From Methyloprofundus sp. (lineage in GTDB: Bacteria > Pseudomonadota > Gammaproteobacteria > Methylococcales > Methylomonadaceae): a DNA stretch of 64,000 bases. Below the pieces are notes generated by a model that saw nothing but the letters and a program-made list of their open reading frames with translations, searched no databases and was not told the origin of the DNA. This document shows, piece after piece, positions 1-64,000 of the stretch. The translations under genes were made by a program, and so were the position numbers. The stretch covers positions 1 to 64,000 of the forward strand of contig DUBW01000059.1 in NCBI GenBank assembly GCA_012960135.1, in the 5' to 3' direction. Position 1 is the first letter of the stretch. Each line of letters opens with the position of its first letter.

Positions 1-147
1 AAAACAAAATTTAACACCTGAGAAATTGTTACATTCCGCTCTTGGTGATTTTCAATACTTAACGGTGACATAGCCTTGAAATTTGCCTGTTTGCCGATCC
101 CGATACTCGGATTGGTGCACATGCCAACAAATACCAGCTTGATTTTT

Positions 148-1431
148 TTACTCTTTAACATAGTGCCTTTTCTGACCAATCATATCGGGTGTTATCAGGA
201 CAACACCCTTCGGACTGACCAGAAAACGCTTTTCATCATCTGCCCGGTTTTCACCGATCACTGTTCCTTCAGGAATTTGACAGCCTTTTTCAATAATCGC
301 CTTTTTAATACGGCAATGTCTACCGATATTCACTTCCGGTAATAGTAACGAATCCGTCACGGTAGAATATGAATTAACCCGTACTTGTGAAAAAACTAGT
401 GAATGCCGGATCGTAGCACCGGAGATAACACAACCACCCGATACCATAGAGTCAATCGCCTCGCCTCTTCTATCATCATCATCAAAAACGAATTTAGCTG
501 GGGGCGCTTGTACCTGATGAGTCCAGATAGGCCAACTTTGATCATATAAATTTAGATCGGGTTTAACACCAATCAATTCCATATTGGCAGACCAGTAAGC
601 ATCTATAGTACCCACATCACGCCAGTAGCTTTGCTGGCCACTTTGCAAATCCAAAAATGGGTAAGCATTAACATTATGGGTTTCTATCACCGCTGGAATA
701 ATATCATGGCCAAAATCATGGGTAGACCCCTCTGTTTCAGCATCAATTAATAACTGATCAAATAAAAACTTAGTATTAAAAATATAAATCCCCATCGAAG
801 CTAAAGACCTGTCATCTTTACCTGGCATGGTTGGTGGATTATCTGGCTTTTCTACAAACGCTTTAACACGCCTGTTTTCATCGACGTGCATCACTCCAAA
901 TTCTTTGGCTTCTTCTATAGACACTTCCAGACAACCGATCGTCAAATCGGCTTTTTGTTCCACATGGTCGGCTAACATCGCGCCATAGTCCATTTTGTAA
1001 ATATGATCTCCGGCAAGAATTATAATATGATCAGGCGCGCGGACACGCAAAATGTCAATATTCTGATAAATAGCATCTGCCGTTCCTTGATACCAGGATT
1101 CATCACTTAAGCGCTGCTGTGCAGGCATGATATCGACATACTCGCCAAATTCACCACGCATAAACCCCCAGCCTTGTTGCAAGTGTCGAATCAGAGAGTC
1201 CGATTTATACTGGGTTAAGACCCCTATTTTACGTATACCTGAGTTGATACAATTGGATAAAGGAAAATCGATAATCCGGAACTTACCCCCAAACGGGACG
1301 GCAGGTTTAGCGCGCCAATCGGTCATATTCTTTAACCGAGACCCTCTCCCTCCTGCTAAGATCAATGCAATAGCATTACGTGTTAAATGACTAACAAACC
1401 GGTCGCGATGTTGTGGCTCTGAATTTGACAT
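148..1431 (-). CDS. glgC: Glucose-1-phosphate adenylyltransferase (ADP-glucose pyrophosphorylase)
   Basis: Makes ADP-glucose from glucose-1-phosphate and ATP, the committed step of bacterial glycogen synthesis in the cytoplasm. The 427-residue length is normal for GlgC. The N-terminal nucleotide-binding motif [11 protein letters not shown] is followed by [20 protein letters not shown], then the GDHIYKMDY segment. The C-terminal part has the hexapeptide-like beta-helix pattern ([20 protein letters not shown]) used for allosteric control in this family. It diverges from glgB with under 100 bases between the two starts, so one shared regulatory gap probably serves both arms of the glycogen cluster. 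No frameshift or missing key residue was seen. Confidence 0.96.
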
Positions 1432-1528
1432 AGATATCCTCTTTATATTAAATAGGCTATTACTTTTGGTCTTTTATTTGTTACTATTATTTCATAAATA
1501 TGATTCTATCACATTGAGGCAATGCAAC

Positions 1529-3709
1529 ATGAACAAGCCAGCAAAAAAAATAAATCCGCTTGATTCTGATTTAATAAAAATAGCTGAAGCTAAGCATCAC
1601 GACCCTTTTTCGGTGTTAGGACGACATACAGATAAAGCCAAAACAACAATAACCGCCTATTTACCTAATGCTGAAACAGTCAGCATTGTCGGCCAGAAAG
1701 TGGCGATGCAACGCATTACTGGATCAGATTTCTTTCGAACCGATAATGTACCAAAAACACTAGAACGCTATTACCGCTTTGAGATTACCGATAAATCGGG
1801 GCACTATTACGAACAATATGACCCTTACTCTTTTGACACCCAATTACCTGAATTCGATCAGCATTTATTTGGCGAGGGCAGACACTGGCATATTTATAAA
1901 AAGTTAGGTGCTCATTTACATACAATTGAAGGCATCCAAGGTGTGTTATTTACAGTCTGGGCGCCCGCCGCTGGACGAGTGAGCGTAGTAACCGAATTTA
2001 ACAACTGGGACGGCCGATGCCACCCTATGCGTGTCTTAGGTAGCAGTGGTATCTGGGAACTATTTATTCCCGGATTAAACGCAGGCTGTTTATATAAATT
2101 TGAAATTCTTAACCGTGACAGCCAGCAAATTAATGTAAAAACTGACCCTTACGGCCAACAATTTGAATTTCGCCCACAAACTGCTTCACGCGTTGTTAAT
2201 GAAGAAGCCTACGCTTGGCAAGACAAAAAGTGGATCGACAAACGCCTTAAGCACGATTGGCTTTCTGAAGCCATGTCAATTTATGAAGTTCATCTGGGGT
2301 CATGGCGCCGCGATAACCAGGGGAACTTTTTGAGTTATCATGACCTGGCTCACCAATTAGTCGATTATGTGCACGATATGGGCTTTACCCATATAGAGTT
2401 ATTACCCATCACCGAACACCCACTGGACGCCTCCTGGGGTTACCAGGCCACAGGGTATTTCGCACCTTCAAGCCGTCATGGTAATGCCGATGATTTTCGC
2501 TATTTTGTTGATTATTGTCATCGTCATAATATCGGTGTCTTGCTTGACTGGGTGCCGGCACATTTCCCCAAAGATGACTTTGCCCTCGCCAAATTTGATG
2601 GCACTGCACTGTATGAGCACGAAGACCCGCGCAAAGGTGAGCACCGTGACTGGGGCACCTTAATTTATAATTACAGCCGCAATGAAGTAAAAAACTTCTT
2701 GTTATCTAGCGCTTATTTCTGGATAGAAGAATTCCATCTCGATGGCTTACGTGTCGATGCGGTAGCCTCCATGCTTTATCTGGATTATTCGCGAGAAGAA
2801 AATGACTGGTTGCCGAATATATATGGTGGTAATGAAAACCTGGAAGCTATCGATTTTTTACGTGAACTGAATACAGTCACACATGAGCAGCACCCCGGCA
2901 CCGTGGTGATTGCTGAAGAATCGACATCATGGCCACAAGTCACACGACCTACCTGGACCGGAGGCTTAGGCTTTTCCATGAAATGGAATATGGGCTGGAT
3001 GCACGATATGCTAGCTTATATGCAACAAGACCCAGTGCATCGCCAGCATCATCATGATCAACTGACATTCGGCATGCTGTATGCATTTACCGAAAATTTT
3101 GTTCTGCCTTTTTCACATGACGAGGTCGTGCACGGCAAAGGATCCATGCTAAGTAAAATGCCTGGTGATGAATGGCAAAAGTTTGCTAATTTACGCCTAC
3201 TGTATACCTTCATGTTCACTTACCCAGGTAAAAAATTGCTGTTTATGGGCTGTGAATTCGCGCAAGGTTCTGAATGGAATTTTAATCAGGCACTAGACTG
3301 GTATATTATGGATTACTCTTTTCACCGGGGTATGCACGCCCTGGTCAAAGATTTAAACCATCTGTATGTTCAGCACCCAGCTCTTTTTCAGCATGACTTT
3401 GACAATAAGGGTTTTGAATGGATTGACTGCCATGATGTAGAGCAATCAATTATCAGCTACTTGCGTAAAACCGAGAACGAAACCTTAGTGGTCATTTTAA
3501 ATTTCACGCCTGTGCCTCGTGAAAACTACCGTATTGGTGTGCCTGAGCCAGGGATATACATGGAAATATTTAATTCTGATTCACGGTATTATGCAGGCAG
3601 TAACTCAGGTAACAGTCAGGTGCAGTCTGAAGAAACACCGTGGATGGGTCAAAGCCAATCCATTAATATCACTATCCCGCCATTAGCAGGCATTGTATTT
3701 AAACTGTAG
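1529..3709 (+). CDS. glgB: 1,4-alpha-glucan branching enzyme
   Basis: Introduces alpha-1,6 branches into glycogen (GH13 family). From the ATG at 1529 the protein has 726 residues, the usual GlgB size. This start is preferred over an in-frame ATG at 1466 because GAGG sits nine bases upstream and the product then begins [15 protein letters not shown]. Order: N-terminal CBM48 domains, central GH13 barrel with the nucleophile region [16 protein letters not shown], the acid/base region VIAEES and the third carboxylate in [13 protein letters not shown], then a C-terminal beta domain. Its stop lies two bases before the glgA start, implying translational coupling. Confidence 0.96.
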
Positions 3710-3711
3710 TC

Positions 3712-5145
3712 ATGAAAAAGATACTTTTTATTAGTAGTGAAGTGCACCCTCTCATTAAAACGGGAGGGCTCGCTGATGTGGCAGGAAGCCTGCCTATTGC
3801 CTTAGCCGAACTAGGGCAAGAAGTTCGTATCCTCATGCCTAAGTATCAGGCACTTAAACTTGAGCAAGAGGTAGAATATCGCTGCACTCTGCGGGTGAAT
3901 AATCGAGATGTCAATATTTTAGAAACTCGATTACCCGGGAGTGGTGTCATCGTATGGCTAGTCGATTGTCCTGAATATTTTGATACTCCTGGCAATCCTT
4001 ACACCGACGAATTTGGCAATGCCTGGGAGAATAGTGCAGCGCGTTTCTCTTTATTTTGCCGTATTGCAGTCGAGGTCTCGCAAAACCGCGCACACCTGGA
4101 CTGGAAAGCCGACATCGCACATTGCAATGACTGGCAAAGTGGTCTGGTTCCTGCCTTATTAACTTTAGAGCCTCATCGTCCGTCTACCGTATTTACAATA
4201 CATAATATGGCTTATCAAGGTTTGTTTCCTGAAGCAACCTACATCGAGCTGAATTTACCGGGGCAGTTATGGAACCCGGGGGCATTGGAGTTTCATGACT
4301 TACTTTCCTTTATCAAAGGAGGCATCGCCTGTGCCGACCACATAACAACAGTAAGTCCGACCTATGCATTAGAGATTCAGACCGCCGACTATGGTTATGG
4401 CCTGGAAGGTTTGTTACACCACCGCCACCATGAACTCAATGGTATTATCAACGGCATAGATGTAGAGGTGTGGAACCCTGAAACAGATCCTCGTATCGCG
4501 CAGAACTATGGCATAGATAGCCTGGCTAAAAAAGCAGGGAATAAGGCGGCATTACAACAGCATTTTTCACTTCCCGAAGAACCTGCCACACCTCTGATTG
4601 GTCTTATTGGTCGACTAGTTGATCAAAAGGGTATTGACCTAGTCATAGACTGTCTAGATGAACTAATCAATTATCCAGTACAATTTGTCTTATTAGGTTC
4701 TGGCGAAAAAGGCTTTGAGCACCGACTTAAAAATTTGAGCTACTTATATCCTGATAAAATCTCGGTATCGATTGGCTATAATGAAGATCTGGCACATATG
4801 ATAGAAGCCGGATCGGATATGTTCTTGATGCCGTCTCGTTTCGAGCCCTGCGGACTCAATCAACTGTACAGCCAGCGTTATGGAACGCTACCGATTGTTA
4901 GAAAAACTGGAGGATTGACAGATACTGTTGTCGATGCAATGCCTGATACAATCAAAGACAAAACAGCATCTGGTTTTGTCTTTGAGGAACCTACTGCTGG
5001 AGCAATGCTGGAAACAATCAAGCGAGCGATCCTGCTCTATACCAACAAAAGAAGCTGGCAGCAGATACAAAAAAATGCCATGCGTAAAGATTTTTCCTGG
5101 CAACAAAGTGCGCAGCAGTACCTGAATTTATATAATAGTTTGTAA
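3712..5145 (+). CDS. glgA: Glycogen synthase (ADP-glucose type)
   Basis: Transfers glucose from ADP-glucose to the growing alpha-1,4-glucan (GT5 family, GT-B fold). The 477 residues match bacterial GlgA. The N-terminal SSEVHPLIKTGGLADVAGSL motif contains the KTGGL substrate loop. The C-terminal half has IGRLVDQKGIDL and the SRFEPCGLNQLYSQRYG signature with the catalytic glutamate. It follows glgB by two bases, so glgB-glgA form an operon, divergent from glgC. No glycogen phosphorylase or phosphoglucomutase gene lies nearby. Confidence 0.96.
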   Translation: MKKILFISSEVHPLIKTGGLADVAGSLPIALAELGQEVRILMPKYQALKLEQEVEYRCTLRVNNRDVNILETRLPGSGVIVWLVDCPEYFDTPGNPYTDEFGNAWENSAARFSLFCRIAVEVSQNRAHLDWKADIAHCNDWQSGLVPALLTLEPHRPSTVFTIHNMAYQGLFPEATYIELNLPGQLWNPGALEFHDLLSFIKGGIACADHITTVSPTYALEIQTADYGYGLEGLLHHRHHELNGIINGIDVEVWNPETDPRIAQNYGIDSLAKKAGNKAALQQHFSLPEEPATPLIGLIGRLVDQKGIDLVIDCLDELINYPVQFVLLGSGEKGFEHRLKNLSYLYPDKISVSIGYNEDLAHMIEAGSDMFLMPSRFEPCGLNQLYSQRYGTLPIVRKTGGLTDTVVDAMPDTIKDKTASGFVFEEPTAGAMLETIKRAILLYTNKRSWQQIQKNAMRKDFSWQQSAQQYLNLYNSL

Positions 5146-5161
5146 TCAGTCACCCTATTTG

Positions 5162-5186
5162 CAGCGCGTCAACCAAAAATGCGCTG
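5162..5186. terminator. Weak hairpin after glgA
   Basis: CAGCGC at 5162-5167 pairs with GCGCTG at 5181-5186, seventeen bases after the glgA stop. The run TGTTTGG follows, so the U-tract is poor. Position suggests the end of the glgBA transcript, but the stem is short. Confidence 0.3.
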
Positions 5187-5202
5187 TGTTTGGCTATTAT
5201 TG

Positions 5203-5489
5203 TTAGTAGCCCCCGAATTGCACCAAGCTTTCTAAATAACTAGTGGCTAAATCATCCACCAACTTGTCGCGGATACGAATAGCATAAGCATTCAACTCAG
5301 CACAGACATCAATCATTTCTTGTTCGGCTGTCGCGTAAGCGCACTGTTCTCTTCATCCATTGTAAGTAACATCACCTCACTAACAACCGGATTTTCTCGC
5401 CTGAATATCTCTTCTGCATCAAACCTGAGTTGAGTAATTTTATATATCCCTAAGGGTTCCTTTCCGTCTTTACAACCGAAAAACAGTAA
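5203..5489 (-). pseudogene. Decayed small lipoprotein-like gene fragment
   Basis: Read on the minus strand, this stretch encodes a coherent but broken peptide. It begins LLFFGCKDGKEPLGIYK, which resembles the end of a signal peptide plus lipobox cysteine, and continues through EEIFRRENPVVSEVMLL. After a frameshift near 5340 it resumes with MIDVCAELNAYAIRIRDK and ends SYLESLVQFGGY at a TAA. A TAG directly precedes the LLFFGC part, so no start remains. I do not recognise the family. Protein-like composition across the shift suggests a recently inactivated gene. It fills most of the 426-base gap between glgA and thiD. No TPP riboswitch signature (CTGAGA) was found upstream of thiD. Confidence 0.45.
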
Positions 5490-5571
5490 CTAGCTAGTAA
5501 TTAATACGGACTTGTATAGAACTTTCTGGTTAAATAGCAATATCTTTTCTTTATGATAAATCAAATTAATT

Positions 5572-6366
5572 ATGGCACCAGCAACTAAACCGGTTGTCCT
5601 TTGTTTCTCAGGTCATGATCCTAGCGGAGGCGCTGGCATTCAGGCTGATATTGAAACCATCGTTAGCCATCAATGTCATGCTGCAAATATTATTACTGCT
5701 TTAACTGATCAAGATACCAGCAATGTCAAAAAAATGCGGCCTCAACCGGCTGCCGAAATTATTTCACAGGCGCGCACCATTCTAGAGGATTTACCTGTAA
5801 AAGCTATTAAAATTGGCTTAATAGGTCATGTAGAAACTGCAAGAGCAATCAGTACAATTTTAAGCGACCACCCTACATTACCAGTGATCTTAGACCCTGT
5901 TCTTGCGACTGGTGGCGGTACAGCACTAGCTAATGGTGCACTACTTGAGTCTATAATCGAATTACTACTACCTCGTACCACGATCCTTACACCCAACAGC
6001 ATAGAGGCACGTCAGTTGGCAAAGTCTGATGACCTGCAATTATCCGGCACAAAACTATTAGCATTAGGATGCAAATATGTATTGATTACCGGGACGCATG
6101 AGCACAGTAAAGCGGTTAGTAATCAACTATTCCATAAAGGTACTTGCATAGAAACTTACAACTGGGATAGATTGCCGCATAGTTATCATGGCTCTGGCTG
6201 TACTCTAGCAGCAAGTATTGCGGCATTGATGGCTTATGACTTAAAAGTTGAAACTTGCGTACAAGAAGCACAGGAATATACCTGGAATAGCTTACATGCC
6301 GCATATCGTCCTGGCAAAGGGCAACATATTCCTAATCGGCTGTTCTGGATGCAAGACCATGACTAA
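5572..6366 (+). CDS. thiD: Hydroxymethylpyrimidine/phosphomethylpyrimidine kinase
   Basis: Phosphorylates HMP and HMP-P to HMP-PP, the pyrimidine half of thiamine. The 264 residues fit the ribokinase-like ThiD family. The N-terminal motif CFSGHDPSGGAGIQADIET binds the pyrimidine. The C-terminal SYHGSGCTLAASIAALMAY carries the GxGD-like anion-hole region (here HGSGCT). The ATG start directly precedes APATKPVVLCFSG. thiE follows after 12 bases, so the two enzymes that make and use HMP-PP are cotranscribed. Confidence 0.93.
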   Translation: MAPATKPVVLCFSGHDPSGGAGIQADIETIVSHQCHAANIITALTDQDTSNVKKMRPQPAAEIISQARTILEDLPVKAIKIGLIGHVETARAISTILSDHPTLPVILDPVLATGGGTALANGALLESIIELLLPRTTILTPNSIEARQLAKSDDLQLSGTKLLALGCKYVLITGTHEHSKAVSNQLFHKGTCIETYNWDRLPHSYHGSGCTLAASIAALMAYDLKVETCVQEAQEYTWNSLHAAYRPGKGQHIPNRLFWMQDHD

Positions 6367-6378
6367 CTATTCTTAAGC

Positions 6379-6993
6379 ATGGATTTTCCTCAATCAGGCC
6401 TTTACGCCATCACTAAAACTGAAAACAAGACTGCAGAACAAATCATTATCGATGTCAGTGCAGCAATCAAGGCCGGCATACAAATATTACAATACCGAGA
6501 TAAACACCCAGTCGATGCAAACCATTTAGCGGGGGCGTTAAAAGAGCTCTGTCACGCAGCTAATATTCCGCTGATTATTAATGATAATATCGCCCTGGCT
6601 AAACAGATAGGCGCTGATGGCGTGCATATAGGGAAGGAAGATGGCTTGCTCAGCTATGCACGCGAACAATTAGGTCATCAGGCAATTGTAGGCGTTTCCT
6701 GCTATAACAGTGTGGAACTGGCATTACAGGCACAGCAGCACTCGGCTGATTATGTCGCCTTTGGGCGTTTTTTCCCTTCTAGATCTAAACCCTTGGCTGC
6801 TCCTGCACAACTATCGTGCTTACAACAAGCCAAAACCTGCATCAATATTCCTGTTGTAGCAATTGGCGGCATATTGCCCGAAAATGGCTCTGAATTACTC
6901 AATGCAGGCGCTGATCTATTGGCGGTTATTGACGGAATTTTTACAACAACACCCTACCAATCTACTCTGGCTTATCAGGCATTATTCAAATGA
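6379..6993 (+). CDS. thiE: Thiamine-phosphate synthase
   Basis: Joins HMP-PP and the thiazole phosphate to give thiamine phosphate. It is a TIM-barrel protein of 204 residues, typical for ThiE. Visible motifs are YRDKHP (the Q-Y-R-x-K substrate motif), IINDNIALAKQIGADGVHIG with the metal and pyrophosphate residues, and the C-terminal PVVAIGGI phosphate loop. The last codons overlap the start of the SoxX-like gene (ATGA overlap at 6990-6993), so downstream expression is probably translationally coupled. Confidence 0.94.
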   Translation: MDFPQSGLYAITKTENKTAEQIIIDVSAAIKAGIQILQYRDKHPVDANHLAGALKELCHAANIPLIINDNIALAKQIGADGVHIGKEDGLLSYAREQLGHQAIVGVSCYNSVELALQAQQHSADYVAFGRFFPSRSKPLAAPAQLSCLQQAKTCINIPVVAIGGILPENGSELLNAGADLLAVIDGIFTTTPYQSTLAYQALFK

Positions 6994-7340
6994 AAATACT
7001 TATATTGCTACTGTTCAGCTACTCTCTTGCTGCATGCACTACTGCACCAACGCAACAACGCCTGACAAAAGGTAAAAAAATAAGTTTTCAGCGCAGCAAG
7101 GGAAATTGCCTCGCCTGCCATATTATCGAAGAGGGTGAGGACCCAGGTAATATTGGCCCTGCCCTGGTTAATATGCGGCAAAAGTACCCAGACAAAGAAC
7201 AACTCAGAGCCATTATCTGGGATGCTAGCGCATTCAACGCACAATCCAGTATGCCTCCGTTTGGCAAGAATAAAATCCTCAGCCCTGAAGATCTGGATCT
7301 GGTGGTTGACTATATCTGGTCTATTCACGCACCAAATTAA
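6990..7340 (+). CDS. SoxX-like mono-haem c-type cytochrome lipoprotein
   Basis: Small exported cytochrome of 116 residues. It begins with a signal peptide ending in a lipobox (SYSLAAC), so it is predicted to be membrane-anchored in the periplasm. One haem site is present, CLACH, and the likely distal ligand is Met in SSMPPFGKN, followed by LSPEDLDLVVDYIWS. This pattern is that of the SoxX family, which pairs with SoxA in thiosulfate oxidation. No soxA, soxYZ or soxB is present in the window, so it may serve as a general electron carrier. It overlaps thiE by four bases. Haem type and fold are inferred from motif spacing; the Sox role is not shown. Confidence 0.75.
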   Translation: MKILILLLFSYSLAACTTAPTQQRLTKGKKISFQRSKGNCLACHIIEEGEDPGNIGPALVNMRQKYPDKEQLRAIIWDASAFNAQSSMPPFGKNKILSPEDLDLVVDYIWSIHAPN

Positions 7341-7354
7341 AACTAATCATATAA

Positions 7355-7439
7355 TGTAGAATGGGCTGAAGAATTAAACCCAACAAAAGACGAAACCAAC
7401 TTATTAATTCTGGATTTCGCAAGCTCAACCAAGCCTACA
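7355..7439. repeat. Degenerate copy of GTAGGTTGGAT-type palindromic element
   Basis: The 85-base stretch starts TGTAGAATGGGCTGA and ends AAGCTCAACCAAGCCTACA, giving imperfect inverted ends, with an internal pair AAACCCAAC / CTGGATTTCG. It resembles the cleaner element at 21316-21434. It lies 14 bases after the SoxX-like gene and could form a stem-loop at the end of that transcript. Confidence 0.45.
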
Positions 7440-7485
7440 CTGAATACTTCCTCAATCTCATTGGTTTTTCGATAGCTCATTATTA

Positions 7486-7508
7486 GCGGGCTAGAGCCAC
7501 GCTCTACA
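7486..7508. repeat. REP-like half-element (GCGGGCTARAGCC type)
   Basis: The sequence GCGGGCTAGAGCCACGCTCT followed by ACA matches one arm of the palindromic family found complete at 18810-18883 and 51137-51196. Only one arm is visible here. Confidence 0.6.
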
Positions 7509-7570
7509 TTTATGCAACTGCTAATTTTCAGTGCTCCTGAATTCGTATAATAAGTGCATAGTCTCTGTAT

Positions 7571-7891
7571 TTAAAAACGCTTGTTCTTGATCTCAAACCC
7601 AAATAGCGTATCAAGGCAGCACCATAGATTAGACGTCATCGACGGTGTGAAAGGGACAATAATAGATAAAAGAGTGTAAACGAACAAAGAAGCTCGTTCA
7701 CGGCCTAAATCAGTACCGGAAAAATGATTTTGGAGCAGGAGTAAAATATCACGAAAATAAATATGAATGGGATATTTTATTATTACAATCAATAGGTTAA
7801 GGTGCTTTATTAGACAGTAAAATATGACTAATTCAGCATTAACCTGTTGTTTTTGTAAGATAAAACAGAAAGTCTGATAAGAACAACACAC
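7571..7891 (-). pseudogene. Probable transposase N-terminal remnant
   Basis: A 106-codon open frame whose C-terminal half, DLGRERASLFVYTLLSII plus PFTPSMTSNLWCCL, resembles the N-terminal region of an IS-type transposase I associate with methylotroph genomes. The N-terminal half (MCCSYQTFCFILQKQQ) looks like unrelated upstream DNA read through. It stops at KNKRF, where the catalytic domain would be expected to start, and no DDE region follows. The rest of the 7341-8042 gap holds two repeats and nothing else I can identify. Family assignment is from memory and uncertain. Confidence 0.4.
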
Positions 7892-8042
7892 CTATGTTAG
7901 GTTCGGGTGATCTCCTATTGAATTAGTAGTTGCTGATGTTAGTATGCAATAAAAACTAGGAACCTTCAGTTAGAAAATGATATTAGTATTGATGTATCAC
8001 CATTACTATAGATTTCGTACTGAGCCTCCAATCAATTACGCC

Positions 8043-11000
8043 CTATTCCTTTTCCATATATCCAAAACCCCCACCGCCTGGTGTTTCAATGATTAAGCTG
8101 TCGCCTGACTGTATATTGATTTCTGCACAACCGGCTAATTTGATAACTTCGCCGTTAAAACGCTGCACTGTATTTTGGCCTGTACTACCCGCTAGCCCAC
8201 CCTGTAAACCGAAGCCAGGCCTTAAACGATGACTGGATAAAATGCTTACGGTCATGGGACTTAAAAATGTGATTTTCCGAATCACACCATTTCCACCGTG
8301 ATGTTTTCCTGCGCCACCACTATTTTTGCGTATGCAGAATTGATCCAGTATGACGGGAAAACGCCATTCCAATATTTCCGGATCGGTGATTCTAGAGTTA
8401 GTCATATGTGTATGCACGGCATCACAGCCGTCAAAATCAGCACTTGCACCAGCACCGCCACAAATGGTCTCATAATATTGATAGTCTTGATTACCAAAGC
8501 TCAGGTTATTCATGGTTCCCTGTGAACTGGCTAACACGCCTAATGCACCATACAGGCAATCGACGATGTATTGCGAGGTTTCCACATTACCTGCCACGAC
8601 GGCAGCCGGGTATTCGGGGCTCAACATTGAATGCTCTGGAATAATGATTTTTAAAGGCTGCAGACAGCCAGCATTTAACGGTATATCATCTTTAACCAAG
8701 GTACGAAAGACATATAAGACTGCGGCTTTGCAAACGGCGGCTGGCGCATTAAAGTTACCAGGTAATTGCGTACTCGTCCCGCTAAAATCGATTATTGCCG
8801 TTCTTTGTTGTTGATCAATAGCTATAGACACGACTATTTTTGCGCCGCTATCCATTATTGTTTCAAAGCTACCATTTTCTAATGTGGTCAATATCAGGCG
8901 CACCGATTCCGCAGCGTTATTTTGCACATGCTGCATATAGCTAAGTACTGTTGCCAACGAGTAATGTGCAACCATCTTGTCCAGCTCTAGTTGGCCTTTA
9001 TTATTTGCCGCTATTTGAGCTTGTAAGTCAGCAATATTCTGCTCTACGTTACGCGCTGGATAGTCGCTGTCAGTTAACCACTCACGCACTTTCTGCTCCA
9101 GAAATTCTCCTTTGCTGACGATTTTCATGCCCGCACTCAGTAGCCCTTCTTCAGTGATACTCAGGCTATTTGCAGGCATGGAGCCTGGACTAATCCCGCC
9201 GACATCTGCATGATGCCCTCTTGACGCGACAAAGAACAATAATTGCTGCTGATCAAAAACAGCAGTGACAACGGTAATATCAGGCAAGTGCGTACCTCCA
9301 TGATAGGGTGAATTTAGCAAATACACGTCGCCGGGTTCAATTTTAATAGCCTGGTTGTTCACTAGAGATAAAACACTTTCACCCATAGACCCTAGGTGCA
9401 CTGGAATATGCGGTGCATTGGCAATCAGTTCACCTTGAGCATTAAACAAGGCGCAGGAAAAATCCAGGCGCTCTTTGATATTGACCGAGTAAGCAGTATT
9501 TTGCAGTACAAAGCCCATTTGCTCAGCAATCGACATAAATAGCTTGTTAAAAATTTCTAACATCACCGGATCCACCGAAGTACCGATAGCTAGCTGCCTT
9601 TTTACTGGACACAAACGGGTTAAGATCAGGTTTCCCTGCTCACTCACTTGTGCCTGCCAGTCCGGTTCAATAACCGTAGTTGCGGTAGCTTCTATAATAA
9701 TCGCGGTACCCTTAACAACCTGCCCCATCGCAAGTTCAGAACGTTGATACACAGGTGTTTCGTGATAAGCATTATTACTGAACATCTGCGTCTGCATAAA
9801 AGCGATGGCATTTTTCTGTTGTAACTTATGCTGCACATGCGCGGGTTGCTCCAGAGTTGCATTTTTAGCAATGACTTCCAGGCTTAGGGACTCAATAATT
9901 AGTGGTTTATCTTGATAAACAAATCCAAACTGCTTGCGATAGGCTTGTTCAAATGCGCTCAACATGGCTGGCTTATCGACAAAAGCGACCACTAACGCAG
10001 TATCTGTCCCCAAATATCGTAGATGCACCGTAGCCACAAACTGTAAAGATTGTTGCTTAGGCGATTGCGTGTACATATCTGTTTTCCCTTGTTGTTGCAA
10101 CTCTGCAAACAAATCTTGCAACTGGGTATAGCTCAGCTTATCGAAAGGCAGCTCCAGAGCCTTATCTTTTAATAGTCTGAAATCAGCAAGCCCCATTCCA
10201 TAAGCCGATAGAACCCCGGCAAATCGATGCAGCATCACGCGTTGCATGCCTAGTCGATCAGCCACTTTACAGGCGTGCTGTCCACCTGCCGCACCGTAAC
10301 AACACAAGGTATATTCAGCAACGTTATAGCCTTGTCGTAACGAAATCTTCTTTATCGCATTGGCCATATTTTCAATAGCGATACTGATAAAGCCTTCCGC
10401 GATCTGCTGGGGACTTTTCTGCTCACCCGTGGCACCTTGTATCTGGACTGACAATTCAGCAAACAACTGTTCTACTTTAGCTCTATCTAATGATAAATTA
10501 GCATGTTCGCCAAATACAGTGGGGAATACGGGTAATTTCCCTAGCATCAAATTTGCATCGGTGATCGTTAAAGGCCCACCTTTTCGATAACTGGCAGGCC
10601 CTGGATTGGCACCGGCAGAATCAGGACCAACCCGGTAACGCATGCCATCAAAAAATAACATCGATCCACCGCCTGCCGCTACGGTATGAATATTCATCAT
10701 CGGCACACGCATTCGTACTCCAGCAACTTCGGTTTCAAAGCTACGCTCTAATTCACCAGCATAGTGTGCAACATCAGTCGAGGTGCCGCCCATATCAAAA
10801 GCAATGATTTTATTAAAGCCTGCCTGTTCTGCTGTAGCTATCGCGCCGACTATTCCTCCGGCAGGTCCGGATAAAATACTGTCCTTACCTTGAAAACTAT
10901 TGGCATCAGTTAATCCACCATTGGATTGCATAAATAATAACTGAGGTTTATTGCTAGACTTCTGTACATACTGCTGCAAGCCCTGACTCACCTGTGCTAC

Positions 11001-11669
11001 ATAGCGTCTTAATAAGGGAGATAAATACGCATCGACCACGGTGGTATCACCGCGACTAACAATTTTAATGAACGGACTGACTTGATGCGAAACTGAAATC
11101 TGAGTAAAGCCTATCTTCTCAGCCAGTGCCGCTAATTGCTGTTCATGCGTTGGATAATTCCAAGCATGCATTAAGACAATTGCTATGGACCGAAACCCTT
11201 GTTGATACAAAACCTGTAATTGCTGTTCCGCCAAGGTCTTATTAAGAGGAGTGAGAACTTCACCTTGTACATTCAGCCTTTCCTCAATTTCTATCACTTT
11301 CTGATAGAGCATTTCTGGTAATTGAATATTCAAGGCAAAAATATCAGGGCGATTCTGATAAGCAATGCGCAAACAGTCTTTAAATCCTTGAGTAATTAAT
11401 AAAATAGTGGGCTCGCCCTGCCGCTCTAATAAGGCGTTAGTCCCTACTGTAGTACCCATTTTCACAGTAGAAATTTCATTAATTGACAGACTTACATCCT
11501 GTTTCAGCAGCTCCTTAATCCCTTGCAAGGCAGCATCTAGATATTGTTCAGGATTATCTGAAAGTAGTTTGTGACTGATTAATTGACCATTCGGTTTGCA
11601 GGCAACAATATCAGTAAAGGTACCGCCCCGATCAACCCAGAATTGCCATTGTCTGTTGGAACTATTCAT
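8043..11669 (-). CDS. oplAH: ATP-dependent 5-oxoprolinase (HyuA-HyuB fusion)
   Basis: Opens 5-oxoproline (pyroglutamate) to glutamate using ATP. The 1208 residues match the single-chain OplAH type, where hydantoinase A and B domains are fused. The N-terminal motif WVDRGGTFTDIVA and the ASKHA-type IIAFDMGGTSTDVAHYAG mark the A half (about residues 1-690). The B half begins near LCPVKRQLAIGTSVDPVMLE, contains LNSPYHGGTHLPDITVV and ends IIETPGGGGFGYMEKE, a typical C-terminus. It is alone on its strand and diverges from sucA across a 312-base gap. No transport partner is nearby. No break was seen. Confidence 0.93.
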   Translation of the reverse strand: MNSSNRQWQFWVDRGGTFTDIVACKPNGQLISHKLLSDNPEQYLDAALQGIKELLKQDVSLSINEISTVKMGTTVGTNALLERQGEPTILLITQGFKDCLRIAYQNRPDIFALNIQLPEMLYQKVIEIEERLNVQGEVLTPLNKTLAEQQLQVLYQQGFRSIAIVLMHAWNYPTHEQQLAALAEKIGFTQISVSHQVSPFIKIVSRGDTTVVDAYLSPLLRRYVAQVSQGLQQYVQKSSNKPQLLFMQSNGGLTDANSFQGKDSILSGPAGGIVGAIATAEQAGFNKIIAFDMGGTSTDVAHYAGELERSFETEVAGVRMRVPMMNIHTVAAGGGSMLFFDGMRYRVGPDSAGANPGPASYRKGGPLTITDANLMLGKLPVFPTVFGEHANLSLDRAKVEQLFAELSVQIQGATGEQKSPQQIAEGFISIAIENMANAIKKISLRQGYNVAEYTLCCYGAAGGQHACKVADRLGMQRVMLHRFAGVLSAYGMGLADFRLLKDKALELPFDKLSYTQLQDLFAELQQQGKTDMYTQSPKQQSLQFVATVHLRYLGTDTALVVAFVDKPAMLSAFEQAYRKQFGFVYQDKPLIIESLSLEVIAKNATLEQPAHVQHKLQQKNAIAFMQTQMFSNNAYHETPVYQRSELAMGQVVKGTAIIIEATATTVIEPDWQAQVSEQGNLILTRLCPVKRQLAIGTSVDPVMLEIFNKLFMSIAEQMGFVLQNTAYSVNIKERLDFSCALFNAQGELIANAPHIPVHLGSMGESVLSLVNNQAIKIEPGDVYLLNSPYHGGTHLPDITVVTAVFDQQQLLFFVASRGHHADVGGISPGSMPANSLSITEEGLLSAGMKIVSKGEFLEQKVREWLTDSDYPARNVEQNIADLQAQIAANNKGQLELDKMVAHYSLATVLSYMQHVQNNAAESVRLILTTLENGSFETIMDSGAKIVVSIAIDQQQRTAIIDFSGTSTQLPGNFNAPAAVCKAAVLYVFRTLVKDDIPLNAGCLQPLKIIIPEHSMLSPEYPAAVVAGNVETSQYIVDCLYGALGVLASSQGTMNNLSFGNQDYQYYETICGGAGASADFDGCDAVHTHMTNSRITDPEILEWRFPVILDQFCIRKNSGGAGKHHGGNGVIRKITFLSPMTVSILSSHRLRPGFGLQGGLAGSTGQNTVQRFNGEVIKLAGCAEINIQSGDSLIIETPGGGGFGYMEKE

Positions 11670-11794
11670 TAATATTAAAATTAGGAGTTATTTAAACCTA
11701 GAAAACCTTTATTTAGCGACTAGCCATGCGAGTAGCTACGCTGCTATTACAACCACCCACCCACTATAGTAAACTTCATTATTATGCCATGTTA

Positions 11795-11817
11795 GCGGGC
11801 TAAAGCCACGCCCTACA
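11795..11817. repeat. REP-like half-element
   Basis: GCGGGCTAAAGCCACGCCCT followed by ACA is the consensus arm of the dispersed palindromic family seen at 7486, 18810, 44065 and 51137. It sits in the divergent oplAH-sucA gap. Confidence 0.65.
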
Positions 11818-11851
11818 GGCTTTAAAAAAAAATTCAGATCGTTTTAAAAGC

Positions 11852-11885
11852 ATTTGCCAGGCATTAAAGTTCCCCCCTGGCAAAT
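11852..11885. promoter_or_regulatory. Perfect dyad in the oplAH-sucA divergent gap
   Basis: ATTTGCCAGG at 11852-11861 is followed after 14 bases by its exact reverse complement CCTGGCAAAT at 11876-11885. It is about 95 bases upstream of the sucA start and 180 bases upstream of oplAH. Because both flanking genes point away, a terminator role is unlikely. An operator or a leader hairpin in the sucA mRNA is more plausible. Function is inference. Confidence 0.4.
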
Positions 11886-11981
11886 TTAATTCACTAAGCC
11901 TTTCACCAAGTTAAACTTTCTTGGTAATATACAGTTTACAGCTGAACATACCGTAACTTGTACTATAAACTGGATTTATTC

Positions 11982-14822
11982 ATGAGTGACTTGCTTAAAT
12001 TTTTTCAAGATACCTCTGCTTTATATGGAAGTAATGCACCTTATATAGAAGACCTATACGAACAGTTCCTGGAAAACCCCTATTCGGTTGAAAACACCTG
12101 GCGAGAAAAATTCGCCCAATTACCACAAACATCAGATAGGCGTGATATCGCTCACAGTCCTGTGGTAGAACGTTTTGCCCTCCTTGCTACGTCTACCCCA
12201 TCGCGTATCGCTGAACTACAGGGTTTTACAGAAGAGAGTGTTAAAAAACAATCCGCAGTCGCACGGCTGATTAATCATTACCGCTCTCATGGTCATGAGA
12301 TGGCGACCAATAATCCGCTAGGTAAAATCCACCGCAACGTACCTGATCTGGATCCCAATTATTATGGTTTATCAGAGCCCGATTTGGATACCTTATTTGA
12401 TACTGGCACCTTATATGGCGTAGGCCGTTTACCCTTAAAAGACATCATCAGCACGCTTAAAGAAATTTATTGCGGCAACGTCGGCACTGAATATATGCAT
12501 ATATTTGACGCTGACATTAAGCGCTGGATCAAAAACCGCCTGGAAGGATCAAAGCCAGGGGAAAATATTGATGATAAAAAAAGAATCTGGTTATTAAAAC
12601 AACTCACTGCAGCAGAAGGCATAGAAAAATACCTGCATCGTAACTTTGTCGGCCAGAAACGTTTTTCTCTGGAGGGCGGTGAGTGTCTTATCCCTATTCT
12701 GGATGAGATTATTCAGCGCTCGGGCAAATATGATACCAAAGAACTGGTTATCGGTATGGCACACCGGGGGCGCTTAAATGTTCTGATTAATATTTTAGGC
12801 AAAAGTCCGGCACAACTTTTTAGTGAATTTAAAGGCACTGCAACCTCTGATCGGGGCGTAATTACCGGTGATGTCAAATATCATATGGGTTTCTCCTCGA
12901 ATATGCAGACTGATGGCGGCGTAGCTCATGTCACCATGGCATTCAACCCATCGCATTTAGAGATTATAAACCCGGTTGTCGAAGGAACCGTTAAAGCGCG
13001 TCAGGATAGATACGGAAAAGATAGCACCAATACCGTCATCCCAATTCTTATTCATGGCGATGCGGCATTTGCCGGGCAAGGCATTGTCATGGAAACCTTG
13101 AATATGGCACAAACCCGTGCTTTTGCAACAGGTGGCACCATCCATATTGTGATTAACAATCAGATTGGCTTTACCACTAGCGATCCATTCGATGCCCGCT
13201 CGACTCTGTATTGCACCGATGTTGCGAATATGATTCAAGCGCCAGTGTTCCATGTCAATGGCGACGATCCGGAAGCTGTGCTCTTTGTTACCCAACTGGC
13301 AATTGATTACCGTGCTGAATTTAATAAAGATGTGGTTATCGATCTAATTTGCTATCGTCGCCGGGGGCATAATGAAGCCGATGAGCCGTCGACCACGCAA
13401 CCAATGATGTACAAAAAGATCAATGCGCTGCCCACTACCTGCACACTTTATGCAGCAAAACTTGTGGAACAGGAGGTTTTAAGCGAACAACAGGTACAGG
13501 AGATTGATCAGTCTTACCAAGACTTGCTAAATGCCGGAAAACCGGTATCACGGCCTATTATTGACTCCCACTATTCCTACTCCAAGCAATGGGATAAATA
13601 TGTCGGCCAGCAATGGGACATAGCTTGTGATACTAGAGTTCCTTTAGAACGGATCCGCTTTTGTAACAACCAGTCGCATCGTTTGCCCCCGGGATTTGAA
13701 TTGCACCCCCGGGTCGTTAAAATCATGGACAACCGACGTAAAATGGCGGCAGGAGCAATGCCACTGGATTGGGGTTTTGCTGAGAATATGGCGTATGCAA
13801 CCTTGTTAATGGATCAATACAATGTCCGCTTAGTTGGCCAGGATGTCGGTCGTGGTACATTTTTCCACCGACATATTATTTTGCATAATCAAATCAATGG
13901 CGAATCGTATATCCCTGTAAAGCACCTGGATATTAAGCAAGGTCATGCACAGGTTTTTGACTCGATTCTTTCCGAAGCCGGCGTTTTAGGCTTTGAATAT
14001 GGGTACAGCTCTACCATGCCTGAAACATTAACTATCTGGGAAGCTCAGTATGGTGATTTTGCCAATGGTGCCCAGGTATTAATCGACCAGTTTATTAGCT
14101 CGGGAGAAAGTAAATGGGGCCGCTTATCCGGGTTGGTCATGCTCTTACCTCATGGCATGGAAGGACAAGGGCCTGAACATTCATCGGCCCGTCTGGAACG
14201 CTATCTACAATTATGTGCTGATCAGAATATGCAAGTCTGTATCCCTTCGACTCCGGCACAGATTTTTCACTTATTACGCAGGCAGGTGATAAGAACCTAC
14301 CGTAAGCCTCTTATTGTGATGTCCCCCAAAAGTTTATTGCGCCATAAAGCTGCAATTTCGACGCTGGAAGATTTGGTTGATGGACATTTTCAAACTATTA
14401 TTTCAGAAACAGATGCCGCTATAGATGCACAAAAAGTCAACCGCTTAATACTCTGTTCAGGCAAAGTTTATTATGATCTGCTGGATGCACGTACACAAAA
14501 CAACCTAGGCAATGTGGCTATCGTCAGGATTGAACAATTATACCCGTTCCCGATTCGCGATTATTCTTTAGAATTTACCAAGTACCCCAATTTAGAATCT
14601 TTAGTCTGGTGTCAGGAAGAGCCTCAAAATCAAGGTGCCTGGTATCAATCACGACATAATTTCTCAATATTCAAGCCGGATCATCTGGAATTAATTTACT
14701 GTGGGCGGCTTGCTTCTGCATCGCCAGCCGTCGGTAATTTTGCCAAACATTTAGAACAACAAAAAGAAGTTGTACACACGGCACTCTATGGCCAACCAGC
14801 TGCTGCAAGGAAAATATCATGA
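11982..14822 (+). CDS. sucA: 2-oxoglutarate dehydrogenase E1 component
   Basis: Thiamine-diphosphate-dependent decarboxylase of the 2-oxoglutarate dehydrogenase complex, which converts 2-oxoglutarate to succinyl-CoA. The ATG at 11982 gives 946 residues beginning [18 protein letters not shown], as in family members; an in-frame TTG at 11958 would add eight residues of unlikely sequence. Visible motifs include [20 protein letters not shown], the ThDP-binding [15 protein letters not shown] region, the metal site [10 protein letters not shown], and [12 protein letters not shown]. The gene overlaps sucB by four bases. No defect was seen, in contrast to the Lpd partner downstream. Confidence 0.96.
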
Positions 14823-16057
14823 GCATTGAAATCCACGTTCCAACTCTCCCCGAATCTGTTGTAGATGCAACATTAATCACCTGGCATAAACAAGTGGGTG
14901 ATGCTGTTCAGAAAGACGACAACCTGGTTGACCTAGAAACTGATAAAGTCGTACTCGAAGTCCCCGCTCCCGAATCTGGTGTACTAACTGAAATACTTGT
15001 CAAGGACGGTAGTACTGTCACCAGCGGTGATTTACTGGCTAAAATTAATACTGAAGCTGCCGCCAGCACAAAAGAACCCGTTACAAAAGAAACAATCACA
15101 GCCGATATCCCGTTAAGCCCGGCAGTGCGTCGTATTATTTTTGAGCATAGTCTAGACCCTAGCCAGATTAGCGGCACGGGTAAAGGCGGCCGCATCACTA
15201 AAAGTGATGCGCAGGATTACTTAGCTCAAAAAGTTGCTGCATCACCCTCCCCGACAACTGTTGAAGCCAAAATAACCCCCGTACCTGTCGCTGAACCATT
15301 CACTAAAAAAGAGTCTACCACGAGCAACGGCAATTCAGTGATGAACAGTAACGGGGTACGCTCTGAACAACGCGTACCGATGACCCGCTTACGTGTTAAA
15401 GTTGCAGAACGCTTATTACAAGCGCAACAAAATGCCGCGATGTTAACCACCTTCAATGAGGTAAACATGCAAAGTGTCATTGATCTGCGCAAGCAATATC
15501 AAGAGCGGTTTACAGCGAAACACGGGGTTAAATTAGGTTTTATGTCTTTTTTTATTAAGGCTTCAATTGAAGCGCTTAAACGTTTCCCGGCCATTAATGC
15601 GTCCATAGATGGTGAAGATATTATTTATCATGGTTATTACGATGTTGGGATTGCCGTGGCTTCGCCACGCGGTTTGATTGTTCCTGTATTACGCGATGCA
15701 GATCAACTCGATTTTGCCGGGATAGAAAAAAATATTGTCGATTTTGGTGAAAAATCCAGAGCCGGTACCTTAACCTATGAGGAATTGAATGGCGGTACCT
15801 TTACCATTACTAATGGCGGTATTTTTGGTTCTATGCTATCCACTCCCATTCTTAATCCACCTCAATGCGCTATTTTAGGGATGCACGCGATTACTGAACG
15901 CCCAGTCGTAGAAAATGGTGAAATCGTTATTCGCCCAATCATGTATCTTGCCTTATCTTATGATCATCGCCTGGTAGATGGGCGCGATGCCGTGCAGTTT
16001 CTAGTTGCTATAAAGGAAGGACTGGAATCGCCAGCGCATTTACTACTTAATATATAG
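14819..16057 (+). CDS. sucB: Dihydrolipoyl succinyltransferase (E2 of 2-OGDH)
   Basis: Core of the 2-oxoglutarate dehydrogenase complex; transfers the succinyl group from lipoyl-lysine to CoA. Order in 412 residues: lipoyl domain (1-75) with the lipoylated lysine in [10 protein letters not shown] (Lys43), a linker, a peripheral subunit-binding domain ([30 protein letters not shown]), a Ser/Thr/Pro-rich linker, then the catalytic domain ending with [16 protein letters not shown], which holds the active His and Asp. Start and length match SucB. It sits between sucA (four-base overlap) and the lpd-like gene (14 bases on). Confidence 0.96.
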
Positions 16058-16071
16058 GTCGGGATCAACTC

Positions 16072-17529
16072 ATGTCAGCACAAAAAAATGATTACGATGT
16101 TATTGTCATAGGCGCAGGTCCCGCCGGCTATGCTGCTGCTACGCGCGCCACGCAACTAGGCCTTAAAACGGCATGTATTGACAACTGGAAAACAAAAAAC
16201 ACTACCCCCTGCCTGGGCGGTAACTATGTTAATGGAGGCTGTATCTCTGCCATTGCGTTATTAGAGTCCGCCAAGTTATTCCATTTAGTTAGTCATGGTA
16301 TTAGTGAACATGGGATTAGTGCAGAGAATATTCAAGCGGATATTCCGCGTATGCAGAAACGTAAAGTAGATATCGTTAACTTATTGAATCAGCAAGTTAA
16401 CAAAATATTTATCGAAAATAAAGTTGACACCATTAAAGCTAATGCACAACTGATTAATCCCAATCGCGTTGAAATTATCCCCTTTAGTAACCAGTCCTCA
16501 AAAAGTGACAAACTACCCAAAATCATTACCGCCGATAAAATCATCCTTGCTGCGGGTTCTAGTCCTATTGAACTAGCATTTGCACAGATTGATAATGAAT
16601 TTATTCTTGATGTAAAAACGGCATTAGATTTACAAAGCGTCCCTAAAACCCTGGGTATTATTGGCGCAGGAGCAATAGGTATCCAACTTGCTGGGATCTG
16701 GAATAAGCTGGGTACAAAAGTTGTCCTTTTAGAAGCGCAAGAATCGTTTATGAACATGGCTGACCAGGAAATATCTGATGAAGCCTTTAAACTATACAGC
16801 CAGCAAGGAATGGATATTCGTCTATGCGCACGAGTCATTTCAACTAGCATCGAGAAAAACCAGGTCAACGTTGAATACGAAGATAGCCAGGGTCGGCATC
16901 ACTGTGTTTTTGAAAAACTAGTCGTTGCCTCAGGCAGAAAACCCAATACAGAAACACTGATAGCTGCATCAGCCGACCTCCTACTGGATGAAGATGGCTT
17001 TGTCCATGTCGATGAAAATTGCTGCTCCACACTACCCGGCGTATATGCCATTGGCGACCTGACATTATCGGGACCTATGTTAGCGCACAAGGGTATTGAA
17101 GAAGGCATATTTGTCGCAGAATACATTGCAGAGCAACACTCTCCCATTAATTATCTTACCATTCCGAATGTCATTTATACCGACCCTGAGATAGCCTGGG
17201 TAGGTCAGACAGAACAAGACCTGCTCGCAAGAGGTGAAAATATTAAATCCAGTATATTCCCTTTTAATGCCACCAGTCGCTCACAAATAAAAGGCGCAAC
17301 TTCTGGTATGGTTAAGATGATTATGCAAGCAGATTCCGAAGTCATATTAGGCGTGCATATCATCGGCGCCCTGGCCTCTGAATTAATAGCCGAAGCCGTA
17401 TTAGCAATGGAGTTCTCTGCAACAGCAGAAGACCTGGCCCGGACAATACATGCCCATCCGACCATCTCCGAAGCAATTCATGAGAGTGCTTTAGCCTTAA
17501 GTGGTCGCTCATTACATATTTCCACTTAA
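16072..17529 (+). CDS. lpd: Dihydrolipoyl dehydrogenase homologue with altered redox motif
   Basis: E3-type flavoprotein of 485 residues placed as the third gene of the 2-OGDH operon. The N-terminal FAD site VIVIGAGPAGYAAATRA, the NAD site LGIIGAGAIGIQLAG, the second FAD site GVYAIGDL and the C-terminal His-Glu region HAHPTISEAIHESAL are all intact. The redox-active motif is not. Normal Lpd reads GGTCLNVGCIPSK; here it is GGNYVNGGCISAI, so the first cysteine is Tyr52, the second is Cys57, and the conserved Lys is Ile61. A further cysteine (Cys47) lies nearby. Either the protein has lost classical lipoamide activity or it uses another thiol. The rest of the frame is undamaged, which argues against plain decay. 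Confidence 0.85.
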   Translation: MSAQKNDYDVIVIGAGPAGYAAATRATQLGLKTACIDNWKTKNTTPCLGGNYVNGGCISAIALLESAKLFHLVSHGISEHGISAENIQADIPRMQKRKVDIVNLLNQQVNKIFIENKVDTIKANAQLINPNRVEIIPFSNQSSKSDKLPKIITADKIILAAGSSPIELAFAQIDNEFILDVKTALDLQSVPKTLGIIGAGAIGIQLAGIWNKLGTKVVLLEAQESFMNMADQEISDEAFKLYSQQGMDIRLCARVISTSIEKNQVNVEYEDSQGRHHCVFEKLVVASGRKPNTETLIAASADLLLDEDGFVHVDENCCSTLPGVYAIGDLTLSGPMLAHKGIEEGIFVAEYIAEQHSPINYLTIPNVIYTDPEIAWVGQTEQDLLARGENIKSSIFPFNATSRSQIKGATSGMVKMIMQADSEVILGVHIIGALASELIAEAVLAMEFSATAEDLARTIHAHPTISEAIHESALALSGRSLHIST

Positions 17530-17702
17530 ACAGCCCGATACCAGGCATCCTGATAACTAAATTGCTAGCTATTAAAGATGCCCCTAGCCTGTGCGTAGTT
17601 GTACTTACGGTATTTCCAAAGCTATTATCTGACGACTATAGTACCCTCAACTCATTCAGACAATAAAACTGCACTTTCACCAATCGCTACATCATCAAGC
17701 CA

Positions 17703-18560
17703 TCAAGCATTCTGATTAACCCGATCAACATAAACAATTTCTTTATAACGATTAATACTTAAATCCCAGTCATTCGCTTTCATCTCATCAAACGGTACTA
17801 TAAAGCTTTGTTCCGTGTGTAGGCAGTCTTGTTCTTGATGACGTTGTTGAAAGCGGTTAATGATGTCGGGAATATCATTATTGCTAATTGGACTGCGTTT
17901 ATCATCCAGACTATAACCATCAGTTTGCATATCATAAAACTGAACCTTATCCCTACCGCCCGCTCTTGAAACCCCATGGCTGGTCTTGGCAAACACCACA
18001 ATAGCGATACTCACTCCGTCATACGGTTTAAATACACCGCTAGGAATGGAGATAATCGCTTCCAATTTATGTTTTCTGTAGTGGGATCTAAAGTCTTGCT
18101 TATGAAACCAGTCGGGGTGATTATCGTGGATATATTCATCGGTTGCGACCAAAAAACTGCTGTACCATACGCAGGACCATATAAAGTATCTTCCTTGTTC
18201 AGTTGCATCATCGCAACCATGGTTTTAATGATATGCCATGGCGTTCTAAATTCACCGTTTCTACCTGTAGTGGCTATTTTGGATAATAAGTATTCGTATA
18301 AATCGCCTTTAGTATCCCGATCATCCATTTGTATTTTGTCGATCACCTGCATTACTTGATCCAACAGTTTAGGTGTTGGAATCACAAATATCGCACCTTT
18401 CACGAATTTCGCAAACACTACGACATCACTACCGGACTGTTTAATGTACTTAACAGTAGTGAGGTTGTCGCCATCAATTTGCGGTTGCGTGAACAGCGTA
18501 AATAAAGATTCAGAATCGAGATTTTTAAAACTATGCCAGCGAACTGCTTGTTTACATCCA
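17703..18560 (-). pseudogene. hsdM: Type I restriction-modification M subunit, internally deleted
   Basis: Two reading frames together give recognisable HsdM. The first part includes AVRWHSFKNLDSESLFTLF, LLDQVMQVIDKIQMDDRDTK, and FRTPWHIIKTMVAMM. The SAM-binding motif that should read DPACGT is YGPAYGT. A frameshift follows, then HPDWFHKQDFRSHY jumps directly to KLEAIISIPSGVFKPYDGVS. The segment that carries the NPPF catalytic motif is missing (roughly 150 codons by comparison with the family). The tail, SLDDKRSPISN to RVNQNA, is normal. No hsdS or hsdR lies nearby. The gene cannot be active. Confidence 0.88.
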
Positions 18561-18809
18561 GGCGCCGCAGAAATAACTAAAAGGTGAAATATTCAATAAC
18601 AGTCACTAGATTACTGATGCCTCCTATCTAGAATGCTTCCCATATTTTATCCACCTGGTTTGTAGAGTTAGCCGGTCATCATCTGTTCCCTTGTTTACTT
18701 GCATTACTCTCTGTTTTGTAAAATGATGGCTACTGTGCTATTTATTGCAAGCCTAGGTAAAAAATGACCTATCGCTGTTCGTATAAGTTGCCTTAAAATC
18801 TAAACCATC

Positions 18810-18883
18810 TGTAGGGCTAGGCTTTAGCCCGCCGTTACATCTAAATATTCGGCTATAAAGGCGGGCTAAAGCCGCATCCTACC
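18810..18883. repeat. Complete REP-like palindromic element
   Basis: Arm one TGTAGGGCTAGGCTTTAGCC ending CGC at 18832 and arm two GCGGGCTAAAGCCGCATCCT ending ACC at 18883 are imperfect reverse complements separated by 28 bases. It lies in the 18561-19023 gap upstream of hslV, which shows nothing else I can identify apart from the promoter region expected there. Confidence 0.7.
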
Positions 18884-19023
18884 CTGCACAGTAATCATTA
18901 TAAATAAGCTGAAAAATTATTAACTCTGTGGTTTTGTATTATTTCTATTTTAAACTCTATCAACACATGCAGTATCCATGTAAAATTGAACGATTTATTT
19001 TCAAATATACGGGTAAGTTATCA

Positions 19024-19572
19024 GTGGATTTTAGAGGTACAACAATTCTTTCTGTGCGCCGTGGCGATAAAGTCGTTATCGGCGGTGATGGCCAAGTTAC
19101 TTTAGGTAATACAGTAATGAAAGGTAATGCGCGTAAAGTACGTCGCCTATACCATGACAAAGTGATTGCCGGGTTTGCCGGTGCAACGGCAGATGCCTTT
19201 ACGCTGTTTGAGCATTTTGAGGGCAAGCTGGAAAAACATCACGGTAATCTAACTCGGGCTGCCGTGGAAATGGCTAAGGACTGGCGTACTGAACGTGCCT
19301 TACGCAAACTGGAAGCACTACTATCCATTGCAGATAGTAAAACCTCGCTCATTATTTCCGGAAATGGTGATGTGATTGAGCCGGAATACGATTTAATCGC
19401 CATTGGTTCAGGTGGTCCTTTCGCACAGTCTGCTGCACGAGCATTACTGGAAAATACGGATTTGAGCGCTCGGGATATCGTCGAGAAGTCGCTTAATATT
19501 GCGGCAGATGTGTGTATTTATACCAATCACAATTTACGCATAGAAGAACTAGACGCTGAGCCTAAGGACTAA
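19024..19572 (+). CDS. hslV: HslV proteasome-like peptidase subunit
   Basis: Threonine protease of the HslUV (ClpYQ) ATP-dependent proteolytic complex. I choose the GTG at 19024, giving 182 residues with VDFRG before the catalytic threonine in [13 protein letters not shown]. Upstream in-frame ATGs (for example 18967) would add AT-rich sequence absent from the family. Conserved features are [37 protein letters not shown] and the tail [20 protein letters not shown] short propeptide ahead of Thr is known in this family and is removed. hslU begins six bases after the stop, forming the usual operon. Confidence 0.93.
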
Positions 19573-19578
19573 GAGCAC

Positions 19579-20901
19579 ATGACACAAATGACACCTAAAG
19601 AAATCGCCCACGAACTGGATAAGCATATTATAGGTCAGGCAAGTGCCAAACGCTCAGTTGCCATTGCCCTGCGTAATCGCTGGCGCCGTGCCCAGGTCGA
19701 AGGCACTATGCGCGATGAAATCACACCCAAGAATATACTAATGATCGGCCCTACCGGGGTGGGTAAAACTGAGATTGCACGTAGGCTTGCACGGCTTGCT
19801 AATGCGCCTTTTATTAAAATTGAAGCAACAAAGTTCACCGAAGTGGGCTATGTTGGTCGCGATGTCGAATCTATTGTGCGGGATTTAGTTGAAACTGCCT
19901 ATAAGATGACCCGCGAAACAGAAATGGAAACTGTACAGCACCGTGCTATAGATGCTGCCGAGGAAGAAGTGCTGGATATCTTGTTACCTCGCGCTGATGG
20001 TGGCATGATATCCGAAACTGAAGCTTCAACGCGACAGAAAATGCGTAAGAAATTACGTGAAGGTGACTTTGATACTAAGGAAATTGAAGTTGAAGTACAA
20101 GCTTCGCGTATCGGTGTTGAAATCATGGCACCTCCCGGCATGGAAGAGATGACTAATCAGTTGCAGGGTATGTTTCAAAACCTGGGCAGTCAAAAAACCA
20201 AAGATCGTAAATTGCCGGTTAAAGAAGCGCTTAAATTACTAACTGAAGAACATGCAGCCAAACTGGTTAATGAAGACGATATTAAATTATCTGCAGTAGA
20301 ATCAGTAGAGCAGCACGGCATCGTATTTCTGGATGAAATAGATAAGGTGTGCAAGCGCTCCGATTCGGGTGGCGGCGGTGATGTTTCTCGAGAAGGCGTG
20401 CAAAGAGATTTACTACCCTTGGTAGAAGGTAGTACCGTCAGCACTAAATACGGCATGATTAAAACCGATCATATTCTTTTTATTGCTTCAGGTGCATTTC
20501 ACCTGACCAAACCTTCCGACTTAATACCTGAATTACAGGGTCGATTCCCTATTCGAGTTGAACTGGATGCCTTAAGCACAGCTGATTTTGTGCGCATTCT
20601 GACCGAACCAGATGCTTCTTTAACAGAACAATATCAGGCGTTACTGGCAACTGAGGGAGTCACACTTAGCTTTACCGATGATGGCATTCAGCGCATTGCC
20701 GAACTGGGTTGGGAAGTGAATGAAAAAACTGAAAATATCGGTGCCCGTCGCTTACATACTATTTTAGAGCGCTTATTAGAAGCAGTGTCCTTTGATGCGC
20801 CTGATTTAGTCGATAAAGATATTGTTGTTGATGCAGAGTATGTAAACCAGTATCTTTCTGAGTTTGTTCAAGATGAAGATTTAAGCCGTTATATATTATA
20901 A
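19579..20901 (+). CDS. hslU: HslU ATPase subunit of the HslUV protease
   Basis: AAA+ unfoldase that feeds substrates to HslV. 440 residues, the normal size. Walker A is GPTGVGKT (57-64), Walker B is [11 protein letters not shown], and the pore loop [21 protein letters not shown] is present. The intermediate I-domain lies between about residues 110 and 240. The C-terminus ends DEDLSRYIL, matching the HslU tail that docks into HslV. hslV is immediately upstream and the DUF971 gene starts two bases after the stop. Confidence 0.97.
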
Positions 20902-20903
20902 TT

Positions 20904-21293
20904 ATGCGCATTAAAGCAGAAGAAATTGACACTCACCCTACGGAAATAAAATTACACAAAGTTTCACGCATTCTTGAAGTTAGCTTTGCTGATGGAAAAA
21001 TATTTCATCTGCCTTGTGAGTACCTGAGAGTTTTTACGCCATCGGCTGAAGCACTCGGGCACGCGCCGGGACAGGAAATTTTACAAACGGGCAAAGAGTC
21101 CGTCTCGATAGAGGCGATAAAGCCGATTGGTAATTATGGTATTTCACCCGATTTTAGTGACGGGCATGGCAGCGGTATTTATACCTGGGAATTGCTGTAT
21201 AAACTGGGCAATGAATATGATGTTATCTGGCCTGGTTACCTGGAAGAATTAAAAGCTGCCGGGCATAGTCGCATTGAAGTTGCAAAAAATTAA
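20904..21293 (+). CDS. DUF971 family protein
   Basis: A 129-residue protein related to the N-terminal domain of gamma-butyrobetaine hydroxylases (DUF971). Typical pieces are PTEIKLHKVSRILEVSFADG, FHLPCEYLRVFTPSAE, IKPIGNYGISPDFSDGH and IYTWELLYKLG. The family often sits next to hslU and ubiE, as here, and some members have been linked to iron-sulfur protein maturation; its role in this organism is not shown. It is tightly coupled to hslU (two-base gap). Confidence 0.85.
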   Translation: MRIKAEEIDTHPTEIKLHKVSRILEVSFADGKIFHLPCEYLRVFTPSAEALGHAPGQEILQTGKESVSIEAIKPIGNYGISPDFSDGHGSGIYTWELLYKLGNEYDVIWPGYLEELKAAGHSRIEVAKN

Positions 21294-21315
21294 GTACCTA
21301 ATCAATAATTATATT

Positions 21316-21434
21316 GTAGGTTGGATGAGTTTTTTTATTGTGCAATATTAAAAAATGAAATCCAACATGAGGAGATTACCCAAAATGTCGGGTTTCGTTA
21401 TCTGCGCTACGCTAGATAATCTCATCCAACCTAC
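21316..21434. repeat. 119-base palindromic element with GTAGGTTGGATGAG ends
   Basis: The exact 14-base terminal inverted repeats GTAGGTTGGATGAG (21316-21329) and CTCATCCAACCTAC (21421-21434) enclose a second, inner inverted pair (GAAATCCAACA near 21358 and TGTCGGGTTTCG near 21387). No coding sequence is inside. This is the architecture of a MITE or large REP. It lies between the DUF971 gene and ubiE and probably folds in the mRNA. A degenerate relative is at 7355-7439. Confidence 0.7.
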
Positions 21435-21489
21435 GTGCTAAGGATCACTGGTGATTGACAAAACCAGCCCCACTATTTAAGATAAATTT

Positions 21490-22236
21490 ATGACAACTGA
21501 TAACACTACCCACTTTGGTTTTAAGCAAGTCGCCGAAGATGAAAAAGTAAAGATGGTACGCGGAGTTTTTGACTCTGTTGCCAGTCAATATGACATTATG
21601 AACGACTTGATGTCTATGGGCATACACCGTGTCTGGAAGCGGGTTGCGGTGCAATTAAGTAATGTCCGAGAAGGCGATCAAGTACTCGATTTAGCGGGGG
21701 GAACAGGAGATCTGACAACGCTGTTTAGCAAGCGAATTGGTAAATCTGGCAAAGTGGTTCTGGCAGATATTAATTCAGAAATGTTACGCACTGGACGCGA
21801 CCGCTTAATTAATCGCGGCCTGACTGGTGTCACCTATGCCCAGGTTAATGCTGAATGTTTGCCTTTTGAAGACAATAGCTTTGATTGTGTATGTATTGCC
21901 TTTGGTTTACGCAATGTGACCGATAAGGACGCGGCTTTGCGCTCTATGTACCGAGTATTAAAACCAGGCGGTCGGGTCATCGTTTTAGAATTCTCCCACC
22001 CTACTGATAAAATCACTGAAAAAATCTATGATTTTTATTCTTTTAAGCTATTACCCAAAATTGGTAAATTCGTTGCCAAAGATGAAGAGAGCTACCGATA
22101 TTTAGCGGAATCGATTCGGATGCATCCCAAGCAAGATGTATTAAAAGAAATGATGCTTGATGCCGGTCTTGAGCGTTGTGAATATTTTAATATGTCACAA
22201 GGTATCGTTGCTGTGCATAGAGGTTATAAATTTTAA
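21490..22236 (+). CDS. ubiE: Ubiquinone/menaquinone C-methyltransferase
   Basis: SAM-dependent C-methylation of 2-polyprenyl-6-methoxy-1,4-benzoquinol (and of demethylmenaquinol where present). 248 residues. The N-terminal [20 protein letters not shown] and [14 protein letters not shown] are hallmark UbiE sequences. SAM motif I is [12 protein letters not shown]. The post motif [14 protein letters not shown] and the end [13 protein letters not shown] also match. It precedes ubiJ and ubiB in the usual gammaproteobacterial order, with a 105-base gap that contains a hairpin. Confidence 0.96.
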
Positions 22237-22293
22237 GTTAATTTTCCTCTGGAAAGCGACTTATTTTAGTCTTTCCCTGTTGATGCCTTAGAT

Positions 22294-22315
22294 GGTGAGC
22301 AAAATAATGCTCACC
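22294..22315. other. Short perfect hairpin between ubiE and ubiJ
   Basis: GGTGAGCA (22294-22301), loop AAATAA, then TGCTCACC (22308-22315). No T-tract follows. It is 27 bases before the ubiJ start and may tune processing or partial termination between ubiE and the ubiJB-regBA part. Confidence 0.4.
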
Positions 22316-22341
22316 CCACCCTTTCTCGACTGTCCAAGACG

Positions 22342-22965
22342 ATGACCATCAAACCACTGCTTATCGGCGCTTTTGAAACCTCTCTGAATAAATACCTTAG
22401 TCTGGATGGGGATGTGGCTGTGTTCCTACAACCACTCCAAGGTAAAATCATAGCCGTGACGATAACGCCATTTAACGAAACATTGTATTTGTGCCCGAAT
22501 AGCACAAATATCCAGATTATCGACCATTATCAGGGCAACATCGACACGACCATAAGCGGTTCTTTAACGGCACTGGGCTTAATGGGACTCAGTTCTACTC
22601 CGGCACGCTCCTTTTTTTCAGGTGAGGTATCAATCACTGGTGATTTAAGTGTCGGCCATCAATTTCAGAGCCTGTTTGAAAAACTGGACATCGACTTGGA
22701 AGAACAAGTGTCTCATGTAACCGGCGATATAGTGGCGCACAAGGTAGGTCTTTTTTTTCGTAACGCCAGTCGATGGCATCAAGATACCTTACAAACTGCC
22801 CAACTGAATATCAAAGAGTTTTTACAGGATGAAACGCAAGACCTCCCTCCTGCTCCTGAAGTCAACATCCTGATCCAGCAAGTCGATCAGCTTAAAGAAG
22901 ATTATGAGCGTCTTAATGCACGCTTTAAGCGCTTAGATGCCAAATTAAAAGAACAGCAGGCTTAG
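22342..22965 (+). CDS. ubiJ: Ubiquinone biosynthesis accessory factor UbiJ (SCP2 domain)
   Basis: Non-catalytic lipid-binding factor that holds ubiquinone intermediates in the soluble Ubi complex. 207 residues, as expected. The N-terminal two thirds form the SCP2-like domain ([13 protein letters not shown], then [13 protein letters not shown] and [19 protein letters not shown]). The C-terminal end is a coiled coil ([21 protein letters not shown]). It lies between ubiE and ubiB, eight bases before ubiB, exactly the known context. Confidence 0.92.
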
Positions 22966-22973
22966 GAACTATT

Positions 22974-24524
22974 GTGAAACACCCAAAACTAATATTACGC
23001 GTCATCCACATTAACTGGGTATTTATTACTCATGGTCTGGACGACTTGATTCTAAATACCCACTTGTTCAGGCCGCTGCGATTTCTAGGTGTTTTTTCTC
23101 CCAATTTCTGGCGTAAAAAAGACTTAGCAGAGCGTGGCGTGCGCATTCGCCGCACACTTGAAGACTTAGGTCCTATTTATGTTAAATTTGGTCAGGCTTT
23201 ATCAACGCGTAAAGACATCTTGCCCGATGATATCGCTGATGAACTGGTCAAACTTCAAGATAAAGTCCCGCCTTTTTCAGATCAACTAGCGCGTGAGGTG
23301 ATCGAACAAGAGCTAGGCATGTCTATCGATACTGCCTTTGCAGAATTTTCTCCCAGCCCACTGGCCTCCGCTTCTGTTGCGCAAGTCCATACTGCGGTTT
23401 TACATACTGGCGAGCAAGTCGTTGTTAAAGTATTACGCCCTGATGTAGAAAAATGGATACATTCAGATATAGGCTTATTATATGAACTTGCCTATTTTGC
23501 CGAAAAATTCTGGGATGATGCCAAGCGTATGCATGCCAAAGAGATTGTTGCTGAATTCGAAAAAACATTATTAGATGAGCTGGATTTAGTTAGAGAGGCC
23601 GGCAATGCTGCAAAATTACGGCGTAATTTCCTCAACTCTGAGTCTATTTATATCCCTGAAATTTACTGGGAATTTACGCGAAAAAAAGTATTGGTCATGG
23701 AACGTATTCACGGTATCCCAGTCGGCAATATCGATGAATTACGTGACAACAATGCAGATTTTAAACTCCTAGCCGAGCGTGGCGTAGAAATCTTTTTTAC
23801 CCAGGTTTTTAGAGATAATTTTTTCCATGCTGATATGCACCCGGGTAATATATTTGTGGAATTACCGGGTAAGTATATTGCAGTAGATTTTGGTATTGTC
23901 GGCACCTTGTCGACTTCCGATCAACGCTATTTAGCCGAAAATTTTCTGGCATTTTTTAATCAGGATTATCGCCGTGTTGCCGAAATGCATATCGCTTCAG
24001 GCTGGGTTCCTGCCAATACCCGGGTAGAGGAATTTGAATCTGCGATACGCAGCGTCTGTGAACCGATTTTTGATAAGCCGCTAAAAGATATATCCTTTGG
24101 CTTGTTGTTATTGCGTTTATTTCAAACGGCACGCCGCTTTGATATGCAAGTCCAGCCGCAATTAGTGTTATTGCAAAAGACCTTATTAAATATTGAAGGC
24201 CTAGGACGTCAACTATATCCAGATCTGGATTTATGGCAGACAGCTAAACCGTTTCTGGAAGACTGGTTTAAAGAACGATTAAGCCCTAAGACCAAAATTA
24301 AACAGGCGATAAAGAAGTTTCCTGAATTAGCGGAAAAATTCCCTGAAATACCCGCATTGCTGTTTCAGGTCTTAGATGATGCAGCGCATACTAGTGAGCG
24401 CGCTAACCGACAAACGCAACAATTAGAAAAAATGCGCGAGCAAATGAAAGATAGCCAGAAAACTACGGCATACACCCTGTTAGCTAGTGCAGCACTAATT
24501 AGTGCTGCCATTATTTGGTCGTAA
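22974..24524 (+). CDS. ubiB: Ubiquinone biosynthesis ATPase/kinase-like protein UbiB
   Basis: Atypical kinase-fold membrane protein (ADCK/COQ8 family) needed for ubiquinone synthesis. Starts at GTG 22974; 516 residues. The KxGQ motif appears as [16 protein letters not shown], the alanine-rich loop as [14 protein letters not shown], and the catalytic segment as [15 protein letters not shown] with VDFGIVG. A C-terminal hydrophobic anchor ([16 protein letters not shown]) is visible. The next gene, regB, begins two bases after the stop. Confidence 0.95.
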
Positions 24525-24525
24525 A

Positions 24526-25860
24526 ATGCTTATAAACTTTATTCCCAAAGCAGAAATTTCCGCAAAAGAAAACCTGGAATGGCTGTTTATTCTTAGAAAC
24601 CTGATGATCGGTGGTGAGTCACTTTTATTATTAATTTCTGTTGATTTTTTAAAAATACCACTCCATCAGGATGCGCTATGGCTAACTATTTCCGCCATAG
24701 GCACAGTCAATCTGTACACCTGGATTCGCCTGCAAACAGATACGCCTGTGACAGAAATGGAGATCTTTTCGCAATTAGCCATTGATGTCTTTGCTATTAC
24801 AGCGCTACTCTATTTAACAGGCGGAGCAACCAACCCCTTTACCTGGATTTTTTTACTGCCGGTTATTCTGACCGCCATTATTCTACCGCATACCTATACC
24901 TGGTATATGGTCATCCTGACCACTACTTTATATACTTTCCTGATTCCCTACCATGCCTCTTTAACACCTATTGAGCCGCACATGATGAATATGATGGCGA
25001 TGTCGCCAGAAGCTCATATCATGCAGGATGAAGAATTCTTTAATTTCCATATTTTTGGTATGTGGTTCGGTTTTGTCTGTAGTGCCGGTTTAGTTGCATT
25101 CTTTGCTTTGGAACTTTCCAATACCATCAAGGCAGGCGAACGCACACTAGCCGAAGCTCGCGAAAAATCATTACAGGATGAGCGCATCATTTCTTTAGGC
25201 ACCCTAGCTGCCAGTGCCGCACATGATATGGGCACACCACTGGGTACGATGGCAATTATTGTCCATGAACTAAAGGATGATTATAGTCCTGAAGTGCATG
25301 ACGATTTGCATGACAAGATACATATCATGCAAGAACAGATCAACCGATGCAAACAGGCCTTATCGGTTATGTCTGCATCGGCAGGTCAATTACGCGCAGA
25401 ATCAGGGCATGTCACGATACTCAGTGATTATCTGGATGAAGTAATTACCCAATGGCGTTCTCAGCAACCTGGGGTAAAGCTGAATTTACACATTAGTCCC
25501 TTGGCTCCCCTCAATGAAAATATTCTGGCCGAAATTACCCTGACCCATTCGCTGATTAATATCCTCAACAATGCGGCAGAAGTCACACCTCAAGACGAGG
25601 GCATAGACCTTATGATCGACCCTTGTGCAACCAACGAGAATGTTGCCATAAAAATACGTGACTATGGACCTGGCATCCCTGATGAACTGATGAACAAAAT
25701 TGGTAAAATGCCGATTGATGACAGCAACCAGGGGCTAGGCGTAGGCTTATTCCTTACTTACTCTACAATTGCCCGCTTAGGCGGTAAAATAAACATTAGT
25801 AATGCGTCACCAGGGGGGGCATGTATTTCAATTATCTTACCTCTGGTAATATCTGCATAA
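24526..25860 (+). CDS. regB: RegB/PrrB-type redox-sensing histidine kinase
   Basis: Membrane sensor kinase of the RegB/PrrB/ActS family. The ATG at 24526, two bases after the ubiB stop, gives 444 residues; an in-frame ATG at 24502 lies inside ubiB. The N-terminal half has about six hydrophobic segments. Between them is the GGATNPF motif (residues 99-105), the ubiquinone-binding heptapeptide GGxxNPF of RegB. The H-box is AASAAHDMGTPLGTM with His233. Cys275, in EQINRCKQAL, aligns with the redox-active cysteine described in RegB. The C-terminal ATPase domain has an N-box (LINILNNAAEV) and GLGVGLFL. Family knowledge indicates that it senses quinone redox state; here it is cotranscribed with ubiquinone genes. 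Confidence 0.9.
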   Translation: MLINFIPKAEISAKENLEWLFILRNLMIGGESLLLLISVDFLKIPLHQDALWLTISAIGTVNLYTWIRLQTDTPVTEMEIFSQLAIDVFAITALLYLTGGATNPFTWIFLLPVILTAIILPHTYTWYMVILTTTLYTFLIPYHASLTPIEPHMMNMMAMSPEAHIMQDEEFFNFHIFGMWFGFVCSAGLVAFFALELSNTIKAGERTLAEAREKSLQDERIISLGTLAASAAHDMGTPLGTMAIIVHELKDDYSPEVHDDLHDKIHIMQEQINRCKQALSVMSASAGQLRAESGHVTILSDYLDEVITQWRSQQPGVKLNLHISPLAPLNENILAEITLTHSLINILNNAAEVTPQDEGIDLMIDPCATNENVAIKIRDYGPGIPDELMNKIGKMPIDDSNQGLGVGLFLTYSTIARLGGKINISNASPGGACISIILPLVISA

Positions 25861-25886
25861 ATGCTAAACCCTTATAATTAAACAAT

Positions 25887-26429
25887 ATGTCTGAAAAAAA
25901 TAATGTCCGATTATTACTGGTAGATGATGACCTGACCTATTGTTCGGTACTTAAATCTGCCCTCGAAAAAAGAGGTTTTTCAATCTCAGTGGCCCACAAT
26001 GTCAAAGATGGACTAGCACTGGCGGAACAACTCGAACCTGAATTTGCGGTGATCGATTTGCGCATAGGCCATGAATCTGGCCTGGAATTAGTGCAAAAAT
26101 TAATCTCTCTGGATGATAATACCCAGGTGGTTATGCTCACCGGCTTTGCCAGTATTGCTACTGCAGTAGAAGCCATTAAGCTAGGCGCTAAACATTATTT
26201 AACCAAGCCCGCCAATGCGGATGAAATTATGCATGCCCTGCAAAAGAATTCGGGTGATAGCTCGGTTGTCATTAATGAAAATCCACTCTCGGTTAAGCGC
26301 CTGGAGTGGGAGCATCTACAAAAAGTGCTAATGGAACATGATGGCAATATTTCAGCGGCTGCCAGAGCCCTAAATATGCACCGCCGTACATTACAAAGAA
26401 AACTTGATAAGCATCCAGTACGCGAATAG
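25887..26429 (+). CDS. regA: RegA/PrrA-type response regulator
   Basis: 180-residue response regulator, partner of the upstream RegB-like kinase. The receiver domain carries LLLVDDD at the start, the phosphorylation site Asp57 in VIDLRIGHESGL, and LTGFASIATAVEAIKLGA with KHYLTKPA. The C-terminal Fis-type helix-turn-helix, GNISAAARALNMHRRTLQRK, is characteristic of RegA/ActR, which control respiratory, carbon-fixation and hydrogenase genes in other proteobacteria. The gene starts 26 bases after regB. Confidence 0.92.
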   Translation: MSEKNNVRLLLVDDDLTYCSVLKSALEKRGFSISVAHNVKDGLALAEQLEPEFAVIDLRIGHESGLELVQKLISLDDNTQVVMLTGFASIATAVEAIKLGAKHYLTKPANADEIMHALQKNSGDSSVVINENPLSVKRLEWEHLQKVLMEHDGNISAAARALNMHRRTLQRKLDKHPVRE

Positions 26430-26443
26430 CGAGAATAGCCCTA

Positions 26444-27439
26444 ATGAGCGACAATACTACTGAACATCCTTTTGCCGAATTTATTAGAATTCTGGGTAAA
26501 GGGAAAAATGGCTCTCGCCCGCTGACTCAAGACGAAGCTTATCGTGCCATGCGCATGATCCTAGCAGGTGAAGTTGAAGAAATACAATTGGGTGCATTCC
26601 TGATGTTAATGCGCGTCAAAGAAGAGACGGCTGAAGAACTGGCTGGCTTTGTTCTTGCTGTGCGTGAAACATTACCCAATATTGCTTCTCAAACTGCCGA
26701 TTTAGATTGGTCAGCATATGCCGGCAAACGTCGTCATTTACCGTGGTTTATATTATCCAGCCTATTACTGTCTGAAAATGATATCAAAGTCCTTATGCAC
26801 GGCTCTGCTGCTCATTCCGCAAGCAGGGTGTTTGCCCAAGATATGCTGCCTTTATTTTCTTTAGCTAAAGCCAATTCATTTGCCGAGGCAGAGCGACAAT
26901 TACAGGTACGAAACTTTGCCTATCTGTCTCTGGAGCAATTTTGTCCTGCCCTAAATAGAATGATCCATTTGCGTAACTTAATGGGGCTACGTTCCCCGGT
27001 GCATACGCTAGTACGCCTGGTCAACCCATTGAATGCGCCCTATAGCATACAGGGCATTTTTCACCCAGGTTACCGCCCGGTGCATCAGGAAGCCGCATTA
27101 TTATTAAAACAGGCACATATGACCGTTATTAAGGGCGAAGGTGGGGAAACTGAGCGAAATCCAGATATGCAATGTTTAGCACAGAGTGTGCATGCGGGTG
27201 AATTATCCGAAGAAATATGGCCGGCTTTATTTCCCAGACGCCACGTTAAGCCTAAGATACTTGAGCCAGAACAGCTTATTCAGCTATGGCGTGGTGAAAT
27301 CAATGATGAATTTGCTGAAGCAAGTATTATCGGTACAACAGCGGTTGCATTAAAGTTGATGGCTAAAGCTGAGTCACAGGAAGCAGCACAACTATTAGCA
27401 ACTGACTATTGGCAGAAACGTGATAAAAGCAGCTATTAA
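26444..27439 (+). CDS. ybiB: TrpD2/YbiB-like phosphoribosyltransferase-fold protein
   Basis: 331-residue protein of the anthranilate phosphoribosyltransferase structural family (TrpD2/YbiB). It shows RPLTQDEAYRAMRMILAGEV and the QLGAFLMLMRVKEETAEELA helical domain typical of the group. The Gly-rich phosphoribosyl-pyrophosphate loop of true TrpD is not evident: the corresponding region reads AYAGKRRHLPWFI. E. coli YbiB is described as a DNA-binding protein with this fold, and a nucleic acid role is possible here. It follows regA by 14 bases and ends the long plus-strand block. Confidence 0.8.
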   Translation: MSDNTTEHPFAEFIRILGKGKNGSRPLTQDEAYRAMRMILAGEVEEIQLGAFLMLMRVKEETAEELAGFVLAVRETLPNIASQTADLDWSAYAGKRRHLPWFILSSLLLSENDIKVLMHGSAAHSASRVFAQDMLPLFSLAKANSFAEAERQLQVRNFAYLSLEQFCPALNRMIHLRNLMGLRSPVHTLVRLVNPLNAPYSIQGIFHPGYRPVHQEAALLLKQAHMTVIKGEGGETERNPDMQCLAQSVHAGELSEEIWPALFPRRHVKPKILEPEQLIQLWRGEINDEFAEASIIGTTAVALKLMAKAESQEAAQLLATDYWQKRDKSSY

Positions 27440-27457
27440 ACAAGCGTTAAAGGTGTT

Positions 27458-28075
27458 CTATCGATGATAAAAACGTGGAATGCTTGGTAGACCAGATTTT
27501 TCCATGTGCTGATACTCCATACCAATTAATGTACCGCCATCTGCATCATGTTCGAACCAGACGATACGACTTTCACCATATAAGTGTAATTTATCAAATT
27601 TGAACTCAGTAACCATCCCCACTTTTACTTCAACAAACTGATTAATATAAATCATGATGCCATCAACGGGTACATTTCTGGTCATAAAATAGTAAAATGT
27701 CTCCTTGATCAAAAACTGCCCAGGTGCGGCCATGTTCTTTCGATAAGATTTTCTTTTATATAGTAAATTATCTGCATCATAAGAGATTTGCTTAAACTCC
27801 ATACCAATCAAGATATGTTCATCTTCCATTTCAACTCGAACGATCTCAGCTTCGCCTGCTAAATTTAAACTTTTTATGTAAATATCAACAAAGCTGGATT
27901 GCTTAAGCAGTAAAAAAACATCGCGTACATCGACTAAATTAGCCGAGGTATCTATAGCCACCAAAATCCCGGAAATGGAAAGATTTTTTACCTGCATTTC
28001 ATGCTCGGCATTACCTATAAACAATAAACCTGAAAGCGAGAAAATTTCCCGAAAGTATTGTCTGGAATTAATCAT
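27458..28075 (-). CDS. Tandem PilZ-domain protein
   Basis: 205 residues with two PilZ-like repeats. The first has RQYFR (residues about 5-9) and NLSISG, so both halves of the cyclic-di-GMP signature (RxxxR and D/NxSxxG) are intact. The second has RKSYR near residue 107 and NVPVDG, where the serine of the motif is proline, so binding there is doubtful. Known PilZ proteins act as c-di-GMP receptors controlling motility, polysaccharide or biofilm. It stands alone, convergent with ybiB. Its target is unknown. Confidence 0.72.
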   Translation of the reverse strand: MINSRQYFREIFSLSGLLFIGNAEHEMQVKNLSISGILVAIDTSANLVDVRDVFLLLKQSSFVDIYIKSLNLAGEAEIVRVEMEDEHILIGMEFKQISYDADNLLYKRKSYRKNMAAPGQFLIKETFYYFMTRNVPVDGIMIYINQFVEVKVGMVTEFKFDKLHLYGESRIVWFEHDADGGTLIGMEYQHMEKSGLPSIPRFYHR

Positions 28076-28245
28076 ATGTATAATTTAGCTGCGCTGTATA
28101 TCTCATCGTTGGAGCTAGCTTACTACAAACCAGAAAAGCATCGACACTCCAAAAATTTTCTATATAAGATAGTTTATATTAAACTAAAAACAATTTTTTT
28201 TACCACTTACTTGCTCTTTTTTGTCTGCCCATTTATTCTCGAACC

Positions 28246-28878
28246 ATGATATTTTTCTACCCATTGCCATATAAATATATCAGTAGACTTACACCCTTGA
28301 TAACATTGCTTTTATTATCTGCGTGTACAAACTCTCAACCCCAAAACACAAAAAATCTCTGTGATATTTTTCGGGAAAAAGAAGACTGGTATGAATATAC
28401 GCAAAATAGCTATGCTACATGGGGAGTGCCCACCCATGTGCAAATGGCTATTATGCATCAGGAATCTCGCTTCGTAGCAGATGCACAGCCACCTCGTCCC
28501 AGAGTTCTAGGTTTTATCCCATGGTTTAGAAACAGCTCGGCTTATGGTTACCCACAGGCACAGGATAGTACCTGGGACTGGTATCTTGACGAAGCAGGAA
28601 GCTGGTCGGCTGACCGGGATGACTTTGAGGACGCCAGTGATTTTGTCAGCTGGTATTGCACCGTTAGTCATAAAAAACTGGGGATTTCAAAATGGGATAC
28701 AGCTAATCAATATCTTGCCTACCATGAAGGACATACCGGTTATAAACGAAAATCCTACCTAAAAAAACCGTGGCTCATCAAGATATCAAAAAAAGTAGAT
28801 AAGCAAGCCAGAATATATAATCAACAATTAAAAGGCTGCAAAGAAGAATTAGAAAGTTCAGGCTGGTTTTTTTGGTAA
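28246..28878 (+). CDS. Lytic-transglycosylase-like lipoprotein
   Basis: 210 residues with a signal peptide ending in LLLLSAC, a clear lipobox. The mature part has WGVPTHVQMAIMHQESRFVADA, the goose-lysozyme/SLT-type catalytic glutamate region, then AYGYPQAQDSTWDWYL and YLAYHEGHTGYKR, as in small transglycosylase SLT-domain lipoproteins of gammaproteobacteria. Expected role: cleavage of peptidoglycan from the periplasmic face of a membrane. FKBP isomerase follows after 33 bases with AAGGAGAT ahead of it. Confidence 0.78.
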   Translation: MIFFYPLPYKYISRLTPLITLLLLSACTNSQPQNTKNLCDIFREKEDWYEYTQNSYATWGVPTHVQMAIMHQESRFVADAQPPRPRVLGFIPWFRNSSAYGYPQAQDSTWDWYLDEAGSWSADRDDFEDASDFVSWYCTVSHKKLGISKWDTANQYLAYHEGHTGYKRKSYLKKPWLIKISKKVDKQARIYNQQLKGCKEELESSGWFFW

Positions 28879-28911
28879 AATACCGAGCTTACACTTTTTA
28901 AGGAGATCCAA

Positions 28912-29391
28912 ATGGGTAAGCCCCAACTCGTTATTCTCATTTTAGTCATTATTTTAGTCATAGGTTATTTTATGTTTAACAAATCCAACCCCGAACTTGC
29001 AGGCAACAATAAGCAGACAGGTGAAGCATTTTTAGCTACAAATACAGACAAAGAAGGCGTTATTACAACGGCTAGCGGTCTGCAATACATAATTTTAACT
29101 GAAGGTGCAGGCGAGAAACCAATCGCCAGCTCAAGCGTCACGGTACATTATCAGGGCACCACTCTGGACGGTAAAGAGTTTGATAGCTCTTATAGCCGTA
29201 ATGCCCCTGCCACCTTTCCATTAAATCGCGTTATCGCAGGCTGGACAGAGGGCGTACAACTAATGCCTATAGGCGCCAAATACCGATTTTTTATTCATCC
29301 TGACTTGGGCTATGGTGCACAAGGTGCCGGCGGCGCGATAGGTCCAAATGAAACACTAATCTTTGAAGTTGAATTATTAAGTATTCAATAA
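28912..29391 (+). CDS. Membrane-anchored FKBP-type peptidyl-prolyl isomerase
   Basis: 159 residues. One N-terminal hydrophobic segment (LVILILVIILVIGYFMF) serves as an uncleaved anchor or signal. After it comes a classical FKBP domain: VTVHYQGTTLDGKEFDSSY, FPLNRVIAGWTEGVQLM, GAKYRFFIHPDLGYGAQGAG, and a C-terminal LIFEVELLSI. Active-site aromatic and Asp residues are present. It likely assists folding in the periplasm. An AAGGAG ribosome site lies just upstream. Confidence 0.9.
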   Translation: MGKPQLVILILVIILVIGYFMFNKSNPELAGNNKQTGEAFLATNTDKEGVITTASGLQYIILTEGAGEKPIASSSVTVHYQGTTLDGKEFDSSYSRNAPATFPLNRVIAGWTEGVQLMPIGAKYRFFIHPDLGYGAQGAGGAIGPNETLIFEVELLSIQ

Positions 29392-29404
29392 AAATATTTT
29401 TCAG

Positions 29405-29509
29405 CATGAAGGACGTGAAGAGTTTATATTTTTTAAAATATTTGTTAACCCGACTAAGCAAACTGTTAATTCGTTTTAATAACTTCATTTTCTTCATGCT
29501 CTTCATGGT
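29405..29509. repeat. Imperfect inverted repeat (CATGAAG/CTTCATG type)
   Basis: CATGAAGGACGTGAAGAG at 29405 is mirrored by CTTCATTTTCTTCATGCTCT and TCATGG ending near 29509. It lies between the FKBP gene and rlmKL; no gene is evident in this gap. It may act as a stem-loop at the end of the FKBP message. Confidence 0.4.
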
Positions 29510-29559
29510 AAAAAAGACATTGCCAGCCCCTACCCTCCTAATTTCACATACTAACACCC

Positions 29560-31755
29560 ATGACTGATTTACATTTTTTTGCCACCACGCCTAAAGCGAT
29601 GGAAGATATTCTGGTCACCGAATTAAAACAACTGGGCGCTAAAAATGTAAAGGCGGCGCTTGCAGGTGCCTATTTTGAAGGCTCTATTGAAACGGCTTAT
29701 CGCATCTGTCTATGGTCCAGAATTGCCAACCGGGTATTATTAACACTCGGGACATTTAACGTCACTAGCCAGGAAGAATTGTATGATGGTATTTATAAAG
29801 TCAACTGGTTTGAACATATGGGGCCGGATGACAGCTTTGCCGTGTCATTTAATGCCAAAGGCTCCAAGGCCATTAACAACACCCATTTTGGTGCTATTAA
29901 AGTCAAAGATGCGGTGGTTGACCAGATGCGTAAGAAATTTAATAAACGCCCTGATATTAATATCACTCAACCGAATATCCGCATAAATGTTTATTTAAAC
30001 AATGAACAGGCAACACTCAGCCTAGATCTTTCGGGCGAGAGCCTGCACCGCCGAGGTTATCGTGATATTAATATTACTGCACCGATTAAGGAAAACCTGG
30101 CCGCCGCGATCTTGTATCGTAGTCAATGGCCGGATATCGCGGCACAAGGCGGCAGCTTAATCGATCCTATGTGTGGTTCGGGGACACTATTGCTAGAAGC
30201 TGCAATGATTGCCGGCGATTATGCGCCGGGCTTACAACACAAGCAATTCGGCTTTTTCCATTGGAAAAAGCATGATGCGACTTTATGGCAGTCTTTAGTC
30301 GAAGAAGCACAACAACGCAAACAAATTGGCTTAGAAAAGCTCCCTACTATAGTTGGCTTTGACCAGAGTCGCCGCGCAATCAATGCAGCGTTATTACATA
30401 TAGAAAATGCCGGTCTAGAAAACAAAATTCACGTCGAGCGCAGGGATATCAACGAAGCCACTGCGGCTGAGAGCTGGAAAATTGGTATGGTCGTCTGTAA
30501 CCCGCCCTATGGTGAGCGCCTAGGTAACAAGGAAGAAACAGCCGAACTTTACCGGCAATTTGGGCAGGTGTTAAAAACCCAGTTTCAGCACTGGCAGGCC
30601 GCGATGATCATCAGCGACCCTGAATTAGGTTTTCGCTTAGGCATACGATCTCAGAAGCCTATTACTCTGTTTAATGGCCCCCTGGAATGTAAATTATTGC
30701 GGTTTGCTATCGAAGATAATAATTTCTTCACACCTAAAGCAAAATCGCAGCTAGAGCGCATAGAACAGGTCAAATCCGATTTAACCGGCACAGATCCAAA
30801 TGCAGAGATGTTTGCCAATCGATTAAAGAAAAATATAAAAAAATTATCTAAATGGCTTAAGCGTGAAGATATCCACTGTTATCGTATTTATGACGCCGAC
30901 TTGCCGGAATACGCAATAGCTATCGATGTCTATCAAGGCCGGGAAACCTGGCTAAATATTCAGGAATACCAGGCGCCGAAAAGCATTTCTCCGGAAAAAG
31001 CCATGGCGCGCTTAAGTTCAGCAGTCAATGAAACAGCTACCCTATTTGCTATTCCAAAAACCCAGATTTATCTAAAAACACGCAGCAAACAAAAAGGCAT
31101 AGACCAATATGAAAAACTGGCCAGCGAGGGAAGTTTTGAGACGGTTAACGAGCAAAGTGTACAGTTTTATGTCAATTTTTCAGACTATCTAGATACCGGT
31201 CTATTTTTAGACCACCGGCCTATACGTAAAAAAATTCAGCAACAGGCAAAAAACAAGCACTTTCTTAACCTATTTGCCTATACTGGCACCGCCTCGGTAC
31301 ATGCTGCTATCGGAGGTGCCAGTTCAACAACGACCGTGGATATGTCGAAAACCTATCTGGACTGGGCACAACGGAATATGGCATTAAATAACAATCAGAG
31401 CAATAACCGTTTTATTCGTGCTGATTGTCTAGAATGGATTAAAGCAGAAGCGAGCAAAGCCGAAATTGCACAGCCTTATGATTTAATTTTTCTTGACCCA
31501 CCGACCTTTTCCAACTCTAAGCGTATGGAAAAAAATCTGAGTATTCAAGATGACCATGTCGAATTAATCAGACATGTAAGCAAGCTATTAAGCATGGATG
31601 GAATACTTTATTTCTCGACTAATTTTCGCCGCTTCAAGCTAGATACCGAAGCGTTGGCAGACCTACAGATTAAAGAGATAACGGCGCAAACAATTCCTGA
31701 GGATTTCTCCAGAAGTCCAAGAATTCATTATTGCTGGGAAATAAAATGTCCATAG
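29560..31755 (+). CDS. rlmL: Bifunctional 23S rRNA methyltransferase RlmKL
   Basis: Makes m2G2445 and m7G2069 in 23S rRNA. 731 residues, the fused RlmL-RlmK form. Order: THUMP domain (about 1-160); RlmL methyltransferase with SAM motif IDPMCGSGTLLLEAAMIAG and catalytic NPPYGERLG; then RlmK with NLFAYTGTASVHAAIGGA and LDPPTFSNSKRM. Its last ten bases overlap the acylphosphatase start. It is preceded by the repeat-containing gap at 29392-29559. Confidence 0.95.
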   Translation: MTDLHFFATTPKAMEDILVTELKQLGAKNVKAALAGAYFEGSIETAYRICLWSRIANRVLLTLGTFNVTSQEELYDGIYKVNWFEHMGPDDSFAVSFNAKGSKAINNTHFGAIKVKDAVVDQMRKKFNKRPDINITQPNIRINVYLNNEQATLSLDLSGESLHRRGYRDINITAPIKENLAAAILYRSQWPDIAAQGGSLIDPMCGSGTLLLEAAMIAGDYAPGLQHKQFGFFHWKKHDATLWQSLVEEAQQRKQIGLEKLPTIVGFDQSRRAINAALLHIENAGLENKIHVERRDINEATAAESWKIGMVVCNPPYGERLGNKEETAELYRQFGQVLKTQFQHWQAAMIISDPELGFRLGIRSQKPITLFNGPLECKLLRFAIEDNNFFTPKAKSQLERIEQVKSDLTGTDPNAEMFANRLKKNIKKLSKWLKREDIHCYRIYDADLPEYAIAIDVYQGRETWLNIQEYQAPKSISPEKAMARLSSAVNETATLFAIPKTQIYLKTRSKQKGIDQYEKLASEGSFETVNEQSVQFYVNFSDYLDTGLFLDHRPIRKKIQQQAKNKHFLNLFAYTGTASVHAAIGGASSTTTVDMSKTYLDWAQRNMALNNNQSNNRFIRADCLEWIKAEASKAEIAQPYDLIFLDPPTFSNSKRMEKNLSIQDDHVELIRHVSKLLSMDGILYFSTNFRRFKLDTEALADLQIKEITAQTIPEDFSRSPRIHYCWEIKCP

Positions 31756-32024
31756 ATCACTATAAACTGACGATCAGAGGTCGTGTTCAGGGCGTCTTCT
31801 TTAGAGCCTCTACGCAGAAGATGGCTAATAAACTAGCCATCTCCGGCACGGTAAAAAACACAGCTGCCGGTGATGTAGAAATTATCGCTATTGGAGAACA
31901 TCAGGCAATGCAGAAGTTTATCCACTGGTGTCATAAAGGCTCGTTACCTGCAAAGGTTGAAGAAGTCATTATTGAGCCCTTAGTCGACTCAGTAGAACAC
32001 ACAGGATTTATGATTAATCACTAA
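31746..32024 (+). CDS. acyP: Acylphosphatase
   Basis: Small enzyme that hydrolyses carboxyl-phosphate bonds. From the ATG at 31746 it has 92 residues beginning MSIDHYKLTIRGRVQGVFFR. The catalytic Arg is in VQGVFFRAS and the catalytic Asn in ISGTVKNTAAGDVEI. Size and both motifs match AcyP. The start overlaps the end of rlmKL; an in-frame ATG at 31731 is further inside that gene and less likely. Confidence 0.9.
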   Translation: MSIDHYKLTIRGRVQGVFFRASTQKMANKLAISGTVKNTAAGDVEIIAIGEHQAMQKFIHWCHKGSLPAKVEEVIIEPLVDSVEHTGFMINH

Positions 32025-32034
32025 AAACCAAGAA

Positions 32035-32478
32035 TTATGCCGTTATATTATTGCTGGCAAAGGTATAATCTGCTTTAAGACAGTGATCTAACCATTTTTC
32101 CAGAAAGTAATTCAGGCGCCATTTATAATCCATAATATCGCTACTCAGGCTGATATCTTCCACCGCTTTACTGACTTCTACCCGCTTATAATCGCGTAAC
32201 ACTTCGGCAGTGCATACATCAAAATAGAGGCGTATTTTTACCGCAGGCTCTAACAGAGCCTCTGCATTATTTTCAAAAAAATAACTTAACTGTATGGTTT
32301 TTGTATACGGTGATTGCTCCAGAATATGAATATGCAACATAGGTTTGCCATCAGAAAACCCCTGGGCAGAATCATCTATCTCCCGTAGCTCAGGAATCAA
32401 TGAAAATAGTTTGAGATAATTAGCTTCACAAATATTTTGCAAACAGAATGATTTATTGAGTGGGGCAACTTTAGCCAT
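32035..32478 (-). CDS. DUF1249 (YqiB-like) protein
   Basis: 147 residues. The core PELREIDDSAQGFSDGKPML and the segment TIQLSYFFE together with VKIRLYFDVCTAEVLRDYKR match the DUF1249 family (E. coli YqiB), whose function is unknown. No signal peptide or membrane segment. It lies seven bases downstream of the small PilZ gene, so the two are probably cotranscribed, and is convergent with acyP. Confidence 0.8.
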   Translation of the reverse strand: MAKVAPLNKSFCLQNICEANYLKLFSLIPELREIDDSAQGFSDGKPMLHIHILEQSPYTKTIQLSYFFENNAEALLEPAVKIRLYFDVCTAEVLRDYKRVEVSKAVEDISLSSDIMDYKWRLNYFLEKWLDHCLKADYTFASNNITA

Positions 32479-32485
32479 AATCTAA

Positions 32486-32785
32486 TTAATATTCCCTGAT
32501 GCCTTTTATTTCAGTTGCAACTTCATATTGCTCAGGACCTATTTCCTTACTGCGTAGCACTTCTACATAAGCCTTTAAAGGCGGTATTAATTTGTTTTTA
32601 GTTACAATTGCCAACTCTAGTGCCATACCATTTTCCAGCTTATGCTTCCCTCTGAATAAAATTCCAGAGCCACTAACATTCAAACATTCGCCATCATAAT
32701 ACTCTTCAGCATCTGGGAACTTATAACTTATCGCACAGGACATAGTCATCAGTTCAAATTGCCTAGGTTCTGCTTGATTTAGCAT
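32486..32785 (-). CDS. Small PilZ-domain protein
   Basis: 99 residues forming one PilZ-like domain. The second half of the signature, NVSGSGILF (NxSxxG), is present, but the first Arg pair is not: the N-terminus reads EPRQFELMTMS, with a single Arg. Cyclic-di-GMP binding is therefore uncertain. The gene stands upstream of the DUF1249 gene and diverges from trpS. Confidence 0.72.
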   Translation of the reverse strand: MLNQAEPRQFELMTMSCAISYKFPDAEEYYDGECLNVSGSGILFRGKHKLENGMALELAIVTKNKLIPPLKAYVEVLRSKEIGPEQYEVATEIKGIREY

Positions 32786-32950
32786 AATAACTCCCCTGTT
32801 GCATAAATATTTGGCCTGGAAACAGCATAATATACATTACTAGGTTTCTTAGCGTTAATAATATCGTAAAATAGCCGCTACGAAAAAATAACTAGCGGGC
32901 CTTTTTGCATAGCAGTTATTTTACGCCATAAACACGAGAACAGCTTAATA

Positions 32951-33961
32951 ATGAATAAATCGACAATACTGACTGGCATCACCACCACCGGCACCCCTCA
33001 TCTAGGTAATTATGTAGGTGCGATTCGCCCTGCTATCCAGGCAAGCAAAAATGAAAATGCCAGCCCTTTTTATTTTTTAGCCGATTACCATGCCTTAATT
33101 AAATGTTCTGAACCCGAAAAAGTGCGCCAGTCCAGCCTAGAAATTGCCGCAACCTGGCTTGCTTTAGGGCTGGATACCAAAAATGCCACCTTTTATCGTC
33201 AATCAGATGTTCCCGAAATCATGGAACTCACCTGGATGCTGACCTGTGTTACCGCCAAGGGTCTAATGAACCGTGCTCACGCGTATAAAGGTGTGGTCGC
33301 TGAAAATGAAGCAACAGCCAATACCGACCCTGACAAGGGAATCACCATGGGGTTGTTCAGTTACCCTATTCTAATGGCTGCGGATATTCTTATTTTTAAT
33401 GCTCATAAAGTGCCGGTAGGCAAAGACCAAATTCAACATATCGAAATGGCACGAGATATCGCCTCGCGCTTTAATCATATTTATGGTGAACACTTTACCC
33501 TTCCTGAGGCCGTTATTGATGATAATGCTTCGATTTTATCGGGCCTGGACGGGCGTAAAATGAGTAAGAGTTATAACAATACCATTCCCTTGTTTGTCCC
33601 GGAAAAGAAACTTAAGAAACTGATTAATAAAATCAAGACCAATTCTTTAGAACCAGGCGAGGCAAAAGACCCGACTGATTGCACATTATTCGGTACCTAT
33701 CAGGCATTTGCCAGCGAACAGGAAGTTGCCGTTATTCGCCAACAGTATGCCGACGGCATTGCCTGGGGAGAAATGAAGAAAGTCTTGTTTGAAAAGATTA
33801 ATGAAGAAATCACCCCTTCCCGCGAACGCTATGATGCCCTAATACAAGAACCGGCGTATATAGAACAGCAACTTCAAGAAGGCGCAGAAAAGGCGCGTGC
33901 GATTAGTGCTCCATTTTTACTAGAATTACGTAAAGCTGTTGGTATTGCGAAAATCATCTAA
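32951..33961 (+). CDS. trpS: Tryptophanyl-tRNA synthetase
   Basis: Class I aminoacyl-tRNA synthetase charging tRNA-Trp. 336 residues, typical for bacterial TrpRS. The HIGH-like motif is TPHLGN (15-20) and the KMSKS loop is at about 203-207 in [12 protein letters not shown]. It is a single-gene unit, divergent from the small PilZ gene and convergent with the GTPase gene. No attenuator or T-box was seen upstream. Confidence 0.96.
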
Positions 33962-33975
33962 TACCAGCCATACAA

Positions 33976-34015
33976 CGCGCGGTTGGAGTAAATTTTTGTC
34001 GGCAGTCCCCGCGCG
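33976..34015. terminator. GC-rich stem between convergent trpS and GTPase gene
   Basis: CGCGCGG (33976-33982) pairs with CCGCGCG (34009-34015) across a 26-base loop that includes ATTTTTG. It fills the 63-base convergent gap, so a bidirectional termination role is likely, though there is no T-tract after the stem. Confidence 0.35.
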
Positions 34016-34024
34016 CGAAGTCTA

Positions 34025-35638
34025 TTACAACAGCATCCTCCGTAATACGCTATTTTCTGGCACATCTATTAGCCTGTCGCCACCCTGATGACAATTGTCG
34101 GCAATAACCTCAGCTTTCTGGCGTAAGCTATCTTGTGCCTGGGCATAGACTTTAATCTCTTCTAGTACATCAAATTCCATAGTTTGTAGAGCGCTTATAA
34201 AACCCTGCTTCAAACCTTTTAAAGCTGCTTTTTCTATCGAAGGCTGCAATTTTTTCTGCAGGAAATAGGGAAATAGCCAGGCGATAGCAATAAGCATGAT
34301 GCTGTTTATCGCAAAATTTGCACCCACATAATGTGGCACTTCTTCTAGACTACTTTCATAAAATTCAATAAACACCTGGTAGCCAACCCAGCTCATCGCT
34401 GCGATAGGCAATATGATTTCGGCAAATTGTGCTGTTTTTATGATTAAGCGCTGCAAAAGATTGCCAGGGTTAATCAGCGCTTTGCGCACCGCTAACAAGG
34501 TTTTTTCTTCGACTAATTTCTCAGCATTAACACGTATAGGGTGCAACAATTGTTTCATTGGCATGACCGGTAATGCCAGTTGATCTGCTTGTAAAATCAA
34601 GGCATCCAGCGCATCATCAAAGCGTGTTTGCGCCCATTTATCCCACAGACGTTGATGTAAAAAAGGCTCGGTTTGTTTATCTACTAGATCGCCACTATGT
34701 AGCGCGTAATATTCAGCCAGTTGCTGTTGCGGCAAAATGGTTGCTTCGACTAATAACTTCTGTAGCTCACGCCCTTGCTGTTGCCAGAAACCGATTAATT
34801 CCTGACTAAGGTTGGAAGGTCCCAAAAGCTCGATTGAAGCTTGTAATACTTTAACTAATTCCTCTTTGCGTACCTGTTGCCCTCTAAATTCTAATTGGGT
34901 AATAGTATTTTCAGTTGCCAGATCTTGTAAGCTAGTCTGCAATCTCTCAAATTCATCTGGCTGTGCGCTGGTCTTATCAAGCGCACAACTAGTTTGATAA
35001 ACCAGAGGGTTATTAAACCCTGCTTTGCTCAATTGCTCGATAAAGTCCTGGTACTGTTCTGCCTGCCCCCGGTCGGATTGATTTAACACAAAAATCCAGG
35101 CATGCCGGCCACCTTCAGCTTGTAGAATTTGCCACGCTTTACTATCACGATAGCGCTCCGGACTGACCACATAGATTAATACATCAATATGCGGTAGCCA
35201 TTCTAAAACCAGTTGCTGATTGCCTGGCTCAGCACTATCAAAATCAGGCATATCAATCCAGATAATATGCTTATTCTTCGCTTCGCTATGCTCGGCTATC
35301 TTGATCTTATCTAAAGGTAAAAGACTCGGTAAATGCGCAATTTTCACACTAGTATGATGAAATAATGTCACCTCTCGGGAAGTGGGTCTGACCACTCCTG
35401 CCTGCGCTATTTGCTTATCTGCCAGACGGTTTAACAAGGTACTCTTACCTACCCCCGTGCCTCCTAGAAATGCAACGATTAACGGCCTGGATGTGGCATC
35501 ACTAAATAAACTATCAGGCGTATGCTCGTCATATTCCAGTAGCTTAGTCAATGCGTGCTCTGAAGCCCAGGCACTAGCCATAAGTTCCTGAGCCCAGCCT
35601 TTAGTCTCTGCGACTAAATCAGAGTATTCGTAATCCAT
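34025..35638 (-). CDS. Membrane-associated P-loop GTPase (second of a tandem pair)
   Basis: 537 residues from the ATG at 35638, chosen because GGAAG lies upstream; an in-frame ATG at 35674 is deeper inside the neighbouring gene. G1 is GGTGVGKST (59-67), G3 is DMPDFDS, and G4 is NQSDRG (NQxD in place of NKxD). After the G domain there is a long helical region, then two hydrophobic segments (IILPIAAMSWVGYQVFI and INSIMLIAIAWLFPYF), ending in more helix. This layout (G domain, helical stalk, membrane hairpin) resembles bacterial dynamin-like proteins, but I cannot assign a named family. It overlaps the upstream GTPase gene by 20 bases. Confidence 0.7.
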   Translation of the reverse strand: MDYEYSDLVAETKGWAQELMASAWASEHALTKLLEYDEHTPDSLFSDATSRPLIVAFLGGTGVGKSTLLNRLADKQIAQAGVVRPTSREVTLFHHTSVKIAHLPSLLPLDKIKIAEHSEAKNKHIIWIDMPDFDSAEPGNQQLVLEWLPHIDVLIYVVSPERYRDSKAWQILQAEGGRHAWIFVLNQSDRGQAEQYQDFIEQLSKAGFNNPLVYQTSCALDKTSAQPDEFERLQTSLQDLATENTITQLEFRGQQVRKEELVKVLQASIELLGPSNLSQELIGFWQQQGRELQKLLVEATILPQQQLAEYYALHSGDLVDKQTEPFLHQRLWDKWAQTRFDDALDALILQADQLALPVMPMKQLLHPIRVNAEKLVEEKTLLAVRKALINPGNLLQRLIIKTAQFAEIILPIAAMSWVGYQVFIEFYESSLEEVPHYVGANFAINSIMLIAIAWLFPYFLQKKLQPSIEKAALKGLKQGFISALQTMEFDVLEEIKVYAQAQDSLRQKAEVIADNCHQGGDRLIDVPENSVLRRMLL

Positions 35639-37358
35639 GCCTTTTTTCTTCCAATTGGGCCTCTGCTTCAGCAAGCTGACGCGTAGAGATATTAAAATAA
35701 GTATTATGCATCATTTTTTCTGGTAAGCCGGTTAATGCCTGTTGTAAAACCAGCGTAAATAACTGCTCTTTTACGGCATTCAATTGCTGCTGTTTTAATT
35801 CAGTCTCTGCGCGTTGCAGATAACTGCCTACCGCACTTTCTGCTAAATAAGACGTGACCGATAGCATGGCCGGTGCAATCAGTAAATCATGTAAACCTAT
35901 ACCACCTGCCTGCACTGCCAGTGCCAACATCGCAGCATCGGCTGTTACGCGCGTGGCACGTAAGCCATTTAGCAGTGCTGGGTGTTCTTCCAGTTTATGA
36001 TACAGGCCCTGCGCAGTATTTTCTATTTGCTGCTTAAAGTCCTGATGATACATTTCTGTGCTTTGTTCAAAGTGCTTTAGGATCAGTATTTTTTCTTGCC
36101 TAAGCTGGCTATTAATGGCTTTCCACCATTTATCATTGCCCTGACTCTGGTCAATCTGGTCTAACACCTTATCCCCTAACTGCAGAAACACATGCTCGGC
36201 AATCTGCTGCAATAATGCTGTTTCCAATGTTTTTGGATAAGTCTGCTGATATTTTTTCTTGTCTACGGCAAACACCTTGCGTAACGGCCAGGCTAAAATT
36301 TTTCGACTCTGCGCAATTATATTTGCAAGACCCGGAACTTCCAGCAAAGTCAGAAGTTTTGCTAAAGCATTCTGGAAGGTATCGTAATGATGTGGGTGAT
36401 CCAGGTAATCCCGTTGATATTCAACAGCGGCTTCTTTAATCGCCTGGTTAATCAGGATCTGCCAGGTGGTTTGAGCTTCCTGTTCCGACCTTACTGGCGC
36501 TAACCACGTTTGCCAGTATTGTTTGATAAAATTTGTTGCCGCAGCCTCATGTTTGTTACGTTTCACCTTATGAATACTGCGCTGCACTAAATTGATTAAT
36601 TCAGCCTGCCGATCCTGTGGTACTTCCCTTTTGCTAAATAACACTGGGATGATATCCGGCATTTTGTCCTGGCGAATCTTCTGCCAGCGCTCTTTAAAGG
36701 AGTCAACTAACAGAGTCTGGGAGTCCGCCATCAACTTATTGATTACTACCAGGATAGGTTGATTCAGAGGCTCTATCAATGCCAGTGCATCCCATACCAA
36801 CTGATCCGCATATTTTTCTTTACTCACGACTAATACTAAAACATCGGCAAGCGCTAATGATTTGAATACACCCTCCCGGTAGTTTTGTGCATCGATCGTA
36901 TCAAAATCAGGCGTATCCCAAAGCACACAATCGGGTAGACTATTGGAACTAATACGGTTTAGCGAGTAACACGCATAATCCTGTACATCCAGAGAAAATT
37001 GCTGCACTTCCCGAAAGCCTGAAAAATGCTGGGCGACATAAGCCAAATCATCAGCCTGTAAACCCACTGAAAAACCTTGCGGATAAACAGTATAACCCGC
37101 CAAAGGGCTGACACCGGCAGCATCCTGATTAAGCAATAAATTAACCACGGTACTCTTACCTGATTGCGTTGGACCAATCACTGCTATATTTATTGGCACA
37201 TTTCCTTGTACAATTATTTGCGCTTTATGGAGGAAAGATTCAACTAAGGTTAATTGTTCAATACAGGCCTGAAAGGCTATCCATTGCGAGTTTTCTTCAG
37301 CTAATCCGGATTGAATTATCTGGTAGCGCTGTCTTAAATTTGTAATAAATTCCAGCAT
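35619..37358 (-). CDS. Large P-loop GTPase (first of a tandem pair)
   Basis: 579 residues. G1 is GPTQSGKST (62-70), G3 is DTPDFDT, the same PDFD core as in its neighbour, and G4 is VINKLM. A long helical region follows, with a hydrophobic stretch near residues 460-500 (MLALAVQAGGIGLHDLLIAP) that may touch membranes. The end is a charged helix (ARQLAEAEAQLEEKR). The shared G3 sequence and coupled reading frames suggest the two proteins arose by duplication and act together, as bacterial dynamin-like pairs do. Function is not known. Confidence 0.7.
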   Translation of the reverse strand: MLEFITNLRQRYQIIQSGLAEENSQWIAFQACIEQLTLVESFLHKAQIIVQGNVPINIAVIGPTQSGKSTVVNLLLNQDAAGVSPLAGYTVYPQGFSVGLQADDLAYVAQHFSGFREVQQFSLDVQDYACYSLNRISSNSLPDCVLWDTPDFDTIDAQNYREGVFKSLALADVLVLVVSKEKYADQLVWDALALIEPLNQPILVVINKLMADSQTLLVDSFKERWQKIRQDKMPDIIPVLFSKREVPQDRQAELINLVQRSIHKVKRNKHEAAATNFIKQYWQTWLAPVRSEQEAQTTWQILINQAIKEAAVEYQRDYLDHPHHYDTFQNALAKLLTLLEVPGLANIIAQSRKILAWPLRKVFAVDKKKYQQTYPKTLETALLQQIAEHVFLQLGDKVLDQIDQSQGNDKWWKAINSQLRQEKILILKHFEQSTEMYHQDFKQQIENTAQGLYHKLEEHPALLNGLRATRVTADAAMLALAVQAGGIGLHDLLIAPAMLSVTSYLAESAVGSYLQRAETELKQQQLNAVKEQLFTLVLQQALTGLPEKMMHNTYFNISTRQLAEAEAQLEEKRHGLRIL

Positions 37359-37585
37359 TGATATTGGCTTATGTATATAATTAGGTAGTGATTTACTATG
37401 CTTAAGTCTGACGATTCAATCTGAAACACCAGATGAGCGCAGGGCTATAGTACAAGATATAGGTTGCACAATACCTTAAAAAAATCCTGCCATCTCGTCG
37501 CAAAACTTTAGCGTTTTTTAAAGTGATGGGCAATCAAGGGCCTGAACGAGTAACTTTAAACTACGTAATTCTCAAGTTCAAGACG

Positions 37586-37602
37586 GACTATATATTATAG
37601 TC
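37586..37602. promoter_or_regulatory. Perfect 7-base dyad upstream of a lipoprotein gene
   Basis: GACTATA, spacer TAT, then TATAGTC, 45 bases before the lipoprotein start. It could be an operator overlapping a promoter; nothing more can be said. The rest of the 37359-37647 gap shows no gene. Confidence 0.25.
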
Positions 37603-37647
37603 AAATATTTCAAATAAAAATAACAATACTTATCAAGGAGTCTTTAT

Positions 37648-38067
37648 ATGCGCATACTTTCTATTATCATTATTTCATTTAGCATTTTACTATCTACTGG
37701 TTGCAGTAGCGGCAGTCAAATAAACGGACGTAGCTTTAAAACAGCCCTAAAATCAGTCAAAATGATAAAAGGGCGTTTACCCCAAGAAAAAAGAATAGCC
37801 TTTGAACTGTCTTTCTGGGCGATACGTACATCCTATAGAAATAATTCAGAATTCCTAGATATCGTCGATGGTAAAACGCCAGATGAACTCATCGAAGTCG
37901 GCAAAGAAGTTTTTGCACAACGCAAAGCGGAAGGGTTCGAGGAATATCAGCAATATGCTAACTGGGACGATATGATTGCCAAATATAAAAAAGATCGCGA
38001 ACAACAAAACATAAAAAAGAAACGCGATCCTAGAGATGCTGAAAATAGCGTACTGTATAAGCTTTAA
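37648..38067 (+). CDS. Small lipoprotein of unknown function
   Basis: 139 residues. The signal peptide ends with LLSTGC, a good lipobox, so the mature protein is lipid-anchored. The mature part is charged and helical, with ELSFWAIRTSYRN, a DGKTPDELIEVGKEVFAQRK helix, and a lysine/arginine-rich tail (KKDREQQNIKKKRDPRD). I do not recognise the family. A strong AAGGAG ribosome site precedes the ATG. It is a single-gene unit ending at a strong bidirectional terminator. Confidence 0.75.
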   Translation: MRILSIIIISFSILLSTGCSSGSQINGRSFKTALKSVKMIKGRLPQEKRIAFELSFWAIRTSYRNNSEFLDIVDGKTPDELIEVGKEVFAQRKAEGFEEYQQYANWDDMIAKYKKDREQQNIKKKRDPRDAENSVLYKL

Positions 38068-38091
38068 GGAATAGCCAGTAGGAAAATAGCC

Positions 38092-38144
38092 AAAGGATCT
38101 TGCATTGTGCTTTTAGATCGTTAGCACAGTACAAGATCCTTTTA
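38092..38144. terminator. Bidirectional terminator between lipoprotein gene and purL
   Basis: AAAGGATCTTG (38092-38102) pairs perfectly with CAAGATCCTTT (38132-38142), and an inner stem (TTGTGCT / AGCACAG) extends it. TTT follows on the plus strand and an A-run precedes it, giving a T-run on the minus strand. It lies between two convergent genes. Confidence 0.75.
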
Positions 38145-38187
38145 ATTACTTTTGATCGTAAGATCGAAGTAATTGTTCACCCCCAGC

Positions 38188-41100
38188 TTACCCAACCCAG
38201 ACTCGGGCATTTCTAAACATACGTAACCATGCACCGTCTTCATTCCAGCCATCTGGCTGCCAGGAGTTTTGTAGCGTTCTAAAGCAACGCTCTGGATGTG
38301 GCATCATAATAGTAAAGCGACCATCGGTAGTGGTTAAGCCTGTAATGCCATCCGGTGATCCATTTGGATTCATAGGGAAACTTTGAGTTTCTTCACCGTA
38401 GTTATCAACATAACTCAAGGCAACTAATGCCTGATTCCGGTCATTTTCAGAGAACTCTACGCGTCCTTCTCCGTGCGCTATTACGACCGGCATGCTCGAT
38501 CCTGCCATATCTTTAAGTAATATAGACGGTGACTCTTGAACTTTAACCATCGCCACCCGCGCTTCAAATTGCTCTGAATCATTACGCTTAAACTGGGGCC
38601 AATGTTCTGCACCAGGAATCAGCTCTTTGATACCTGATAACATTTGACAGCCGTTACAAACACCCAGACCAAAGCTATCACTGCGCTGAAAAAAGGCTGA
38701 AAACTCATTTCTGGCACGCTCATTAAATAAGATTGATTTCGCCCAGCCACCGCCTGCACCCAGAACATCTCCGTAAGAAAAGCCACCACAGGCAACCAGA
38801 CCGACAAAATCCTTTAAACTAACTCTGCCGCTGATAATATCAGTCATATGCACGTCTATGCTGGTAAACCCTGCTTTATCAAAAGCGGCAGCCATTTCGA
38901 CATGCCCATTAACGCCCTGCTCTCTTAAAATCGCTACACGAGGACGAACCGAGGCATAAGGAGCGACGATATTTTCATTAATATCAAAACTTAAGTTGGC
39001 CGTTAAACCAGGATCTTTATCATCGACTATACGTTCAAACTGTTGCTTGGCACAATCTGGATTATCGCGTAATGCCTGCATACGATAACTGACTTCTGAC
39101 CAGGTCTGTTGCAGTTCAACTCGACTTGCGGAGTAAATAATATCGCCGTCATAACTTATATTTAACTGCTGAGTTTCTTCTGTTACCCAGCCTATAAGAT
39201 GAGTGCAATCTGCTAATCCCGCTGCTGCGATTTTTTCTAACACCGCATCACAGTCGCTCTGCTTAACCTGAATGACAGCACCCAGCTCTTCATTAAACAG
39301 TGTGGCTAATACATCATCACCCAGGCGATCTAATTCCAGCTCCGCGCCTTTACGTCCGGCAAAGATCATTTCTGCTACCGTGGCAAGTAAGCCGCCATCA
39401 GAGCGGTCATGATAAGCCAATAGCTTGTCGTCCGCATTTAAGCTTTGTATGCTATTGAAAAAAGCTTTAAATAAATCAGTGTCTTCCAGGTCTGGCACTT
39501 CACAGCCCATTTGCTGCGTTACTTGCGCTAACACCGAGCCACCTAGACGATTCTTGCCTAAGCCTAAGTCGATCAACATTAATACACTGTCAGCATTTTT
39601 TAATTCAGGCGTCAATGTTCGGGTAATATCCGTCACCGGAGCAAAAGCCGTAATAATCAGTGACAGTGGCGAAGTCATGGTGGTTTCTCGGCCGTCTTCA
39701 TTCCATACCGTCTTCATGGATAAGGAGTCTTTACCCACGGGGATGGCAATACCTAAATCGGGGCAAACTTCCATACCCACGGTTTTTACCGTATCAAATA
39801 ATGCAGCATCTTCACCTGCACTGCCAGCCGCAGCCATCCAATTGGCAGAGATTTTAATATGCTTTAGAGATTCGATTTTCGCAGCAGCTAAATTTGTTAA
39901 GGATTCTGCAATCGCCATACGCCCCGATGCTGGGGCGTTAACAACGGCTAACGGAGTGCGCTCACCCATTGCCATTGCTTCACCTGTTGTTGAGTGAAAT
40001 CCTGAGGCGGTTACCGCCACATCCGCAACCGGCACCTGCCAGGGGCCTACCATTTGGTCTCTGTTTACTAAACCTGTTACCGAGCGATCACCGATATGGA
40101 TCAAAAAACTTTTATCGGCAACAGCAGGGAAAGCCAAGACGCGACTGACCGCTTGTTTGATATCCAGGCCTGAAAAATTCAGCGCCTTATGCTTTGTCTT
40201 TATGTGTGCTACATCACGGTGTAATTTTGGTGATTTACCAAATAATACCGACATAGGGAGGTCTACAGGCTTATCGCCAAACATTTCATCAGTCAGCGTC
40301 AAATGCTCTTCATCAGTGGCTTCGCCAATCACCGCATACAGACAGTGTTCACGTACACAAAATGACTCGAATAATTCTAGCGCTTCTGGCTTAATCGCCA
40401 CCACATAACGCTCTTGCGCCTCATTACACCAGATTTGCATCGGTGACATGCCTTTATCACCATTATTGACCTTGCGTAATTCAAAGCGACCACCTTGCTC
40501 GCAATCATGAATAATTTCCGGTACAGCATTTGATAAGCCACCGGCACCGACATCATGAATAGAAACAACTGGGGTACCATCGCCTAAGGCATTACAGTGA
40601 TTAATGACTTCCTGACAGCGGCGTTCCATTTCCGGATTTTCGCGTTGTACCGAAGCGAAGTCAAGCTCTGCTGCACTTTCGCCCGAGGCTTGTGAAGAAG
40701 CTGCACTTCCTCCAAGGCCTATTAACATGGCTGGACCACCTAAGATAATAATCAAGGAACCCGCCGGGATTTTATGCTTATCGACCAGCATGGGACGAAT
40801 ATTACCCATACCGCCCGCGATCATAATCGGCTTGTGATAACCGCGTAATTGATCGCCGCTGTTACCTTCGACTACTTGTTCAAAACTGCGAAAATAACCG
40901 GCAATATTAGGCCGACCAAATTCATTATTAAAAGCCGCTGCACCTATCGGCCCGTCCAGCATAATATCTAAAGCAGATGCGATACGTTCGGGTTTGCCAT
41001 AATCAGTTTCCCAGGGCTGATTAAATCCAGGAATTTTCAAATGCGATACGGTAAAACCTGTTAGTCCAGCCTTGGTTGCCGAACCTCGCCCTGTTGCCCC

Positions 41101-42054
41101 TTCATCACGAATCTCACCACCTGATCCAGTTGCCGCGCCTGAATAAGGTGAAATAGCGGTTGGATGATTATGCGTCTCTACTTTCATTAATAAATGCGCA
41201 TCCTCCTGAGTATAGGCATATTCGCCGGTATGTGGATTGCGAATAAAAACATCTGTTTTTGAGCCTGCTGCGACAGAGGCATTATCACTATAGGCAGATA
41301 AAATACCCTCCGGGTGTTTCTCAGAAGTATTGCGAATCATGCTAAATAAGGATTTCGCTTGATCAACACCATCTATAGTCCAGCTAGCATTAAAAATTTT
41401 ATGTCGGCAGTGTTCTGAATTTGCCTGAGCAAACATCATCAATTCAACATCACTAGGGTTACGCCCCAGGTCTTTAAAACTATCGCTTAGATAATCAATT
41501 TCGTCATCTGACAGAGCCATACCCAATTCAGTGTTTGCTCGTACCAAGGCATCGCGCCCTTGCTCTATAATAGCAACTGTACTTAAAGGCTGAGGTTGGT
41601 GATGACTAAAAATATCTAGCTGCTCCAAATTACATACTACCGTCTGCGTCATACGGTCATACAGTAAATCCTGTAGCGCCTGTTGTCTGTGTTTATCAAG
41701 CTCTATTGTGCTCGCCAAGGTATATTCAATACCGCGCTCCAGACGTTCGATAGCAAGGCCGCAACGTTGCGCAATCTCGGTTGCTTTACTCGACCAGGGG
41801 GAAATAGTACCCGGCCGAGGTACCACGTAATACGCCTCGCCTTGCAGTTGCTTAGAATTTTCCGCTTCTGACCCATAAGCTAATAACTGCAGTAAAACCT
41901 CATGATCAGCTGCGCTGAGCTCATTCTCTAGCTCTGCAAAATGTACAAAAGATGCTGAAACATGGTTAATAGCAGGCTCTATTGCTTGTAAATCGGCCAA
42001 TAATTTTTGAATTCTAAATTTGGATAATGCGGAACTGCCGGGGATTTTAAGCAT
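38188..42054 (-). CDS. purL: Phosphoribosylformylglycinamidine synthase
   Basis: Large single-chain FGAM synthase of purine synthesis. 1288 residues, the gammaproteobacterial size. Order: N-terminal PurS-like domain, linker, two AIRS-like synthetase halves ([20 protein letters not shown] carries the ATP and metal site) and a C-terminal class I glutamine amidotransferase with the nucleophile Cys in [13 protein letters not shown] and the His-Glu pair in [11 protein letters not shown]. It is a single-gene unit. Confidence 0.97.
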
Positions 42055-42153
42055 AGATTAAAGAGGGGTAAGTAATTAAATCGAATGGGAGTAAATCAAT
42101 TGAAATGATTTTACAAAGTTGCACAGCGAACATCGACTGAGGAAAGGGGATTT

Positions 42154-42366
42154 CTAGGCGTACATTAAGCGACCCTTTGGAATCGGAATGATGCGCCCTA
42201 ATTCTTTTGCTGTTTCTATCCATTCCTGGATAACGATTTCAGCATTTTCTACGGCTTGTTGATACGTTTCACCATCTGCCTTACATCCGGATAATTCAGG
42301 AATTTCCACTAAAAAAGCCTTATCCTCTTCACTCCAATAAATAATCATTTCATATTTATTGGACAT
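42154..42366 (-). CDS. HicB-like antitoxin-fold protein, unpaired
   Basis: 70 residues with the HicB partial-RNase-H pattern: MIIYWSEEDKAFLVEIPELSGCKADGETYQQAVENAE and WIETAKELGRIIPIPKGR. Known HicB antitoxins act with HicA toxin genes directly next to them. No HicA-like frame was found in the flanking gaps (42055-42153, 42367-42506). It may be an orphan or act on a distant partner. The start is ATG 42366 with AGCTAG upstream; no strong ribosome site. Confidence 0.75.
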   Translation of the reverse strand: MSNKYEMIIYWSEEDKAFLVEIPELSGCKADGETYQQAVENAEIVIQEWIETAKELGRIIPIPKGRLMYA

Positions 42367-42506
42367 TGCTAGCTCCGAACTTATTTTTTATAAATAATCT
42401 TCTAATTTGTTTGACCTGATAAGATTTTGCCTTTGAACCTACTGCTGAAATTAATAATCACTTCTAATTTTTTTATTATGCTCAAACATAAGAAGACAAG
42501 TTGCAA

Positions 42507-43082
42507 TTACTCATCAAAATCCTGTTTGATGGTATCAAAAATTAAATTGAGTAGTAGTATTCCATCACCTTGAAATAATTTATTCCCTAGCTGATCGCGA
42601 ACAAAAACATCCGTACCAAACTCAGACTCAGTTAGAAAAACCTGGTAAGGAAGCTCCTGGTTTGCATCACTACCGAAGAAAAAAACAAACTCATCCCAGA
42701 AAGATCCATCGCTAACTGCTTGTACTTCAGGATCAAATTGTACGTAATAAGTTCCAATTGATCGGTTTTTATCGGTGATTTCAACTACCCGTTCAGTTAA
42801 TGCCTTGCCCACCAAACGCCAGACATGAGCAAAAGGTGAATTAATACGCACATAAGTATTGTTTTCACCCTGGTCTATATATTCTATGGTTTTACTTAAA
42901 GTCAGGGGAACGATGACTTCTTCAGATGCAACAGCTTGTTGTTCAGCCTGCATACCTGGTGGAATTTGTAGTGCTGGAATTTCCCTGCTGTTGACATAGT
43001 CATTTTCTTTATCTGGAAAAAACTGACTACATGCTGCTAACATGACAAAAGAAAATATAAGCGTGAGTTTAATCGGATTCAT
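42507..43082 (-). CDS. bamC: Outer membrane assembly lipoprotein BamC-like
   Basis: 191-residue lipoprotein (lipobox FVMLAAC) with an unstructured N-terminal segment containing REIPALQIPPGM, which resembles the BamC region that contacts BamD. It then has one helix-grip-like domain, with FAHVWRLVGKALTERVVEI and ITDKNRSIGTYYVQF. It is shorter than E. coli BamC (two domains), so the second domain may be missing. It follows dapA by 19 bases, the conserved dapA-bamC arrangement. Confidence 0.82.
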   Translation of the reverse strand: MNPIKLTLIFSFVMLAACSQFFPDKENDYVNSREIPALQIPPGMQAEQQAVASEEVIVPLTLSKTIEYIDQGENNTYVRINSPFAHVWRLVGKALTERVVEITDKNRSIGTYYVQFDPEVQAVSDGSFWDEFVFFFGSDANQELPYQVFLTESEFGTDVFVRDQLGNKLFQGDGILLLNLIFDTIKQDFDE

Positions 43083-43101
43083 GCGTTATGTTATACAGAA
43101 G

Positions 43102-43977
43102 TTAAAGAACGTGTGCTTGTTGCATAGCCGCACGCACAGATTCAAAACAGTCTTCAGTCAACCAGGTCAATGGCAGACGTATGCCTTTAGAAATTAGGCC
43201 CATTTCAGCTACCGCCCATTTAACCGGAATAGGATTAGACTGGATAAATAGCTGCGTATGCAAACCTCTCAAATTTGCATCTATCGTTGTTGCTGCCTTA
43301 CGATCACCTTTGATCGCCGCAAAAATCATTTCATGTACCAGTCGTGGAGCCACATTTCCAGAAACGGTAATCGTACCATTACCGCCTAACAGACAAAACT
43401 CACAGCTAGTCGCATCATCACCGGTGTACAAGGCAAAATCATCTCCACACAGGTCACGAATAACGGCAACGCGGGATAAGTCACCGGTCGCTTCTTTAAC
43501 ACCTACGATACGCTCAATTTTTGCCAAGCGGCCAATGATCTCAGGCAGCATATCACATGCTGTACGCCCAGGAACATTATATAAAATCTGTGGAATATCA
43601 ACTGCTTCTGCAATCGCTTTATAATGCAGATACAAGCCTTCCTGTGTGGGCTTATTGTAATAAGGAGTCACCAGTAAACAAGCGTCAGCACCTAGCTGTT
43701 TAGCCGCTTGTGTTAATGCGATTGCTTCACTGGTAGAGTTCGCACCCGTCCCGGCAATCACTGGAATTCGCCCCGCCACAAAATCGACAATGGCTTTAAC
43801 GACATCCATGTGTTCGTGTTCATTTAAAGTCGCAGATTCACCGGTAGTTCCCATAGCAACAAGTGCGTCGGTACCTTGCTCGATATGAAATTCTACTAAC
43901 TTTTTAAGGCTATCCTTGTCCACATCGCCGTTATCAAACATTGGGGTGACTAAAGCTACGATACTACCTAAAATCAT
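43102..43977 (-). CDS. dapA: 4-Hydroxy-tetrahydrodipicolinate synthase
   Basis: First committed enzyme of the lysine/diaminopimelate branch. 291 residues. The Schiff-base lysine is Lys161 in [10 protein letters not shown], the catalytic tyrosine is Tyr133 in LYNVPGRT, and the pyruvate-binding TGES motif is at [10 protein letters not shown]. It is in tandem with bamC downstream. No lysine riboswitch was seen in its leader, where a REP-like element lies about 90 bases upstream. Confidence 0.96.
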
Positions 43978-44064
43978 GAAGATCTCTCAAAAACATTAAA
44001 CAATAGGAACAGTATTATAGCGAAATACTATATTACGAGTATGAAATAAAAGCGGCTTTATTAT

Positions 44065-44112
44065 TGTAGGGCGTGGCTTTAGCCCGCCGGACGAATAAAA
44101 CCACGTCCTATA
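44065..44112. repeat. REP-like palindromic element, partly truncated
   Basis: Arm one TGTAGGGCGTGGCTTTAGCC ending CGC at 44087 is complete. Arm two is shortened to CCACGTCCTATAG. It lies between dapA and the DUF3617-like pseudogene, and its second arm overlaps the pseudogene end. Confidence 0.65.
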
Positions 44113-44437
44113 GTTTGTTATGGGCACTGACCAATATAACGAACTTAGTTTGCATGCTCACTGCACCTTCTGGCGCACCTGACATGACCAAATCAAAGGT
44201 CTTCGAAATTTGTGTTTTCTGGTACTGAATATTACCTGTACCTTGCATAGTCATGCCGTCTTACTCACTGGTCATGCTTTGCTTAGTAAAGCTTGAATCC
44301 GTTGTCATTGCTGGCATTCCGGAGGTAGCTGCTTCAATACTCACCTCCCTTAAGCCTTTTTGGATATCCGGCATTTACGCAAAAATAGGAGCGATAAACA
44401 TAACCAGAAATAGCGCAATCAGCTGTTTATTCATCAT
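44108..44437 (-). pseudogene. DUF3617-like secreted protein, broken by stops
   Basis: The frame starts at an ATG overlapping the end of rsfS and reads MNKQLIALFLVMFIAPIFA, a clean signal peptide, then a TAA. It continues in frame as MPDIQKGLREVSIEAATSG and MPAMTTDSSFTKQSMTSE, then a second TAA, then DGMTMQGTGNIQYQKTQISK. The pattern fits DUF3617 periplasmic proteins, whose start usually reads like MPEMQEGLWE. Cysteines expected later in the family are missing. Two in-frame stops and early termination show an inactive gene. Confidence 0.65.
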
Positions 44438-44786
44438 AGCTTAATTCCTCATCATCATTTAGATTCTCAACACTCCATAGCTTTTCCAACTGATAAAACT
44501 CGCGTGTCTGTAAAGTCATCACATGCAAAATAACATCCCCTAAATCCATCAGTACCCACTCAGACCCTTGCGAGCCTTCTATACCTTTGGGAATAACGCC
44601 TTTATCTTTTAACCTCAGCGCAACATAATTACATAGGGCTTTAATATGCCGCTCAGAAGTTCCGGTGGCTATTACCATATAATCGGTAAAACTGGTTTTT
44701 CCTATGACATCAATAGTCGTAATATTTTCTGCTTTTCGCTCATCTAGCTCGCCGGTTACAATGGCTAATAATTCATCTACTTGCAT
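44427..44786 (-). CDS. rsfS: Ribosomal silencing factor RsfS
   Basis: Binds uL14 on the 50S subunit and blocks subunit joining in poor conditions. 119 residues. Signature sequence: TTIDVIGKTSFTDYMVIATGTSERHIKALCNYV and GSQGSEWVLMDLGDVILHVM. It follows nadD, the common order. A ribosome site (AAGGGA) lies just upstream, and a 13-base tandem repeat array begins directly above it. Confidence 0.95.
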   Translation of the reverse strand: MQVDELLAIVTGELDERKAENITTIDVIGKTSFTDYMVIATGTSERHIKALCNYVALRLKDKGVIPKGIEGSQGSEWVLMDLGDVILHVMTLQTREFYQLEKLWSVENLNDDEELSYDE

Positions 44787-44796
44787 TCATTTTCCC

Positions 44797-44856
44797 TTGG
44801 TTTATCTATTTGGTTTATCTATTTGGTTTATCTATTTGGTTTATCTGTTCGGTTTA
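44797..44856. repeat. 13-base tandem repeat upstream of rsfS
   Basis: The unit TTGGTTTATCTAT occurs at 44797, 44810 and 44823, with a one-base variant at 44836 and a partial fifth unit to 44856. The array occupies most of the 98 bases between nadD and rsfS and abuts the rsfS ribosome site. On the coding strand the unit is ATAGATAAACCAA. Unit number may vary between strains. Confidence 0.85.
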
Positions 44857-44884
44857 AATCTAATTCGATTTAATTCCATTCTGT

Positions 44885-45505
44885 TCAGGCTTGGTATAAG
44901 CCATTGGCCTGTATATATTCAATGACGGACTCAGGTAATAAAAAACTGCTATTTTTCCCCTCGGCTATGGTTTTTCTAATCAACGATGCCGAAATATCTA
45001 ATTGCGTCACTTGCTGGAAGTAGATTTTACCACTAGGACAGGATTTTAACGAATGTCTATTATCAACTTGCCTATCAATATAGCAATCCAGCAGCTCCTC
45101 CGACTTAAAACCGGGCCGCGTCACCACCACGATATGCGCATAATCGAACAGCGCCTGCCAGCGATGCCAGCAGGGCAAAGCATTAAATGCATCTGTGCCG
45201 ATAAATAATAATAGCGGTGTAGCAGCAATCTCTGTCCGAATGGTAGCTAGGGTATCGACCATATAGGAAGGCCCAGATCGCTCCAGTTCGCGCGTATCAC
45301 AGCTTAGTGATGGATAATCTCTGATCGCCAGTTGCAACATCTGAAAACGCTGTGCCGCATTGACTTCTGGCTCAGCCCGATGAGGTGGTTGTGCGCAAGG
45401 TAATAAACGTAATTCATCTAGAGCAAACTGTTCACTGACTTCCAGTGCCGTGCGCAAATGCCCGTAATGTACTGGATTAAATGTGCCGCCATATATACCT
45501 ATCAT
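44885..45505 (-). CDS. nadD: Nicotinate-nucleotide adenylyltransferase
   Basis: Makes deamido-NAD from nicotinate mononucleotide and ATP. 206 residues. The nucleotidyltransferase site is GGTFNPVHYGHLRT (with HxGH) and the C-terminal motif is ISASLIRKTI. It lies one base after the proA stop and before rsfS, giving a proA-nadD-rsfS operon. Confidence 0.95.
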   Translation of the reverse strand: MIGIYGGTFNPVHYGHLRTALEVSEQFALDELRLLPCAQPPHRAEPEVNAAQRFQMLQLAIRDYPSLSCDTRELERSGPSYMVDTLATIRTEIAATPLLLFIGTDAFNALPCWHRWQALFDYAHIVVVTRPGFKSEELLDCYIDRQVDNRHSLKSCPSGKIYFQQVTQLDISASLIRKTIAEGKNSSFLLPESVIEYIQANGLYQA

Positions 45506-46762
45506 TTACTGACGGATATGTCCATCTCCCAGAACCACATACTTAAGACTGGTTAAACCTTCTAAACCCACAGGCCCTCGAGCATGTAGCTTATCGGTAC
45601 TGATTCCAATTTCTGCGCCCAGACCATATTCGAAGCCATCAGCAAACCGGGTTGAAGCATTAACCATCACCGAACTCGAGTCCACTTCACGCAAAAACCG
45701 GCGTGCTAGAGTATAGTTTTCGGTAACAATCGATTCGGTATGACCCGAACTGAATTCATTAATATGTGTCATTGCCTCATCAATATCAGCAACGACTCTA
45801 ATGGACAAGACAGGCGCCAGATATTCTGTCGCCCAATCTTCTTCAGTTGCACGGATGCAATCGGGGACGATAGAACAGGTCTTAAGACAACCTCGTAACT
45901 CAACACCGGCCGCTTTATATTTAGCCGCTAATTCAGGCAGTAGCTTGATTGCTAACGGCTCGGCTATAAGTAATGTTTCCATGGCATTACAGACACCATA
46001 ACGATGCGTTTTTGCATTCACTGCAATATTAATTGCTTTGTCAGCATCAGCCTCTACATCGATATAAACATGGCATATGCCATCTAAATGCTTAATCACC
46101 GGAATCGTTGCCTCATTTGAAATACGTGCAATCAGATTTTTACCCCCGCGTGGTACGATCACATCGACATAATCAGATAAGGTAATTAACTCACCGACTG
46201 CCGCTCGATCGGTAGTTTCCACAACTTGCACAGCTTGCACAGGCAAACCAACACGGCTAAGGCCTTTTGCAATACAGCTGGCAATCGCTTTATTGGAATT
46301 AATTGACTCCGAACCACCACGTAGAATACAAGCATTACCCGACTTTAAACATAATGCGGCCGCATCCACTGTTACATTAGGCCGGGACTCATAAATAATC
46401 CCTATGACTCCTAAAGGCACGCGCATTTGTCCGACCTGAATGCCACTAGGCCGGTAATTCATATTGGTGATTGCACCAATAGGGTCAGGTAATGCCGCAA
46501 CCTCCTGCAAACCGGCAATCATCGCTTCAATTCTGGCCGGCGTTAATTCCAGCCGTTCTAATAGGGGCGCATCCAGACCTTTTTCTTTACCCGCCTGCAA
46601 ATCTTTCGCGTTCTCTGCCACCAGATAATCTGTCTGACTCGCTAATTGCTCGGCAATCGCCAGTAAAGCCGAATTTTTTTTACCTGAATCTGCACGGCTA
46701 AGCTCTCTACCTGCTGCCTTTGCTTGCTGCCCCAGGCCACTCATATAGTCTTTAATATTCAT
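45506..46762 (-). CDS. proA: Gamma-glutamyl phosphate reductase
   Basis: Second step of proline synthesis. 418 residues in the aldehyde dehydrogenase superfamily. The catalytic cysteine is in [16 protein letters not shown], and [13 protein letters not shown] with [14 protein letters not shown] matches ProA. proB is not adjacent. nadD starts directly after the stop. Confidence 0.96.
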
Positions 46763-46975
46763 TTTTACTCTTAATGTTGTTCTGTTTGCTTGTCTAGACG
46801 TTGCTTATCACACTTTATGGTCGCGTATTATATTCTGTATTGGTAATAATTTGATAGCTTGGACACTAAACTAGATCAGGACAGCAAGCCTTAGTGAAAA
46901 CAGGAGTGTCTTAGCTTGAGCTAATACTGCAATTTATATAGATCCTGAAAAAGTTAAAGCTTTTTTACTCCTGGC

Positions 46976-47302
46976 CTAGTATAAAGCCACCTTAGAGTCA
47001 CAGCTTCTGGCCCAGGCATCAATCCCCCCGGTTAAATTAAAAACCTGGCTAAACCCTTGCTGGTCAAGATAATAAGCAACATTCTCGCTACGCATACCAT
47101 GATGGCAAATCACCACGATTGCCTGCTCCTTATCCAGCTCAGTCAAACGCTCGGGAACCTGGTTCATGGGAATAAGTACGGTGCCGTCCATGCTTGCTAT
47201 TTGATACTCAAAAGGCTCGCGTACATCGAGTAAAAAATAAGCCTGTACATTTTCCAGTAATTGCTGTTGTAAACTCGTTGGAGAAATTTGTGTTATCGCC
47301 AT
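46976..47302 (-). CDS. Single-domain rhodanese-like sulfurtransferase
   Basis: 108 residues, cytosolic (no signal peptide). The rhodanese start LLDVREPFEYQIASMDG and the active loop VVICHHGMRSENVAYYL (Cys in CHHGMRS) are complete, as in GlpE-type enzymes that move sulfane sulfur. It follows the aminotransferase by three bases, so both are probably cotranscribed; the functional link is not clear. Confidence 0.88.
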   Translation of the reverse strand: MAITQISPTSLQQQLLENVQAYFLLDVREPFEYQIASMDGTVLIPMNQVPERLTELDKEQAIVVICHHGMRSENVAYYLDQQGFSQVFNLTGGIDAWARSCDSKVALY

Positions 47303-47305
47303 CTT

Positions 47306-48475
47306 TTATCCTTTAGTCTGTTGGGTCGTAAATCGCTCAAGGCGAAGCATGCCTTCTGCGATATTTTCCAGCGTGCCTGTATAAGCAAAACGCAGGTACT
47401 TTTCGCTTTCATTATAACCAAAATCTTTACCCGGAGTGACGGCAAGCCCTTCGGTTTCTAACAACTGCTGGGCAAACTTCTGGCTATCGTCGGTAAATTT
47501 ACTGCAATCGGCATAAATATAAAATGCCCCGGCGGGTTTGACCGGCACATGAAAGCCCAGGCGCAATAAGTGCTGATATAAAAAGTCTCGTTTTTTAGAA
47601 AAATCTTGGCGGCGTACTTCTAACTCTTGTAATGTTTCTTCTTCAAAAGCTGCCAGCGCAGCATATTGTGAATGACTAGGCGTAGAAATAAAAATATTCT
47701 GCGCTAGTTTTTCAACTGCCTGAGTATAGGCTTCGGGCACAATCAACCACCCTACACGCCAGCCAGTCATGCCGAAATACTTGGAAAAGCTATTAATAAC
47801 AAACACCTGGTCGCTAAATCCTAGTGCACAGCTAACACCCGATTCATATTCCAGTCCATGATAAATTTCATCAGAAAATAGCAAGCCTTGCCTGGCATTG
47901 ACGAAATCAATACACTTTTCTAATTCAGCGGCTGAAATAATGGTTCCCGTTGGATTCGATGGCGAGGCGATTAAAGTTGCTTTGCTTTTGGCCTGCCAGT
48001 ACTGTTCTAATAAATCTGCAGATAACTGATACGCCGTATCTGCATACACAGGTACATGCCTGACCTTAGCATTAAATAAATGAATAAAGTTCTGATTACA
48101 AGGGTAACAAGGGTCTGATAATAAAACCTCATCACCCGGATTCAAACTGACTCCCAGAGCGAGTAGCAACGCACCTGTGGCACCTGGAGTGATAAAAATA
48201 CGCTCAATAGGCACCGTCACCTGATAACGCTGCAGATAATATGCAGCAATTTTCTGCCTTAATTCAAGTAACCCCGCTGCCGGCGTATACTTTACATGCC
48301 CTGCTTTGATATAGTCTACACCCGCATCAATGATCGGTTGTGGCGTTGTAAAGTCAGGTTCGCCTACTTCCATATGCACGATATTTTTTCCTTGTGCCTC
48401 TAACTGCTTTGCTCGCGCTAATAACTCCATAACATAAAAAGGCGTAATCGCCTCCATCCTGCTTGCTACCTGCAT
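47306..48475 (-). CDS. Class I/II pyridoxal-phosphate aminotransferase
   Basis: 389 residues from the ATG at 48475, preferred because AAGAGG lies five bases upstream; an in-frame ATG at 48508 precedes it. The PLP lysine is in INSFSKYFGMTGWRVGW. The N-terminal HMEVGEPDFTTP, the ASPSNPTGTI and the C-terminal YLRFAYTG are typical of aspartate/alanine-type transaminases (fold type I). Substrate cannot be assigned from sequence alone. It is upstream of the rhodanese gene and diverges from dksA. Confidence 0.88.
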   Translation of the reverse strand: MQVASRMEAITPFYVMELLARAKQLEAQGKNIVHMEVGEPDFTTPQPIIDAGVDYIKAGHVKYTPAAGLLELRQKIAAYYLQRYQVTVPIERIFITPGATGALLLALGVSLNPGDEVLLSDPCYPCNQNFIHLFNAKVRHVPVYADTAYQLSADLLEQYWQAKSKATLIASPSNPTGTIISAAELEKCIDFVNARQGLLFSDEIYHGLEYESGVSCALGFSDQVFVINSFSKYFGMTGWRVGWLIVPEAYTQAVEKLAQNIFISTPSHSQYAALAAFEEETLQELEVRRQDFSKKRDFLYQHLLRLGFHVPVKPAGAFYIYADCSKFTDDSQKFAQQLLETEGLAVTPGKDFGYNESEKYLRFAYTGTLENIAEGMLRLERFTTQQTKG

Positions 48476-48588
48476 ATAAGCCTCTTTCAATAAAAATATA
48501 TGCGACAAATAATAGCAATTTTTCTTGCTTAATTGTGATTATCCTGATAAAAATGCGCAGTTTTTTAAAATAAATCTGGAGTTAGTGG

Positions 48589-49023
48589 ATGACTAACAGC
48601 ACAACAGCTGAAAGTACGCCTTTCAATTTTACGCCTTACCAAGAAAGCAAAGGCGAAGAATACATGAACCAAGCGCAAAAAGAGCATTTTAGAGCGGTTT
48701 TAAATAATTGGAAAAGTGGATTAATGCACGAAGTGGATCGTACCATGGATCATATGCGCGATGATGCCGCAAACTATCCAGATCCAAATGATCGCGCATC
48801 GCAGGAGTCTGAGTTCAGCCTGGAATTAAGAACACGCGACCGGGAAAGAAAGCTGCTTAAAAAGATTAATGACGCCCTAACTGGTATAGATTTAGATGAT
48901 TACGGCTACTGTGAATCATGTGGCATAGAAATCGGAGTACGCCGCTTAGAAGCTCGCCCCACTGCTGACCAGTGTATAGACTGTAAAACCTTGGATGAAA
49001 TCCGCGAAAAGCAAATGGGTTAA
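48589..49023 (+). CDS. dksA: RNA polymerase-binding transcription factor DksA
   Basis: Coregulator with ppGpp of rRNA and amino-acid promoters. 144 residues. The coiled-coil tip is VDRTMDHMRDDAANYPDPND, with the acidic DD pair; the four-cysteine zinc site is CESCGIEIG and CIDCKTLDEIRE. The order and length match DksA. A strong stem follows the gene at 49103-49133. Confidence 0.95.
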   Translation: MTNSTTAESTPFNFTPYQESKGEEYMNQAQKEHFRAVLNNWKSGLMHEVDRTMDHMRDDAANYPDPNDRASQESEFSLELRTRDRERKLLKKINDALTGIDLDDYGYCESCGIEIGVRRLEARPTADQCIDCKTLDEIREKQMG

Positions 49024-49102
49024 ATCACTTGAGGATAAGATAGAACAAAGCTGTTAGAAGTTTCGTTATTACCTAGTAAAGCTTCCAGATTGAGCACCAA
49101 TA

Positions 49103-49133
49103 GCAAGTAGTCAGTCAATCACTGACTACTTGC
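49103..49133. terminator. Perfect 13-base stem-loop after dksA
   Basis: GCAAGTAGTCAGT (49103-49115), loop CAATC, then ACTGACTACTTGC (49121-49133). It is 80 bases after the dksA stop. No T-run follows, so it may protect or process the 3' end instead of ending transcription by itself. Confidence 0.5.
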
Positions 49134-49307
49134 CTTGCTAGTGCAATACCCAGTAAGTAATACCAATAATTTAGCGAGGCTTGATTTTCGAAGCAAAAAA
49201 ATGATCTTAGTTCTAGCTGTGACATGGCTAGCCCATTTTAACGAAGCTAAGCGTTGCACTGTTAGTAACACATACAGGATGCTGAACTAGGTGAATTAAC
49301 TCCATTC

Positions 49308-50597
49308 GTGCAATCACAAAACACTCTCCTAAAACAAGACTCTCATCATGTATGGCATCCTTACAGTGCCATACATGCCGATACGCCAATTTACCCGGTT
49401 AAATCAGCACAAGGCGTAAATATTACACTCATGGATGGCCGAGTATTAATCGACGGCATGTCATCCTGGTGGAGTGCCATACATGGCTATAATCATCCGG
49501 TTTTGAACCAGGCCATCAGCGCACAGCTACAGGATATGGCACATATCATGTTCGGTGGTTTAACCCATCAGCCAGCGGTTGATTTGGCATTACAATTAGT
49601 AAAGATTACCCCCAAGCCACTGCAAACCGTATTCTTTTCAGATTCAGGTTCAGTTTCAGTAGAAGTTGCCATGAAAATGGCAATTCAATACTGGCACGCT
49701 AAAAACCAGGCTAATAAACAAAAACTACTCACTATCCGTTATGGCTATCATGGCGATACTTTCGCCGCCATGTCGGTGAGCGATCCAGTTAACGGGATGC
49801 ATAGCCTATTTAGCAATACCTTGATTAAGCAACTCTTTGCGGAAGCGCCTAACTGTACATTTGACCAGTCTTGTGCGGCTGAAGATATTGCTCCCCTGGA
49901 AAATCAGCTAAAAGAACATCATGCCCAGATTGCAGCCATTATTCTGGAACCTATCGTCCAGGGTGCGGGTGGCATGCGCTTTTACTCGCCAGAATATCTA
50001 CGTCAGGTGCGTGAATTATGTGACCAATACGATGTGCTGCTCATTCTGGATGAAATCGCCACCGGCTTTGGCCGTACCGGCAAGCTCTTTGCCTGTGAGC
50101 ATGCAAATATAGCCCCGGACATACTCTGCCTAGGTAAATCCTTAACCGGCGGCTATATGACTCTGGCAGCTACGCTGGCAACCCGAGAAATTGCGGATAC
50201 CATCCGCGATGGTAAGCCTGGTTTATTTATGCATGGGCCTACCTTTATGGCCAACCCGCTAGCTTGTGCTACTGCATTAGCTAGCTTAAAGCTGTTACTG
50301 GATTCTCCCTGGCAGGAGACAGTCAACAATATACAACAAAGCTTAACGACAGGTCTGCAAGCCTGTCAGCAATACGAACATGTGAAGGACGTGCGTGTTC
50401 TGGGTGCGATTGGTGTGATTGAACTGCATCAGGCTATAGACTTAAAGACCTTGCAGCCTAAATTTGTAGATGCTGGAGTTTGGGTCAGGCCGTTTAACAA
50501 ACTGATCTATCTAATGCCACCTTTCATTATCTCAGATGAACAGCTTAATAAGCTGATTAAAGCCGTATGTAAAGTTGTTGCAGAGATTGAGTATTAA
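49308..50597 (+). CDS. bioA: Adenosylmethionine-8-amino-7-oxononanoate aminotransferase
   Basis: Biotin synthesis step that makes 7,8-diaminononanoate using SAM as amino donor. 429 residues, starting at GTG 49308. Motifs: HVWHPYSAI, GMSSWWSAIHGYNHP, the PLP-phosphate loop FSDSGSVSVEVAMKM, LILDEIATGFGRTGKLFA, and the Schiff-base lysine in CLGKSLTGGYMTLAAT. The SSWW motif distinguishes BioA from other class III transaminases. No other bio genes are nearby. Confidence 0.94.
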   Translation: MQSQNTLLKQDSHHVWHPYSAIHADTPIYPVKSAQGVNITLMDGRVLIDGMSSWWSAIHGYNHPVLNQAISAQLQDMAHIMFGGLTHQPAVDLALQLVKITPKPLQTVFFSDSGSVSVEVAMKMAIQYWHAKNQANKQKLLTIRYGYHGDTFAAMSVSDPVNGMHSLFSNTLIKQLFAEAPNCTFDQSCAAEDIAPLENQLKEHHAQIAAIILEPIVQGAGGMRFYSPEYLRQVRELCDQYDVLLILDEIATGFGRTGKLFACEHANIAPDILCLGKSLTGGYMTLAATLATREIADTIRDGKPGLFMHGPTFMANPLACATALASLKLLLDSPWQETVNNIQQSLTTGLQACQQYEHVKDVRVLGAIGVIELHQAIDLKTLQPKFVDAGVWVRPFNKLIYLMPPFIISDEQLNKLIKAVCKVVAEIEY

Positions 50598-50621
50598 GCG
50601 TTCACATAGCCTTTATATCTA

Positions 50622-50672
50622 ACCACGAAGAAAGTTTTTCTCTCCTTTCGTGTTCGTCGTGCCTTTCGTGGT
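50622..50672. repeat. CACGAAG-type inverted repeat between convergent genes
   Basis: ACCACGAA (50622-50629) is mirrored by TTCGTGGT (50665-50672), with further CGTGTTCGTCGTG in the loop and AATTGTTTTTT following. It probably ends bioA transcription and resembles short CACGAAGA repeats common in environmental bacteria. Confidence 0.5.
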
Positions 50673-50706
50673 AATTGTTTTTTCTGATATAGGGCCAATA
50701 CGCAAA

Positions 50707-51105
50707 TCAATTATCGACCTGAACCTTAATAACGTTGGCTTCTTTTAATCGCCACATAAAAACCAGCAAAATACAGCACAGAGCTAACAAGCCCAGCTGC
50801 AATTGCAACCGACCCTGCAATATCCCTATCGAAACAGCAAACGTAAGCACAATCATCAACATGGCTTTGATCTTGGATCGACGCGTAATGCTACGATTTG
50901 TCTCCCATTGCTGCAAAGCAGCACCGAACCAGCGATTATTCAGCAGCATTTGATGAAAGCGCGGTGAACTATTGGCAAAACAGGCGAGAGCTAGCAATAA
51001 AAACGGAATAGTCGGCAGGATAGGCAGCACGGCACCTATTATGCCTAAAGCAACACATAACAGGCCAAAAAGCGTTAACAGGTATTCTTTGATACGTTTG
51101 CTCAT
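50707..51105 (-). CDS. DUF454 (YbaN-like) inner membrane protein
   Basis: 132 residues from the ATG at 51105. The N-terminal FGLLCVALGIIGAVLPILP and FLLLALACFANSSPRFHQ are the DUF454 signature; NNRWFGAALQQWETNRSI follows, then two more hydrophobic stretches (MLMIVLTFAVSIGIL, LLALCCILLVFMW). About four membrane segments. Function of the family is unknown. It is convergent with bioA. Confidence 0.85.
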   Translation of the reverse strand: MSKRIKEYLLTLFGLLCVALGIIGAVLPILPTIPFLLLALACFANSSPRFHQMLLNNRWFGAALQQWETNRSITRRSKIKAMLMIVLTFAVSIGILQGRLQLQLGLLALCCILLVFMWRLKEANVIKVQVDN

Positions 51106-51136
51106 GGTTAGTCTGCTTATATTGGAAAACAATGTT

Positions 51137-51196
51137 GGTAGAGCGTGGCTTTAGCCCGCAGGTTTCGTATAAAGCGGGCTAAAGCCAAGCTCTACA
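51137..51196. repeat. Complete REP-like palindromic element
   Basis: GGTAGAGCGTGGCTTTAGCC plus CGC (51137-51159) and GCGGGCTAAAGCCAAGCTCT plus ACA (51174-51196) are nearly perfect reverse complements with a 14-base loop. This is the best copy in the window. It lies directly beside the acyl-CoA ligase remnant. Confidence 0.75.
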
Positions 51197-51204
51197 AGTA
51201 AGTA

Positions 51205-51590
51205 TTAACCTACGTGATCACGTAAAACTCGCCTTAAAATTTTACCAGAAGGCGAGTTGAGAATTTTATTAATAAACTCAATTTCCTGGGTCCGCTTATA
51301 AGCAGCAACTTGATGTGCAACCCAGTTTATTAGTTCATCTGCTGACATTTTCTATTTTAACACCACAAACGCCTTAGACACTTCACCCTGCATTTTATCA
51401 GCCTTAGGTGTTACGTTTCGATTTATATCAGCGGCATCGGCAGAATGCGTTAATAACAACGCTTCAAGTTCAGCAGAAGCAACCTGATAGATTTAGCATT
51501 TAATCAGTTCTTTCGAACGGTCTACTATATAAAAATAATCCGTCTTCATCAACACGGGTAATATTACCGCTATGTAGTCAAGCCTCTGAA
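51205..51590 (-). pseudogene. Acyl-CoA ligase (4-coumarate-CoA ligase-like) C-terminal remnant
   Basis: Reading with frame changes gives LHSGNITRVDEDGLFLY, then IVDRSKELIK, then QVASAELEALLLTHSADA, PKADKMQGEVSKAFVVLK, and finally MSADELINWVAHQVAAYKRT ending PSGKILRRVLRDHVG. This is the last third of an AMP-binding acyl-CoA ligase, with the catalytic Lys motif SGKILRR. Stops, a frameshift and loss of the front two thirds make it inactive. Its left end is next to the REP element; its right end is the join with the P-type ATPase remnant. Confidence 0.82.
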
Positions 51591-52613
51591 TTAATTGCTC
51601 CCTTTGTCGATGCTAATGATGCGCTCATTTTTACCTTTTATGAGAGTTGCATTTTGCGGCTGCATATTCACTAGTTCTTCAACATCATGAATCATTTTGC
51701 TCTTCGCCAGCTCTTCCAAATAACGTCCCAGTTGAACGAAACCGATAATTGCTGTCGCCGCTTCAAAATAAGTATGTCTTCGATTATCAAATAACGCAGG
51801 GATACTCACTAGATAAGCTGAACCTGCCCCTATTGCAACCAAAGTGTCCATATTCATGGTTCCCTATTTTACCTGGTTCCACGATTTTTTAAAGATTTCC
51901 GCACCGCCGCCCAAAAAGACCACCGGAAAGCTCAATAAGGCCTGGAGTATATGCAACCGCATACTATTTTTAAAAAGTAAGCCAGCCAGCATAATAGGAA
52001 CATCCAGCAACGCAGTCATCAACAAGCGCTTTTTGGTACTGAGCAGATGATTATGTCCATATTCCAGTAATAATTTACGCTCTGCCAGGGTATCAATTGA
52101 ATAAGCCTGATAACCATTATCCTGGACAATTTTAAATATTTCGTCTTTAGTTAAATAGCCACTGACATTCGCTATTTCGGAAATATAATTAATACTGACA
52201 TGCTGAGTATTAATATTTCTGGCGAGAACTATTTCTAAAAATAAGGCACAGGACGCGCAGCTCATGCCTCCTATTCCAAAGACTATATCCTGCTTAGGTC
52301 CTTCACGGTGATGTTGTATTGAAAATTTGCTGATACTGGCTTGCGGTTTATTTGCAAAATTCGCTAAAACAGTTTCCAGTAGTATGAGTAGATTTTCTTT
52401 AGGCAGTTGCTCATAATCAAAATAAATCGTCAGCGAATTAATTTGCCAGACACATTTCACTTCCTCAATTGCGGCTCTTTTTAATAGCAAAATCTGTAAA
52501 ATAGTCGCGCGTTCCTTATCCCTAAATAAACTAGGCGCAATCACTCTAATACGCTGTTGCAACTGATGTTTAATTTGAAATTGGCTAAATTCTTGAGTCT
52601 GAGATATATTCAT
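51591..52613 (-). pseudogene. Heavy-metal P1B-type ATPase, N-terminal half only
   Basis: The first frame (249 codons from 52613) has an N-terminal HMA-like region and a metal-binding GGMSCASCALFLE motif, then the first membrane helices (LLMTALLDVPIMLAGLLF). An in-frame TAG separates KSWNQVK from GTMNMDTLVAIGAGSAYL, the next conserved block. The second piece continues to EELAKSKMIHDVEELVNMQP and stops in the actuator domain. No DKTGT phosphorylation site and no ATP domain exist. It is fused to the acyl-CoA ligase remnant and cannot be functional. Confidence 0.85.
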
Positions 52614-52646
52614 TACTCGTATTAGTGTTTATCTAGCAGTGTAACG

Positions 52647-54358
52647 TTATTCTTCAAAATTTGCATAGGTTTGCATACCTCCGGAAAGGTTGCGCACCTG
52701 AAAGCCATGCTGCTGTATAATACGCGTAGCGTTATAAGCTCGCTGCCCGACACCACAAACCACCCAGATTTCACGCTCCTGTGATAATTCTTGCAAACGA
52801 TTGCGCAGGGAATCCAGCGGAATATTAACCGCATGTGGAATATGCTTACGCTCAAACTCAGCCACCGTGCGCACATCCACAATTTGCGCCTGAGAATAAG
52901 AATCATCCATAATAAAGGCTAGCATTTGATCAACCTCATTCTGCTCATCTGTGACTTGAGTATGCGTATCCAACAGGTTTTCCCACTTGGCCAGCGGGTG
53001 ATTGCCGCGTAAATGATTGGCAGCGATCATACCAGCCAGATTAACAGGGTCTTTGGTCGCACCAAATTGCGGCGCGTAACAAAGCTCTGCTTCTTCCAGA
53101 TCATAAACCGTGCCATTCATCTGGATAAATGCTGCAAGCACATCAATGCGTCTCGCCACACCCGATTCACCTAATGCCTGCGCACCAAGGACTCTGCCAT
53201 TACGCGAATCATAAAGCATTTTAATATGGATGGTCTTTGCCCCTGGATAATAGCCCACATAATTACAGGGGTGTAGGTACACTTTTTCATACTCAATACC
53301 GGGGCATTGCTGCAGCATTTTTTCATTAACCCCGGTTGTTGCCACAGTTAAACCAAAAAGACCGCATACTGTTGTCCCCTGAACTCCACGGTATGGCACT
53401 GATGGAATGGTCTTTAGCTTTTTCCTGACGATATCGGTTGCAGCCAGTCTTCCTTGCTTATTCGCAGGGCCTGCCAGGGGAAATAACTGCCATTGACCAG
53501 TGATCACATTCTTCACCTCCACGACATCACCCACCGCCCAGATATTCATTGATGCGAATCCCGCCATGCTGACCAATTTCCAGTCCTGCCTGCACAGCCA
53601 GCTCAGCTCTGGGTTTGACACCGGTAGACACCATGACCGCATCAACCTTTAATTGCTCTCCAGAGTCCAGAGAAACCAGTAAAGAATGATCCGGAATTTG
53701 ACTGATAGCGGTAGCCTTGCAGTTTAGTTTTATCTCTAAGCCATGTTGTTGCAGATGATCGGCAACATAAACGGCCATTTCCTTATCCAGACTTTGCATT
53801 ACCTGATCTGAAGATTGAATAACCGTCACCTCTACCGCTCTTTTTTTCAGGTTTTCAGCCAATTCCAGTCCCAGATAACCTGCGCCCATAAACGACTGCG
53901 CGCTGGATAGTTTCTAATTGCGCCTTAATCTGGCGACTGTCTGGAATAGTTCTTAAAACATGCACTCCGGGTAAATCCAGCCCTTTTATGTCCGGCCATA
54001 CTGATTTCGAACCTGTGGATAAAACCAGTGCATCATAATGTTCATCACGCTGCTTGCTGGTTTTTAAGTTACAAACGCTAATACGCTGTTGCTCTCTATC
54101 TATAGACAAAACCTCGGTATCTGTATGCACACGAATATTAAAGCGGTTTTCAAATAAAGCGGGGGTCGCAACCAGTAACTTCTCTTCTTCGACAATGACA
54201 TCCCCGATAAAATACGGCAAGCCGCAATTCGCAAAAGAAACATAAGATCCCATTTCAAAAATAACAATCTCACAATCTTCATTTAGCCTGCGTATTCTGG
54301 CGCCTCATGTTGCGCCTCCGGCTACCCCGCCTACAATTAAAATTCTCTTTTTTTCCAT
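52647..54358 (-). pseudogene. CoA-disulfide reductase-like flavoprotein with C-terminal rhodanese, broken
   Basis: Pieces of one protein lie in three frames. MEKKRILIVGGVAGGAT is followed by TGA at codon 18 (54305-54307), then GARIRRLNEDCEIVIFEM and SYVSFANCGLPYFIG with the active Cys. A one-base frameshift near 53888 leads to MGAGYLGLELAENL (NAD site). Another lesion near 53525 leads to NIWAVGDVVEVKN, then the dimer domain, and finally a rhodanese domain with VVCGVGQRAYNATR. One stop plus two frameshifts show decay. Intact relatives reduce CoA or polysulfide disulfides. Confidence 0.85.
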
Positions 54359-54641
54359 GCCAGCCGTCTGTCTTTATTGCGCTAATGTTGTACTAGGATA
54401 AAATTCTTAATTCACTTTGTTTCTGTTTTATTTTACAAACACGCTTATCTACAAACCCAATAAATAACTTAAAACTCCGCATAGCTTAGGATAAAGATAA
54501 GCGCGATAAAACCTTAGTTTTTTTATAAGAACAAAGAGCCAAAAAAAACACCGCTATCCTGCTTCATTCCTAGAGTTGAATGTTTACCTTTAGGCTTCTA
54601 CAATGCTAAAATAATCGTTTTTCACCACGCTATTAGATATC

Positions 54642-57600
54642 ATGCCAGTGGATACAACTCGCGCCCTATTAACTTCCGAAGCGTCACCAGTACGTTTACG
54701 AGAAATCCCTTATAACTACACGTCTTTTTCTGATCGTGAAATAGTCATCCGCCTACTGGGTGAGGATAATTGGCAGATTCTAAATTCGCTACGTGATGAG
54801 CGAGTCACTGGACGCTCTTCGCAAATGCTGTTTGAAGTACTCGGTGATATCTGGGCAGTACAACGCAACCCCTATCTCGAAGACGATTTGCTCGATAATC
54901 GCAAACGACGCAATTCCTTGCTCGAAGCACTGCGCCATCGCTTGTCACAAATGGAAAAACGCCATACCGAATATAAGGAAGAAGGGGCTGATCGCGCGAA
55001 ACGGGTGGCACAGTTGATTGCAGCAGCTCATCAAGCCATCAATACCTTTGCAGCGCATTTCAAAGATAGCGAAAAAATGCGCAAAAAATCCCTCGCATTA
55101 TTGTCTAAACATACCCGCAAAGACAATATCTGTTTCGATGGTTTTGCCCGTGTTTCACATGTCACCGACGCCACCGACTGGCGAGTTGAATACCCGTTTG
55201 TAGTGCTTTATCCACGTAATGAAAAAGAAGTCGGTCAGCTGGTTAGAGATTGCATAAAACTCGGCCTGACGATTATTCCGCGTGGTGGTGGTACGGGGTA
55301 TACCGGGGGAGCCGTGCCTTTAACGCCTTTTTCCGCCGTTATTAATACTGAAAAACTGATGGATATTGGCCAGGTAGAGCATGAAAGTGCGCTCGCGGGC
55401 ATAGACCAGACTTATGCTACGGTTTATACCGGAGCAGGCGTTGTCACCCGTCGCGTTATGGATGTTGCCGATAATGCCGGACTGGTATTCGCTTGTGACC
55501 CAACCTCTGCGGATGCTTCTTGCATAGGCGGAAATGTAGCGATGAATGCCGGTGGTAAAAAAGCCGTGTTATGGGGAACAGCGCTAGACAATCTGGTGTC
55601 CTGGCGTATGGTTACGCCGGATGGAAACTGGCTTGAGGTTGAGCGTTTGCAACATAATCTGGGCAAGATTCATGACCAGGATCAAGTCAGCTTTAATCTC
55701 AAGCGTTTCGATGCCAGTGGTAAAAACCTGCTTTCCGAAGAACCGCTGGTTATTCCGGGCAGCCACTTCCGCAAGGGTGAGCTTGGTAAAGACGTTACCG
55801 ATAAATTTCTGGGCGGCTTGCCAGGCATTCAAAAAGAAGGCTGCGACGGTATCATTACCTCTGCACGCTGGATATTGCACAAAATGCCGGCACATACGCG
55901 CACCATATGCCTGGAATTTTATGGGCAAGTCAGAGAGGCAGTACCTGCGATCGTCGAGATTCGTGATTATCTCAACGCCTTACCCAAAAAAGGTGAGTTA
56001 CGTGTGATGCTGGCGGGACTTGAACACCTTGATGACCGTTATGTTAAAGCCGTCGGCTATGCTAGTAAAGCCAAACATCTGGGCCGGCCAAAAATGGTCT
56101 TGATTGGCGATATTGTCGGCGATAATGAAAATCAAGTCGCACGAGCCGTTTCTGAAGTGGTACGCCTGTGTAATGCTCGGGGTGCAGAAGGTTTTATCGC
56201 TGTCAGCCCGGAAGCACGCAAGACTTTCTGGCTGGACCGCTCACGTACCGCTGCTATCGCCAAGCACACTAATGCCTTCAAAATTAATGAAGATGTGGTC
56301 ATTCCGTTGCCGCGCATGGGTGATTATTGTGATGGTATCGAGCGCATCAATATCGAATTATCAACGCGCAATAAAATTCGCCTATGTACAGCATTAAGTG
56401 AGTTTCTAAAAGGCGAACTACCCTTACGCAATTATGAAGATGATACAAATAAAGCCGAGCTAATTGGTGATCGCCGTGAACTGGCACTCAATGAAGTTGA
56501 AAAAGTCCGTACCCGTTGGCAGTGGCTGTATGACAATCTAGATTCCCCACTTACTCAGGCAGAAAATGAGTTTGCTCAACTGGGTATTAATGCCGGTGAA
56601 TTGACCAATCGTGCAGAACAGCCGACGGTATTTCATCGACTTCAGGATCATTCGATTCAGGTTTCCTGGAAGCAGGAATTATTACTGAATTTTAAAGAGA
56701 TCTTCGAGGGTGATAATTTCAAGCTGATTATCGAGCGCATTGAGATGACCCATAAAGATATCTTGCGCGGTCGGGTATTTGTCGCATTACATATGCATGC
56801 AGGTGATGGTAATGTGCATACTAATTTGCCGGTAAATTCCGATCATTACCAGATGTTACAGGAGGCTAACGAGTCAGTCGCACGTATTATGGTGCTTGCT
56901 CGGTCTCTCGGTGGGGTTATCTCCGGCGAGCACGGCATCGGCATTACCAAATATGAGTTTCTTGAGGAACATGAGCTAGCTGATTTTCATGACTATAAGC
57001 AACGTGTAGATCCGGAAGGCCGGTTTAATCGTGGTAAGTTAATGCCCGGAGCTGATTTACGAGCAGCTTATACCACCTCGTTTAGCTTAATGGGTTATGA
57101 ATCACTGATTATGCAGCAGAGCGAAATCGGTGCTATCTCGGATTCCATTAAAGATTGCCTACGCTGCGGAAAATGTAAACCAGTGTGTGCTACACATGTG
57201 CCGCGCGCCAACTTATTATATTCACCGCGCAATAAAATTCTGGCGACATCCCTACTGATTGAAGCATTTTTATACGAAGAGCAAACCCGTCGTGGTATTT
57301 CCATTACCCACTGGAACGAGTTTGAAGATGTTGCCGACCATTGCACCGTCTGTCATAAATGCGAAAGTCCCTGCCCGGTTGATATAGATTTTGGCGACGT
57401 GTCGATGAATATGCGTAATCTATTACACAAGATGGGCAAGCAAAGCTTTAACCCAGTTAAAAAGGCTGCTATTGCGTTCTTATCGACCGGACATCCAAAT
57501 ACCGTTAAATTAATGCGTAAAGTATTAATTGAATGGGCCTATAAAGGCCAGCGCATTGGTAATTTCTTTATCAAACCCTGGGGCAAAGCCCAGCTTAAAC

Positions 57601-58559
57601 AACCGCCCTCTTCGATTGGAAAACCCAATATGCAGGAATATGTAGTGCATTTTACCAACCGCAAAATGCCGGGTAAATTGCCCACTAAAACTGCAAGGGC
57701 TTTGTTAGGTATAGAAAGCAATGATATTGTGCCAATTATTCGTGACCCACAAAAAACCCGCACCAATTCCGAAGCTGTATTTTATTTTCCGGGTTGTGGT
57801 TCCGAGCGTTTATTCTCTCAAGTCGGTCTGGCAACTCAAGCCATGTTATATGAAGTGGGTGTACAGACCGTACTTCCTCCTGGCTATTTATGTTGCGGTT
57901 ACCCCCAACGTGCTGCAGGTGAATTCGACAAAGCAGATCAAATTACCACCGATAATCGCATTTTGTTCCATCGTGTTGCCAATACTTTAAATTATCTGGA
58001 TATTAAAACCGTCGTCGTCAGTTGTGGTACTTGTCTGGATCAGTTAGAAGACTACGAATTTGACAAGATTTTTCCAGGTTGCCGAATGATCGATATACAT
58101 GAATACCTACTGGAAAAAGATGTCAAACTCGAAGGTCTGAACGGCACCCAGTATATGTACCATGACCCTTGTCATACACCGCTTAAACAACAAGACCCCA
58201 TGAAAACAGTCAACGCACTGATGGGTACCGACGTACATAAGTCCGATCGTTGTTGTGGTGAATCAGGTACTTTAGCTGTTGGGCGGCCAGACATTTCGAC
58301 TCAGGTACGCCACCGTAAAGCCGAGGAGTTAGACAATGACAAGGCCCAGATGCGTGCGGAAGGCAAAGAAGGCCCGATTAAAATGCTGACTTCATGCCCC
58401 TCTTGCATGCAAGGCTTACAACGCTTCGACGATGGAGATCAGCAACTGGATACAGATTATATCGTGGTCGAAATTGCCAAGAATATCCTGGGCGATGACT
58501 GGATGCAATCTTACATCAAACAGGCATCTAAAGGTGGTATAGAGCGGGTATTGGTATAA
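54642..58559 (+). CDS. DUF3683-GlcD-GlcF fusion FAD/Fe-S oxidoreductase
   Basis: 1305 residues. Residues 1-150 match DUF3683 ([39 protein letters not shown]). Next is an FAD-binding type 4 (PCMH) domain, [16 protein letters not shown] and [20 protein letters not shown], and a GlcD-type C-terminal oxidase domain ending [14 protein letters not shown] and [11 protein letters not shown]. Then two 4Fe-4S motifs, [16 protein letters not shown] and [14 protein letters not shown]. Two CCG domains follow ([12 protein letters not shown] and [14 protein letters not shown]). This architecture joins glycolate or D-lactate oxidase subunits D and F in one chain. Substrate is unproven; electrons probably go to quinone. 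It is a single-gene unit. Confidence 0.88.
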
Positions 58560-58614
58560 AAATCCAGCGCTAAACTGGCTTTAGGCGATTGTCTAAAAAG
58601 ACAAACCGGATTGC

Positions 58615-58705
58615 GCCGGACTTTTGTTCGTATTCAAGGCGCGATATCGGGCGCATAGCCAGCTATGTAACTGATATCGCAACGCAGAAGACGGGCAAAA
58701 AGACA
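58615..58705. repeat. Imperfect palindromic element after the fusion oxidoreductase
   Basis: A long imperfect inverted repeat of about 27 bases per arm: TTTTGTTCGTATTCAAGGCG on the left and the complement of CGCAACGCAGAAGACGGGCA on the right, with exact cores GCGATATC (58641-58648) and GATATCGC (58673-58680). The centre reads CATAGCCAGCTATG. No coding content. Similar elements occur in other environmental proteobacteria by my recollection; not verified. Confidence 0.5.
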
Positions 58706-58763
58706 AGCAAGGTGGTAAATTTTTTAAGAGTAATCAACTGAGACTTATACAGTCATTAAAAAT

Positions 58764-58790
58764 GAATAAGCTGACTAAATCAGCTTATTC
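58764..58790. terminator. Perfect 11-base stem-loop
   Basis: GAATAAGCTGA (58764-58774), loop CTAAA, then TCAGCTTATTC (58780-58790). It is 205 bases after the fusion oxidoreductase and probably marks its 3' end; no strong T-run. The rest of 58791-59099 shows no gene. Confidence 0.5.
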
Positions 58791-59099
58791 AAATAAACTG
58801 CGAGGGCACTGTTAAACCATTACTCGGGCTCAGTTCCGCTTATAAGTTCTTGAAGCTTCTAGACGGGGCGGTGTTTACGTTAACAAGTGACTGTCTATGT
58901 CAGCTAAATTTTTTACTAAACTTGATTCTACTTGTTACAATATGCTCCCTTACACCAGCCATTCTGTTTGATTTATAATAAGTTGGTGTTGTTTTTCTTA
59001 TGTTCCAACATCGCTGTTATACGGAAATAGTTATTACGACGGATAGCTGCATCATGATCATACTACGCAGTTAGTACCGTCGTATTTAAGGATAAATCA

Positions 59100-59633
59100 A
59101 TGTTCCCCGAATCTTTTTTTCATAGGCAAAACAACACACGCATTGAGCAGGTTGCCAATTTTATCAAAGCGGCTGCTTTTCGGCAATATGACAAAAAGGT
59201 CGAATCCGAACGGCAGATGCTATTCAGAGTGACACTAAAGTTTATCACTTTAATAGTGCTGATTTCGATATTCGACTCCTTACTTGACTTGTTCCTTGAG
59301 CTATTCGATCTGCTGATAAATCTGCTGCATTTGTTTATTGAAGCGATCGAATATATGCTGGAATTGCTGCTGGTATATATCTTACATACCAATACTCAAC
59401 AGAGCGAAACTATCATCGTCAATGCTGTGATTATTATTGCTCTGTTTCTTGCCTACCGATTGCTGCCTAACATTCCGCAGTTGTATATTCACAGTAAACG
59501 AAATTTTCGTGCTGTTTATTTACGCCATATAAAACGAGAGTCTTCTTGCTGGCGGACAATGTCATTGCGCTACAAAATTAAATGGTGCATTGCCCATAGC
59601 CTAGGTACGACCAGCTTTTTATTATTGATGTAA
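59100..59633 (+). CDS. Membrane protein of unknown function
   Basis: 177 residues. A soluble N-terminal stretch (FFHRQNNTRIEQVANFIK) is followed by three hydrophobic segments: LKFITLIVLISIFDSLLDLF, HLFIEAIEYMLELLLVYIL and VNAVIIIALFLAYRLLP. A basic C-terminus (LRHIKRESSCWRTMSLRYKI) ends with a short hydrophobic tail. I do not recognise the family. It lies ten bases upstream of a SulP STAS remnant, and may once have been cotranscribed with the transporter. Confidence 0.6.
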   Translation: MFPESFFHRQNNTRIEQVANFIKAAAFRQYDKKVESERQMLFRVTLKFITLIVLISIFDSLLDLFLELFDLLINLLHLFIEAIEYMLELLLVYILHTNTQQSETIIVNAVIIIALFLAYRLLPNIPQLYIHSKRNFRAVYLRHIKRESSCWRTMSLRYKIKWCIAHSLGTTSFLLLM

Positions 59634-59642
59634 TTTTGCCTG

Positions 59643-59966
59643 GTGCAAATCGATTCTCACTTTGACAAAATCCAGGGTAAAACCTTAGCCACTCTACAAC
59701 AAGATAAAGATCACCAGACTCTACTGTTGAATAAAGACGTATCTTTTCTAAATAAAGCCTTATTAAGAAGTTTATTACACAAGGTCGAGAAAAATTCGAC
59801 TCTGGTAATTGACGCATCGAAAGCGCAATTTATCGACCACGATATCCAGGAAACTCTGGTGAATTTTCTAAAAACCGCTGTGGATGATAATATCACGGTC
59901 AATATGTGCGGCTTTAGCGAAGAACAAATCTCGGATATGAATTCAGCGACTGTAGATCCTCATTAG
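59643..59966 (+). pseudogene. SulP-type anion transporter, C-terminal STAS remnant
   Basis: 107 codons from a GTG. The sequence QIDSHFDKIQGKTLATLQQD, DVSFLNKALLRSLLHKV and LVIDASKAQFIDHDIQETLV matches the end of SulP-family transporters: the last cytosolic segment plus the STAS domain. All transmembrane helices are missing. It directly follows another gene, so the front was probably deleted. A stand-alone STAS protein is a less likely alternative because the frame has no convincing ribosome site. Confidence 0.65.
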
Positions 59967-60116
59967 TTATCACCACTAAATAAGATTAGAAAATTGCATA
60001 ACTAACTAGACCTGGAGATTTTAGTCTCGTACGGCTAAAGTCACCGCTTCCATATTAACGTATCATTTCATGCACGTTCAAGACTCGTTTAACCAGGTAA
60101 ATAATCTACTAATATT

Positions 60117-61467
60117 ATGCAATCACCTAAAAACAATCTTGATACACATCAAATCTATGGCGTGAGCAAAGGTGCAAAAAACCCGGTGCAAATCGCAAAA
60201 AAATTAATCCACCAGTATGAATCGGATGTGGGTGTTTTCTTTTCTGAAATAGCACAGTTACCTCTAGAGACATTATGCAAAATACTCTTTGAACTACCCA
60301 TTCATATATTTGAAGAAACGTTTTCACGCATTCCACATAAAAAATTGGCATCAGCGCTCTCTTACCTTACCAGTGATGACCTGACAGATTTTTTACAACG
60401 CGTCAAACAATATGATCAAAATTATGCCAAGAGCACCTATCACCTACTAGCACTCGACGAACAAGCCGAAGTTAACCAGCTCTCACAATTTCCGGAGAAC
60501 CAGGCCGGTGCCTATATGCAAATGGAAATGATCACAGCAGAGTTGAGTGATTCCCTGGCAAAAGTTAAGCAAAAAGTTCGCAATTTTAGAATCGAGGAAC
60601 CGGATAGCCCAATTTTCAAATTATTTGTCGTCGATAATAATCAGCACCTGGAAGCAACACTACATTTTACCGACCTGTTACTCTTTGATGACCGTGATAC
60701 CATGCAGGAAATTATTGCCCGAGCTGCAATACATCACCATAAACCTATGAGTATTCATGCCACGACACCGATAAAAAGTCATCCAGTTATTTGAAGAGTA
60801 TGAACTCAGTGTTATTGCCGTCATCAATACAGAAGAGTAACTGCAAGGTCGCATCGTATTCGATGATGTCTATAATTTAATTCGTATGCAGGAACACAGT
60901 CAGGCTCTGAAAATGGCAGGGACTGATAAAAATGTAGAAGATGAAAGTTTAGAATCCGCACGTAAAGCAAGACTACACTGGTTGCTTATTAACCTGCTTG
61001 CATTAACCTGTGCCGCCCTGATAGTGAATGTATTTGCTGAAACGATTGAACAGATCGTCGCACTGGCCGTACTTATGCCCATCGTTGCAGCATTGGGTGG
61101 TAATGTAGGCAATCAGGCAGTAACGGTAACGGTTAGAAAAATAGCCCTGGGGCAGGTTGGCTGGCAAAGCGCCTACCCTCTGGTTCTACGAGAAGTCAAG
61201 ATGAGCAGTATCAATGGACTAATCATGGGCGGGGCGGTATCACTCCTGACATTCTTCTGGTTTCACCAGGCGCTATTAGGTGTAGTGATTGCCATAGCGG
61301 TTATCATTAATTTAGCAGTAGCAGGTTTAATTGGCTCGCTGATACCCTTATTAATTAAAAAATTTGGTGGCTACCCTGCAATTGCATCACCATTATTATT
61401 AGCCACAACAACCGATGCAATAGGATTTTTTATCTTTTTAGGGCTGGCTGAATTGATCTTAATTTAA
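60117..61467 (+). pseudogene. mgtE: MgtE-type magnesium transporter, frameshifted
   Basis: The first frame (225 codons) holds the MgtE N domain (LPLETLCKILFELPIHIFEE) and a CBS domain. At about 60780 the frame shifts: the continuation LFEEYELSVIAVINTEE is in another frame and meets a TAA at 60837-60839, before LQGRIVFDDVYNLIRMQEHS. The membrane domain of five helices follows, with the conserved MPIVAALGGNVGNQAVTVTVR and SPLLLATTTDAIGFF. Two independent lesions break the gene. The membrane half alone is open from 60886 and might be translated, but would lack gating. Confidence 0.85.
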
Positions 61468-61651
61468 AAGACTCTTCTGGGACAGTAGATTCGCCATAAC
61501 CAAATTATACGCTGCAATAACAAAGAATTGTCACCACGAAGAAAAGCCCAAAACCTTACCTTGCAAATTAATTTGTCCGATTTGCGCTGACCATTACAGT
61601 ATGGAGAATCTGAATAATAGAGCAACTCGCCCTGTATCTCGACTGTCAGTC

Positions 61652-61703
61652 GCCAAGTTCTCTAACCCACCAGTCTTGTAGCGGGTGGGTTAGAGAACTT
61701 GGC
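61652..61703. repeat. Perfect 20-base inverted repeat
   Basis: GCCAAGTTCTCTAACCCACC (61652-61671) and GGTGGGTTAGAGAACTTGGC (61684-61703) are exact reverse complements with a 12-base loop AGTCTTGTAGCG. It sits at the truncated end of a transposase remnant. There is no T-run, so a simple terminator is less likely. Confidence 0.7.
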
Positions 61704-61838
61704 TAATCGGATCCATCTTTGAGGTGTTGAATAGTCAATACGTAAATCATAGGCAATATCGTTAAGTGTTTGTCCGTCACGTTTGGATAATGCTTTTTCT
61801 ACGGATTGTACTTTAAATTCTTAGCTATATATGGCCAT
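61690..61838 (-). pseudogene. Transposase OrfA-like (helix-turn-helix) remnant
   Basis: From 61838 the frame reads MAIYS, a TAA, then EFKVQSVEKALSKRDGQTLN and DIAYDLRIDYSTPQRWIRLA, the N-terminal helix-turn-helix of IS3-type OrfA proteins. It then runs into the palindrome at 61652-61703. Only about 50 codons remain. The rest of the gap 61468-62028 shows nothing more that I can identify. Confidence 0.6.
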
Positions 61839-61950
61839 TTTTGGCCCATAATATTAAATTTCATAGGCGACAGGTATGTTGACATAGGGGGTAGATGATG
61901 ACGAGAACGAGGCTCCTAATAAAATTAACTTTATTGAGTGACAATAAAAA

Positions 61951-61991
61951 AAACCCCGCTAGTTATCAACTTGCGCGAGGATTTTTTGTGG
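61951..61991. terminator. Possible bidirectional terminator
   Basis: An A-run followed by CCCCGC, then GCGAGG followed by ATTTTTT, forms an imperfect stem with runs of A and T at each side. It is 40-80 bases beyond the stop of the minus-strand coiled-coil gene and could end its transcript. Confidence 0.4.
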
Positions 61992-62028
61992 GTTTTATTG
62001 CTATATTAGCAAACCTGATAGCATCTGT

Positions 62029-62682
62029 TTAAGCGATTTGTAAGCTTTTTTTAAAAAATGCAATATCAAGTGGTTTATCACCTTTAATGATGGCTTTAAT
62101 TTCTGCAATCCATAGAGATATCATTTGATATAATCGGATAATTATCACTACAATTTGCTTTAAATTATCCTGATAAAAATCTTCGGCATAGACCCGAGAG
62201 CTTTTGATTTTCTGTATGGATGGACCAATCACCTTATGCTGCATTTTTTTTGTCAAATAGATAGGTAAATCAATTGCCAGCGCAAGAGATTTCTCATACA
62301 ATTTATGTCCTGGTGCAATCAACTTTTGATCAATAGTATCTAACGATAGTTTAATATATTGTTCTTTAGTTTCTTGAGACTGATTAATATAATGTTTGGC
62401 TCTGCCAGTCACTTCTTGCTCAAAAAATGATTTAAATAGTGCTGTTAAATCTGAGGTATTTATAATTCTGGAAGGTGAACCGTTAATGGCCGGTTCCGGG
62501 GAACTCTGCAACGCCTGCTCTAGTTCTAAAATCTGTTTATTACGTATTTGAAGGGATGCTTTGTATTCTTTAATGGTTACTTCATTCGCTTTCAGCTGAG
62601 ACGATAGTTTAGTTACCTTATTCTCTAGCCTTGTCAGCTTTGCCTGTAAAGATTTTTTCTTGGCCGTGTCATCTTTATCCAT
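62029..62682 (-). CDS. Coiled-coil protein of unknown function
   Basis: 217 residues. The first 60 residues are a highly charged coiled coil (KKKSLQAKLTRLENKVTKL, then SSQLKANEVTIKEYKASLQI). The middle contains LTALFKSFFEQEVTGRAKHY and helical segments; a hydrophobic helix lies near the end (IVVIIIRLYQMISLWI). No signal peptide. I do not recognise the family. It is a single gene with GAGGAAAA just upstream of the start, surrounded by transposase debris, so it may be part of a transferred or shrinking region. Confidence 0.65.
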   Translation of the reverse strand: MDKDDTAKKKSLQAKLTRLENKVTKLSSQLKANEVTIKEYKASLQIRNKQILELEQALQSSPEPAINGSPSRIINTSDLTALFKSFFEQEVTGRAKHYINQSQETKEQYIKLSLDTIDQKLIAPGHKLYEKSLALAIDLPIYLTKKMQHKVIGPSIQKIKSSRVYAEDFYQDNLKQIVVIIIRLYQMISLWIAEIKAIIKGDKPLDIAFFKKSLQIA

Positions 62683-62879
62683 AGATTTTCCTCCTCATAA
62701 AATTGTTATTATTATTTTTAATATATTTCACCCTTGGTAAGTAATTCTTAACAAAAGAAACAACCAAAGTCAATAAAGAATAATAAGTCCTAGCCACAAA
62801 GTCAAGGTATTATTAGATATTCCACAACAATCAATCTATCAACTGTATGAAAATAAGGTGATGGTGTGAATACGCTGAC

Positions 62880-63123
62880 TATTAGGCGCTTACTTATTAG
62901 ATGAGGGCATTAAGACCAGTATGGATGGGCTGGGTCGCGCTTTAGACAATATTTTGTAGCGCGTTTATGGCGAACCGTAAAATATGAAAATATTTATATG
63001 AATGACTACCAGACAGTAATTCAGTTACGATCTGGATTAAAACGTTATTTCGAGTTTTATTATCCTGAGCGCTTACTTCAAAGCCTAGATTATCAAACAC
63101 CAAATGAAATACATTTCCTATGA
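62880..63123 (+). pseudogene. IS3-family transposase (OrfB) C-terminal remnant
   Basis: Reading with small frame changes gives SMDGLGRALDNIF, then RLWRTVKYENIYMNDYQTV, then LKRYFEFYYPERLLQSLDYQ and TPNEIHFL. This is the last part of an IS3-family (IS150-like) integrase, with the final catalytic-domain motif (ERLWR) and the conserved PHQSLxYxTP region changed to LLQSLDYQTP. Stops and shifts show decay. The stretch from 62683 to 62880 shows nothing identifiable. Confidence 0.75.
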
Positions 63124-63184
63124 AAATGTTAGATATTTCTCCTTATTATTTGGAGAATATGGTCTTGATAATGGGTCCACTCTA

Positions 63185-63559
63185 CTATTTTCGATCACTT
63201 TCTTTTATGATTGGGTTTGTTTCATCTTCTAGTTTGGTTTTTCCTCGAGACCACATCCATGCATATCTGATTCCTAAAAAGATTCGTTCGGGCGCTATGC
63301 AACGCGTTGAATGTAAGTACATGCCACGTTGAGCATCATACGACAAGCGACCTAAATCTTCAGTTTCCTGACCATTAAAATCCCGTTCGGTTATACCTTG
63401 TAAGCATATAACAACAGCTTCTTCAGTGCTTATAATGCGTTGTTCAACTTGATCTGTATGTGCCTTTAATAGTTTGACCCACGTCACACTATTATTGCTA
63501 TAAAATCGATAAGTCGCTTGTGTATCAACCCTGCCCTGACAGGCTTGGGGGATATTCAA
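63185..63559 (-). pseudogene. Tn5-like IS4-family transposase fragment
   Basis: A 124-codon open frame: IPQACQGRVDTQATYRFYSN, then AVVICLQGITERDFNGQE, then GRLSYDAQRGMYLHSTRCIA and LGIRYAWMWSRG. This matches the front half of Tn5-type (IS4 family) transposases, including the first catalytic Asp (usually in LQDTTELDF; here LQGITERDF, where Asp is Gly). Both ends are cut. The likely catalytic residue change supports inactivity. Confidence 0.75.
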
Positions 63560-63770
63560 TCTTGGTGATTTTGAAAATGTTTAAAGTAATTTAATCACTT
63601 TGTTTTGATGCGTTCATCACCTAAATTTAAATCTCGGAATTCCGTTTCTGCCCAACTAATATAACTTTAATTACCCAAATAGTTGTATTTTACAGCCTTA
63701 ATTCAGACTTGTGTGTAAGGAGATGCTTTTAAAGGATGTTATCCGTAATAGAATTTATTTATCGAAGAAA

Positions 63771-64000
63771 TTATATTGCAAACTTTGTACTACTTTGAAT
63801 ACGTATCTCCAGAGGTGTTTTAGTATCCAGATGTATATCACGTTGTGGAAATGCAATTTCCAGATTATCCTGGATAAATTTATCATTGATTGCTTTATTC
63901 AAAGCACTAATAACCGTCACTCGGGAGTCTACATCGTCAATAAAGCAACGTAATATAAGTGATAAGGCATTATCGCCAAAGGCATCGAATATCACTGATG
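63771..64000 (-). CDS. MscS-family mechanosensitive channel, C-terminal part (runs off window)
   Basis: The 5' part lies beyond the window end. The visible C-terminal residues VIFDAFGDNALSLILRCFID, then DDVDSRVTVISALNKAI and EIAFPQRDIHLDTKTPLEIR match the C-terminal domain of MscS/KefA-like channels, which open under hypo-osmotic stress. No break is seen in the part available. The gap 63560-63770 holds no gene. Confidence 0.75.
   Translation of the reverse strand, partial: SVIFDAFGDNALSLILRCFIDDVDSRVTVISALNKAINDKFIQDNLEIAFPQRDIHLDTKTPLEIRIQSSTKFAI

Follow-up and report, generated by a model that had tools for sequence, protein, structure and literature searches.

Two adjoining genes, A and B, of a Methyloprofundus contig (DUBW01000059.1) encode large GTPases, which raises the question of what a pair of this kind does in the cell. 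Our analysis of the 64,000 nucleotides surrounding them (the window) indicates that A and B probably form a family of their own, apparently not described before, among the paired bacterial dynamin-like proteins (DLPs), and act as a heteromeric machine that tethers or remodels the inner membrane. The features of the locus are collected in Table 1. For gene B, the open reading frame listing gives a TTG start at 35674, but the ATG included in the table is better supported, since an identical 20-bp overlap of A and B recurs across loci. This overlap was present in 35 of the 49 loci in which both genes were measured (the window locus counted) and in 41 of the 77 loci of the named set, two sets that share some genomes. 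Adjoining and overlapping in this way, the genes conform to the coupled pair described in the earlier note, and the overlap likely causes translational coupling of A and B.

Table 1. Features of the A–B locus (window positions).
Feature	Position	Strand	Details
Gene A, dynamin-like GTPase, 579 aa	35619-37358	minus	Pfam MMR_HSR1 and Dynamin_N G domain, AlphaFold model, fold matches
A G1/P-loop GPTQSGKS, residues 62-69	37152-37175	minus	all but position 66 invariant, n=74
A G3 WDTPDFDT, residues 147-154	36897-36920	minus	
A degenerate G4 NKLM, residues 207-210	36729-36740	minus	
A predicted trunk tip, residues 460-507	35838-35981	minus	moderately hydrophobic, low model confidence
Overlap of A end and B start, 20 bp	35619-35638	minus	
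Gene B, dynamin-like GTPase with hydrophobic hairpin, 537 aa	34025-35638	minus	ATG at 35638
B G1/P-loop GGTGVGKS, residues 59-66	35441-35464	minus	
B G3 WIDMPDFDS, residues 127-135	35234-35260	minus	
B G4 NQSD, residues 186-189	35072-35083	minus	N and D invariant, n=54
B hydrophobic hairpin, residues ~398-460	34259-34447	minus	predicted trunk tip
Head-to-head neighbour, 139 aa	37648-38067	plus	lipoprotein by sequence (judged by eye)

Both window proteins scored above the Pfam cut-off for Dynamin_N; compared with this model, MMR_HSR1 scored better in A and about equally in B. At E ≤ 0.001, Dynamin_N was found in 51 of 74 A sequences and in all 54 B sequences. No Pfam or NCBIfam model reaches past the G domain in either protein, in line with the earlier note, which recognised no named family for them. 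YcjX (DUF463) and YcjF (DUF697) gave no Pfam match to the window proteins at E ≤ 0.1, and were absent from the families listed for the 74 A and 54 B sequences at E ≤ 0.001. In a separate comparison with PHROGs, one weak match to the G domain of B was recorded.

The G domains of A and B, aligned by hhalign (99%, 189 columns), derive from a common ancestor. Motif conservation was counted in the family sequences (n = 74 for A, n = 54 for B). The A consensus is GPTQxGKS in G1, WD(T/S)PDFD in G3 and NK in G4. The PDFD motif previously assigned to both G3 regions is present in the two window proteins and in 73 of the 74 A sequences; however, it is not a rule of the B family, in which the third residue of the motif is Ile (26 sequences), Phe (22), Met (5) or Val (1). 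The two G4 motifs had likewise been considered divergent, and this holds for A, where N-K is found in 74 of 74 sequences and Asp occupies the fourth place in only 17. In B, by contrast, the Ser of NQSD is a variant confined to the window protein among the 54 sequences, the motif being mostly NQWD or NHWD, with W in 51 of 54. The weak G4 of A suggests that the two G domains are non-equivalent, and one of them may be more regulatory.

The AlphaFold models of A and B (mean pLDDT of 86 and 89, respectively) showed helices before the G domain and long helices after it. A prediction devoid of a stalk, which would have spoken against the earlier interpretation, was not obtained: the long helical stalks anticipated from the sequence are present in both models. 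The leading solved structures retrieved by Foldseek were, for A, the Cj-DLP1/2 pair, BDLP, Mgm1, Fzo1 and MFN1, with IniA at rank 13, and for B, IniA (first), Cj-DLP1/2, BDLP and EHD4. The top VIA match of B was MFN1 (5yew_B, Z = 19.1, 292 residues, rmsd 4.0, aligned span 1–527), and that of A was Fzo1 (9kfd_B, Z = 18.6, 319 residues, rmsd 6.2, aligned span 1–574); the unrelated small GTPases in these lists reached 14.1–15.7, on the G domain. The query-normalised TM-scores were low among the listed Foldseek rows (0.17–0.35 for A, 0.22–0.41 for B), so the whole-chain fold rests more on the order of the elements than on their superposition. Only residues 43–282 of A were spanned by at least a fifth of its VIA rows, most of which correspond to the G domain alone. 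According to the models, the segments flanking the G domain form a helical neck and trunk, a prediction that is firmer for B than for A.

Like A and B, Cj-DLP1 and Cj-DLP2 of Campylobacter jejuni (5owv, 5oxf; PMC6104087) are large GTPases encoded by adjacent genes and composed of a G domain, neck and trunk, and they are among the leading structure matches of both proteins, with 12–16% identity (Foldseek). The assembly domain of Cj-DLP1 has been called Campylobacter-specific (PMC6104087), and the present pair differs from the Campylobacter one in the degenerate G4 of A and in the hydrophobic hairpin conserved in B. In mitofusin and Fzo1 the trunk tip carries the membrane segment, an arrangement also predicted for B, but these proteins are eukaryotic and mitochondrial, and their identity with A and B is 10–16% (Foldseek). 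Nostoc BDLP1 (2j68) and mycobacterial IniA (6j72), which have the bacterial DLP fold, appeared high in the Foldseek lists with 11–14% identity. Both were absent from the best 60 PDB rows of the sequence-profile search with A or B, which included no DLP except low-ranked interferon-inducible GTPases and a guanylate-binding protein; apart from the leading rows, discussed below, the remainder were other GTPase, ATPase and coiled-coil stretches.

A hydrophobic hairpin is well supported in B alone, where both of its segments are hydrophobic in 48 of 54 sequences. The idea that one of the proteins ends in two hydrophobic segments was correct regarding their existence in B, but not their location, since in the AlphaFold model a helix of approximately 50 residues comes after the hairpin, which is predicted to form the trunk tip and does not lie at the terminus. 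Single-sequence hydropathy was discarded as proof of a membrane region, given that its maximum was not above shuffles (reached in 482 of 2000 for B and 1373 of 2000 for A), and the family mean was used instead. The family-mean maximum of B was above chance (reached by 27 of 2000 column shuffles), and that of A was not (315 of 2000). The tip of A was poorly modelled (pLDDT 51–64, residues 471–500).

A and B are near-obligate partners: both were found in 26 of the 29 sampled Gammaproteobacteria genomes that contain either one, and where they have separated, both are still retained. They lie on one contig in 77 of the 80 named loci, and in 71 of these 80 B starts at most 21 bp from the end of A (overlaps counted). 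Together with the structure comparison, this pairing agrees with the proposed resemblance to two-gene bacterial dynamin-like systems. Of the 151 genomes in the Methylococcales sample, 129 contain A and 130 contain B, and the pair is present in 42 of 44 genera; the listed genomes without it belong to f7 (18) and f8 (2). Outside this order, the pair is scattered in the Gammaproteobacteria, with named records that include Sedimenticola and tubeworm endosymbionts, and in the 398-genome phylum sample it was found in no other genome. The distances of A and B correlated across 122 loci (Spearman 0.93), a value obtained without a control gene that mostly mirrors shared descent, in a set where some genomes are included twice, from two collections (e.g., L080/L207, L095/L177). 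The methanotroph-labelled loci formed one split in both trees (support of 0.94 and 0.96). These labels were taken from record titles or, for the titles "proteobacterium" and "Gammaproteobacteria", on the basis of similarity and of the shared 20-bp overlap, which makes the single split partly circular; one locus titled Methylothermaceae (L189) kept the non-methanotroph label.

From these observations, we propose that A and B would be the two subunits of one heteromeric dynamin-like machine. The hairpin of B would anchor this subunit in the inner membrane, much as mitofusins are anchored in theirs, and A, made in coupled translation, would bind B and, in the manner of BDLP and Cj-DLP2, reach the membrane solely via its weaker tip. 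Binding of GTP would then lead to pairing of the G domains between subunits, and hydrolysis would bend the neck and trunk, allowing two membrane regions to be tethered, reshaped or fused. Most likely, the pair would serve to maintain or repair the inner membrane, both in Methylococcales and in some other Gammaproteobacteria. Few bacterial dynamin-like pairs have a known job. The A–B pair offers a two-gene target in laboratory methanotrophs and is near-universal in the sample of an order that includes methane oxidisers. Within this family, one subunit is set apart from the other by its membrane anchoring and its G4 motif. Bacterial dynamin-like genes are mostly paired (PMC6104087); no pair such as this one is described in the titles and opening lines of abstracts retrieved on dynamins in Methylococcales or methanotrophs, and the words "dynamin" and "GTPase" are absent from the main text of the M. 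capsulatus CRISPRi screen (PMC13108547).

DynA of Bacillus is a membrane-surveillance or anti-phage DLP, and A and B could be a pair of this type, similar to the Leo-type systems included in PADLOC. The LeoA and LeoBC models of PADLOC, which represent E. coli LeoA/LeoB/LeoC, matched A weakly (E = 2.1e-8 and 1.4e-7, respectively); their matches to B were weaker still (5.3e-6 and 0.0036), and LeoA matched 61 of the 74 A members. However, the best stretches stayed within the G domain and did not cover most of the model length for either protein: at E ≤ 0.001, A had one stretch with each model (residues 142–209 and 57–209; models of 559 and 601 positions), and the best stretches of B were residues 48–206 and 53–82. 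The near-universal presence in Methylococcales also resembles that of a stable core gene and not of mobile defence, and visual inspection of the neighbour maps listed brought up no defence gene. A mobile or phage origin was rejected, as A used as query gave no plasmid or phage match. We consider a surveillance or anti-phage role unlikely.

The near-universal presence in Methylococcales also raised the possibility that the pair serves to shape or maintain the stacked intracytoplasmic membranes (ICM) that house the particulate methane monooxygenase in gammaproteobacterial methanotrophs, for instance at the junction between the stack and the inner membrane. AMO/pMMO-family genes are present in 122 of the same 151 genomes, and according to PMC9445010 it is not known how ICM are formed. 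However, none of 21 A-bearing genomes outside Methylococcales, drawn from the 24 of the class sample, has an AMO/pMMO-family gene, AMO-family genes without the pair occur in 12 of the 18 f7 and in both f8 genomes, and the presence in Methylococcales is possibly plain descent. Bacteria with a photosynthetic reaction centre often form ICM. A was found in one of six genomes with a reaction centre, a small number, versus 26 of 363 without it, so that no general link with ICM was seen. The AMO/pMMO and reaction-centre distributions weaken an ICM-specific role, which we regard as quite unlikely; it is similarly doubtful that the pair is a dedicated builder, joiner or sealer of the methane-oxidising ICM of gammaproteobacterial methanotrophs, derived from a general inner-membrane machine of other Gammaproteobacteria. 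Such a role is attractive, but the distribution gives it no specific support.

That A and B are ordinary Era/Der-class ribosome-assembly or tRNA GTPases with helical extensions is very improbable: Der and Era are the best NCBIfam matches, and Der/Era (A) and YlqF (RbgA)/Der (B) lead the PDB profile rows, but all models of housekeeping GTPases fall far below their cut-offs (Der 35.3 bits against 306.7, Era 28 against 237) with the best stretches in the G domain, the Pfam lists contain no KH domain, and the predicted fold is dynamin-like, with a hydrophobic hairpin in B.

The synteny survey around the pair revealed that A and B are kept while the neighbouring genes are lineage-specific. Among 81 loci, many with short flanks, 38 gene clusters included at least four loci, and those spanning both methanotroph-labelled and other loci were only A, B and five others, these five with at most two loci on the lesser side. 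The neighbours specific to a lineage comprise the lipoprotein gene, fae and other genes, cbb3-oxidase-type genes and cobT; conserved partner genes were thus rejected as a general functional clue. The lipoprotein gene, whose product had no match in Pfam, is beside the pair in 24 of 40 Methylococcales loci and in 38 of the 80 named loci; it is conserved there in part of this order, as a putative associate of the pair. A promoter scan of the locus, which was set aside, gave 7 promoter-like sites versus 9.7 in shuffles. Terminator-like sites numbered 9 versus 3.7 in shuffles, and all nine fall within the coding regions of A, B or the lipoprotein.

The earlier note had described two coupled GTPase genes, A and B, and both are present, overlapping by 20 bp on the minus strand (see the table). 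The TTG at 35674 that the ORF list gave as the start of B was a mechanical output; the ATG is favoured because the 20-bp overlap recurs, being seen in 35 of the 49 loci with both genes measured (the window's own counted).

Layout of the gene pair and its neighbours in the window
Gene	Position	Strand	Length	Arrangement and recognition
A	35619-37358	minus	579 aa	
B	ATG 35638 to 34025	minus	537 aa	
tRNA synthetase, tryptophan/tyrosine type				beyond B, converging on the pair
Lipoprotein-like	37648-38067	plus	139 aa	head-to-head with A; recognised by eye
purL				past the lipoprotein-like gene on A's side; recognised by eye from sequence

In Pfam, Dynamin_N and MMR_HSR1 exceeded the cut-off in both proteins, within the G domain only; Dynamin_N was found at E ≤ 0.001 in 51 of 74 A and in all 54 B sequences. 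NCBIfam matches, led by Era and Der, fell far under the cut-off (for B, among the best 25 of 33), and among the matches listed none from Pfam or NCBIfam covered the helical half of either protein. The HMM comparison with LeoA suggested earlier, carried out with the PADLOC LeoA/LeoBC models, gave weak matches with their best stretches inside the G domain. This domain is common to A and B, whose profiles aligned over 189 columns (hhalign probability 99%), and a shared motif follows G3 (SKEKYAD in A, SPERYRD in B). The residues G-P-T-Q-x-G-K-S, T90, D148, D151-F-D and N207-K208 are invariant in the 74 A sequences, only 17 of which have the G4 Asp; N186 and D189 are kept in all 54 B sequences, and the two residues separating them are Q (32) or H (22) followed in most by W (51). 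By these motifs, the two G domains are conserved yet not equivalent.

In profile searches against the PDB, the best 60 of 125 rows for A and 60 of 91 for B were chiefly P-loop segments from other GTPases and ATPases. A few rows were coiled coils, and interferon-inducible GTPases and a single guanylate-binding protein appeared at low ranks. Since neither a bacterial dynamin-like protein (DLP) nor a mitofusin was among these rows, the link to dynamins beyond Dynamin_N rests on structure. AlphaFold2 models built from the 74 A and 54 B sequences (mean pLDDT 86.1 and 89.1; pTM 0.79 and 0.80, respectively) both place N-terminal helices before the G domain and long helices after it, in agreement with the stalks proposed in the note. 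In Foldseek searches of the PDB, A was led by the Cj-DLP1/2 pair, BDLP, Mgm1, Fzo1 and mitofusin (top five, E 4e-8 to 1e-6), and B by IniA, Cj-DLP, BDLP and EHD4 (top five, E 2e-9 to 2e-8), with low query-normalised TM-scores (0.17-0.41). VIA-align superposed A on Fzo1 (Z 18.6, 319 residues, rmsd 6.2) and B on MFN1 (Z 19.1, 292 residues, rmsd 4.0), each alignment extending from close to one end of the chain to close to the other; unrelated small GTPases scored Z 14.1-15.7, over the G domain. The inclusion of N- plus C-terminal helices in the modelled match is what a BDLP/mitofusin-type neck would predict. Most of the VIA-align rows for A cover the G domain alone (residues 43-282), and A is therefore less certain than B.

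The two hydrophobic segments noticed earlier in one protein belong to B (residues ~398-426 and 442-460), where they lie at the expected trunk tip and both exceed a hydropathy of 1.2 in 48 of 54 sequences. Column shuffling attained the family-mean maximum of 1.90 in 27 of 2000 trials. In contrast, the maximum for A was within chance (315 of 2000). The predicted tip of A (residues 460-507) has many conserved residues and low model confidence at 471-500; its second segment is hydrophobic in 74/74 sequences, both segments in 4/74. From this difference, B is probably membrane-anchored and A probably peripheral.

Taken with the uncovered helical half, the structural matches support a two-gene bacterial dynamin-like system outside any named family: A and B form a new, apparently undescribed sequence family within the paired bacterial DLPs. 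The Cj-DLP1/2 pair, of the same kind and a leading Foldseek match for both proteins, is described in PMC6104087 as forming a tetramer, with GTPase activation and liposome tethering; by analogy, A and B may work in a similar way.

Partnership is well conserved. Among the best 80 of 346 confirmed loci in named records, B lies on the contig of A in 77 and starts within 21 bp of its end in 71; the three loci without B (L151, L161, L189) have A at or near a contig end. Where the genes are separated, both are retained: in one genome they lie 0.8 Mb apart on one contig (G041), in another A is mid-contig and B on a different contig (G049), and in five Granulosicoccaceae loci (L174, L186, L195, L200, L208) an opposite-strand gene stands between them, CobT in the one examined (L195). 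Pairwise distances for A and B correlated across 122 loci (Spearman 0.93; some genomes counted twice, without a control gene).

Within the order sample (151 genomes), A was found in 129 and B in 130, covering 42 of 44 genera. The absentees are 18 genomes of family f7 and two of f8 and, by elimination, G106 (89% complete; A and B) and G115 (78%; A). In G123, the match counted as B (E 4.6e-4) could instead come from the G domain of A. In the class sample (369 genomes, E ≤ 1e-10), A occurred in 27, B in 28 and both in 26; of those with one gene, G525 has an A running to the contig end (L132), G466 a B beginning at the contig start, and G356 is 58% complete. A distant, shorter pair (L143, in G222; A ~27% identical) may mark a wider family. 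The sole match in the 398-genome phylum sample (E ≤ 1e-8) was the window's own genome; this sample may miss rare families and bounds commonness without proving absence. Carriers among the 80 named loci include Methylomonas, Methylobacter, Methylovulum, Sedimenticola and tubeworm endosymbionts, together with MAGs that bear the labels Thiotrichales, Chromatiales and Granulosicoccaceae.

The near-universal occurrence of the pair across the order's genera suggested a role in the intracytoplasmic membrane (ICM). However, none of the 21 A-bearing genomes outside the order (21 of 24 in the sample) had an AMO/pMMO-family gene (the 14 control genomes of that search gave no match either, but the same model detected such genes in 122/151 genomes of the order); A occurred in 1/6 genomes with Photo_RC versus 26/363 without; and 12/18 f7 and 2/2 f8 genomes have AMO-family genes without the pair. 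These results argue against the pair serving ICM or AMO/pMMO in general; for the methanotroph ICM such a role is possible, not indicated. The f7/f8 AMO-family genes score weaker than most others, and the window's own genome carries a pmoA-family gene.

In the synteny survey suggested earlier, neighbour clustering revealed no partner gene widely common to the loci that we labelled methanotroph (from record titles, or from similarity and the 20-bp overlap) and the others. The divergent lipoprotein-like gene, without a Pfam match, clustered in 39/43 methanotroph-labelled loci; tblastn detected it in 38/80 named and 24/40 order loci, in the latter on the opposite strand upstream of A (3 kb off in L095), and did not find it in L098, of the window's family, or in the fetched f4/f6 loci. 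Clusters identified from one representative each placed Fae ~7 kb from the pair in nine methanotroph-labelled loci, and also included ATP-grasp (11 loci), amino-acid-kinase (15), hydantoinase-like (11) and HisA-like (9) genes. In some of these loci (L183, L184, L194, L205) the pair is a few kb from genes of these kinds, which perhaps make up a tetrahydromethanopterin cluster. Among the 38 other loci, eight (L157, L158, L160, L161, L164, L169, L170, L171; three titled Sedimenticola) have a heavy-metal ATPase gene upstream, putatively CcoI by the neighbours of the one representative examined. FixG-like (6) and FixH-like (7, by eye) clusters accompany it, and several of the eight loci carry such genes in a setting like that of cbb3-oxidase clusters.
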